Shown here piece by piece: positions 1-38,722 of a stretch of 38,722 bases of DNA. The translations under genes and the position numbers were made by a program. The DNA is taken from the IMG/VR virus record IMGVR_UViG_3300032238_000540, positions 1-38,722 of that record; one strand, given 5' to 3'. Origin of the DNA: a virus. Position 1 is the first letter of the stretch; the number at the start of each line of letters is the position of its first letter. A model generated the notes under the pieces. The model made no database searches and had not been told where the DNA came from. It was given only the letters and a program-made list of their open reading frames with translations.

Positions 1-545
1 AGCATACGGAATGCACCCTTAATCAATTGAGATTTAGTCATGTCCCGAACTTCTTTATCATTCAGAGCATCATTAATCTCTTTACTGGTTGAAAGCATAC
101 CCAAAGAGTCTAACACAAACATACAGGGTTTGCGTTCTCCTTCAGGTTTTTTTAAGTAAAGGTCAACTGCTTTTAATGCTTTTCCACGAAATTCCTCAAC
201 AGTAACAACATTAACAACCACAAGACGAGTAGTATCAATTCCACGGGATTCTAAAAGAGATTTGGTGATAGCTGCTTCAGTATCAAAATAGAGACAATAA
301 CCTTCAGGATTATTATCAAGAAAATTTTTAACCACTGCCAGGGAGAAGAAAGTTTTTCCCGTAGAACTTTCACCTGCAATTGCAGTAATCTTGTTACCAG
401 ATACACCACCAAAGATACTCCCACTGACAAGAGCATTAAATATGTACGAACCTGTGTCCACAAAAGTTTCAGTTTCATCAATATCTGCTGCCAGTTGTGT
501 GTATTCTCCACCGATTTCTTTTACAATATCTTTAAGGAAATCCAT
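1..545 (-). CDS. uvsX: UvsX RecA-like recombinase (3' part missing)
   Basis: RecA-family strand-exchange protein that coats ssDNA in phage recombination-dependent replication and repair, loaded by UvsY. The frame reads MDFLKDIVKEIGGEYTQLAA from an ATG at 545 and stays open to the window edge, so about 181 N-terminal residues are present (T4 UvsX is about 390 aa). A Walker A motif GESSTGKT lies near residue 60, followed by the RecA-type segment YCLYFDTEAA and a Walker B-like MFVLDSLGMLST. The start overlaps the gp43 stop by one base (TAATG), indicating translational coupling. The stop codon lies outside the window. Identification is strong from motifs and from its place after gene 43. Confidence 0.93.
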   Translation of the reverse strand, partial: MDFLKDIVKEIGGEYTQLAADIDETETFVDTGSYIFNALVSGSIFGGVSGNKITAIAGESSTGKTFFSLAVVKNFLDNNPEGYCLYFDTEAAITKSLLESRGIDTTRLVVVNVVTVEEFRGKALKAVDLYLKKPEGERKPCMFVLDSLGMLSTSKEINDALNDKEVRDMTKSQLIKGAFRM

Positions 546-3040
546 TAGCTAAAAAATAAATCAAGGTTAACAGTTTTTTCTACGTTCCAACCAATTGCAT
601 CAAGAATGATTTTCAATGGTTCTAGAAATGCTTTCTCAAATTGTAAGTCATAATCTATGTATTTGTCAATCCCAAGTTCCCTAGGGAAATCTTGAATAAA
701 TGAGATGATATTCTCATGAATAGTATTTGGTTTTTTTAAATAAACAAATTTAATCTTTTCACCATTCTGAATAAGAGAATACTTATTTGTAAGATTTTTT
801 TGTTTTATGTAATGATTAAAGAGCAATGCACCACGAACATGAATTGGAGTTCCTTTTGCATAAATTGTTGCTGATGATTTGTATTTGTTTACATCAGATG
901 CTGAACGAGGAAATGAAATTTGTTCAGGGGGAAGTTTTCTAAATTCCTCACGACTCTTATCAATAAAATTAATTACATCATCTTCAGTGCCATTCATCAT
1001 CAGTTTCAATGCATCCTTAATCATTGTGCGACAGGGGGCTGGAGTTGATGATTTAACTGCTTCGATACCCATAATCTTGAGTTTAGGTTGTTCATAACGA
1101 ACACCCTCACTATCCCAGACATTCAGGATATAACGTTTCTTAGCAGTCCAGATTCCACGGTCAGCAATGTTCTCCCGCTTCATCTGCATCTTCTGAGCAT
1201 ATGCATTCACATAGTTTGCCAGTTCTTGGTAGCAACTTTCAATATACTTTTCAAGTTCCACTTGAGCGACCTTATCAAGGAACGAGACAATGCTTTCAGT
1301 AGTTTTCGTTCTTCCCTCGTATACAGTTTCAACCAGAGGGCCCATATTAAGATAAATGGAATCGGTATCAGAAGCAATAACATAATCAATATCCTCAGTT
1401 TTAAGAAGTTTATTCAAATAAGAATTCATTTTATTTTCAATCCAACGAATTGCTACCTGACCACTCAGAGTAATGGCCTCAGCATTTGCCAACTTGTAAT
1501 AGCGAAAGTACTGGTTGCCGATAGCACCATAAGCTGAATTAAGAGAAATCTTTTTCGCCATTTGAATGTTATTGCATCGTGCAATTTCTTTCTCCAATTC
1601 TTTCGTCTTTGTTTTTTCATACTTTTTCTTTGCCTCAATCATTTTCTTTTTGAAAATGACACGTTCGTTATACATCTTCTCCATCAATTCGGGAAGCATT
1701 CCACGAAAATCTTTGCGATACATTGCACCATTTGCTGTTACAGCATAATCCTTATAAGAATTAAAATCAATTTCTTGATTTAGAATCTTATCTACAGATA
1801 CGGTAGGGTGCCTTTCATCTAAAAGAGTTTCTGGAGAAATATTATACATCATGATCAGGTGGGGATATAGACTGTTAAGGTCAAAATTAACCACCCAATC
1901 ATAAACGCCAGGAACTGGTTCTTTAACATATGCACCAGCATACTTCTCATCTTTTGCAGAACGTTCCTTTGGAGGAATTACAATATTACGTTTTTTAAGA
2001 TAATTATAAATGATATTGTCCCACATACGAACTTGATAGAATACATCAACAAAGTTAACCTTTGCATCATATGCCATTGTCAATGCAAGTTCAATCAGTT
2101 TCATCTTGTCTTCCAAACGGTCAACAAGTTCAACGTCAACAATGTTGTATTCTACAAACTTCTGCCAACCTTTTGAATAGAAGTCTTTAAAAGTGTCGTA
2201 TTCTGAGTGATCCAATTTTTTCTGACCAAGTTCAACCTCTGCAATGTGGTCAAGCCGGTAAGATTCTTGTGCTTTATAAGTAAACTTCTTATAAAGGTCA
2301 AGATAATCAAGCTGAGTAATCCCGCCAACATCGTAACAAATTTGTTTTCTACCGTTTACAAAAATTTCATTTTCAGTCACAAGACCCCAAGGAGAAAAGC
2401 GTTTCATTGCCTTCTCACTAATTACACGATTCAAACGACGACAAATATATGGAACGTCATAAAATTGAATGTTCCATCCAGTAATTACTTCTGGATTATT
2501 TGCATCCCAATAGTCAATGAAGTTCTGAAGCAGATGATACTCTGAAGAACATTCTACATATTTAACATTAGATTGCTTATTAACAAAAGGTTTAACACCC
2601 CAAGTTATAATATTTTTTGTAGTATAGTCTTGAATTGAAATGGTCAGAATTTCTTCTGATGCAGATGTTGTATCGGGAAATCCATTTTCAGATGCTACCT
2701 CAATATCAATCGTTACAAGTTTGATTTTAGAAATATCAAACTTAATTTCATCTTCAGGATATTTGTCCGAAATGTATTGAGACACATATCTATCATTACC
2801 ATAGATCTTGAAGTTATCTACATCTTCATACTTTTTATAAAACTCTCGACAGTCGCGTACAAAGCCGGGTTGAATTGGTTCTACAAATTCACCTTCAAGA
2901 GTTTTATATTTTGATTCTTTTTTAGAAGGAACAAAGAGAGTTGGAGTATACTCCTCTTTAAACATTACATGCTTACCATTTTCATAACCACGGACTAGGA
3001 ATTGATTCCCAATCAATTGCACATTGGTATAAAATCTCAT
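545..3040 (-). CDS. 43: Family B DNA polymerase gp43
   Basis: Replicative DNA polymerase with 3'-5' proofreading, 831 aa (T4 gp43 is 898). Exonuclease motifs are intact: Exo I IDIEVASENG near residue 111, Exo II GWNIQFYDVPYI, Exo III YNIVDVELVDRL. Polymerase motifs follow in order: motif A DLNSLYPHL near residue 384, motif B KKISLNSAYGAIGN, motif C ASDTDSIYLN near residue 557. The C-terminus ends in NLDLFFS, a plausible clamp-binding tail. The ATG at 3040 overlaps the stop of the upstream Sm-like gene by four bases (ATGA) and the gene ends overlapping the uvsX start, so the three are one transcription unit. No intein or split is visible. Confidence 0.98.
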   Translation of the reverse strand: MRFYTNVQLIGNQFLVRGYENGKHVMFKEEYTPTLFVPSKKESKYKTLEGEFVEPIQPGFVRDCREFYKKYEDVDNFKIYGNDRYVSQYISDKYPEDEIKFDISKIKLVTIDIEVASENGFPDTTSASEEILTISIQDYTTKNIITWGVKPFVNKQSNVKYVECSSEYHLLQNFIDYWDANNPEVITGWNIQFYDVPYICRRLNRVISEKAMKRFSPWGLVTENEIFVNGRKQICYDVGGITQLDYLDLYKKFTYKAQESYRLDHIAEVELGQKKLDHSEYDTFKDFYSKGWQKFVEYNIVDVELVDRLEDKMKLIELALTMAYDAKVNFVDVFYQVRMWDNIIYNYLKKRNIVIPPKERSAKDEKYAGAYVKEPVPGVYDWVVNFDLNSLYPHLIMMYNISPETLLDERHPTVSVDKILNQEIDFNSYKDYAVTANGAMYRKDFRGMLPELMEKMYNERVIFKKKMIEAKKKYEKTKTKELEKEIARCNNIQMAKKISLNSAYGAIGNQYFRYYKLANAEAITLSGQVAIRWIENKMNSYLNKLLKTEDIDYVIASDTDSIYLNMGPLVETVYEGRTKTTESIVSFLDKVAQVELEKYIESCYQELANYVNAYAQKMQMKRENIADRGIWTAKKRYILNVWDSEGVRYEQPKLKIMGIEAVKSSTPAPCRTMIKDALKLMMNGTEDDVINFIDKSREEFRKLPPEQISFPRSASDVNKYKSSATIYAKGTPIHVRGALLFNHYIKQKNLTNKYSLIQNGEKIKFVYLKKPNTIHENIISFIQDFPRELGIDKYIDYDLQFEKAFLEPLKIILDAIGWNVEKTVNLDLFFS

Positions 3041-3288
3041 TTAATCAGTTTCTGGTATTTTTCAAGAAGAGTTGGTTTGGGATCTGCAAGAGTTAAAATC
3101 TTGTCAGATTGAATCATAAAAGTATTCTGAGAACTAAACTCCACCAACCAAGGTGACAAAGTTTCTGATGATTGATTTAAAATAAATGGTTCAATTAATT
3201 TACAATCAGGTTCTCCAATATCTGCGCCCACTTCTTCAATTTGCGACACCAGAATCTGGTTGTTCATCAACATTATCAGTTTGATCAT
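3037..3288 (-). CDS. Sm-like (LSm/Hfq-fold) protein, paralog A
   Basis: 83-aa protein that shares a layout with two other genes here (3236-3610 and 17947-18339): an opening strand with a polar turn (IKLIMLMNNQILVSQ), a central xEP segment, a conserved aromatic PW pair (LSPWLVEF), a strand ending near DKILTL and a C-terminal helix with a tyrosine (EKYQKLI). Sm-like proteins of cyanophage origin are known from structural genomics; assignment here rests on the shared pattern, not on a search. The start at 3288 is favoured over Met6 or Met8 because it preserves alignment with paralog B and has an AGGAG Shine-Dalgarno seven bases upstream. It overlaps the 3' end of paralog B by 53 bases in another frame. 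RNA binding is an inference. Confidence 0.72.
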   Translation of the reverse strand: MIKLIMLMNNQILVSQIEEVGADIGEPDCKLIEPFILNQSSETLSPWLVEFSSQNTFMIQSDKILTLADPKPTLLEKYQKLIK

Positions 3289-3610
3289 TTTCTTTCTCCT
3301 TTAATACATCTAAGACTTTAACAGTATACATTTTTACTAATTGATCAATTGGATCTGCAAAACCAACAGGGTAATCAATTGGGACAACAATATTTTCATT
3401 TGTTGAAAGAGGAACCCATGGATATAAACTAATATCAAAAGATGTTGGTTCACCAGAAACAATGAAATCCTCAGAACTAATCCGTTTCATATGAATAGTG
3501 CATGGCCTTGTCAGTGAATAAGCAACTGACTTGTCATCTTCTCCCACTATTTCGTGAACATCAGAAATGATTTGTTCCCCGGATCTCAATAATACAATTT
3601 TAATTGACAT
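3236..3610 (-). CDS. Sm-like (LSm/Hfq-fold) protein, paralog B
   Basis: 124-aa protein opening with IKIVLLRSGEQIISDVHEIV, then RPCTIHM, a YPWVPL motif, and a C-terminal helix with a tyrosine (VKMYTVKVLDVL); the last 20 residues are a charged Asp/Glu/Asn-rich tail (KEKENDQTDNVDEQPDSGVAN region). It matches paralogs at 3037-3288 and 17947-18339 in strand order and in the PW pair. First gene of the unit driven by the promoter at 3632-3660, with GAGGTGAG upstream of the ATG at 3610. If it is an Sm-like RNA binder, it is well placed to act early and next to DNA polymerase. Function unknown; family call is moderate. Confidence 0.72.
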   Translation of the reverse strand: MSIKIVLLRSGEQIISDVHEIVGEDDKSVAYSLTRPCTIHMKRISSEDFIVSGEPTSFDISLYPWVPLSTNENIVVPIDYPVGFADPIDQLVKMYTVKVLDVLKEKENDQTDNVDEQPDSGVAN

Positions 3611-3631
3611 AATACTTTCTCACCTCACAGT

Positions 3632-3660
3632 ATTTTAGCAAAAAAAAGGAGGGGCGTCAA
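3632..3660 (-). promoter_or_regulatory. Host-type (sigma70-like) promoter before Sm-like B/gp43/uvsX
   Basis: On the minus strand: -35 TTGACG (3655-3660), 17-base spacer, -10 TAAAAT (3632-3637) with an extended TGC just upstream. Transcription would start near 3625, about 15 bases before the Sm-like B start. The -35 box is inside the descending arm of the terminator hairpin that ends the hsp20 unit, and its U-tract is the spacer. Likely an early promoter read by host polymerase. Confidence 0.75.
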
Positions 3661-3682
3661 CTGGTTTGTGCCAGTTGCCCCT
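3638..3682 (-). terminator. Rho-independent terminator after hsp20/53-aa ORF
   Basis: Minus-strand RNA forms AGGGGC-AACTGG / CCAGTT-G-CGCCCCT with a six-base loop and a three-base bulge, followed directly by a run of eight U residues. It lies about 30 bases after the stop of the 53-aa ORF and separates the hsp20 unit from the gp43 unit. Confidence 0.85.
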
Positions 3683-3710
3683 CTGCGGCGACGATATTCA
3701 AACCTATTTA

Positions 3711-3872
3711 TCATTCACGCTTTCTTTTAAAAGCGCAAACTTTCTTTTTCAATCCAGCATAAGAAATTTTTTTACCATAACAATGTTCTGGTTGATCGCT
3801 CATTTTTGTATCAGCACCAAAATCGCCTTTCATTTCTTGAATATCTTTTTTTAATTCATCAAATGATTTCAT
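3711..3872 (-). CDS. Small basic hypothetical protein (53 aa)
   Basis: Short ORF not matching a family I can name. It begins MKSFDELKKDIQEMKGDFG, contains two cysteines (EHCYGKK and KKVCAF) and ends in a lysine/arginine-rich tail (KRKRE). The ATG at 3872 lies inside the last codons of hsp20 (14-base overlap, different frame) and the stop at 3711 is about 30 bases before the terminator hairpin, so it fits as the last gene of the hsp20 unit. Amino acid composition looks protein-like rather than random. A GATAAATA late-promoter-like match overlaps its stop codon (3705-3712). Confidence 0.6.
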   Translation of the reverse strand: MKSFDELKKDIQEMKGDFGADTKMSDQPEHCYGKKISYAGLKKKVCAFKRKRE

Positions 3873-4302
3873 AGACTTTTTTCTTTTGATGCTCTGGAAT
3901 AACTCTATTTAGTTTAATTGTGAGTAAACCATCTACAAAAGAAACATCTCCAACTACAACATCATCAGAAAGTGTCCAAGTACGAGTAAAGGCTCTTTTA
4001 GCAAGTCCATGATGAACATATTGATATTCTGCATCATCAACTTTTTTTGCTTCAATCACAAGTTTATTATATTCAGTTGTGACTTCAATATCTTCTTTTT
4101 TGTATCCAGCAAGAGCAAGTTCTAAACGAAACTCTGTTTCGTTATCTTTAACTAGATTGTATGGTGGATAATTTGTAGGCGTCTCAAACGCACTATCAAA
4201 TCTCCTAAACCATTCATCCAATCCAATACTATTCCTTTGAATTGTTGACAAATACTTTTCTGTTTCTGGTGCAGATAAAGTAATCGAGCTAGTTCCAAAC
4301 AT
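3859..4302 (-). CDS. hsp20: Small heat-shock protein Hsp20 (alpha-crystallin family)
   Basis: 147-aa ATP-independent chaperone of the sHSP family, common to T4-like cyanophages and thought to protect phage or host proteins, perhaps during assembly. The alpha-crystallin domain runs from about residue 45 to the C-terminus: FRLELALAGYKKEDIEVT, VIEAKKVDD, AFTRTWTLSDDVVV and the terminal-strand GLLTIKLNRVIPE. The N-terminal arm ends with a typical WFRRFDSAFE helix. The start at 4302 has a near-perfect Shine-Dalgarno AAGGAGGT six bases upstream. A hairpin at 4325-4358 occupies the leader. The unit is insulated by terminators on both sides. Confidence 0.93.
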   Translation of the reverse strand: MFGTSSITLSAPETEKYLSTIQRNSIGLDEWFRRFDSAFETPTNYPPYNLVKDNETEFRLELALAGYKKEDIEVTTEYNKLVIEAKKVDDAEYQYVHHGLAKRAFTRTWTLSDDVVVGDVSFVDGLLTIKLNRVIPEHQKKKVYEII

Positions 4303-4324
4303 GATAGACCTCCTTAAAGCGTCT

Positions 4325-4364
4325 TAGTAGTGATGGATCCTTTCGGCATCCACTACTAATTATA
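4325..4364 (-). promoter_or_regulatory. hsp20 leader: -10 box and hairpin
   Basis: A perfect -10 TATAAT (4359-4364) and, just before it, TATAAATC (4368-4375, 7 of 8 to the T4 late consensus) follow the regA terminator U-tract. Downstream is a hairpin with an 8-bp outer stem TAGTAGTG (4351-4358) / CACTACTA (4325-4332) and an inner GAT/ATC pairing. No good -35 is present. Whether the 5' arm is transcribed depends on which element sets the start: late-type initiation near 4362 would include the hairpin, -10-type initiation near 4352 would drop the 5' arm. Confidence 0.5.
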
Positions 4365-4374
4365 AGAGATTTAT

Positions 4375-4398
4375 AAAAAAAGGGAGTGTTGAACTCCC
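4375..4398 (-). terminator. Rho-independent terminator after regA
   Basis: GGGAGT / ACTCCC six-bp stem with a five-base loop on the minus strand, then seven U residues; it begins about eight bases after the regA stop. It closes the replication operon that starts at the promoter at 9968-9996. Confidence 0.88.
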
Positions 4399-4405
4399 CA
4401 CAAAA

Positions 4406-4846
4406 TTATTCGGTTTCCTGTCCCTTACCTTTTTTACCAATATTATACTTTTGTTCCAAAATCCAATCTCCTTTGTCCTTATATGCAAGAACTTTGATTT
4501 GATTTAATGGAGCAATATCAGATACAGAATCTTCTTTTACAATAGTAATAAGACCCCAATCTGCAAGCAGACGAGTGATGCGATTACGACGCTGAACATC
4601 ATTGATAGTTAGATTTGCGTGTTTGCCGTCAAGAGCAAAGAGTTCTTTAAAGTGGACAACATAGTAGCGTCCTTGCTTATGAAGAATATGGCAACTCTGG
4701 TAGAGTTTTTTCTCCTTTCTAGATGCCACTCCAATGCGAGTTAAGGTTTCACGAACTTTAAGAAAGTCATCTGGTTCGTTCAAAAGAACTTCCACCATCA
4801 TATCAGGGGCCCAGTTTACTTGTGGTTCAATTGTTTGGGTAGTCAT
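4406..4846 (-). CDS. regA: RegA translational repressor
   Basis: RNA-binding protein that represses early phage mRNAs in T4, including clamp and clamp-loader messages, by covering their start sites. 146 aa against 122 in T4; the extra length is an N-terminal extension of about 15 residues and a lysine-rich tail. Conserved core is clear: DDFLKVRETLTRIGVAS, LYQSCHILHKQGRYYVVHFK, RRNRITRLLADWGLI and the ending KYNIG. The ATG at 4846 overlaps the gp62 stop by four bases (ATGA), keeping the T4 order 45-44-62-regA. It is the last gene before a terminator, so it is made from the same message it may repress. Confidence 0.96.
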   Translation of the reverse strand: MTTQTIEPQVNWAPDMMVEVLLNEPDDFLKVRETLTRIGVASRKEKKLYQSCHILHKQGRYYVVHFKELFALDGKHANLTINDVQRRNRITRLLADWGLITIVKEDSVSDIAPLNQIKVLAYKDKGDWILEQKYNIGKKGKGQETE

Positions 4847-5226
4847 TTTTTTCCGCCAGTTTCAAGTCGTTGTTTAATGTAATTAATTTGTTCTTTTGAT
4901 AAAATTTTCAGAGCTTGTGATGCTTTCTCATTACTATATCCATAGTATGATTTAATACATTCTAAGTCCGTTACCTTATCCTTTCGGAGCCATGGAGAAA
5001 ATCTCTTCCGTTTCCTCAGAGTATTTATATAAAACGAATATTGCATATCCTTATCTAATGAATGATGCATATTCATCTCATTTGCAAAAAGAACGCAATC
5101 AATGTGTCCAGAAAGACATCGATTAATAATGTAGGGAGCATATTCTTTTTTTGCTGATGGATCTTCCATCAAATTTTCTTTGGTGAAATTAATTGAGTTC
5201 AACCAATCTTTAAGTTCGTAAGTCAT
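4843..5226 (-). CDS. 62: Clamp loader small subunit gp62
   Basis: Partner of the gp44 ATPase in loading the gp45 sliding clamp. 127 aa, shorter than T4 gp62 (187 aa). Recognised from ELKDWLNSINFTKENLM at the N-terminus, RCLSGHIDCVLFANEMN and the RKRKRFSPWLRK block, plus its position between gp44 and RegA. Overlaps both neighbours by ATGA-type junctions (5223-5226 and 4843-4846). Unlike T4, two extra genes lie between it and gene 44. Confidence 0.9.
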   Translation of the reverse strand: MTYELKDWLNSINFTKENLMEDPSAKKEYAPYIINRCLSGHIDCVLFANEMNMHHSLDKDMQYSFYINTLRKRKRFSPWLRKDKVTDLECIKSYYGYSNEKASQALKILSKEQINYIKQRLETGGKK

Positions 5227-6329
5227 CGTATAATTTGAATTTCATCATCATCAGTCCAAAGTTCTACTTTAGTTCGAAAGCGACCTTCTTCTTTTAGTTT
5301 CTCATATCTCTTGGTTGCTTTCTTCTTCCACCAAGAAATAATATTTTCTAGATAAAACTTATCCCAGTTTTGACCAGGACGAAGTTTATCTTGCTCACCA
5401 AGAATGACTTCACGCACATTCTCATAACCATAATCAGAAATATAAAATCTTTTCTTCTGAGTTAATGCAAATGCGGCATTGATTACTGAATTGAAGATTG
5501 CAAGTTTTTCTTGATCTTGAAGAGAATTACGAATAATAGAGATCATCTTTGTCTGGCGTTTCATCTTTTTAGATGATGCTTTATTGTCAGTCAGAGGTGT
5601 ATTATTATTCAAATAAGTAAATCTATCATGCAACCTATGAAATGCATCGTCATGAAGAAGTGGAAGAAACTTGCTTTCGGTCAGACCCTTGTACCGCATA
5701 AAGGGTTTCAGGCCATCGTACTGTGAGGCATCCGTAGTGGACCCATAGAGGGATGTGGTCTCGAACAAGGCAATATCCTTCTCAAAGACCTCATTGAGCG
5801 TCTCACGGGCATGATGGGAGCAGCACAGGAGTGCTAAGAGTTTGCCACCAAGATAGTTGTAACCGAAAGGTTGTGAAGGCACAATGACAAATCCCATGGC
5901 TGCATGGCGATTGAAAAGTGTCAAATCAGGTTGCTTACCCAACCAAAGATTACGTGGTTTTGAATTGATTACTGGAGAACCGAAACGAATAAACCCAATA
6001 ACAGTATTAGTATTTTCTTCATAAACAACCCACTTCAATTCCCTACCAGGAATATTCTGTTCATTATTATGAGAAGAAACTGCCATTAGAAGATTGGTAT
6101 AAAACTTCTGATCCAAACCACCCTTTCCAACTCGAACAATCTTAAACTTCATGTCCTCTGGATGAATATCTTGATTTAGGAATTCATCATGCAAAGGCAT
6201 AATGGAAGTATTAGATTTAATCACTTCCTTTTTTACAAATCTCAAGTAGTCTTCGATATTAGACATGTGAGAAAAGTATTTTATAAATTCATCTGCAGCC
6301 CAGACTGCATCACTTTCACTAATAATCAT
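5223..6329 (-). CDS. DUF4338/DruA-like protein in clamp-loader operon
   Basis: 368-aa protein of unknown function. The central part resembles the DUF4338 (Druantia DruA) layout: a substrate-like strand pair (VIGFIRFGSPV), a segment starting NRHAAMGFVIVPSQPFGYNY, LGGKLLALLCCS, then LFETTSLYGSTTDAS and MRYKGLTE, which parallels the family's N-x-FLI-P ... LLETFV ... Y-x-A-x-N-W-x-x-LG-x-T order. The helix after VPSQPFGYNYLGGK also recalls the GNAT acyl-CoA loop, so a GNAT-type fold is an alternative. The C-terminal 120 residues are basic (KKMKRQTK, WWKKKATKRYEKLK), suggesting nucleic-acid contact. It overlaps gp62 downstream and the cupin gene upstream by ATGA junctions. Family call is tentative. 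Confidence 0.5.
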   Translation of the reverse strand: MIISESDAVWAADEFIKYFSHMSNIEDYLRFVKKEVIKSNTSIMPLHDEFLNQDIHPEDMKFKIVRVGKGGLDQKFYTNLLMAVSSHNNEQNIPGRELKWVVYEENTNTVIGFIRFGSPVINSKPRNLWLGKQPDLTLFNRHAAMGFVIVPSQPFGYNYLGGKLLALLCCSHHARETLNEVFEKDIALFETTSLYGSTTDASQYDGLKPFMRYKGLTESKFLPLLHDDAFHRLHDRFTYLNNNTPLTDNKASSKKMKRQTKMISIIRNSLQDQEKLAIFNSVINAAFALTQKKRFYISDYGYENVREVILGEQDKLRPGQNWDKFYLENIISWWKKKATKRYEKLKEEGRFRTKVELWTDDDEIQIIR

Positions 6330-6868
6330 CTTTTATACATTGGGATACTTATACTTAACCTATCGGTAAGTGGTTCAAATAAATGATACTGTAATGACGG
6401 AATATAGATTGAATTTCCAGGTTCCAGTATGTGTTGTTCTTTGATTGTTACATTTGCATCTGGATAGCAACCAGTAGAGTTTCCATATTCATTATAAATG
6501 GTAACTTTAGATTTTCCAATACACTGAACGATTAAATTATCAGGTTTATCAGCATGAATTGAAAAAGATTTACTTCCAACTTTTCCAGTATAAATGTGTG
6601 CCTGAGCATCCACATTATGATCACTTTCAACTTCTTCGATTAATTGTCGTATAGAAGGAGTTACACAACTCCCATGAACAATAAATGTATAACAAAGTTC
6701 CCAGTACTGTTTAAGTTTTTGAATGTTAAAACGTTTTTCCCAGGGAGTTTCAATAATATAAATTTGCGAAGAAATTTTAGATCCAGTATTTGGATCTATC
6801 AATTCTAGAACATTGTCTGTTACAGTTGTGGTTTCTATAAAATACCAAAGTTCTAAAAAAGTAATCAT
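6326..6868 (-). CDS. Cupin/JmjC-like putative 2OG-Fe(II) oxygenase
   Basis: 180-aa protein with a double-stranded beta-helix signature: SFSIHADKPDNLIVQCIGKS (H-x-D followed by the Q-x-x-G-x-K strand typical of cupin_4/JmjC hydroxylases) and, 60 residues on, LEPGNSIYIPSLQYHLFEPL, where the histidine of QYH would be the third iron ligand. JmjC-like cupins of this type hydroxylate protein side chains, for example on ribosomal proteins; the substrate here is unknown. Co-translated with gp44 upstream and the DUF4338-like gene downstream (ATGA overlaps on both sides). A non-catalytic cupin remains possible. Confidence 0.6.
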   Translation of the reverse strand: MITFLELWYFIETTTVTDNVLELIDPNTGSKISSQIYIIETPWEKRFNIQKLKQYWELCYTFIVHGSCVTPSIRQLIEEVESDHNVDAQAHIYTGKVGSKSFSIHADKPDNLIVQCIGKSKVTIYNEYGNSTGCYPDANVTIKEQHILEPGNSIYIPSLQYHLFEPLTDRLSISIPMYKR

Positions 6869-7812
6869 TTAAATTCACATTCACACATGATTTCAGTTAA
6901 TGCTGCTAGAAGGTTAATTTCCTGATCAGCCACAAACGCAATTTGGTATTGGTACTTAGCAATAATAAGAACGGCAGCAGGGATAGATTGCGGTGAAAGA
7001 CTATCATAGCAGGCGTCATAAACCCTGCGAAGAATGACAGAAGAATCGTTGTCCAAGTTGGAGACCACCCACTTTCTGACTTCGGTAAAGTTTTTTTCTT
7101 TGAGATGTTTAATGAGATCATTTACTGTAATGTCTGAAAAAGATGCAAGAATTGCCGAGTCAATTTTTCCTCCCACCGAATACCGTTGACATTCATTAAG
7201 AACCCTACGCCAATCTGGGAAGTGTTTGTTGATGAGTTCTGCAAGGACCTTTTGATCATATTCGATGCCCTCTGCATCCAAGATGTCCTGTAGACGCTTG
7301 AAGAAGGATCCTGCCAACTGTGCTTTTTCTTTTCCTTTAATTCCAAACTCGATGACGGCACATCGGGAATGAAGGGGTTCAATGATTTTATTTTTGTAAT
7401 TGCAGGTGAAGATGAATCGACAATTGCCAGCAAATTCCTCAATAGAAGCCCGTAAGAGGAGTTGAACATCATTGGTTGTGTTATCTGCTTCATCAATGAT
7501 GATGACTTTGTGTTTAGCAGTTGACGAAAGTGAGACGGTCGAAGCGAAGTTCTTCGCAGTGTTTCTGACAGTATCGAGGAATCTACCTTCGTCGGATCCA
7601 TTAATAACATAAACATCAACTCCAAGTTCATTACATAGTGCTTTTGCTACTGTTGTTTTACCACAACCAGCAGGGCCAGCAAGAAGAAGATTAGGCACTT
7701 CTCCTTTATCTAGGAAACTTTTAAAAGTCTCCTTAGTATTCTCAGAAAGAATACATTCTTCAATTGTCTTTGGGCGATACTTTTCTACCCAAAGAAATTC
7801 ATTGCGAGACAT
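6865..7812 (-). CDS. 44: Clamp loader large subunit gp44 (AAA+ ATPase)
   Basis: RFC-like ATPase that opens gp45 and closes it around primer-template DNA together with gp62. 315 aa from the ATG at 7812 (MSRNEFLWVEKYRPKTIEEC); a TTG at 7824 would add four residues but overlaps the upstream stop and is less likely, since TGA-TT-ATG coupling is seen again at gene 45. Walker A GPAGCGKTT near residue 46, Walker B VIIIDEADN near 104, and the arginine-finger motif HSRCAVIEF are present. T4 gp44 is 319 aa. Its stop overlaps the cupin gene start (ATGA). Confidence 0.97.
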   Translation of the reverse strand: MSRNEFLWVEKYRPKTIEECILSENTKETFKSFLDKGEVPNLLLAGPAGCGKTTVAKALCNELGVDVYVINGSDEGRFLDTVRNTAKNFASTVSLSSTAKHKVIIIDEADNTTNDVQLLLRASIEEFAGNCRFIFTCNYKNKIIEPLHSRCAVIEFGIKGKEKAQLAGSFFKRLQDILDAEGIEYDQKVLAELINKHFPDWRRVLNECQRYSVGGKIDSAILASFSDITVNDLIKHLKEKNFTEVRKWVVSNLDNDSSVILRRVYDACYDSLSPQSIPAAVLIIAKYQYQIAFVADQEINLLAALTEIMCECEFK

Positions 7813-7814
7813 AA

Positions 7815-8324
7815 TCAAATCCAATCAGGTTTACGTTGAGGCATCCGAAGATAGTTATCGGAAACCCAAGGTTTGGAAGCAATATACATTTTGTATGCAG
7901 TGAATGTATCAATGCTTTCATCAAGTTTGTATTCGTCGGGCATAGCACGAACGAACTCTGTCACCTCAGTAATTTTACCTTTAGGAAAAAGGTAATAAGC
8001 AGACAGAAGAGTATTATAGCATGAATGAACTTTACCATAACGTAAAGTATATTCATCACACAAATTCATACCATGTTTAATCAACCAATATGCATTGTGA
8101 ATAGACTTTGCAGCCCATTGAGTGCATGGATGATTGCGAAAAGCACCCTTCTCAGTTGCATAGGTTGTACCATCTGCTTTGGGAAGAGTGCCATAGTTAT
8201 GATACCATTTAGATGCCACAATGGAAAGCATTTGGCAACATTCAAGTGGCATCTTAACGATATGTTTATCTGGTAGACAAATTGCAGATTCTGCAGGAAA
8301 CTGATTTGTTACAAAGATGTTCAT
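7815..8324 (-). CDS. Pyrimidine-dimer glycosylase (DenV)-like protein
   Basis: 169-aa protein. The N-terminal helix reads CLPDKHIVKMPLECCQML, which resembles the L-x-D-x-H-x-x-x-E pattern of the T4 endonuclease V family, and RNHPCTQWAAKS followed by HNAYWLIKHGMNLCDEYTLR is typical of a phage-encoded relative. DenV-type enzymes excise UV-induced pyrimidine dimers, a useful function for a phage of sunlit water. The first residue after Met is not the catalytic threonine of T4 DenV, so activity is uncertain and the match is a family resemblance only. It lies between gene 45 and 44, overlapping the 2OG oxygenase upstream by four bases. Confidence 0.5.
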   Translation of the reverse strand: MNIFVTNQFPAESAICLPDKHIVKMPLECCQMLSIVASKWYHNYGTLPKADGTTYATEKGAFRNHPCTQWAAKSIHNAYWLIKHGMNLCDEYTLRYGKVHSCYNTLLSAYYLFPKGKITEVTEFVRAMPDEYKLDESIDTFTAYKMYIASKPWVSDNYLRMPQRKPDWI

Positions 8325-8893
8325 TTTATAAGATCAGAGTTAATAATAATTCTATTTTTATATTTTGAAGGAGAGCATCCAGTATGCAAATAACTTCCAT
8401 CAAAAAATAATAATCTATTTTCTTTCGGAATTATGGTATTTGTGATTTTTAATTCATCAAAATTAATATTATTTTGATACTGCTCATGACTAAAACATTG
8501 TTTATCGTATATAATTGTTTCAGCATCAGAATCTGTAAGATAAAACACTGATGCTACGTGTGATTCATATAAATCAACATGTGGTGTATGGCGATGTTTT
8601 GTTGAAGAAAACATTGTCATATCAATTCTACATTTAAATAATCTAGAACATTCAGTAACATCTAATAATTGTCCACAGAATCCAGCAAGAATTTGTGATA
8701 CTTGTGAGTTATTAGATTCAAAATTTTCAATCACCCAATTATCAAATCCAAAAGAATTTAAATTTGAATTTGGATCATCTGGGTGCGTAATATCTTTTTT
8801 AAACTTCCAAGGAAAACTAAAATGTTCAATAAATTCTTTTATTACTGAAAAATATCTTGGAGATAAAAAATTATCTATGACAACTGGTTCCAT
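8321..8893 (-). CDS. 2OG-Fe(II) oxygenase (prolyl-hydroxylase-like)
   Basis: 190-aa dioxygenase of the P4H-like superfamily. Iron ligands are visible as H-x-D in HRHTPHVDLYESH and the distal histidine in LLFFDGSYLHTGCSPS, and the 2-oxoglutarate-binding basic residue 10 residues later in KNRIIINSD. The opening VVIDNFLSPRYFSVIKEFI is the usual start of phage members. Probable hydroxylation of a protein or nucleic-acid target; substrate unknown. It sits directly downstream of gene 45 (gap of two bases) and overlaps the DenV-like gene. Confidence 0.82.
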   Translation of the reverse strand: MEPVVIDNFLSPRYFSVIKEFIEHFSFPWKFKKDITHPDDPNSNLNSFGFDNWVIENFESNNSQVSQILAGFCGQLLDVTECSRLFKCRIDMTMFSSTKHRHTPHVDLYESHVASVFYLTDSDAETIIYDKQCFSHEQYQNNINFDELKITNTIIPKENRLLFFDGSYLHTGCSPSKYKNRIIINSDLIK

Positions 8894-8895
8894 AA

Positions 8896-9561
8896 TTAAC
8901 CAAAAGTTGAATCGGGTTCTAGAGCAATATAATAGCAGAGATCATGGTCATTGCTCTTGAAACGTGACAAAAGTTTTTGTGACACAACGACTTCATACGA
9001 ACCAGGAAGAATCTTAATGTTTTCTACCTTGAAGTTAAAAACAAACTCAGAATCTGTTTCACCAACAACGATAGAAAAATCATTGGAAGTGTCGTTTTTC
9101 TTATCACGTACAACCAATTTAATTACACCTGCTTCACCAACAGCAGAAAGATCTGGAAGTTGATAGACAGCAGCTGCTTTGAGTAACTTATCCAATTCTT
9201 TAGTATCCAATGTAAAGCACACATCTTCACTGGGAAGATTGATAGACTTATCTGGAGGAGTGACAATTACATTTGGATCTGCAAAGAAATACTTAGAACG
9301 AGATTTGCCTTCACGGATAACAACATATCCATCATTCACAAAATCAAGTTCTGCATTCTGATGCAGATTCAGACCGTTCAAGAACTGATTCAAATCATAG
9401 ATGCCAAAATCTTTAGGAAGTTCCTCATCAATACTTGCTTCAGCAAGAATATTCTTCATCACAGAAATAGTGCGAAGAGAATTTCCTTGCTTAAAAAGAA
9501 TGGATTGATTGATAGAAGAAAAGTTCTTCAGCAGAGTCAGAGTTTTATCAGAAAGTTTCAT
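8896..9561 (-). CDS. 45: Sliding clamp gp45
   Basis: Trimeric PCNA-like processivity clamp, which in T4 also serves as the mobile activator of late transcription with gp33 and gp55. From the ATG at 9561 the protein is 221 aa (T4: 228) and starts MKLSDKTLTLLKNFSSINQS, aligning with the T4 start MKLSKDTTALLKNFATINSG. An in-frame ATG at 9582, two bases after the upstream stop (TGA-TT-ATG), would add seven residues and cannot be excluded. No clear Shine-Dalgarno is seen for either. The late sigma factor gp55 is also in this window, so the T4 clamp-coupled late system seems conserved. Confidence 0.94.
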   Translation of the reverse strand: MKLSDKTLTLLKNFSSINQSILFKQGNSLRTISVMKNILAEASIDEELPKDFGIYDLNQFLNGLNLHQNAELDFVNDGYVVIREGKSRSKYFFADPNVIVTPPDKSINLPSEDVCFTLDTKELDKLLKAAAVYQLPDLSAVGEAGVIKLVVRDKKNDTSNDFSIVVGETDSEFVFNFKVENIKILPGSYEVVVSQKLLSRFKSNDHDLCYYIALEPDSTFG

Positions 9562-9584
9562 AGTTTGGGGTTTGAGTTTCATAA

Positions 9585-9941
9585 TCAACGGAATTCGGAA
9601 AGACCATTATCAACACGGGAATAATGACCATCAAAGTGAAGCAGTAGCATAGCATAGTGAATCACTTTCATCAAGTCACGTTTGTTGCGACCATCTTTAT
9701 CACCATAACGGCTACCATATTTTAAGATATTCGATTGGCAGAATCCAACAGCAAGATCCTTTGCTGCCATCAGATCGATTGTTTGAATATCTTTATAGTC
9801 TTCGTTGTGACCACAATAGTGACTACCATAAGTACTAGTCACATAATCCTCAACATCTTTGAGGATTTTGTCTTCGTTGTATTTCCAAAGATGATTTTTA
9901 GTTTGTTCAGGCATAGTAATAGTAAAGATTGAATCACTCAT
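9585..9941 (-). CDS. DUF3310-like small protein
   Basis: 118-aa protein from the ATG at 9941 (MSDSIFTITMPEQTKNHLW); an upstream TTG at 9968 is rejected because it sits within the -10 box of the promoter. The C-terminal half follows the DUF3310 pattern, HYCGHNEDYKDIQTIDLMAA followed by FCQSNILKYGSRYGDKDG and RDLMKVIHYAMLLL, a small helical domain common in phages, sometimes labelled nucleotide-kinase-like without proof. First gene of the replication operon; its start lies just after a 6-bp leader hairpin (9945-9964). Confidence 0.7.
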   Translation of the reverse strand: MSDSIFTITMPEQTKNHLWKYNEDKILKDVEDYVTSTYGSHYCGHNEDYKDIQTIDLMAAKDLAVGFCQSNILKYGSRYGDKDGRNKRDLMKVIHYAMLLLHFDGHYSRVDNGLSEFR

Positions 9942-9944
9942 AAA

Positions 9945-9964
9945 GGAAGGCACTTTTACCTTCC
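9945..9964 (-). other. 5'-terminal leader hairpin of the replication operon
   Basis: GGAAGG (9959-9964) / CCTTCC (9945-9950) with an eight-base loop, followed by TTT and the ATG at 9941. With the promoter -10 at 9968-9973 the message would begin almost exactly at the hairpin. The only purine-rich ribosome-binding candidate (GGGGAAGG) is inside the 5' arm, so the stem may either shield the 5' end or limit initiation. Confidence 0.55.
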
Positions 9965-9967
9965 CCA

Positions 9968-9996
9968 ATTATATCAGAACGGAGCGGGTTGGTCAA
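9968..9996 (-). promoter_or_regulatory. Host-type (sigma70-like) promoter of the replication operon
   Basis: Minus strand: -35 TTGACC (9991-9996), 17-base spacer, -10 TATAAT (9968-9973), with TGA extending the -10. It is embedded in the last codons of the HNH gene, whose stop is within the spacer. It would drive the DUF3310-like gene, 45, the oxygenase, DenV-like, 44, cupin, DUF4338-like, 62 and regA to the terminator at 4375-4398. Confidence 0.8.
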
Positions 9997-10483
9997 GTTG
10001 TTGCTGGATAAGTTTTTGTCGTTCCTCAAAAGAAAGGTTTGTCCAATAAAGATGCTTTGCCGCCATTTCAGCATCACTATGTTTTTTGTGACAAGTTTTA
10101 CATAAAAGACGGCATTTTTCAACTTCTTTCCACCATAAATCAAGAGAGCAAGGAAAAGCACTTATAGTAAATTGTTTTTGTGCTGGGTCTATATGATCAA
10201 ACTCAAGATTTTCAGTTGTTTCACACCACACACATTTTCCACCAAGTTTTTGTTTTGCTTCTTCCTTTAAGATGTTTCGTCTATTATTAAAATAAGGGAC
10301 TCTTTTCTCTTTCAGTTTTTCTTTGTTTTCCTGATAATAACGCATATTGCGCTCATCAACTTTTTCTTTATTCTTATAATAGTATTCTCTATCAGCAAGA
10401 CGTTTTGCTTCTTTTTGCTCATCCGTCATTTTTTGACGGTATTTTTTGTTATATTCAATTTTTTGTTCTTTTGAATAAGGCAT
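9974..10483 (-). CDS. HNH homing endonuclease (free-standing)
   Basis: 169-aa HNH nuclease with a C-terminal zinc-bound beta-beta-alpha core: CVWC near residue 84, the DH pair in LEFDHIDPAQ, and CRLLCKTCHKKHSD. The N-terminal half is a lysine-rich helix with repeated units of the form REYYYKNKEKVDER / MRYYQENKEKLKEK, a DNA-binding arrangement common in phage HNH enzymes. Such genes are usually selfish elements inserted between conserved genes, here between cobS and the gp45 operon. It is preceded by an inverted repeat with a late promoter in its loop (10490-10531), and its 3' end carries the promoter of the next operon. Confidence 0.9.
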   Translation of the reverse strand: MPYSKEQKIEYNKKYRQKMTDEQKEAKRLADREYYYKNKEKVDERNMRYYQENKEKLKEKRVPYFNNRRNILKEEAKQKLGGKCVWCETTENLEFDHIDPAQKQFTISAFPCSLDLWWKEVEKCRLLCKTCHKKHSDAEMAAKHLYWTNLSFEERQKLIQQQLDQPAPF

Positions 10484-10489
10484 AATAAA

Positions 10490-10531
10490 CTGAAAAGTGC
10501 TATTACTATTTATAGGAATAACACTTTTCAG
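10490..10531 (-). promoter_or_regulatory. Late promoter TATAAATA in the loop of a 17-bp inverted repeat
   Basis: Arms 10490-10506 and 10515-10531 match at 15 of 17 positions; in minus-strand RNA one of the two differences becomes a U-G pair. The eight-base loop (10507-10514) is exactly TATAAATA on the minus strand, the T4-type late consensus. The repeat ends six bases before the HNH start codon. Read-through RNA from cobS can fold; RNA begun at the late promoter lacks the 5' arm. Confidence 0.8.
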
Positions 10532-10543
10532 AAAAAAGCACTA

Positions 10544-11680
10544 TCAGAAAGAAACTTCGTGACCACCCTCAATAGTCAATTCAAGTTTGGGGTTTTCTTC
10601 TTTCGGAAGTTCAAAATTAACATCAATCTTGTCATAAAGTTCCAAGAAGGATTGCTTGGTCTCATCATCAAAACGATTGATACAAACTTGAAGTGCTTTT
10701 GCCTTATCGTTGAAGATACTATAAGCACGAATAATATGAACCAGGCGACGGGTGCTGATGATTTCCTCAATACCACCATCGTAGAAAGTTTTACGGATCA
10801 CATCCGCCCAATCAACCAAACGCTTGCAGAAATCGCGGTCTTCCACACCAAGATCCAGAGCAACACCTTCCAAGATCTTCTGTTCGGTAGCAGGAGCAGG
10901 ATAGGACTGCTCAAAGGTTACAGGAAAACGTTCTAGGAAGGCTTCGTTGAGCACGTTAGTTCCAATAAACCTACCATCGTCTGAACCTTTGCCTTTAGTA
11001 TTGGCAGTTGCGATGACGTTGAACCCGTTTGCTGGTTTAATGAATGTTCCAATTTTTTTAAGGAAAACTCCTTTCCCTTCCAAAATGGATTGGAGACAGA
11101 GAATTTTATTACTTGCGAGGTCGATTTCGTCAAGAAGCAATACAGCACCTCGTTGGAGGGCTTCAATGACGGGTCCATTGTGCCAAACAGTTTCGCCATT
11201 AACCAAACGGAAACCACCGATGAGATCATCTTCGTCAGTCTCTACTGTAATATTTACACGAATCAACTCACGATTGAGTTGAGCACATACTTGCTCAACA
11301 CTGAACGTTTTACCATTACCCGAAAGACCCGTAATAAACGTAGGATAAAAGATACGGGACTGAATAATTTTTTTAATGTCGTTAAAATTACCAAACTTGA
11401 CGAAGGTATCATCTTTATCAGGAATAAGATTTTGTTCCACAGCAGGGAGGGCAGCAGGAGCTTGATATGCTTGCTCCATTTTATTAACGATTGTGGGAGT
11501 TACTTCCAAATTCCAACGACCACGGGAAGTTTTAAATGGTTCCAAACGACGAGTGACTGTTGGGTAAGAAAGATTTTTAGAAGCGCAGTATCCACGAACA
11601 TCAGCAGCAGTAAGATCCTTACCAAAGGTAGTTTGAAGATCTTGAAGAATTTGATCGTCAGACATTTGAAGGCGGGGCAT
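10544..11680 (-). CDS. cobS: CobS/MoxR-like AAA+ ATPase
   Basis: 378-aa AAA+ protein of the kind annotated as CobS in T4-like cyanophages. A helical N-terminal region (residues 7-60, YPTVTRRLEPFK) precedes the ATPase core: Walker A GLSGNGKT at 118-125, Walker B VLLLDEID near 180-187, sensor segment VIATANTKGKG, arginine-finger region NEAFLERFPVTFE. Bacterial CobS works with CobN and the VWA protein CobT to insert cobalt into the B12 ring; MoxR relatives act as chaperones with VWA proteins. The gene for a VWA/HExxH protein lies two genes upstream in the same operon, so an AAA+/VWA partnership is likely. No CobN is visible. Confidence 0.88.
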   Translation of the reverse strand: MPRLQMSDDQILQDLQTTFGKDLTAADVRGYCASKNLSYPTVTRRLEPFKTSRGRWNLEVTPTIVNKMEQAYQAPAALPAVEQNLIPDKDDTFVKFGNFNDIKKIIQSRIFYPTFITGLSGNGKTFSVEQVCAQLNRELIRVNITVETDEDDLIGGFRLVNGETVWHNGPVIEALQRGAVLLLDEIDLASNKILCLQSILEGKGVFLKKIGTFIKPANGFNVIATANTKGKGSDDGRFIGTNVLNEAFLERFPVTFEQSYPAPATEQKILEGVALDLGVEDRDFCKRLVDWADVIRKTFYDGGIEEIISTRRLVHIIRAYSIFNDKAKALQVCINRFDDETKQSFLELYDKIDVNFELPKEENPKLELTIEGGHEVSF

Positions 11681-11701
11681 AGTCAGGTGTGTTTCTCAAT
11701 G

Positions 11702-11747
11702 TGGCCATTATAAGTTAAAATAGATGGATATGATGCGTGAATGGCCA
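11702..11747 (-). promoter_or_regulatory. Possible promoter/operator before cobS
   Basis: The 68-base gap before cobS contains an 8-bp inverted repeat, TGGCCATT (11740-11747 read on the minus strand) and AATGGCCA (11702-11709), 30 bases apart. A -10-like TATAAT (11707-11712) overlaps the downstream arm; no convincing -35 is present. A weak promoter under operator control is possible, as is a structural leader. Confidence 0.35.
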
Positions 11748-11748
11748 G

Positions 11749-11961
11749 TTAATCAAGTGGCACATTATTGTGTTTTTTAGCACAGGCACCTCTAGCCCAA
11801 GCACGACTTAAACTATTTACATAAGAACAAGATTTACCAGATTTTCCACAGTATGGACACTTTGAATCTGGAGGATCTTTTAAATATCCCTCAGGTGTGT
11901 ACATTTTTTTCTGTTCTTTTCGTTTTACATATTCTTGTTGTTTTCTTTTACGAGAATTCAT
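11749..11961 (-). CDS. Small putative zinc-binding protein (70 aa)
   Basis: No family recognised. The first 20 residues are almost all basic (NSRKRKQQEYVKRKEQKK), followed by SKCPYCGKSGKSC, then a helix AWARGACAKKH; Cys35, Cys38, Cys45, Cys60 and His64 could bind one zinc ion. The start overlaps the VWA protein stop by one base (TAATG) and the gene lies between the VWA and AAA+ genes, so it may be a third component or an adaptor of that pair. Confidence 0.7.
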   Translation of the reverse strand: MNSRKRKQQEYVKRKEQKKMYTPEGYLKDPPDSKCPYCGKSGKSCSYVNSLSRAWARGACAKKHNNVPLD

Positions 11962-14087
11962 TATGCAATCAACTCCACAAATTCTCCCAGAATTTTTTTA
12001 TTTAGTTTTTTAGATTTCAAAGATTTTGCAAAAGCATTTTTAATTTGATTTTTAGTTGCATCTTCCGCAACTTCAAATTCAGTTTCATTGGCCAAAGCAG
12101 TTGATGAAAGTCCAAAGTAAGAATGATATCCAGAATTTTTAATTGTAAAACTACGAGTCTTTTTCCAATCATTCATAATTTTATCATACTGTTCATCAAG
12201 GACACTAACATAATGTTTGATGAAATGATTAGCATCACGGTTAAGAAGAACTCGCATACCAATAAAATTCACTGTCGGAAAATTATCACGGAGATTTCTC
12301 AAAAGAATATCACTAAATTCAAAATAATTTCCAGAAATTTTATAAGTATTTCCCGTCACTCGGTCACGAAGAAAAGAACACCCAAAAGGAATTGATCTCA
12401 TTCCAATATGAAGTGGAGCATCTGGATAACGACGAAATTCTGCACTGTAAGGAACAGGATTTGCTTCTCCATCAGTCAATACTACACACTGAACTTTTTG
12501 CAGTTTATTTTCTTTTTGAAACTTTGGAAGAATTTGATGCAATGCAATCAGAGATTCGTTCAAGGGAGTTCCAGACAAAGACAAACGATGAGGATAATGG
12601 TACAGTGTTGCATTATAAAAAGAATAAGCCACTCGCCAAATATTTTTCATTTGTTCCTCAAGAGTATTTGAGTTTACTTTATCTGTAAAAAACTGCATGA
12701 GTTTAAAACGTTCATCAACATAAAGAAGACCATTCCTCTTAGTGTAATGTTGTGCAGGCAAAATAGGTTTTCCAACTTTATCATATTCAACACGACTCCA
12801 TTCTCCAGTAAAAGCATAAACTTCAAATGGAATTGCAACCTTCTTACAGAACCAGATGAGATTATACAATTGTTTAATGGTGTCCATCATTACACCACTC
12901 ATAGATCCAGACCAATCTAGAATGAATACCAGACCATGATTTTTACCCTCCGCAAGAGTAGTAACTTTGCGGAACAGATCCTCATTGTATTTGTAAGTAT
13001 GAAGTTTAGAGCAGTCCAGAACACCAGTGCGAGCAGTTGTAGCGCGAGCATAAGAATCTGCTGCCTTACGGCATTCAAACTCTTTGACCAGATAGTTCAC
13101 TTCTTTTTGAGCTGAATTTTTAAATTGTTGATATTGAACATCAACATCTTCAAAAAGATTAATAAGTTTTTCTTGATATTGTTTGCATCCAATATCAGAA
13201 TTTTCTTGTTGAAATGCAAAATCTGATTTGATATATTCATGCACTTCTTTATTGGAAGCAATTACCGTATTGAGATTGAGTTTTGGAACTTCCAAATAAA
13301 GATTTTCAATCGTATTGTGAGTGACTAGACTATCAATATTTTCCTTCAAAGAAGAATCTGTTTTAACTTCAGGCTCTTCTTCACTCCAAATATCAGAAGC
13401 TGAAGCACCCATAGATTCTCCACCAGCATTTGCAAAATCTTCACTCTGTTCTTCCTGATTTTCACTCTGCTCACTATCTTGTGCTTGAGAAGATGCACCC
13501 CCTTCTTGAGTGATATCACTCATTTGTTGAGTGGTTTCTGGAGCGATTTCTTGCTTGCAGTATTTGTAAAGTTCTTCTGCCGCTTTTACAGCATCTTCAA
13601 AAGTTTCTGCATCGGCAATCATATTAATAATATAAAGTTCTTCCCGTTTGATAGAAATATTTGCATGAGATCCAACCTTAAACCAAAGATTGGCACGGTC
13701 AGCAAGATTCATATTTTCAACATCCTCATCTTCAAGATTAAAGAAATCGTCTTGATGAAGTTCTTTATAACCATTGAAGAACGTTTTATTCAAACCAGCA
13801 TATTTGCGTTTCATCAATTTTTCAATGCGAGCATCTTCAGTCACATTGACAAATTGTTTTGGAATAGTAAAGTCCCAGTCTTCGTCGGGAGTAAACAATG
13901 CATGACCGACTTCATGAGCTACTAGAAGGTCATAGATATTATTCGTTGCTTTTTCCCAAATAGGAAGAGTCAACACACGAGTCTGAACATTGAATGATGC
14001 AGTTTCAACTTGTTTATGCTCAACCACAAGGTCTTCTGTTGCAAGCAATTTGGCAAGTTGAGATTTGATTTCGTGATTGACGGGCAT
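11961..14087 (-). CDS. VWA-domain protein with HExxH metalloprotease-like motif
   Basis: 708-aa protein, usually called peptidase in cyanophages. N-terminal HEVGHALFTP (His58, Glu59, His62) followed by NVTEDARIEKL, where Glu84 could be the third zinc ligand of a gluzincin-type site. A low-complexity acidic Ser/Gln/Glu linker lies at about 195-250. The C-terminal half is a von Willebrand A domain with a complete MIDAS: FILDWSGSMSG near residue 390, the threonine in SLSGTPLNES, and VVLTDGEANP. The arrangement HExxH plus linker plus VWA with an AAA+ gene next door recalls CobT/CobS and MoxR/VWA modules. Substrate unknown; proteolysis unproven. Confidence 0.85.
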   Translation of the reverse strand: MPVNHEIKSQLAKLLATEDLVVEHKQVETASFNVQTRVLTLPIWEKATNNIYDLLVAHEVGHALFTPDEDWDFTIPKQFVNVTEDARIEKLMKRKYAGLNKTFFNGYKELHQDDFFNLEDEDVENMNLADRANLWFKVGSHANISIKREELYIINMIADAETFEDAVKAAEELYKYCKQEIAPETTQQMSDITQEGGASSQAQDSEQSENQEEQSEDFANAGGESMGASASDIWSEEEPEVKTDSSLKENIDSLVTHNTIENLYLEVPKLNLNTVIASNKEVHEYIKSDFAFQQENSDIGCKQYQEKLINLFEDVDVQYQQFKNSAQKEVNYLVKEFECRKAADSYARATTARTGVLDCSKLHTYKYNEDLFRKVTTLAEGKNHGLVFILDWSGSMSGVMMDTIKQLYNLIWFCKKVAIPFEVYAFTGEWSRVEYDKVGKPILPAQHYTKRNGLLYVDERFKLMQFFTDKVNSNTLEEQMKNIWRVAYSFYNATLYHYPHRLSLSGTPLNESLIALHQILPKFQKENKLQKVQCVVLTDGEANPVPYSAEFRRYPDAPLHIGMRSIPFGCSFLRDRVTGNTYKISGNYFEFSDILLRNLRDNFPTVNFIGMRVLLNRDANHFIKHYVSVLDEQYDKIMNDWKKTRSFTIKNSGYHSYFGLSSTALANETEFEVAEDATKNQIKNAFAKSLKSKKLNKKILGEFVELIA

Positions 14088-14096
14088 TGGTATTTC

Positions 14097-14267
14097 TCAG
14101 ATGCAGCCATAATACAACGAAAGGTCGCCCTGTGGACGACCCATATGACGCTTTTTAAATTGGGCCAGGCGTTTCTTTGCCTGACGAATTGCTTGGGGTT
14201 TCTTTTTCCCTTTGTTGGGGCGGCGAGACGGGTGGCGTCCACTCTCCCAAATTTTGTGGTGTGCCAT
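14097..14267 (-). CDS. Small very basic protein (56 aa)
   Basis: ORF from ATG 14267 to TGA 14097. It reads MAHHKIWESGRHPSRRPNKG, continues with a lysine/arginine-rich helix (QAIRQAKKRLAQFKKRHMG) and ends SLYYGCI. About one third of residues are Lys, Arg or His, which suggests nucleic-acid binding. It ends nine bases before the VWA gene start and overlaps, in another frame, most of the ORF at 14155-14337. No family recognised, but the composition is coherent through its length. Confidence 0.62.
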   Translation of the reverse strand: MAHHKIWESGRHPSRRPNKGKKKPQAIRQAKKRLAQFKKRHMGRPQGDLSLYYGCI

Positions 14268-14337
14268 AAATCCAGTGATCTAGTTTAGATAGCATTCTAT
14301 CTATAAAACGATCAATTTTGTCATAGTCTTGTGCCAC
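14155..14337 (-). CDS. Small hypothetical ORF with GTG start after gp46
   Basis: 60-aa ORF whose GTG (14337) directly abuts the gp46 stop (TAA-GTG) with AGGAAGG eight bases upstream. Residues 1-28 look like a real amphipathic start (AQDYDKIDRFIDRMLSKLDH), after which the sequence becomes Pro/Ser/Glu-rich (EWTPPVSPPQQ) where it overlaps the 56-aa basic gene by 113 bases. Both frames may be used, or only the upstream part is selected. Low-to-moderate confidence. Confidence 0.42.
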   Translation of the reverse strand: MAQDYDKIDRFIDRMLSKLDHWIYGTPQNLGEWTPPVSPPQQREKETPSNSSGKETPGPI

Positions 14338-16050
14338 TTATGAAACCTTCCTACTGAATCCTTTTTGTTTGTCAAATTTGATAACATTCTCAAACCTATC
14401 CTCAAGTCCAGACTTATGAGAGATGACAAATACATTTGCATCTTTAATGACATAACGAATAATCTTTAGGAACTCTTCTGTTCCAAATCCATCAAGAGAA
14501 CTATCAAATACCTCATCCAAGATTAACAAATTAGTATTCACAGAATTTTTATATCTTGCAACTTCCCTCCAAGTAAACAAAAGAGCCAAATCAATTCTCA
14601 TTTTTTCACCTTCACTAAAAGAAGCATAAGAAAAATCTTCATGAATTGGAGATTGGACAGTTTCATTAAACTCTTCATCAAGAGTGAAGTTAATGTAAAA
14701 GTCCATCATCTGAAGATAACGATTTACTTGCTGATTTATCAGAGGTAGATACTTCTTGATGATTTTGGATTTTACTCCACCATCTTTAAGTAAACCGTAA
14801 GTGAAGTCGTAATAGTTGATTGAATCTTTTTTAGTTGCGAGTTCTTCGTATGTACTTTGGAGATTATCTCTAAATTGCTCTAACTTTTCATGTTCAATAT
14901 TTCTGTTTTCAAGTTGATTAGTAATAGTTTGAATTTCAGATTCAAGATTTATGATTTGCCTCTGACATCCAGAAATCTTAATATTATTTTGGGAAATACC
15001 ATTCGTTAGTTTTGAAATATCTTTAGAAAGAGTAAGGAATTGCCGCTCTCGATCTTCTTCTTCTTTAATTGCATCCTCCAGTTCTTTATAACCAGATTGC
15101 AACTCTTTTGCTTTAGATTGAGCGTCGTTAATCCTATTTATTCTGAAGTCCTCATCAATCTCTTGTGTACAAGTAGGACAAACCGTATTCTCCGTAAAGA
15201 ACTTATGCTCTTGAGTAATTGTAGATACTTTTTGTGAAATTTTACCTTTTAGGTTTCCCAACTTACGAAGTTTTTCTGCATAACCAGTTATTTGATCTTG
15301 CTCCCGAATATACTTACGAAGAGGTTCTTCTAAAGATGAATTTTCATCCATCAAAATTCCTACCTCTTCAGTTAGAGACATGATTGATACTTCTTTATCT
15401 TTAATATTCTCCTTTCCACGATTCTCCAACTGCTCAATAAAGTCCTTTTGCATTTGCACTTTATCATTCAGAGATTCTTTTTTAAGTTCAAGAGTTTTGA
15501 CTTCCTCACGAATTTGACGAATCTTGTCTTTGATAATTGAATTCATTGAAGAAAAGATTTTAATGTCCAACAAATCTTCAATCACTTCCCTACGATGAGC
15601 TGCTGGAAGTTGCATAAAAGGAACAAAAGTACTTGAACCTAAAATCACAATTTGAGTGAAAGACTTATAGTTCATTTTTAGAACAGTTTGTTCCAACCAT
15701 TTCTGCTGATCCAATGCTGCAGCAGATTGATCCAAAGGAACATCATCACGATAGATCTCAAAGATTGCTGGTTTAATTCCACGCACAACTTTCCATCGTG
15801 TATTACCAATAGAAAATTCAACTTCTACCTTACAATCCTTTTCGTTTGTAGAATTAACAAGTTGTGGTTTATTAATTTTACGAAATGGTTTTCCAAATAA
15901 TGAAAAGGTAAGCGCATCTAAAACTGTACTTTTACCAGCACCATTTGTACCGATGATCAAAGTAGTTTTATTTTGCTGAAAGTCAATTTCAGAATATTGG
16001 TTGCCAGTAGAAAGAAAGTTCTTCCAACGAATCTTTTCAAATAAAATCAT
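14338..16050 (-). CDS. 46: Recombination nuclease subunit gp46 (Rad50/SbcC-like)
   Basis: 570-aa SMC-type ATPase (T4: 560) that with gp47 resects DNA ends for recombination-dependent replication and host DNA breakdown. N-terminal Walker A GTNGAGKST at residues 34-42, Q-loop region VILGSSTFVPFMQ, two coiled-coil arms flanking a CPTC zinc hook near residue 290, signature SFSEGEKMRIDLAL near 478 and Walker B LLILDEVFDSSLD near 513. Its start overlaps the DUF3110 gene by 14 bases. Complete and conventional. Confidence 0.97.
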   Translation of the reverse strand: MILFEKIRWKNFLSTGNQYSEIDFQQNKTTLIIGTNGAGKSTVLDALTFSLFGKPFRKINKPQLVNSTNEKDCKVEVEFSIGNTRWKVVRGIKPAIFEIYRDDVPLDQSAAALDQQKWLEQTVLKMNYKSFTQIVILGSSTFVPFMQLPAAHRREVIEDLLDIKIFSSMNSIIKDKIRQIREEVKTLELKKESLNDKVQMQKDFIEQLENRGKENIKDKEVSIMSLTEEVGILMDENSSLEEPLRKYIREQDQITGYAEKLRKLGNLKGKISQKVSTITQEHKFFTENTVCPTCTQEIDEDFRINRINDAQSKAKELQSGYKELEDAIKEEEDRERQFLTLSKDISKLTNGISQNNIKISGCQRQIINLESEIQTITNQLENRNIEHEKLEQFRDNLQSTYEELATKKDSINYYDFTYGLLKDGGVKSKIIKKYLPLINQQVNRYLQMMDFYINFTLDEEFNETVQSPIHEDFSYASFSEGEKMRIDLALLFTWREVARYKNSVNTNLLILDEVFDSSLDGFGTEEFLKIIRYVIKDANVFVISHKSGLEDRFENVIKFDKQKGFSRKVS

Positions 16051-16306
16051 GGTGGTCTGGTGGAATCACAATGTCATCTTTGGTTATAATAGTATACCTG
16101 TAATTTTGTATTTCGCAAGTTTTAAGAATTAGATCATCTTCAACTTCAATGACATGCATTTCTGGAAAATTTTGATCTTCGAGCATGAGAGCGAATCTAG
16201 ATGCATCATCTTCTTCTTCAAAGATATAAAGAACCTGATCACCATCTTCATCTAAGACGGAATATGCACCTTCCTTTTCTTTACCATCAATTGTTATGAT
16301 GAACAT
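16037..16306 (-). CDS. DUF3110 protein
   Basis: 89 aa from the ATG at 16306, which overlaps the gp47 stop (TAATG); an upstream TTG at 16321 is unlikely. The sequence VLYIFEEEDDASRFALMLED followed by QNFPEMHVIEVEDD and a closing IVIPPD matches the DUF3110 pattern known mainly from cyanobacteria and plant plastids. Function unknown. Its position between gp47 and gp46, which are adjacent or nearly so in T4, suggests capture from a cyanobacterial host followed by fixation in the phage recombination operon. Confidence 0.75.
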   Translation of the reverse strand: MFIITIDGKEKEGAYSVLDEDGDQVLYIFEEEDDASRFALMLEDQNFPEMHVIEVEDDLILKTCEIQNYRYTIITKDDIVIPPDHHDFI

Positions 16307-17346
16307 TAAACCAACTCGCAAGCCTCTTGATAAATTTCTTGAAGTATTTTTTGAATTGTTGTTTTATCCAATTCTACTTCTGCTTCTTCTATGTATCTAT
16401 TCAAAATGGATAAGGTATCTTCATTTTCAAAAGCTTCAAAATTTTCAGACTCTTGAATTTGGAAATTCTCAACAACTTTTAATTCTGCAATATTAGATGA
16501 ATAAAGTTTATCAATAAATTTTTCAAACTTTTTAGTATCAGTTTTTTTGCGAACAATTATTTTAACAATCTTTCCTTCATATTCTGTTGTATTAAAAGTT
16601 TGATAATTTGTATCCTCATAATAAATGTTATGAAACATTTTATATGGATTATTGATTGGGGTATGCTCTAAAGTTTCCGTATCAAAAATATGAAAACCCC
16701 GAGTATCGCCAACATCATTCCAATAAATCTCATATGGATTTCCAAGATAATAGATATTTTCTTGATTGGAACGAGTGTGATAATGTCCAGAATAAACTCG
16801 GTCAAACTTTTTAAAAATGTCTGAATCCATTCCATGTTCCATAATGATACCACGGTTTACACGGAATCCATGAAGTTCTAAATGTCCCATTGCAACAGTT
16901 GCATTTGTATGAGCAATTGTATGAAATGTTTTTTGTTCATTATCTTGATTAATCCAAGGAATAAAAAGAACCTTGAGACCATCAAGATTAAATTCTTTTG
17001 GTTCAGAAATTACCCATACATTTTTATACTCACGAAGAAGTAAATCTACAGCATTTATTTGATTGGTATTTTTATAGTATGCAGTATGATTACCAACCAC
17101 AGTATAGACCGCACAATTCATTTCTTTAAGACGGTCATAATAATTATCTTTTGCCCATGCAAGAGCAGAAAAATCAATTCCTTTACGACTATCAAAAGTA
17201 TCACCCATGTCAATCACTGTAGTGATACCCAATTCTTCTAGAGTTGGAAAGAATACTTCGTTATAAAATTTCAAGAAATAATCATGAAACAACTTAGAGT
17301 TCTTTCTAGCCCCAAAGTGCTGGTCAGTAATGATTGCGACTTTCAT
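16306..17346 (-). CDS. 47: Recombination nuclease subunit gp47 (Mre11/SbcD-like)
   Basis: 346-aa metallophosphoesterase nuclease (T4: 339), partner of gp46. Metal-binding motifs in order: ITDQHFGAR near residue 6, DMGDTFDSR near 47, VVGNHTAYY near 88, GHLELHG and SGHYHTR in the distal half. The C-terminal 100 residues form the gp46-binding/capping region. The ATG at 17346 immediately follows the gp55 stop. Confidence 0.96.
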   Translation of the reverse strand: MKVAIITDQHFGARKNSKLFHDYFLKFYNEVFFPTLEELGITTVIDMGDTFDSRKGIDFSALAWAKDNYYDRLKEMNCAVYTVVGNHTAYYKNTNQINAVDLLLREYKNVWVISEPKEFNLDGLKVLFIPWINQDNEQKTFHTIAHTNATVAMGHLELHGFRVNRGIIMEHGMDSDIFKKFDRVYSGHYHTRSNQENIYYLGNPYEIYWNDVGDTRGFHIFDTETLEHTPINNPYKMFHNIYYEDTNYQTFNTTEYEGKIVKIIVRKKTDTKKFEKFIDKLYSSNIAELKVVENFQIQESENFEAFENEDTLSILNRYIEEAEVELDKTTIQKILQEIYQEACELV

Positions 17347-17826
17347 TCAATATCTAAGTTTTTGATGAATATTATCTTTTATAGAATTATAGTCCGAATA
17401 GTTGTTTCCGTCAACTGTATTATTGTCATCGAATACTTGATCAAATCCAGTCTTTTCAAGAATTTTATTTTTAATTTCTAATTGACGTTTTTCTCTTTGA
17501 ATTCGTCTTAGAAACGCATAGTGAATAATTTGAGTAAAATATGCAAAAGGATTTTGAGATTTCTCTGGATTGAAATTGTGAATGTACTGCACACAATTTT
17601 CAATACCATCACAAATCATATCATCCTTAAACATGTAATTAACAAAATTTGGTTTAAAGGATAAATGAGTTGCAATCTTTAAGAAGCACTCTCCCAAATA
17701 ATTTGTAATACGTGGTTTTGGTTTACCTTGAATTTGTGCAATTTCAATATCTTCACGATACTTGATCAGTGCTGCCAAAAATTCTTTATTGTTAACGTAA
17801 TGTTCAGATCTTTTTCTTTTGGCCAT
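17347..17826 (-). CDS. 55: Late-transcription sigma factor gp55
   Basis: Minimal sigma-type factor that directs host RNA polymerase to TATAAATA-type late promoters. 159 aa from the ATG at 17826 (MAKRKRSEHYVNNKEFLAAL), which aligns with T4 [20 protein letters not shown]; an in-frame ATG at 17844 would add six residues. The core KDDMICDGIENCVQYIHNFN and NPFAYFTQIIHYAFLRRIQR is the conserved sigma region-2-like block. Transcribed from a host-type promoter at 17870-17898, which would bring it on early enough to switch on late genes. Many promoter matches for it occur in this window. Confidence 0.93.
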   Translation of the reverse strand: MAKRKRSEHYVNNKEFLAALIKYREDIEIAQIQGKPKPRITNYLGECFLKIATHLSFKPNFVNYMFKDDMICDGIENCVQYIHNFNPEKSQNPFAYFTQIIHYAFLRRIQREKRQLEIKNKILEKTGFDQVFDDNNTVDGNNYSDYNSIKDNIHQKLRY

Positions 17827-17869
17827 TACTGCTGTGGTAATCATTAGTTTTTATCATTATTATGTATGA

Positions 17870-17898
17870 ATTATAACACCTAATCAAATAGTTGACAA
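17870..17898 (-). promoter_or_regulatory. Host-type (sigma70-like) promoter of gp55-47-46 operon
   Basis: Minus strand: -35 TTGTCA (17893-17898), 17-base spacer, -10 TATAAT (17870-17875) with TGT extending the -10. It is the only strong promoter in the 120-base gap between the third Sm-like gene and gp55. The -35 region also reads as TTGACA on the plus strand (17892-17897), followed 17 bases on by TAGACT. Confidence 0.8.
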
Positions 17899-17946
17899 GT
17901 TTCATAAAACCATGTAGACTACCTTTGTCCGGGTTGATGGGACATC

Positions 17947-18339
17947 TTAGCTACTCTTAAAGAGCTTTTCCAAGATTTCTTTAGCATCATTGATATTAGA
18001 AATATATCCCATCTCACGACTGATCTTAGTTTGTTTATTTTTATATTTCTCTGCTTGTCTCAAATAAGATTGATACATCATAATCATTTCTATATCTGAA
18101 GATTCTGACATAGTGAGGATATCATCCATGTTCAGAATGAACATGTCTTCAGTAGTTGTTTTGAGCCATGGTTCTATTTTGTATCCATAAGTACCCATTC
18201 TTCCTTTGACTTCACCAATCGTTACTGGATTAGAAACAATCAATAAAGTTCTATCATCTTCTTCAGTAGCTGCTACTTTTGCAAAGATTTCTTCACCAGT
18301 TTTTAATTTAAGTGTTGCGTAAAAATCGTCTTCAATCAT
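17947..18339 (-). CDS. Sm-like (LSm/Hfq-fold) protein, paralog C
   Basis: 130-aa protein sharing the architecture of the two Sm-like genes near gp43: opening strands ATLKLKTGEEIFAKV, the segment VSNPVTIGEV, IEPWLKTTTEDMFILNMDDI with the PW pair, and a helix with MMYQSYLRQA. It also has an extra C-terminal helix ending ILEKLFKSS. Co-translated with UvsW (ATGA overlap at 18336-18339). Paralogy with 3037-3288 and 3236-3610 is by eye; RNA binding is inferred from the Sm-like assignment. Confidence 0.7.
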   Translation of the reverse strand: MIEDDFYATLKLKTGEEIFAKVAATEEDDRTLLIVSNPVTIGEVKGRMGTYGYKIEPWLKTTTEDMFILNMDDILTMSESSDIEMIMMYQSYLRQAEKYKNKQTKISREMGYISNINDAKEILEKLFKSS

Positions 18340-19799
18340 GTTCCTAAATTGATTGTAATTATTTCATAATTAAACTTTTCTTCATTGTATATTTTAATCC
18401 TTTCAATTAAATGATTGAGAGTATAATTTTTTCTTGACTTAAAAGTGCAATCATCAGAAACATCATAAAGAACTGCTTTAGTTTTGTTTTTTCCTTTTCT
18501 TAATACTCTACCAATACTTTGAAGATTTCTTATTCTTGATTTGCTTGGAGAAGAAAATACAATATTATGTAAATTTCTAATATTGATACCAGTACTGAAA
18601 GTTCCGTATGAAGCAACGATAATAGCGTTAGTTTCTTTTTCGGTAATTTCTCTTACTAGTTCTCTTTCCTCAGCATCTACTCCACCATGAACAAAAAATA
18701 CTTTACGATCATCTCGCTTATGTGTATTTATGAGATTAAAAAGTATCTCGCCATGAGTAGCAACCCGACTATAAAGCACCAGAGTATTTCCTTTCAAATC
18801 TAATGTTAGGTTAGTAAGGAATTTATTTCTTTTCTCATGACTTATAAGATATTGAATTTCATCCTCATAAGTTTCAAATCTTTGTGGATTATGTTTAAGT
18901 ACCAAACAACGAATATCTAACTGAGATAAATGGCCTTGCTCCATCAGTTCTGAAGTTTTAGTTACTTTATATGATGGTCCAAATAATCCTTCCAAAACCC
19001 ACTTGTGTGTTTGAGTTCCATCCAAGGTTCCAGTGAATCCAAAACGATATTTTGCATGATGTAATTTTGACATTATAGATATAAGTGACTTACTCTTGAA
19101 AAGATGTGCTTCGTCGCCTATAATGACGTTGTAATCTTCAAAAAAAGAACGTTCCAATTTATAAACTGATTGCCAAGTTGTAATTGTAACTGGAAACTCA
19201 TTAGTCTTTTCTTTTCCCGAATATATTTGGTGACAACATGACTCTACACGTAAACCATAATCCCGAAAATCCCCGTACATCTGACTTACGAGACTGGTCG
19301 TTGGTACAACTATTAGAATTTTTTGGTTCTTATCCATATAATATCGCACGAGGGCGTAAATCATCAGACTTTTACCTGACCCAGTGGGACTTATCAGTAG
19401 CTTTCGATTATGCCGTAGGGCGTCATATACTCCCTCAATTTGGTATTGACGTGGTTGATGTGAACAAATTGAATTCATATAATCCTTGATACCTTCCATT
19501 GATATCTCTTCATTCACCTCAAATGGAAGGCCGTAAAATTTGTTATTTTCAAATTTATAAGTGTAGTTATATTGCTTACAAAAATTAACTATCTTATCTA
19601 AAAGACCGACATAAATTTGTTTGGAACGAGAATCGAAAAGATGAATTTCTCCATTCCAATTTCTACCACGATATTGTGGCATAAATTTTGCATTTGGAAC
19701 CTCAAACTTAAAGTGATCTCTAAGTTCATATTCTATATGAGGTTCCGTTTGTATTTTTAAAAAAACTTCATTGCATTTTGATATTATTAAGTCTTTCAT
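18336..19799 (-). CDS. uvsW: UvsW DNA helicase
   Basis: 487-aa superfamily-2 helicase (T4: 503) that in T4 unwinds R-loops and branched DNA and moves Holliday junctions, shutting off origin replication late in infection. An N-terminal DNA-binding-like domain of about 110 residues precedes the core: Q-motif region PRQYQIEGV, Walker A SPTGSGKS near residue 136, DEAH in IIGDEAHLF, motif III FGFTGTLDG, motif V-like ASYGTFSTGINIRNL and motif VI QSIGRVLRKGK. Sits between a 2OG oxygenase and an Sm-like gene in a unit headed by a late promoter, consistent with late expression. Confidence 0.96.
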   Translation of the reverse strand: MKDLIISKCNEVFLKIQTEPHIEYELRDHFKFEVPNAKFMPQYRGRNWNGEIHLFDSRSKQIYVGLLDKIVNFCKQYNYTYKFENNKFYGLPFEVNEEISMEGIKDYMNSICSHQPRQYQIEGVYDALRHNRKLLISPTGSGKSLMIYALVRYYMDKNQKILIVVPTTSLVSQMYGDFRDYGLRVESCCHQIYSGKEKTNEFPVTITTWQSVYKLERSFFEDYNVIIGDEAHLFKSKSLISIMSKLHHAKYRFGFTGTLDGTQTHKWVLEGLFGPSYKVTKTSELMEQGHLSQLDIRCLVLKHNPQRFETYEDEIQYLISHEKRNKFLTNLTLDLKGNTLVLYSRVATHGEILFNLINTHKRDDRKVFFVHGGVDAEERELVREITEKETNAIIVASYGTFSTGINIRNLHNIVFSSPSKSRIRNLQSIGRVLRKGKNKTKAVLYDVSDDCTFKSRKNYTLNHLIERIKIYNEEKFNYEIITINLGT

Positions 19800-19800
19800 G

Positions 19801-20448
19801 TCATTCTAAAATCCATGAAGTATCTAGGGAAATATTTCCAGAGATGGAAATTCTTTCTTCATCACAATTATAAAATGGATATACTTGATGAGATAATGAT
19901 GATGGAAAAAACAAAATAGTTCCTTCTACACTTTTGTCTAGGAAATAATTATAAACTTCATTTTGACCTAACAGATTTGTATAAATGAACTGAAAATTGG
20001 ATGCACTTGGATCATTTGAATTTGCGGATATTGGTATTTGGTGTTGCTCTCGATAATCGTAAGGAATTTTCATCCATATAACAAAAGAATATACGCATCC
20101 TGCGTGCATATGAAATGGATTAAATTCATGTTGTTTTTGAAAATTTACCCAAAAAGTTTTTAGGCAATATGAGTGCCTTTTTGTTGTAGCGTAATTGGCA
20201 CCCAAATTTCTGTAACTATTTGCATATTGACAGCAAAGTTTTAATAAAACATTATTATAAAACCAATCATCATCGTCTTTCATCAACCAACTATTGGAAA
20301 GATTGCCAGTAAGTTCTTGATTGTACTTCTCTACGCCAGTATATTTTTGAATACAAAACCACAATCTATCCATAGCTTCGGAAGAAAGTTTTGCCTCCAA
20401 CCAACCAAGTTGTTTTGGTATAACGGAATATATATCACCATCTAACAT
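19801..20448 (-). CDS. Phage-type 2OG-Fe(II) oxygenase
   Basis: 215-aa oxygenase of the cyanophage type. Motifs: FNPFHMHAGCVYSFVIWMKI (His-containing metal strand, with HMH), then about 60 residues on GTILFFPSSLSHQVYPFYNC with the distal histidine and ERISISGNISLDT with the arginine that binds 2-oxoglutarate. The HPF-like edge HQVYPF is typical of this family, seen in many T4-like cyanophages near uvsY or 25. Substrate unknown. It is separated from uvsW by one base and from uvsY by two. Confidence 0.85.
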   Translation of the reverse strand: MLDGDIYSVIPKQLGWLEAKLSSEAMDRLWFCIQKYTGVEKYNQELTGNLSNSWLMKDDDDWFYNNVLLKLCCQYANSYRNLGANYATTKRHSYCLKTFWVNFQKQHEFNPFHMHAGCVYSFVIWMKIPYDYREQHQIPISANSNDPSASNFQFIYTNLLGQNEVYNYFLDKSVEGTILFFPSSLSHQVYPFYNCDEERISISGNISLDTSWILE

Positions 20449-20450
20449 TT

Positions 20451-20888
20451 TTACCCCAATCCAGACTGAAATTTTACAAATTCAATTGCATTTTTAATTT
20501 GGTAAGTTCTATTTTGAATTACTTTAAGAATGCTCTCTAAGTAATTTAGCATAGTTTCATAGTAGTCAATTTTGAGACAAACATTTGAAAGTCTTTCGTC
20601 TGCATCAAGATATTTTTGAAGAGTATCTTTGTCTCTGATTTTTTTGGGAAAGGGATTTTCCACATATACTTCTGGATCAGCCTTTCCTGTATAATATTCA
20701 TATCTATCGTGACGAATATTTCTTTTTTGCTGCTCTGCTTTTTTTCTTAAAAGAAGAATATTATTATAGATATCAAAATATTTTGCATGAAGTGCTGGAA
20801 TGTTTAATGATTCTGTATGCAAATTATCAATGTCAATTTTTGAATCTTCTTCCCACATAGTTTGAATCATATCAAGATCAATACTCAT
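20451..20888 (-). CDS. uvsY: UvsY recombination mediator
   Basis: 145-aa protein (T4: 137) that helps UvsX displace gp32 from ssDNA. Recognised from the helical pattern HAKYFDIYNNILLLRKKAEQ, the RHDRYEYYTGKADPEVY motif that parallels T4 KARLDYYSGRGDGDEF, and LKIDYYETMLNYLES. The stop/start overlap with the gp19-like gene upstream is ATGA. Placed next to uvsW as in T4. Confidence 0.92.
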   Translation of the reverse strand: MSIDLDMIQTMWEEDSKIDIDNLHTESLNIPALHAKYFDIYNNILLLRKKAEQQKRNIRHDRYEYYTGKADPEVYVENPFPKKIRDKDTLQKYLDADERLSNVCLKIDYYETMLNYLESILKVIQNRTYQIKNAIEFVKFQSGLG

Positions 20889-21448
20889 AAGTTATTTCCG
20901 TTTAAATCAGTTATATTGTAAATAGTATACTTGAAAGTGACTTCGGCAGTCAAATATTGGATATCAGTATCAGTAGCATCAAAGTTTAAATCTGAGAGAC
21001 TGTATGGCCATAGATCTTTAAATTTAATTTTAAAGTTTGGATTTGAATTGCTCGTTAATACTTGCAAAGTACCATCAGAATAAATATTCATCAATTTGGA
21101 TTTGCTTGTGTCAACATATTTTTGTTCTCTTTGCAAAGCATAAATTTCATCTAAACTTTCAGGAAATCCAAGACCACGTATCCAGTTCTGAATTTCCATA
21201 TAATTTTCAAGATCTTCATCCACAAGAAATCTGAGAGTAAAATCACTAAAAGAAATTTTATCCCCAGGAGTATCAATATCTTTCAAATATGAAGGTTGAA
21301 CAGCAATACCAAGATTGATTCCTGGAATATTTGCTGAATTTGAAAAGAATGCAACTTTTGGCGACCTGTTAATTGTAAACTTAAATCCAACAGGAGATAA
21401 AAAGTTTCTATTCTGTATTTGATTACTAAATGCGTTGCCGACTGCCAT
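20885..21448 (-). CDS. gp19-fold virion protein (tail tube-like)
   Basis: 187-aa protein with features of the T4 gp19 tail-tube superfamily: an N-terminal GFKFTINRSPKVAFFSNSA, SANIPGINLGIAV, then DTPGDKISFSDFTLRFLVDE and MEIQNWIRGLGFPES. The sequence differs clearly from the main gp19 at 30060-30674, so it is not the principal tube subunit; a baseplate or tube-initiator role such as gp54/gp48-type is possible. Begins nine bases after the HNH gene and overlaps uvsY, an unusual place for a structural gene. Confidence 0.6.
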   Translation of the reverse strand: MAVGNAFSNQIQNRNFLSPVGFKFTINRSPKVAFFSNSANIPGINLGIAVQPSYLKDIDTPGDKISFSDFTLRFLVDEDLENYMEIQNWIRGLGFPESLDEIYALQREQKYVDTSKSKLMNIYSDGTLQVLTSNSNPNFKIKFKDLWPYSLSDLNFDATDTDIQYLTAEVTFKYTIYNITDLNGNNL

Positions 21449-21457
21449 TTTTTGTAA

Positions 21458-21790
21458 CTATTTAGATCTGTTTTCTTTATAGTGCCTTACCCTATGACAA
21501 TTGGAACATAACATTATACATTTACTTACCTCTTCCATTATAGTTTCAATTTTACTATCCAATCTTGGTGCTATCTCAAATTTTTTTTCTAAAGGATTTT
21601 TGTGATGAAAATCATAACAACATGCTAAAAAAGTTGCATTACAATCAAAACATTTATTTCCAAAATGTTCTATCAATTGTTGTTTATGTTTATCTCTACG
21701 CATCATCACATTTTTTCTATGATTTTCTGCTCTCCTTTTCTTCCTACCTTCTCCATAAAAACCAGAAGTATTTGATATTGGTCTAGGCAT
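21458..21790 (-). CDS. HNH homing endonuclease (small)
   Basis: 110-aa HNH nuclease. Zinc/catalytic motifs: CFDC near residue 47, DFHHKNP near 60 and CIMLCSNCHRVRHY near 91, preceded by a basic N-terminal arm (GRKKRRAENHRKN). Free-standing endonuclease next to the highly conserved gene 23, a common site for phage homing genes. It lies just after the gp23 terminator and has a perfect late promoter 26 bases upstream of its start. Confidence 0.9.
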   Translation of the reverse strand: MPRPISNTSGFYGEGRKKRRAENHRKNVMMRRDKHKQQLIEHFGNKCFDCNATFLACCYDFHHKNPLEKKFEIAPRLDSKIETIMEEVSKCIMLCSNCHRVRHYKENRSK

Positions 21791-21815
21791 TGATCACAAT
21801 ATATTCTTACAATTT

Positions 21816-21823
21816 TATTTATA
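21816..21823 (-). promoter_or_regulatory. Late promoter TATAAATA
   Basis: Perfect T4-type late consensus on the minus strand, beginning within the U-tract of the gp23 terminator. It would start transcription near 21810 and express the HNH gene, the gp19-like protein, UvsY, the oxygenase, UvsW and Sm-like C. Confidence 0.78.
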
Positions 21824-21850
21824 AAAAAAGAGGGTTTTTTCAAACCCTCT
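21821..21850 (-). terminator. Rho-independent terminator after gene 23
   Basis: Perfect nine-bp stem AGAGGGTTT / AAACCCTCT (21842-21850 and 21829-21837) with a four-base loop, followed by a run of six U residues, 22 bases after the gp23 stop. The strongest hairpin in the window by inspection. Confidence 0.92.
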
Positions 21851-21871
21851 AATGAACTATGTAATAAAAAA

Positions 21872-23305
21872 TTACATGAGATTTTTAACTGCAACTCTAC
21901 GATAGTAGCGGTTGCTGTTAACACGAAGTCTACCGAGACCTTGTGAAGTACCTTCTGCAAATGGGTTAGCAACAATCCCGTAACGGGTTTTGAAGCCAAT
22001 TTTTGGTTGGAAGGAGTTCTCACCAACGGCACGAACCATTTGGAGAGGAACATAAGGACAGTAGAAGAGTCCAGCGTCATAAGGTGAAGAACCTTTATAA
22101 CCAACAACGTAGTATTGGTTGGTTCCTTGTGCCAGACCGCTGTTATCAGCAGCCAGGTTTGCCGAATATGGATCGATATAAACTCTGTACTTGCCTTGGA
22201 TAGTACCAGCAAAAGTATTGCCGGTGTCATCAACGTTGAGGTTAGCGTTGAGTGCAGGGGTATAATCGAGAACACCAGCCATGGTCAGTGCTGAAGCAAC
22301 GTCAGCAGAGCACATGATGATGTTACCTTTTCCTCTACGAGTTCTTTGAGCGATTCTGTTTGCATCTCTTTCGATTTGGAACAGAAGACCTTTGAACTTC
22401 TCAACTGACCAACGACCATTAGAGTCGATGTCAAGGTCGAATACACCAGCAGTAGCGGTATTTTCAACAGCACCTTGTTCAGCAATTTTGTAGATGGTAC
22501 GAATAACTTCGCGGTTGATTTCAGCAAGAATCTCAGTTGAGAGAATGTTTGCCAATTCCGCTTCAGCATTCAGACCATGAATTGCTTTAAGGTCTTGAGC
22601 GAGTTCTAACGAGTACTCTGCTTTCAGAGCACGTGATTTTGCAGTAACGGTGACTTTCTCGATTGAGAATGCCATCTGGTTGAAAGCATTGCTTCCAGTA
22701 CCATCAAGGTTTTCTGCATCACCAGTAGGCATACCTGAACCGACATTATATGCCGTTGAGGTTGCAGTACCTACAGGGTTGAGGATTGATGGGTTAGTAC
22801 CAGACTGAGTGGTTGTACCGATACCAGCAGCAGCATCAGCAAAACCGCCAGTGACATCAAATCCAGCATCTTGGCCAGAGAAGGTCGTATCTACTTCATT
22901 GTAGAATGCTTCAGTACCAGTTTGCGATGCGTAACGTGAACGCATTGCGAAGATGAGTCCAGTAGGACCGCTCATTGGTTGAACGCCAGCCAGGTCATAT
23001 GCGACCAGGTTTGGCATTGAACGACGGATGAGTGAAATCAGAACTGGATCGAAACCAGCGGTAGGACCGCCAGCAGCGGAAGTTCCGCCAAAACCACCAC
23101 CTGCACCAGCGGCATTACCACTGTTGGTTGGTGATTCCATCAGGCTCATGCCTGTGGAAAATGCTGATTCCTCACGGAGGAATTTTTCTTGGTTCTCTAA
23201 CAGGACAGCGGTTACTGCTCTACGATGGGAATCTTTGATTTGATCAAGACCCTCATAGTTGAGGAGTGGTGCCCACTTTTCCTGCAGATGTTCTGCGTTG
23301 AACAT
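21872..23305 (-). CDS. 23: Major capsid protein gp23
   Basis: 477-aa precursor of the main capsid subunit (T4: 521). Clear alignment along its length: FNAEHLQEKWAPLLNYEGL, RRSMPNLVAYDLAGVQPMSG, KAEYSLELAQDLKAIHGLNA, YRVYIDPYSAN and FKTRYGIVANPF. A gp21-type cleavage site (L/I-x-E) occurs as LME|S at residues 55-58, matching the T4 LTE|A site, so about 57 residues would be removed during head maturation. A Gly/Ala-rich stretch (about 64-80) follows the site. Gene order 22-23-terminator is conventional. No gene 24 vertex protein is nearby. Confidence 0.98.
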   Translation of the reverse strand: MFNAEHLQEKWAPLLNYEGLDQIKDSHRRAVTAVLLENQEKFLREESAFSTGMSLMESPTNSGNAAGAGGGFGGTSAAGGPTAGFDPVLISLIRRSMPNLVAYDLAGVQPMSGPTGLIFAMRSRYASQTGTEAFYNEVDTTFSGQDAGFDVTGGFADAAAGIGTTTQSGTNPSILNPVGTATSTAYNVGSGMPTGDAENLDGTGSNAFNQMAFSIEKVTVTAKSRALKAEYSLELAQDLKAIHGLNAEAELANILSTEILAEINREVIRTIYKIAEQGAVENTATAGVFDLDIDSNGRWSVEKFKGLLFQIERDANRIAQRTRRGKGNIIMCSADVASALTMAGVLDYTPALNANLNVDDTGNTFAGTIQGKYRVYIDPYSANLAADNSGLAQGTNQYYVVGYKGSSPYDAGLFYCPYVPLQMVRAVGENSFQPKIGFKTRYGIVANPFAEGTSQGLGRLRVNSNRYYRRVAVKNLM

Positions 23306-23351
23306 TTGCGTTTACCTTTTGTGAATGTTTACGTTTGATTTAATTTTAAAT

Positions 23352-24494
23352 TCAGTTTTTTGCAACTGCCTGAAGCGTTCTGAGGTATGCAGCCATTGTA
23401 CCTGAGACGGACTCAGATGCATGGTCTACACCTTCAGAAAGAGTTTCAGTGTGTGCTTTTGGAGTTTTGTTTGCTGGGAAATATGATTCTCTCAGCATCT
23501 CCAGTTTTTCACGATATTCTTCTTCACTTTCAAACTCAACACTTTCGGAAAGTGAAGCGAGCTTTTCTTTCTGAGAAAGTGCAAGACCCTCAGAAACTTG
23601 ATCTAAGATCCCATCAGCAACCGACTCTGCGAGACGTTTGTTAAGGGAGATATTTTTCTCAATTTGCTCGTTGAGTTTTGTCTCCATTTCATCAAGTTTT
23701 TCTACCATACTCTCTAATACATCATATCTATCTTCAGGGATTGTTACATAATGTTCTTCAAAAAGTCCTTTCATACCTGAAAGGAATGATTCAGTAAGCT
23801 CGGTTTTCAGACCGTGCTCAACAGCGAGTTCGTTTTCTACGAACCACTCTTCAGAAACATACTCCAGATAAGAGTCAACTCTTTCTGCGAGTGCTTCTTT
23901 GATTTCTTCAACTTCCTCAAGAAGTCTTTGCTCATATTGAGCTTCGACTGCTTCTTTAATTTGAGAAATCTTAGATTTCAAAGCAGCTTCAAAAATAATT
24001 TTTGCTTTTTCTTTGAAACCTTCGGAGAGTTCTTCTCCACCAAGGAGTGCATTTACATCATCTTCGATTTGGAAAGACTCTTCCATTTCTTCTTCCTCTT
24101 CCTCTTCCTCTTTTTTGGAAGATTTTTTAGAAGATTTTTTGCCACCTTCTTCCTCTTCTTCTTCCTCTTCCTCTTCTTCTTTGGCTTCTAAGAGTTCTTC
24201 GTCTTCATCATATTCAGATTCTTCTTTCATACCCTTCATTGGGTCAGCAGCCTTAGCACCTTTATTGACAACATCTTTGACTTGCTTCAGAGTTGCGCCA
24301 GGTGTTTTCAGTTTTGCTGAATCATCATCTGGACGATAATTGGATGGATCTGGTCCACCCAGATCTTCCCAACTTGTTCCTTGACCACCAGTGGTCATTT
24401 TTGGCATTGGATCTGCTGCTTTTGCATTGGCATTAACAGCAGTTCTGGATTGCTTAGTGCCTACTTCCATTTCTTGTAAATCTCCACGAGACAT
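23352..24494 (-). CDS. 22: Prohead scaffold (core) protein gp22, extended
   Basis: Helical scaffold that shapes the prohead and is cut by gp21 to internal peptides. 380 aa, about 110 longer than T4 gp22. Residues 1-100 contain two copies of an AKAADPM motif; about 105-136 is a low-complexity block of two poly-Glu runs (11 and 8 residues) around GGKKSSKKSSKK; about 140-360 is long charged helix with cleavage-like motifs such as LEE and LRE. Recognised from position before gene 23 and composition. Has a TATAAATA promoter and a GGAGAG Shine-Dalgarno. Confidence 0.88.
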   Translation of the reverse strand: MSRGDLQEMEVGTKQSRTAVNANAKAADPMPKMTTGGQGTSWEDLGGPDPSNYRPDDDSAKLKTPGATLKQVKDVVNKGAKAADPMKGMKEESEYDEDEELLEAKEEEEEEEEEEEGGKKSSKKSSKKEEEEEEEEMEESFQIEDDVNALLGGEELSEGFKEKAKIIFEAALKSKISQIKEAVEAQYEQRLLEEVEEIKEALAERVDSYLEYVSEEWFVENELAVEHGLKTELTESFLSGMKGLFEEHYVTIPEDRYDVLESMVEKLDEMETKLNEQIEKNISLNKRLAESVADGILDQVSEGLALSQKEKLASLSESVEFESEEEYREKLEMLRESYFPANKTPKAHTETLSEGVDHASESVSGTMAAYLRTLQAVAKN

Positions 24495-24533
24495 TTGAAC
24501 TCTCCGTTTAACCTTGAAGTTATAAACTATATT

Positions 24534-24541
24534 TATTTATA
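24534..24541 (-). promoter_or_regulatory. Late promoter TATAAATA before gene 22
   Basis: Perfect late consensus in the AT-rich 49-base gap between genes 21 and 22, followed by GGAGAG and the gp22 start at 24494. Probably the main source of gp22 and gp23 message, ending at the terminator at 21821-21850. Confidence 0.82.
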
Positions 24542-24543
24542 AA

Positions 24544-25194
24544 TTATAAATTTGCTAGAAAATCATTGAACAGATTCAATTTCTGCTCATCGAGTTTCTT
24601 TTGGTCTACAAGAGTGTTGATTCTTGCATAAGTTTTTGCAGCATACTTTTCACGAAGAATGCCACCATCCCAAACCCATTCTTTACCTTCCATAATACCT
24701 GATACGAATGCATCAGGTGCTGAAGGATCTGCAACAATATCTGCTGCAGTTGCAAGCATAAAGTCTTCACCTACAACATTGATTCCTTCTCTAGAAACTC
24801 TAAGTGATCCAACACCACGAGAAGAAACACCTAATTTTACACCTTCGCTAATCAGTGATTCTGCAATTTTACCCATTGGAGTATTAAGGATTTTAGCCTT
24901 ACCAATGAAGTTGGAACCACTCTCACGAAGAGAAGTAATTTTATGAGAAACACGATCAAGGTTTACAGTAGGGCCATCTGGATGTCCGAGTTCTCCAAGA
25001 GCTCTTCCTGCTTGAACATGATTTTCATTATAACGAGCAACTTCACGACGAAGAGTTTCCATAGGATACATACGACCATTGCGGTTTTTGATATCCCCTT
25101 GAAGGAAAACACCTTCAATGTAGAGTGACTTTTTACCGTTGCGTTCTTCAACGATAAACTCTACTGATTCGATTTCTTCTCTAATGAGTTTCAT
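24544..25194 (-). CDS. 21: Prohead maturation protease gp21
   Basis: 216-aa serine protease (T4: 212) that cleaves head proteins after L/I-x-E. The start is the ATG at 25194 (MKLIREEIESVEFIVEERNG), one base after the upstream stop; a longer TTG reading from 25266 lies inside the upstream gene. Herpesvirus-type catalytic elements: the histidine in LGELGHPDGP, the serine in GVSSRGVGSL, and FEWV-like tail EGKEWVWDGG. Position 20-...-21-22-23 as in T4. Confidence 0.95.
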   Translation of the reverse strand: MKLIREEIESVEFIVEERNGKKSLYIEGVFLQGDIKNRNGRMYPMETLRREVARYNENHVQAGRALGELGHPDGPTVNLDRVSHKITSLRESGSNFIGKAKILNTPMGKIAESLISEGVKLGVSSRGVGSLRVSREGINVVGEDFMLATAADIVADPSAPDAFVSGIMEGKEWVWDGGILREKYAAKTYARINTLVDQKKLDEQKLNLFNDFLANL

Positions 25195-25195
25195 T

Positions 25196-25747
25196 TTATG
25201 CTTGACCGGTAATTTGTACTTGTTGTGTATAGAGAACTCCAGCACCAGTATCAGTAATGGCTGCAACTTTAATGGAATTTCTCAGAGTTGCATCTGGATC
25301 TGCAAATGCTGTTGCAATTCCTGAAGTATCAGTTGCAATTCCAATACGAGTGGAATAATATCCACCTTGATTTGACGTATTATATACTTGAACCACTGGA
25401 TAATGAGTAAAATTATAATAAGTTTGGGTTGATGCAGTCAAACTTACATAATCTCCAATACCAAATGGTGATGCTTGGCCTTCTGGGAAATCAACATATG
25501 TTGTAGTTCCTGTAGTTACTCCAACAATTCTTGCCGATCCATTATCAATTGCAAGAGTTGCGGAAGTTCCCGAAGGAATGCAGTAATCACTTGTCGTAGC
25601 AGTTGGTTCTGTTCCAATCGCAACAAACGCATTTGCACCAGTTGCAACTAATCTGAGAGTATTGGTTCTCCCAGAAAAGGCGGCTGATTTTGATGAAGTT
25701 GTGGATGTGGTAAATGATACACCAGATCCAACTGGTCTATGAGTCAT
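25196..25747 (-). CDS. Unknown virion-type protein (183 aa)
   Basis: Not assigned to a family. The protein is rich in Thr, Ser, Gly and Ala with beta-strand periodicity (NTLRLVATGANAFVAIG, SARIVGVTTGTTTYVDF, YYNFTHYPVVQVYN), has a single cysteine and no signal peptide, which fits a beta-sandwich structural or head-decoration protein. It lies between the collagen-like fibre and protease gp21, an insertion relative to T4. Preceded by an AATAAATA late-promoter match at 25772-25779. Confidence 0.7.
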   Translation of the reverse strand: MTHRPVGSGVSFTTSTTSSKSAAFSGRTNTLRLVATGANAFVAIGTEPTATTSDYCIPSGTSATLAIDNGSARIVGVTTGTTTYVDFPEGQASPFGIGDYVSLTASTQTYYNFTHYPVVQVYNTSNQGGYYSTRIGIATDTSGIATAFADPDATLRNSIKVAAITDTGAGVLYTQQVQITGQA

Positions 25748-25771
25748 TATTCTTATAATACATTTATTAGT

Positions 25772-25779
25772 TATTTATT
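25772..25779 (-). promoter_or_regulatory. Candidate late promoter AATAAATA
   Basis: Matches NATAAATA on the minus strand in the 50-base gap before the 183-aa virion-type gene; the background is AT-rich, so chance occurrence is possible. Confidence 0.5.
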
Positions 25780-25797
25780 ATTTGTTTGATTTGAGTT

Positions 25798-28125
25798 TTA
25801 ATTAATTTTAAATATCTCCATTTTAGTCCAGGCTCCGTCAGCAGTTCCAACAACAACTTGACTAGTTGGGTTCCCACTATAAACAGTAAAATCAATATAA
25901 TCTGTAGTTCCGTTCATCGTCACAATTCCGCAAGCATTCATTGTATAAGCAAAAGTTTGTATACCAACTTGAGATATTGCAAAAGTGCTACCATTTTTTC
26001 TTAATTGAATATTTGTTTGATTGTTTGTAACAGACCCTGCCTGCCAATTTACCATTACATCAGCGCGATAAGTTCCTGCAACAGTTGGAGTTGTGCGAGT
26101 CGTAATACCACTATACCAACCATTAGTATCACTTGTTGCAGTAAAACCAATTAAAGCATCAGCATTACTAGATATAGTTTGGTTTGTTGTTCTTGCAAGT
26201 TTTACATAATAATTTCCAGGTGCGTTTAGATTTGAAGTAAATGTATTAATTCCAGTAAATGTATTATTTGTTGATAAGATTGATGATCCACTTAATCCTT
26301 GAACACCTTGATTGCTTAATCCCTGAACACCTTGAGTTCCTTGAGTTCCTTGAGTTCCTTGAGAACCCTGAGATCCTGTTGTCCCTTGAGAACCTAAAGT
26401 TCCTTGTACTCCTTGAACACCTTGAGATCCCTGAGCTCCTGTTCTTCCTTGTGATCCAGTAGAACCTTGAGCTCCTGTTGTTCCTTGAACAACTCCAGAC
26501 ACTTGTTGAATTGTTACAATTGCAGAAGGAATTGCCGGAATATTCACTGGAACATTAGTTCCCGGAACAGTAATTGAAGTAATTATTCCAGTGCGTGTAA
26601 TTTGAACATTGGGATCATCAACCATCCACTTATATTCAATATAATCACCAGCATTCATATCAACAATAAAGTTCCAGGATGGAACTGTTTCTGCATTTGT
26701 ACCTTGAACTGCAACAGTACTATTTGTATCTGGTATATCTACGCCATTTTTACTCAACCAAATCCAAATATTGCCGGTTGAACCAGAAGGTTTGTCCAAT
26801 TGAAATGAGAATTGTGTATTATATGTTCCACCGTATTGAGCAACAATTTGAGAATTATTTTGAATATAAAATCCATTTGCAGCTGCAGTGGTATTCAATT
26901 TTACTGATGTTGTACTTGCAATACCAGTAGCTTGAGTGGTCGTATCATAAAAAGAACCATAATAACCAATGGTTCCAAAACCAGTTGGGCCAGTATTTCC
27001 TTGAATACCTTGAATTCCTTGAGACCCTTGATGTCCCTGAACACCTTGAACTCCTTGCGTTCCTTGAATACCTTGTGCTGCAAATTGTCCAGGAATACCT
27101 TGAGTTCCTTGTAAACCCTGAATACCTTGAGTTCCTTGAAGTCCTTGAGTTCCTTGAGTTCCTATAGAACCTTGAATTCCTACAGAACCTTGAGAACCAG
27201 TTAAACCTTGAGTACCCAGAGTTCCTTGAGAGCCCAAAGTTCCTTGAAGTCCTTGGGTTCCTTGAATGCCTTGAAGTCCTTGAGTTCCTTGAGTACCCAG
27301 AGTTCCTTGAGAGCCCAAAGTTCCTTGAAGTCCTTGAATACCTTGAGTTCCAAAAGTTCCTTGGGTTCCAAATGTTCCTTGAACACCTTGAGCAGCAAAT
27401 TCTCCGGGAATACCTTGTGCTCCCTGAGAACCTTGAATTCCAAATCCCTGAGTTCCTTGAGCTCCTTGTGCTCCACCACCCTGAGTAACTGTTACAAATT
27501 CTGCCTCATTTGTAGTAGAATTCCACTGCAAAAACTTACCATCATAGGCACTTGAATTTGTTGCAACGCCGACAACATCATCCAAATATCTAATGCGAGT
27601 TTCTCCTCCACCACCAAGGGTTGAAAGTTGTTGCTGAATTCTTTCTAAGAATAATCTATAATGTTTTTGTATATCATCAAGAGTTGCAAAATTTTGGGTA
27701 AGTGGTGTTAGAGGATCTGTCTGAATTTTTTGATCGGAAGGTTCTGCAAGAAGTCCTAAAGATTTTTCAATTAATGTTTCTTCTTTAAGTTCTTCTTCTG
27801 TTACTATTTCTTCTGCTACAATCTCTTCTATTGGATCTGGATTTTGCAAATCCTCTGCAAAATCTTCTATGATTTCATCTATTTTATCAGATACTTTTTG
27901 ATCATCTAATGTATTTTCGGTAGCTTCAGAATACAAAAAGTCTTCAAAAACTTTTATCTGCTTCTCTATCTTTTTTTTATTTTCTTTATTTTTCTTTTTT
28001 AACGTAGAAACTTCTTCGAATATGTCATCAAGATTCAAATCTCCAATAACGGATTTGAACTCTTCTTCCTTTTTTCGTTTCTCTTCTGCAATTAAACTAA
28101 AGAACGAAGATAAATCTTCAGACAT
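25798..28125 (-). CDS. Collagen-like fibre protein with beta-rich heads
   Basis: 775-aa modular protein. Residues 1-170 are charged alpha-helix/coiled coil; about 178-215 is a phage-fibre linker (RIRYLDDVVGVATNSSAYDG); about 216-370 is a collagen-like G-x-Q triplet region (GTQGIQGLQG); about 375-540 is a beta-rich domain resembling C1q/TNF folds (YNTQFSFQLDKPSG, NIWIWLSKNGVDIP, MNAGDYIEYKWMVDD); about 545-610 is a second, shorter collagen region; the rest is a second C1q-like head (TYRADVMVNWQAG, IQLRKNGSTFAIS). Two GIPG-[EQ]-FAAQG units interrupt the first collagen block. Likely a head- or tail-attached trimeric fibre. Starts four bases after the 56-aa core protein stop. Confidence 0.85.
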   Translation of the reverse strand: MSEDLSSFFSLIAEEKRKKEEEFKSVIGDLNLDDIFEEVSTLKKKNKENKKKIEKQIKVFEDFLYSEATENTLDDQKVSDKIDEIIEDFAEDLQNPDPIEEIVAEEIVTEEELKEETLIEKSLGLLAEPSDQKIQTDPLTPLTQNFATLDDIQKHYRLFLERIQQQLSTLGGGGETRIRYLDDVVGVATNSSAYDGKFLQWNSTTNEAEFVTVTQGGGAQGAQGTQGFGIQGSQGAQGIPGEFAAQGVQGTFGTQGTFGTQGIQGLQGTLGSQGTLGTQGTQGLQGIQGTQGLQGTLGSQGTLGTQGLTGSQGSVGIQGSIGTQGTQGLQGTQGIQGLQGTQGIPGQFAAQGIQGTQGVQGVQGHQGSQGIQGIQGNTGPTGFGTIGYYGSFYDTTTQATGIASTTSVKLNTTAAANGFYIQNNSQIVAQYGGTYNTQFSFQLDKPSGSTGNIWIWLSKNGVDIPDTNSTVAVQGTNAETVPSWNFIVDMNAGDYIEYKWMVDDPNVQITRTGIITSITVPGTNVPVNIPAIPSAIVTIQQVSGVVQGTTGAQGSTGSQGRTGAQGSQGVQGVQGTLGSQGTTGSQGSQGTQGTQGTQGVQGLSNQGVQGLSGSSILSTNNTFTGINTFTSNLNAPGNYYVKLARTTNQTISSNADALIGFTATSDTNGWYSGITTRTTPTVAGTYRADVMVNWQAGSVTNNQTNIQLRKNGSTFAISQVGIQTFAYTMNACGIVTMNGTTDYIDFTVYSGNPTSQVVVGTADGAWTKMEIFKIN
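27206..27336 (-). repeat. 50-base perfect direct repeat in collagen coding region
   Basis: Copies at 27206-27255 and 27287-27336 are identical, 81 bases (27 codons, nine triplets) apart, within many shorter imperfect repeats of the same nine-base theme. Suggests recent in-frame duplication. Confidence 0.85.
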
Positions 28126-28128
28126 TTA

Positions 28129-28299
28129 TCACTCTTCCTCATCATACTCTTGAGTAGAATTGTCAAACATTGAAGATGCAACTACAGGTCTAAATTCATC
28201 TACTTTTTCCCCAGCCTTTGCAAAAAGCAAGTCTTTAATTTTGTCACTGATTTGTGAAGGACTTTCATCAGTAACAATCATATCCATTAATTCGTCCAT
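28129..28299 (-). CDS. Small prohead core protein (gp67/gp68-like)
   Basis: 56-aa ORF, ATG 28299 to TGA 28129: MDELMDMIVTDESPSQISDK, KIKDLLFAKAGEKVDEF, RPVVASSMF and an acidic tail ending EYDEEE. In T4 the small core genes 67 and 68 lie between genes 20 and 21; the place after the portal, small size, helical pattern and acidic end fit that role. Sequence identity to either T4 protein is not obvious, so I give no gene number. A late-promoter match (28324-28331) lies just upstream. Confidence 0.72.
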   Translation of the reverse strand: MDELMDMIVTDESPSQISDKIKDLLFAKAGEKVDEFRPVVASSMFDNSTQEYDEEE

Positions 28300-28323
28300 A
28301 ACTTCTAGAATAAGTATCGTTGT

Positions 28324-28331
28324 TATTTATT
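28324..28331 (-). promoter_or_regulatory. Candidate late promoter AATAAATA
   Basis: NATAAATA match overlapping the gp20 stop codon; it lies 25 bases before the small core protein start and could also serve the collagen-like fibre gene. Confidence 0.55.
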
Positions 28332-30030
28332 AGATTTCACCACCCTTAGGAGGTTTTGGCATTTCAATTTGTTTACCACTTGCTTCAGTTGCAGCACCTT
28401 GAGCATCTGTATTTGGTTCCATCACTGGAGCACCAAGATCTCCACCAACTCCTGGAGCTGCTGGCATTGGTTGTCCAGTTGTTGGATCAATCATCATCGT
28501 TGCAGGATCTGGAATTACTCCAGTTTTGATTTCCTTATCAATAAGCATATCTTGTTCAAGAATTTCAACATCAGTTTGACGAAGAACTTTTCTGCGAACA
28601 TAATCCTGTGAGAAATATTTACCAACATATGGTTCTGCTTGGGCAACCATATTCAATCTTTCTGCAAATAGTTCTGCTTCTTTAAGTTCAGCGAAGTGAT
28701 TATCATAGAGGAAGTCATATTGAATATGCTCACTCATAACTTCCCAATCATCTGGAGTAATGATATTTTTTAAAATAAGTTGAGTCTTGAGCATATCATT
28801 AAACAGATTTGAGAATCTCTTTCTCAAACGCCCAACAAACTTACTGAACTTAACTTCATCACGCAGAATTTCTGAAGAACGACCAAGGTTAAATCCTGCT
28901 TCTCCGCCAATTCTAGATGCAGGAACATTCAATGATCTAAAAAGTTTTTCTTGAAAATATTTAATATCAGTAATTTCGCCAAGATTTTGACCGCCTGGAA
29001 GAGTGGTGATTTCTGTACCGCGACCACCTTCTCTACGTGGAAGCCAAAAATCTTCGAGCATACTCATGTATTTTTTATCATCACGGATTTCACCAGTGTT
29101 TGCATCATACACAAGTTTATTGCGATAACGCATCATTACATCACGAAGATATTGTTCTGCTTTGACTTTGGGAAGATTACCAACATCAATATAGAAAATT
29201 CTTCTCTCTGGAGCACGAGACAATCTATAGATGACAAGACTATCTTCAATCATGCGAAGCTGATTGAGTGCCTTGATTGCCTTATGAAGATATGAAAGAG
29301 TTGATCCTTTATTTCTATCTACAAGACCTGAAGTGCAATATGCAATTGCATCTCTTGCAATTTTAATTCCTTTATTATCACCCAATGATGATGGATTTGA
29401 TGTTGGATATGTTGCCTGAGGAGTATAGATGAAATATTCCTCAATCTGAGGAAATTCATATTGCATTGGATTATCTTGATTGACGTTTGCCAATCTAATT
29501 TGATTATCTTTTGCTTGCTTCGTTGTCTGTCTGACATAACGAATTTTCATTGCATCAATATATCTTAATTCCTGAATACCTTCATGAGGATTTTTAAGAT
29601 CAATAACTTTATGATAATGAAGTCTTCCGTCAATATACCAGTTTCTATAGATTTCGTGACACTTTTTGTCAAAATCTAAAAGATCTAAAATATGTTTAAA
29701 TTCTTCTCTAATTTTTTTCTTAATGCCATCACTGGCATTTAAGTTTGATAATTCAATTGATACCGGAGTATCATTCGTATCCGATACAATTGCTTCGTTT
29801 ACAATATCTTCGATTGCACTATCACACTCTGGATGCAGAGCCATTTCACGGTATCTCTTAATGAGATCAAATTCAGTTCTATAAATTCCCTCAATATCAA
29901 CATAAGAACCAAAAAAACCGCTGGTTAAATAGTGGTCGACCCCGTCCTCATTATTAGGAGGAACGGGGGAAACCGCAGTCGGTGATAATGGTTCTTTATC
30001 CTCAATAGAGAAACCAAAAAGTTTTGCCAT
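28330..30030 (-). CDS. 20: Portal protein gp20
   Basis: 566-aa subunit of the dodecameric portal through which DNA enters and leaves the head (T4: 524). Typical segments: EGIYRTEFDLIKRYREMALH, DSAIEDIVNEAIV, YIDGRLHYHKVID, YRLSRAPERRIFYIDVGNLP, EFWLPRREGGRG-like DFWLPRREGGRG and ITTLPGGQNLGEI, all hallmarks of T4-type portals. The final 50 residues are Pro/Gly/Met-rich. This is the standard marker gene for cyanomyovirus phylogeny. Confidence 0.98.
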   Translation of the reverse strand: MAKLFGFSIEDKEPLSPTAVSPVPPNNEDGVDHYLTSGFFGSYVDIEGIYRTEFDLIKRYREMALHPECDSAIEDIVNEAIVSDTNDTPVSIELSNLNASDGIKKKIREEFKHILDLLDFDKKCHEIYRNWYIDGRLHYHKVIDLKNPHEGIQELRYIDAMKIRYVRQTTKQAKDNQIRLANVNQDNPMQYEFPQIEEYFIYTPQATYPTSNPSSLGDNKGIKIARDAIAYCTSGLVDRNKGSTLSYLHKAIKALNQLRMIEDSLVIYRLSRAPERRIFYIDVGNLPKVKAEQYLRDVMMRYRNKLVYDANTGEIRDDKKYMSMLEDFWLPRREGGRGTEITTLPGGQNLGEITDIKYFQEKLFRSLNVPASRIGGEAGFNLGRSSEILRDEVKFSKFVGRLRKRFSNLFNDMLKTQLILKNIITPDDWEVMSEHIQYDFLYDNHFAELKEAELFAERLNMVAQAEPYVGKYFSQDYVRRKVLRQTDVEILEQDMLIDKEIKTGVIPDPATMMIDPTTGQPMPAAPGVGGDLGAPVMEPNTDAQGAATEASGKQIEMPKPPKGGEI

Positions 30031-30053
30031 TATTAAAGTTTAGTCTTGTGTAC

Positions 30054-30061
30054 TATTTATC
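30054..30061 (-). promoter_or_regulatory. Candidate late promoter GATAAATA
   Basis: NATAAATA match overlapping the gp19 stop (TGATAAATA) and 24 bases before the gp20 start. Confidence 0.55.
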
Positions 30062-30674
30062 AGGCACCAGCACCAGGGGCTTCTGGATAGAAGTATTGAA
30101 CTTGGAATTCTACCGTAAACTCTTCAATTGTATCTCCAGTATCATATGATAATGCAATATCTGATACAGTAGTTGGGAAAATATCTTGGAACCTATATTG
30201 TGCTAAGATATTTGCAGGACCTGAAGTTGTTGATTGTCCTTGATTGCCAGCAGCAGTTCTTCCAAGTTGATAGACAGTTGCATTGCCCATGTAATCTGTT
30301 GGATTTGTCAGACCAGAACTATCTCCATATTGAGCAACGTTTTGCATCCATGCCTCAAATGCTCTTCTATGAGTGAAGTTTTCATCATTAATAACAGTTA
30401 CAGTCCAAACATCAAATGTTCTGTCACCAGCAACTTTTAAAACACGACCTCTGAATGGAACATCAATTGGTGCAACAGTTGATGCTGGTAAAGCAGCTGC
30501 TTTGCATAAGAATCTAAAATTTTCAGAATCAAATGCTCCAGTTCCATCACCTTGAATGCCAAGGTTTACACCTGCTGGGAAAGCAACGTTAACTTCAAAT
30601 AAGTTTGGGCGAGCACCGCCCCCAATCATTTTTGATTTAAATTGTGAGATGTTTCTTGTTGGAATTTGTGCCAT
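30060..30674 (-). CDS. 19: Tail tube protein gp19
   Basis: 204-aa subunit of the inner tail tube (T4: 163). Opening QFKSKMIGGGARPNLFEVNV, the ALPASTVAPIDVPFRGRVLK motif with the PFRGR signature, and FTHRRAFEAWMQNVAQYGD are typical. A Gly/Ser/Thr-rich insertion near residue 145 accounts for part of the added length. Strong Shine-Dalgarno AAGGAGG. Follows gp18 as in T4. Confidence 0.95.
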   Translation of the reverse strand: MAQIPTRNISQFKSKMIGGGARPNLFEVNVAFPAGVNLGIQGDGTGAFDSENFRFLCKAAALPASTVAPIDVPFRGRVLKVAGDRTFDVWTVTVINDENFTHRRAFEAWMQNVAQYGDSSGLTNPTDYMGNATVYQLGRTAAGNQGQSTTSGPANILAQYRFQDIFPTTVSDIALSYDTGDTIEEFTVEFQVQYFYPEAPGAGA

Positions 30675-30708
30675 TTTTAGGGTCCTCCTTAGTAATTAAT
30701 TATGTTAG

Positions 30709-32895
30709 TTAAACTCTACCAGCAACTTCTTCAAAGCTAACTCCCGTGCGAGTAGCAACAAATGTAAGAGTGACATAATTAATTGACTTGGCTGGTTTCA
30801 GGTAGATATCAGCCCTGAATTCATTATTATCAATTACGTCAGGAGTGTTATTTGTTTCATCACAAACTACGAGGAAGTCATAGAGACCTCGTTTTGCTTG
30901 AATATCACGGAGATATGGTTCAACAATATTAACAAAATTGGATCTTGTGATTTGATCATTCAATTCAAAGAGTTGTGCCTGAGCAGATCTTTGAAGTGCT
31001 TGTTCAATTGTGAGGAACAATCTACGAACGTTAATTCTATCAAATGCAGATGCATATCCAAGAGCAGTTTTGTCTCCATAAAGGAGAATTCCAATTCCTG
31101 CCTGATTAACAATAGAGTTAATTCTCAATGGATAGAGTTGATCTCTTTGTGCTTTATTTGGATTGTATGCAAGTTTAATTGCATTATTCAGAATGCCTCT
31201 TTGTTGACCTGCAGGTGAGAACCAAGGGTATGCAACAATATTTGTTCTAACCATCAATCCAGCAACATCTCCGCTGCAAGGAACATATCTAAAGGTATTA
31301 TTAAATCTATCGTACATATACTTATAACCACTATCAAAGATTGCATACGATGAAGATGAAAGTGGATTAAAGAACTCAATAAGATTATCAGTTTGGGTAT
31401 CAGAATTTGTAATGTTTACAATATCTGCTCTGTGAGGAGAAATTGTTGCCACACAATCTTTTCTATCTCCAGCAACAGAAATCAAATAATTTGCTTTTGC
31501 TTGAGATTCATATTTGTCACCAAGGCCAGGACCCATGATTAAATAATCTACTTGAACTTCTTCTTTATTTGAGAAAGTTTCATATGCTGTAATCAAATCT
31601 CCAAGTGCTGCTGTCATTCCACCATTAGCAGAATAATCAACACCACCACCTAATGTATAAGTTACATTACCAATTGCACTAAATGTAGTATTTTGTGCAG
31701 AAACATTCCACTGACCTTGAGATTCAGTATACTTAGTAAAGTTGGTTGAAAATCCTGTTGCCCTTGGTGCAGTACCATTGTAAGTATCATTTCCTACTGA
31801 TGGATTGTCACCCGCATAAACATATGCTGAATTTTCTGCAAGATATTGTTTCCAAAAAATCTTTTGAGGAGAATTGACTGCAGAAATTGCATCTGATGCT
31901 TTAGAAATACCAGTATGTTTTTCAAGAAGATTTCCTTGAATTCCAGTAATAGTTCCTCTATCATCAACAATTGCAACATGCATTTCATCATTTCTACAAT
32001 TTCTATCTTGTGCATAACCACTTGATTGTGGTTTTGGTGCAATAGATTTCCAGTAAAGGCTTCCGTTTGAAAGATTTAATTGTTGTTGATCATACCAATC
32101 TACAACAGTTTCAGCAGAAGCAGTTCCTGCAGAGTTAGAAGCATTTGTTAAAAATGTAATGCTATCTGATGCTAAAATGGATGCCTCTCTAGCATTTTGT
32201 TTATATTCAATTTGAGTTTCTGCGCCAGCAGTATTTACTCTGGAAAAAATCTTCACATCAAACGAACTAGCAGCAGTTGCTGAATCTGTGGTAACTCCTG
32301 TGATGATACCTTTTAAGTATCCTGTAAATGTTGTATTTGATCCGGATCCAGGGACCACTACAGAATTGAGTGGAACTGAAACGCCATAACCAACAATAGC
32401 ACCTACATTGCCTGGATTAGTTGTGGTAATTCCAATCGTTTGATCTGCTTTATCATCAATAACACAAACTTTTAAACTATTTGCCCAAGCACCTGGATTT
32501 TTGGCAGCAAAAACATAATCTGCAACATCATCGGAATAGTTTTGCTCATAATCATCATAGTTTTTAATTTTAATTGCTGTAGTATATGCAAAACCTACTG
32601 CAGCATTTGCATTGTTTAAAGTTGTTCCATCTGCTCTTACAACTTTAAGAACACCACCATAGCTTAAAAAGGAGGATGCAGTCATCCAATACTCATATTG
32701 AGCATCAGTTGATACAGGTTTTCCAAAAACATTGATTAATTCGTTCTCTGTAGTAATATCAACTGCTTCGTTAACTGGACCTCTAGTAAAAGGACCTGCA
32801 ATTGCTCCAATGTTATCTAATACATTATCAGCTCTCCCAACAGTTAAATCAACTTCCCTAGTCAATACACCAGGAGATAATTGAGGAGTCGCCAT
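30709..32895 (-). CDS. 18: Contractile tail sheath protein gp18
   Basis: 728-aa sheath subunit (T4: 659). The N-terminus SPGVLTREVDLTVGRADNVL and GAIAGPFTRGPVNEAVDITT, and C-terminal VVCDETNNTPDVIDNNEFRA followed by YLKPAKSINYVTLTFVATRT are conserved in T4-type sheaths. The middle (about 150-430) is variable and Thr/Asn-rich, the exposed part of the sheath. Late-promoter match and GGAGA ribosome site upstream. Confidence 0.96.
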   Translation of the reverse strand: MATPQLSPGVLTREVDLTVGRADNVLDNIGAIAGPFTRGPVNEAVDITTENELINVFGKPVSTDAQYEYWMTASSFLSYGGVLKVVRADGTTLNNANAAVGFAYTTAIKIKNYDDYEQNYSDDVADYVFAAKNPGAWANSLKVCVIDDKADQTIGITTTNPGNVGAIVGYGVSVPLNSVVVPGSGSNTTFTGYLKGIITGVTTDSATAASSFDVKIFSRVNTAGAETQIEYKQNAREASILASDSITFLTNASNSAGTASAETVVDWYDQQQLNLSNGSLYWKSIAPKPQSSGYAQDRNCRNDEMHVAIVDDRGTITGIQGNLLEKHTGISKASDAISAVNSPQKIFWKQYLAENSAYVYAGDNPSVGNDTYNGTAPRATGFSTNFTKYTESQGQWNVSAQNTTFSAIGNVTYTLGGGVDYSANGGMTAALGDLITAYETFSNKEEVQVDYLIMGPGLGDKYESQAKANYLISVAGDRKDCVATISPHRADIVNITNSDTQTDNLIEFFNPLSSSSYAIFDSGYKYMYDRFNNTFRYVPCSGDVAGLMVRTNIVAYPWFSPAGQQRGILNNAIKLAYNPNKAQRDQLYPLRINSIVNQAGIGILLYGDKTALGYASAFDRINVRRLFLTIEQALQRSAQAQLFELNDQITRSNFVNIVEPYLRDIQAKRGLYDFLVVCDETNNTPDVIDNNEFRADIYLKPAKSINYVTLTFVATRTGVSFEEVAGRV

Positions 32896-32928
32896 GTTTT
32901 TCTCCGTAGTCTCAGTTTATCTAAAAAA

Positions 32929-32936
32929 TATTTATT
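32929..32936 (-). promoter_or_regulatory. Candidate late promoter AATAAATA before gene 18
   Basis: NATAAATA match in the 52-base gap between genes 17 and 18, 34 bases from the gp18 start codon; TSS would leave a leader of about 30 bases with GGAGA. Confidence 0.6.
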
Positions 32937-32947
32937 AAAATCTCAAC

Positions 32948-34594
32948 TTACATATACTCCCACATGTATGCACGATCTCCATATTCATCTAAGTGCCATC
33001 TATCTCCCTCATCATCAACAAAACTAGTCTCATCCGTTCCATCTACAATAAATCCAAAAGGAGCCATATCTTGTTCAATCTGATTTTTTTGTTCTTCATA
33101 TAATCTTTTTCTTACATCTTGATCGGTAAGTTCTTTGAAATAATCTTGAGCAACTAACCATGCATAAATGACTAGACACATTGCCAAGTCATCATTACAT
33201 CCTTCTTCTGCCTCAAAGGAATTATTTTTTTGAATGAATGTAGTTAATTCACTCATAATCTCATAATCATTAAAGATGAGTTTATCTTCTTCAACCATCG
33301 TCTTGAGATTGAGACATCCAACTTTTTTAACAGCTTTAGACATCTTTACGCCAAGTTGAGTTTTCTTTCCAGAAAAACCTTGCCCAACAATTTGTCCCGC
33401 TCTACCCCTCATTGAGCACATTAAAAGATTATTATACTCAAGATCATAATGGACAATGCTTGCTACTTGATCTCCAACATCATTCACTTCACATAAAATA
33501 AATGCATTATTATAATTTTTTGCTATATCCACAATAATGCTTGGAAATAACATTGGTTTGATTTCATTATTTCTATATTTTCCAACTACTCTGTGAGGAA
33601 ACTGTGTAATGTCTATTACAGTGAATGCTGAATAATCATTTCCAACCCCTCTGGCTACGTCTACAGTGATCAAATAGTCGTGTTCTTCAATAGGATCCAC
33701 ATAAATGTCTAATCCACCGCTACGGGTCTTAGGATGGTCATAGACGAGGGTTCTAAGTTTTGATGGTGCAATCAAAGTATCAACAGAACCAAGGAATTCG
33801 CACTCAAACTCAACTTTGAATTGTTGCTCTGATGTATTGGATATGGTTTGCTTTTTCCATTCCTCATCTCTTCCAGGAACTTCGGACCAATGAACATCCG
33901 TTGGCACATATTCATTTTTACTTCTTTCTGCATCATGCCACATACGGTAGAAGTGATTCATACCGTGTGGGGTTGAGACTATGATGACCTTTGTGCTTTT
34001 ACCAGACGAGATAGTAGGATAAACAGAGGCAAAGAATTGATCAGCAATGTGGTTCGGGATGAATGCGAATTCGTCCAAAAAGATGACATTATATGATCCG
34101 CCACGGACAGCAGATGCAGACGTAGATGCGGCGAGAATTTTAGATCCATTCTCTAGTTCTAAACTACCTTTGTTCCAAGATAGAATACCTTGCTGCATCC
34201 ATTTCGGCAAGTTTTCGTATGCAAGTTGTAACCTACTAAGAAGATCTCTAGCTGTTGATGCCTTGTTTGCTAAAACTGCAATATTTACGTTATCGTTGAA
34301 AACGGCATAATGAAGAAGATAAGATACGCATGTCGTTGACTTACCAGTCTGACGAGGCATCTTGCAGATATTAAATCTATGCTCATGAAAGTTTTCAATT
34401 AATTTTTCCTGAAACGGATACATCTTAAATGGTTGTAATCCGTGATCAAGAGTAACAATTTTAATATAATTTTTAGCAAAATAAACCGGATCTTCCTTAC
34501 ATTTCACAAACTCAAGAATTTGTTCTTGAGTAAATTCAATAGGAGTATTTGCTTTTTTTAAATTCGGATTACCAAGATAAATGTCATCAGCCAT
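32948..34594 (-). CDS. 17: Terminase large subunit gp17
   Basis: 548-aa packaging ATPase and headful nuclease (T4: 610). N-terminal ATPase: Walker A KMPRQTGKSTT at residues 78-88, Walker B NVIFLDEFAFI near 169, coupling motif VSTPHGMNHF. C-terminal RNase H-like nuclease: ITVDVARGVGNDYSA, ILCEVNDVGDQV and CNDDLAMCLVIYAW hold the acidic metal ligands. The start at 34594 has AAGG upstream. No recognisable small terminase gene (16) lies immediately before it. Confidence 0.97.
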   Translation of the reverse strand: MADDIYLGNPNLKKANTPIEFTQEQILEFVKCKEDPVYFAKNYIKIVTLDHGLQPFKMYPFQEKLIENFHEHRFNICKMPRQTGKSTTCVSYLLHYAVFNDNVNIAVLANKASTARDLLSRLQLAYENLPKWMQQGILSWNKGSLELENGSKILAASTSASAVRGGSYNVIFLDEFAFIPNHIADQFFASVYPTISSGKSTKVIIVSTPHGMNHFYRMWHDAERSKNEYVPTDVHWSEVPGRDEEWKKQTISNTSEQQFKVEFECEFLGSVDTLIAPSKLRTLVYDHPKTRSGGLDIYVDPIEEHDYLITVDVARGVGNDYSAFTVIDITQFPHRVVGKYRNNEIKPMLFPSIIVDIAKNYNNAFILCEVNDVGDQVASIVHYDLEYNNLLMCSMRGRAGQIVGQGFSGKKTQLGVKMSKAVKKVGCLNLKTMVEEDKLIFNDYEIMSELTTFIQKNNSFEAEEGCNDDLAMCLVIYAWLVAQDYFKELTDQDVRKRLYEEQKNQIEQDMAPFGFIVDGTDETSFVDDEGDRWHLDEYGDRAYMWEYM

Positions 34595-34611
34595 AATATA
34601 ACCTTATTGTA

Positions 34612-36654
34612 CTAACAATTCCACTTTCTCAGTGACTTATTGATTCTTGAATTTGGATCGTTTGCGGTTTTTGCTGATGTCAATCTTTTTTTCATTCCAG
34701 ACATCCGAGCACAAAATGACTTTCTTCTGTTTGCTGCTTTTGAACCTTTTTTCAATTTTGATGGTTTAGTTGTAACCGCAAGTGAAAGTTTTGAACCTGG
34801 ATGCTCTCTGCGATATGAAGCAATACCTGCTTTATTTAATCCACCCTCAGGATTCTTTCCTTCTTTACGTTGCCAAGCAGCGACTTCTTGAATTTCAAGT
34901 TCTTCTTTTACACGTCTTTCTGCCTCTCTACGTTGAGCAAATTGCATATACGTTTCGCCTGGTTTTAGCCTTTTGCTATAATCAGGTTTTGTTTGTGCTG
35001 AAGTATCTTTTCCTTGATCTTCACGAGCTCTCATTTTATTTCCAACACCACTGATGGCACTATCCTTTTTGGGATCTGGATGCCAATAATCTCCACTTTC
35101 ATAAACTACTTCCGAAACTTCAGTTTCTTCGCCAATTGTCTTATTGTTTAAAAGATAATTTTTGCTTTTATCAGAAACTTGAATTAATGGTTGACCTGGT
35201 TCCAATCCTGCAAGATTGTATTGTAAAATAGTTGCGCCAGGATAAACCTTTTGAATTTGATCAGTAATTTCACTTCTTGATGGCATCTTCACTTGAGGAA
35301 AAAACATCTTAGTCATATAAGATCTTCCGCGCCAAGAAAGAACTACAGAAATAATATTTCCATTAGTTGCTGGAAGTCTTACTGCTTCTCCAATTTCTTT
35401 TTTTTGTCTATCATTATATTCATCAGGTTCTGGAGTTTCGCATTTGCAAGTTTTTCCAGAACATTTTGGGCATTTAGTTTCTTCTTTGACTGGAACGCAA
35501 TTTGGAACCATTTTATTGCCTTTCTTTTTCATACCTTTCGCGGCATATCCTTTCCAGCAAGCCTCTTCTAATTCGTTTATAATCTCTGCAACAATTCCCG
35601 AATATTGTTCAGATTTATTTCCCCAATTAGCAGCACCTTTTTTACGACATTTAGCAAGTGCTCCAGATGCATATGCACTTGGCCATACATCATATCTTGC
35701 TTTTACTTTACTGTAACATGCGTCTTTTTTACCACTACCTTTTCCTTTAATATCTTTTTCTTCATTCATCTCTCCACTATCAACATAATCAGCAGCGGTA
35801 TCAAGATAGTCTGCTGCTTTAGTAATTTTTGATTGAACCCATGCTTCAATTTCTCCTTCACCTTTGCCCATTTTTGACTTAAGGCGTTTGGCAGCACTCA
35901 TAATTGTAGAAAGTTCTGAACGTGCCATTGAATACTCATGGTCTTTTGCTTCTTTCATTTTCTTTTTAGGAGTATCAGTTGAAACGTAAGTTGGTTTTGC
36001 AGCACCAGTTTTTTGTTGTTGTCCTGGGTCTGCTGCTTTTTTTCTTCTTGATGCAGATAATCTTTCTGCCTTTGTCATACTTGCTCTTTTTGTAGAAGAA
36101 ACACATTTTGGAGTTCCCTCTCCTGGTTCATCACTTGCACAAGTACCACCAGTTACAACATTAACCCAACCAGGTTTTCCTTCTTTTGATTTAGAACCTT
36201 TGAACCACTGATGTAAATTGCCTTCTTTCAATTTTTCAGGCATAGAAAATATATCCCAATATCTAGGGCCATATTTACATTCCTTCCTCATTTCTACTCT
36301 TTTACATTTTGGGCAATATCTTTTTTCGTAATCAATATGAATACCGTGCTTATAATGCATATGTATTGGTGTATCCATATCATCAATATTACTTATATCA
36401 TACTCGTTTTCTTTTATATCTTTGAACTTTTTATGTTCTTTTTTGGCAGATGCTTCCATTTTTTTCAGACGAGTATAATAATCTGGAATTTCATCTAGAT
36501 GTTGAAGAGCAATATCCATTGCAAGTTCATGATCTTTTGTATGTTCATGCTCAATTGGTTCTCCCATATCCAGTTGCTTCTGAATGAAAGAAACCTCAAG
36601 GCGATGCTTCTTTGCAATCTGCTCAACTGTTTTGTGGGATTTCAAATTATGCAT
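34612..36654 (-). CDS. Mosaic protein with DUF5661/DUF5872/DUF6321-type modules
   Basis: 680-aa lysine- and cysteine-rich protein built of modules. About 12-70: helical segment with GEPIEHEHTKDHELAMDIAL and YYTRLKKME, resembling DUF5661. About 110-130: two CxxC-like pairs (CPKC, CKYG). About 147-230: WFKGSKSKEGKPGWVNVVTG, KCVSSTKRASMTKAER, DPGQQQKTGAAKPTYVSTD. About 310-345: CYSKVKARYDVWPSAYASGA then KCRKKGAANWGNKS, DUF5872-like. Then ACWKGYAAKGMKKKGNKMVP and CPKCSGKTCKC. The C-terminal 80 residues (FCARMSGMKKRL ... RWNC) resemble DUF6321. Family names are from memory. Position before gp17 is that of gene 16 in T4, but its structure does not resemble a small terminase. Confidence 0.72.
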   Translation of the reverse strand: MHNLKSHKTVEQIAKKHRLEVSFIQKQLDMGEPIEHEHTKDHELAMDIALQHLDEIPDYYTRLKKMEASAKKEHKKFKDIKENEYDISNIDDMDTPIHMHYKHGIHIDYEKRYCPKCKRVEMRKECKYGPRYWDIFSMPEKLKEGNLHQWFKGSKSKEGKPGWVNVVTGGTCASDEPGEGTPKCVSSTKRASMTKAERLSASRRKKAADPGQQQKTGAAKPTYVSTDTPKKKMKEAKDHEYSMARSELSTIMSAAKRLKSKMGKGEGEIEAWVQSKITKAADYLDTAADYVDSGEMNEEKDIKGKGSGKKDACYSKVKARYDVWPSAYASGALAKCRKKGAANWGNKSEQYSGIVAEIINELEEACWKGYAAKGMKKKGNKMVPNCVPVKEETKCPKCSGKTCKCETPEPDEYNDRQKKEIGEAVRLPATNGNIISVVLSWRGRSYMTKMFFPQVKMPSRSEITDQIQKVYPGATILQYNLAGLEPGQPLIQVSDKSKNYLLNNKTIGEETEVSEVVYESGDYWHPDPKKDSAISGVGNKMRAREDQGKDTSAQTKPDYSKRLKPGETYMQFAQRREAERRVKEELEIQEVAAWQRKEGKNPEGGLNKAGIASYRREHPGSKLSLAVTTKPSKLKKGSKAANRRKSFCARMSGMKKRLTSAKTANDPNSRINKSLRKWNC

Positions 36655-36663
36655 TTTTATTTT

Positions 36664-36671
36664 TATTTATG
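36664..36671 (-). promoter_or_regulatory. Candidate late promoter CATAAATA
   Basis: NATAAATA match that overlaps the stop codon of the glycosyltransferase fusion gene and lies 10 bases before the start of the 680-aa gene. That is too close for a normal leader, since initiation five to six bases on would leave almost none. Confidence 0.35.
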
Positions 36672-38670
36672 AATAGAAATACTTTCTCACATCAGTAACG
36701 TCCTGAATTGATTTAAATTTTTCTATAATCTTCCAATCTACCACATCTGGATGCACCCACCAATCCTCAAAGGGACAAAAATCATTTCCAGATACATTTG
36801 CAACAACCAACTCATATCCCATCAATTCCATATATCTTCTGGACTTGGAACGATACGAATTGGTCATATCAACATAATGATCGTGCTCATAAGTTACAAT
36901 TGCAAACTTATATTCGTCAAATGGAATAGAAAGCAGTGCTTCAAAGGTTGTTTTAGAAGGCTCAATATCTACTTGAAGATAATCGATGACTTTTGTATCA
37001 AAAAAAGTTTTTTGAAGTAATTTTTTATAATCAACTTGTATTGCGTCTTGACAAAGAATTGCATTCTTTCTCTGTTCTTCGAACATCTTGCATAAGTCTT
37101 CTTTAATCTCAATAGATACTCCTTTCCATCCAAACTTGGTCTCAAGAAGTGCAGTATTGCTTTGATAGAATGGTTGCTGAGCGCCAATTTCTAAATAAGT
37201 TCCATTCTTCTTACCATTGAGAACAGCAAGAATAAACATATCCTGAAAGATTTGTGAATAATTTTGATCAATAGTTTCTAATCCATCAAACTTATGCCTT
37301 ACTTTGTCATATCTTGACTTGTCATACTTAATCTGATGCTCTGGAACATTGGAAGCAAGACGCATCAGATTATCACCAACTGATTGATAATGAACCTCAT
37401 CCAATTCATAATTATTTTTGAGATCCTGAAGTATCTTTCTTGATTCATCACCTTTACCCCACCAATATGCAGAAATTGCTTTTTGAAAGACAATTCCAAA
37501 TTTGCCAGGATATCCTACATCTGTTGACAATGGTAAAGAATTAAAATCACAAAGACTTAATGCTGTACAACAAGTTGTATAACATTCGGCATATTGGGTT
37601 TGCCACTCTTGATACTTGGCAAGCAAATAATATGCTTCAGGCCTTTTAGGTAAAATTGTAGATGCATGTTGATATAATCCTCTAACTGTATAAGTTCGAT
37701 TGGATTGTTTATGAAAACAATCTGCCATATGCAAAAGGCATTCATAAGCAAGATTTAAATTATCAGTTCTATCTGCTGCTCTTAGAAAATATGAAATTGC
37801 AGCTGCTGTTTGTCCCTGTTTTTCATACCATAGAGCTAAATTAAAGTTTAGTTGTGCGTTTTCCGTATCATATACATATTCTTCTAATGGAGTTTTTTGT
37901 CTCTTCATAAGATTTTTAAGTGATAGATTTTGATTTTCTTTCCACCAATTTAAAACAGTATCATGTGATGTAATATGTGATGGTCCTTGTCCTTCTACAA
38001 GTTCCCAATCATCTTTAAGTCCTCTAAATTCATCTGAAGTTGCAAGTGTTGTATCAAATTTATAAACTTCTTCTACAAATAATGGAACTCCATATGCTTT
38101 TCCTAGCAGAAAGATAAGATTTTCTACGATTGGTTGAATGCTCCAATTGTCCACTGGAATATCAAACTGAAACTCATCAGTAGAATAGTAAGTATTCACT
38201 AACTTTTCTGCATAGTCTCTTTTTAGAATATATGCAGAAGCACCCCAATCATCCGCATAACGATTACGAAACTCTACATTTTGAAGACTATCACGAACCC
38301 ACATCAACTGAACAACATCCCAGTCATTTGGAAGACTATTTACAAATTCTTTCCAAGTAAAGTTCCAGTATTCTACAGTTTTAAGAGATAAATCATCCTC
38401 ACAGAAGAAACCAATTGGTTCATCTGTTTCTGTTAACCATCTCTTAATACATTTCATATGAGATGTGCAGCAACCTTTAGATGCATCAGTCAGTTCGTGT
38501 ACAAACTTTCCATGAATAATATCATCACACTCTGCAAATCTTTTAGAAACTACTCCATGAATATTTGTAATGCCATATTCACGAAATTGTTTCTCTAAAT
38601 CAGTTCTTCTATCAAGACTTTCTTCTAAACTCAAATAATAAACTGACGGAAATCCTTCTAACTTATTCAT
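36667..38670 (-). CDS. GT25 glycosyltransferase-TPR-FkbM methyltransferase fusion
   Basis: 667-aa three-part enzyme. About 1-220: glycosyltransferase family 25-like, with YYLSLEESLDRRTDLEKQF, KGCCTSHMKCIKRW, the acidic FFCEDDLSL and DDWGASAYILKRDYAEKL. About 270-420: helical repeats of TPR type (NFNLALWYEKQGQTAAAISY). About 480-640: FkbM-type SAM methyltransferase, SQIFQDMFILAVLNGKKNGT, YLEIGAQQPFYQSNT, VSIEIKEDLC and YLQVDIEPSK. It may glycosylate and methylate a virion protein or host surface glycan; direct substrate unknown. Strong GAGGAGT ribosome site; ATGA overlap with an upstream gene. Confidence 0.82.
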   Translation of the reverse strand: MNKLEGFPSVYYLSLEESLDRRTDLEKQFREYGITNIHGVVSKRFAECDDIIHGKFVHELTDASKGCCTSHMKCIKRWLTETDEPIGFFCEDDLSLKTVEYWNFTWKEFVNSLPNDWDVVQLMWVRDSLQNVEFRNRYADDWGASAYILKRDYAEKLVNTYYSTDEFQFDIPVDNWSIQPIVENLIFLLGKAYGVPLFVEEVYKFDTTLATSDEFRGLKDDWELVEGQGPSHITSHDTVLNWWKENQNLSLKNLMKRQKTPLEEYVYDTENAQLNFNLALWYEKQGQTAAAISYFLRAADRTDNLNLAYECLLHMADCFHKQSNRTYTVRGLYQHASTILPKRPEAYYLLAKYQEWQTQYAECYTTCCTALSLCDFNSLPLSTDVGYPGKFGIVFQKAISAYWWGKGDESRKILQDLKNNYELDEVHYQSVGDNLMRLASNVPEHQIKYDKSRYDKVRHKFDGLETIDQNYSQIFQDMFILAVLNGKKNGTYLEIGAQQPFYQSNTALLETKFGWKGVSIEIKEDLCKMFEEQRKNAILCQDAIQVDYKKLLQKTFFDTKVIDYLQVDIEPSKTTFEALLSIPFDEYKFAIVTYEHDHYVDMTNSYRSKSRRYMELMGYELVVANVSGNDFCPFEDWWVHPDVVDWKIIEKFKSIQDVTDVRKYFYS

Positions 38671-38722
38671 ACAAACTCCTCAAATAAATTTCCAGGAACA
38701 CGAAGAATATATGCAGCATTAT
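38667..38722 (-). CDS. C-terminus of an unidentified gene (partial)
   Basis: Open frame entering from the right window edge and ending NAAYILRVPGNLFEEFV at a TGA that overlaps the next ATG (GTATGA). Only about 18 residues are visible. The AYILR string resembles the AYILK segment of the glycosyltransferase domain downstream, so another glycan-modifying gene is conceivable, but the evidence is too short to name it. Confidence 0.55.
   Translation of the reverse strand, partial: NAAYILRVPGNLFEEFV

Follow-up and report, generated by a model that had tools for sequence, protein, structure and literature searches.

Regulation of a phage endonuclease gene by a hairpin together with a late promoter is known for I-TevI, I-TevII, I-TevIII, segB and mobE of Aeromonas phage Aeh1 (PMC2988022). 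In the td intron of T4, the hairpin of I-TevI is present only on read-through RNA, and transcripts begun at the late promoter have lost its 5' side (PMC2988022). For I-TevII and I-TevIII, which reside in the nrdD and nrdB introns of T4, we checked the sequences and found TATAAATA, a T4-type late (gp55) promoter motif, between the hairpin arms directly before the homing endonuclease and inside an earlier-expressed gene. T4 segB and Aeh1 mobE, both free-standing and the latter an HNH gene that was compared by its description, likewise combine an inhibitory hairpin with a late promoter (PMC2988022, PMC3014915). The T4 lysozyme gene e, which does not encode an endonuclease, has a hairpin on its early RNA, and initiation at upstream late promoters removes the 5' strand (PMC3014915). 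A cyanophage leader with comparable parts is that of psbA in S-PM2d, where an inverted repeat of 36 bp and the motif of a late promoter occur in the 5' untranslated region; psbA is a photosynthesis gene, however, and the effect proposed for its leader is light-dependent regulation rather than the timing of a late start (PMC5931967). Our partial literature search found no description of hairpin/late-promoter regulation of an endonuclease in cyanophages.

Here we analyze a locus of this kind in IMG/VR record IMGVR_UViG_3300032238_000540, the whole 38,722-nucleotide stretch of which is referred to below as the window. The phage is a freshwater-type cyanophage. As in I-TevII and I-TevIII, TATAAATA lies between the arms of a hairpin directly before an endonuclease gene, and as in I-TevI the complete hairpin would be present only on read-through RNA. 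There are also differences. I-TevII and I-TevIII are group I intron genes with hidden Shine-Dalgarno sequences, whereas the HNH gene of the window is free-standing, with no intron found and no Shine-Dalgarno. The I-TevI promoter, AATAAATA, is within the 5' arm and its stem reaches the AUG, whereas in the window the loop holds the promoter motif and 6 nt separate the stem from the AUG. The segB promoter, CATAAATA, is also in a 5' arm, and both segB and mobE belong to other phages, with other sequences and other insertion sites. Because it is without the Shine-Dalgarno that the T4 leaders hide, the cyanophage form is a variant rather than a strict member of the known group. What differs from the known principle is the absent Shine-Dalgarno and the breadth of the arrangement in cyanophages.

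The hairpin element between cobS and the HNH gene

The HNH gene (9974 to 10483, minus strand) encodes 169 amino acids that match PHROG HNH endonuclease families (best E = 5.4e-17). The window copy matches Pfam HNH only weakly (E = 0.024); all 13 aligned members of the family match at E ≤ 1, the best at 0.0012, and the DH, CxxC and CxxCH positions are conserved in the family. This is probably a mobile or selfish gene with putative nuclease and homing activities. Immediately upstream, about 60 nt away on the same strand, is a gene for a cobS-like AAA ATPase (10544 to 11680; Pfam AAA_5, E = 2.5e-19, with matches to cyanophage cobS). No group I intron was found around the HNH gene: there was no Rfam match in the window and cobS is intact. 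Nor did a terminator scan, which needs an unbroken stem at the loop, find a terminator between the two genes.

Read on the minus strand, positions 10531 to 10481 are CTGAAAAGTGTTATTCC-TATAAATA-GTAATAGCACTTTTCAG-TTTATT-ATG. The 5' arm CTGAAAAGTGTTATTCC (10515 to 10531) would be carried only by RNA reading through from cobS, the motif TATAAATA (10507 to 10514) forms the loop, and the 3' arm GTAATAGCACTTTTCAG (10490 to 10506) ends exactly 6 nt before the HNH ATG. Of the 17 positions of the arms, 15 are complementary as DNA; in RNA a U.G wobble replaces one of the two mismatches, which gives an outer stem of 15 bp and an inner stem of 3 bp. An inverted-repeat search extended the element to 20-nt arms with a 90% match and 2 nt between them, and no other compact repeat among the 25 longest that it listed for the 38.7-kb window was as good as the one at 10490 to 10531. 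The minimum free energy computed for the element RNA was -19.5 kcal/mol compared to -4.06 ± 2.06 kcal/mol for shuffled sequences (z = -7.5; none of 200 shuffles was as good). The window has 4 copies of TATAAATA compared to 2.95 expected, which is not significant by itself. The unusual feature is therefore the placement of the motif inside the loop and not its occurrence. A Shine-Dalgarno sequence (AGGA, GGAG or GAGG) is absent from the HNH leader of the window.

Relatives of this HNH gene are encoded at 26 IMG/VR loci, 24 of which include the HNH start. The hairpin precedes the ATG in all 24, and TATAAATA does not vary among them. The sequence-only reading of this DNA had described a near-perfect 17-bp inverted repeat with TATAAATA as its loop and a 3' arm ending six bases before the HNH start codon, and both descriptions hold. 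When the viral collection was scanned for its pattern, 25 contigs had the element, in each case at the junction of cobS with an HNH gene of the window type and nowhere else. Mean pairwise identity across the 42-nt element was 95.5%, whereas HNH third codon positions reached 72.9% and an upstream cobS stretch 77%, and by this comparison the element is under strong constraint. The arms are 91–97% identical, the 5' arm being the highest (97%). This is beyond what base pairing demands and hints at a further role at the DNA level. Covariation within the family was limited to one compensatory stem pair (C-G to U-A; 73 of 500 shuffles scored as high), as the arms vary too little, and most members have a U.G pair inside the stem.

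The insertion site and a captured promoter

We examined 80 cobS loci to compare genomes with and without the HNH gene. In most genomes that lack it, TATAATTGGGGAAGG...CCTTCCCC comes after the cobS stop, then a -10 box, a GC-rich stem-loop and the DUF3310 and sliding clamp genes; the last cobS codons, 17 nt upstream, hold a -35 box (TTGAC) at most of the HNH-minus loci listed. Where the HNH gene is present, TTGACC-17-TATAAT is found at the last HNH codons instead (17 of 21 loci). In the window this sigma-70-type promoter (9968 to 9996, minus strand) has 11 of 12 consensus bases and a TG before the -10 box. Its -35 box is in the last HNH codons and its -10 box is right after the HNH stop, so placed as to serve the DUF3310 and sliding clamp genes. 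After the -10 box comes the stem-loop GGAAGG-TAAAAGTG-CCTTCC (9945 to 9964, minus strand), the same GC-rich hairpin that is directly 3' of cobS in HNH-minus genomes.

Since the cobS stop of HNH-minus genomes stands directly before the promoter and the GC-rich hairpin, the HNH gene lies between cobS and its old terminator. Comparison of the two arrangements indicates that the insert took over the promoter of the downstream DUF3310 and clamp genes. A review describes a like takeover of downstream genes' promoters by the seg and mob genes of T4 (PMC2988022). One locus (L059, 3638 to 3710) has a relic of the HNH 3' end after cobS, the gene having been deleted and the captured promoter kept. Possession of this promoter may favor retention of the HNH gene.

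Loop hairpins at other cyanophage late promoter motifs

Distant HNH relatives, with about 40% identity, had unrelated arms in the same layout. A survey covered 2.56 Mb of cyanophage contigs plus the window, and in it 287 TATAAATA sites were folded with the octamer kept unpaired. An ORF began 8–46 nt downstream of 228 of these sites, and clustering at 50% identity gave 129 ORF representatives, to which a hairpin cut-off of z ≤ -3 and E ≤ -7 was applied. In this sample, where contigs were picked via cobS and HNH matches and cut-offs were set after a first look, a loop hairpin preceded 14 of 37 endonuclease representatives and none of the 92 other late ORFs (Fisher p = 3e-9; classes were assigned by PHROGs, except that five hairpin-less endonucleases were assigned by a shared motif only and most of the 92 others by eye). 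The arrangement that the sequence-only reading had suggested seeking before other cyanophage HNH genes is thus present, in lineages of HNH, endonuclease VII-like and GIY-YIG type whose arm sequences differ from one another. The other 23 endonuclease representatives behind TATAAATA were without a loop hairpin. In contrast to T4 gene e, no non-endonuclease gene behind TATAAATA in the survey had a hairpin within the cut-offs.

An earlier partial scan of 1.54 Mb had found hairpins of -14 kcal/mol or lower at 6.3% of TATAAATA sites, compared to 0.64% for permuted octamers. With the cut-offs fixed, 3 of 74 ORFs from five isolates passed, all of them HNH or endonuclease VII-like; in the marine isolates S-PM2, P-SSM2 and ACG-2014f there was no TATAAATA-loop hairpin before an endonuclease. 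Cultured phages that do have the arrangement are Synechococcus phage S-SRM01, before genes at 126172 to 126582 (hairpin z = -10.9) and 33079 to 33498, and DSL-LC03, before a gene at 40846 to 41256. A looser motif, NATAAATA, was not specific in the isolates, as baseplate, head-tail adaptor (behind an apparent terminator) and ferredoxin-like genes also passed. In S-PM2, at about 66.8 kb (L427, 6770 to 6833), a head-tail adaptor gene is preceded by a strong hairpin that resembles a terminator and encloses GATAAATA in its loop, so that promoter motif and terminator are folded into one before a structural gene.

Shine-Dalgarno sequences were absent from 23 of 25 cyanophage hairpin leaders and were present in 26 of 170 other late genes of these phages. 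A broader claim, that all endonucleases, those without a loop hairpin included, hide their starts, was dropped when its raw p value of 2e-7 became 0.06–0.08 with the upstream sequence shuffled.

A second HNH family offers more variation in the arms. Three stem pairs are changed on both sides, the covariation score was 0.298 compared to 0.163 ± 0.023 for shuffles (0 of 500 as high), and the arm changes preserve RNA pairing, G.U pairs included. Two elements stand in series before some genes of this family (L338–L341 and L335): first a GC-rich terminator that has a T-run, then the hairpin with the promoter in its loop.

The genomic context of endonucleases with and without the hairpin also differed. 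A same-strand gene close upstream, without a T-run, was found for 10 of 13 hairpin endonucleases and 6 of 23 hairpin-less ones (p = 0.005, or p = 0.015 if one unclear case is counted against). Hairpin endonucleases are mostly 13–77 nt behind a same-strand gene, and the genes upstream of them include nrdA, nrdB, a DnaB-like helicase, DNA polymerase, the late sigma factor, uvsX, pstS and photosystem II D1-type genes, several of which are replication genes. The window itself encodes a second, distinct HNH gene (21458 to 21790, minus strand) behind the major head protein gene. It is preceded by a GC-rich terminator and then a plain TATAAATA (21816 to 21823) without a loop hairpin, an absence that would be expected were the hairpin required only at genes exposed to early read-through.

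At L270 (8965 to 10631), psbA, with a PhotoRC-II RNA upstream of it, is cut short at 222 amino acids and is followed by a loop-hairpin endonuclease and a group I intron match (RF00028). At L277 (14975 to 16856, minus strand), a loop-hairpin endonuclease directly follows the N-terminal half of a DNA polymerase gene, and no Rfam intron match was found at that locus.

A probable timing switch and its alternatives

We consider it probable that the element acts as a switch that times the expression of a mobile HNH gene inserted into the transcription unit of cobS. Transcripts of cobS, which is presumably expressed early or in the middle of infection, would run on into the HNH gene, since no terminator was found between the two. 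This read-through RNA, carrying both arms, would fold the 15-bp hairpin over the region just before the AUG and so hinder ribosome loading. In late infection, the gp55-type late RNA polymerase of the phage would start at TATAAATA in the loop; the resulting RNA, with its 5' end within the 3' arm and a leader of some 17 nt, could not form the hairpin and would be translated. With the late start assumed to be 6 nt after TATAAATA, giving a 17-nt late leader, the modelled cost of opening -18 to +12 around the AUG was 21.0 kcal/mol for read-through RNA compared to 4.8 kcal/mol for late RNA. The model is consistent with the predicted late start and early block of translation, and lends computational support to the earlier proposal that RNA with both arms folds at the start codon while late RNA lacking the 5' arm stays open. 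As the leader has no Shine-Dalgarno, the block would be less direct than in T4 and would act just before the AUG. The sequence-only reading had compared this logic to that of I-TevI and presented it as a case in a free-standing gene. The logic fits all the comparative tests that we ran, but it is not new in principle for free-standing genes, as T4 segB and Aeh1 mobE illustrate.

Another possibility is that the palindrome acts as DNA, as an operator around the late promoter that is bound by the HNH protein or another dimeric repressor and switches the promoter off; this could coexist with the RNA switch. There is precedent in I-TevI, which represses its own late promoter via an overlapping operator (PMC2988022), the center of the palindrome is the promoter, and the identity of the arms exceeds pairing needs. 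However, this is unlikely, as in 18 of 21 sequences the palindrome contains a T.G mismatch, which can pair in RNA but not in DNA, the arm changes of the second HNH family respect RNA pairing down to G.U, and unrelated endonuclease families share the geometry of the element and not its sequence. In addition, the empty cobS–clamp target region had no copy of the element above shuffles. One could speculate that both roles are combined, the RNA blocking early translation and the same palindrome serving as DNA as an operator for the HNH protein, and, more widely, that promoter-in-loop hairpins are a convergent and near-diagnostic mark of homing endonucleases in T4-like cyanophages. Such an operator role would explain why both arms are conserved beyond pairing, and we put this dual reading forward as a tentative possibility.

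It is quite improbable that the hairpin is instead a cobS terminator after which TATAAATA restarts transcription. The hairpin does come just after the cobS stop and TTTATT follows its 3' arm, yet its stem is rich in A/T and its U-rich tail lacks conservation (CCAACTT in L017, ATAACT in L018 and TAATACTAAA in L162), whereas genuine terminators of these phages, such as the one at 21824 to 21851 of the window, combine a GC-rich stem with a long T-run. The terminator scan, given its rule on unbroken stems, did not flag the hairpin, the second family has members with such a terminator in addition to the hairpin, and a terminator role would not be restricted to endonuclease genes. That restriction, together with the presence of TATAAATA in the loop across unrelated lineages, is also left without account if the hairpin serves processing or stability of the cobS or HNH mRNA, by protecting a 3' end or as an RNase site. 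RNase E does cut some T4 endonuclease transcripts (PMC2988022) and hairpins that follow a stop codon can shield the 3' end of an mRNA, but we regard this explanation as very improbable. Finally, all copies in the window's family are at one genomic site, as they would be if a functionless inverted repeat had spread with a recent HNH insertion. This is scarcely credible: chance is ruled out by conservation of the element in every relative with an HNH start, far above that of neighboring sequence, as well as by the folding score, and other lineages have evolved or retained the design with arm sequences that differ. The timing switch is thus the reading that we favor.

These data extend a mechanism of timing, known from studies of a few endonucleases of T4 type, to a large and ecologically important group of phages, and they provide a simple sequence signature for finding genes regulated in this way. 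If promoter-in-loop hairpins are near-diagnostic, they could be used to find unrecognized homing endonucleases. The repeated appearance of the arrangement with unrelated sequences and, among the late genes surveyed behind TATAAATA, before endonucleases only, suggests that early expression of the nuclease is costly enough to select the same solution repeatedly. Why homing endonucleases are held back until late in infection is now testable in a second phage-host system.
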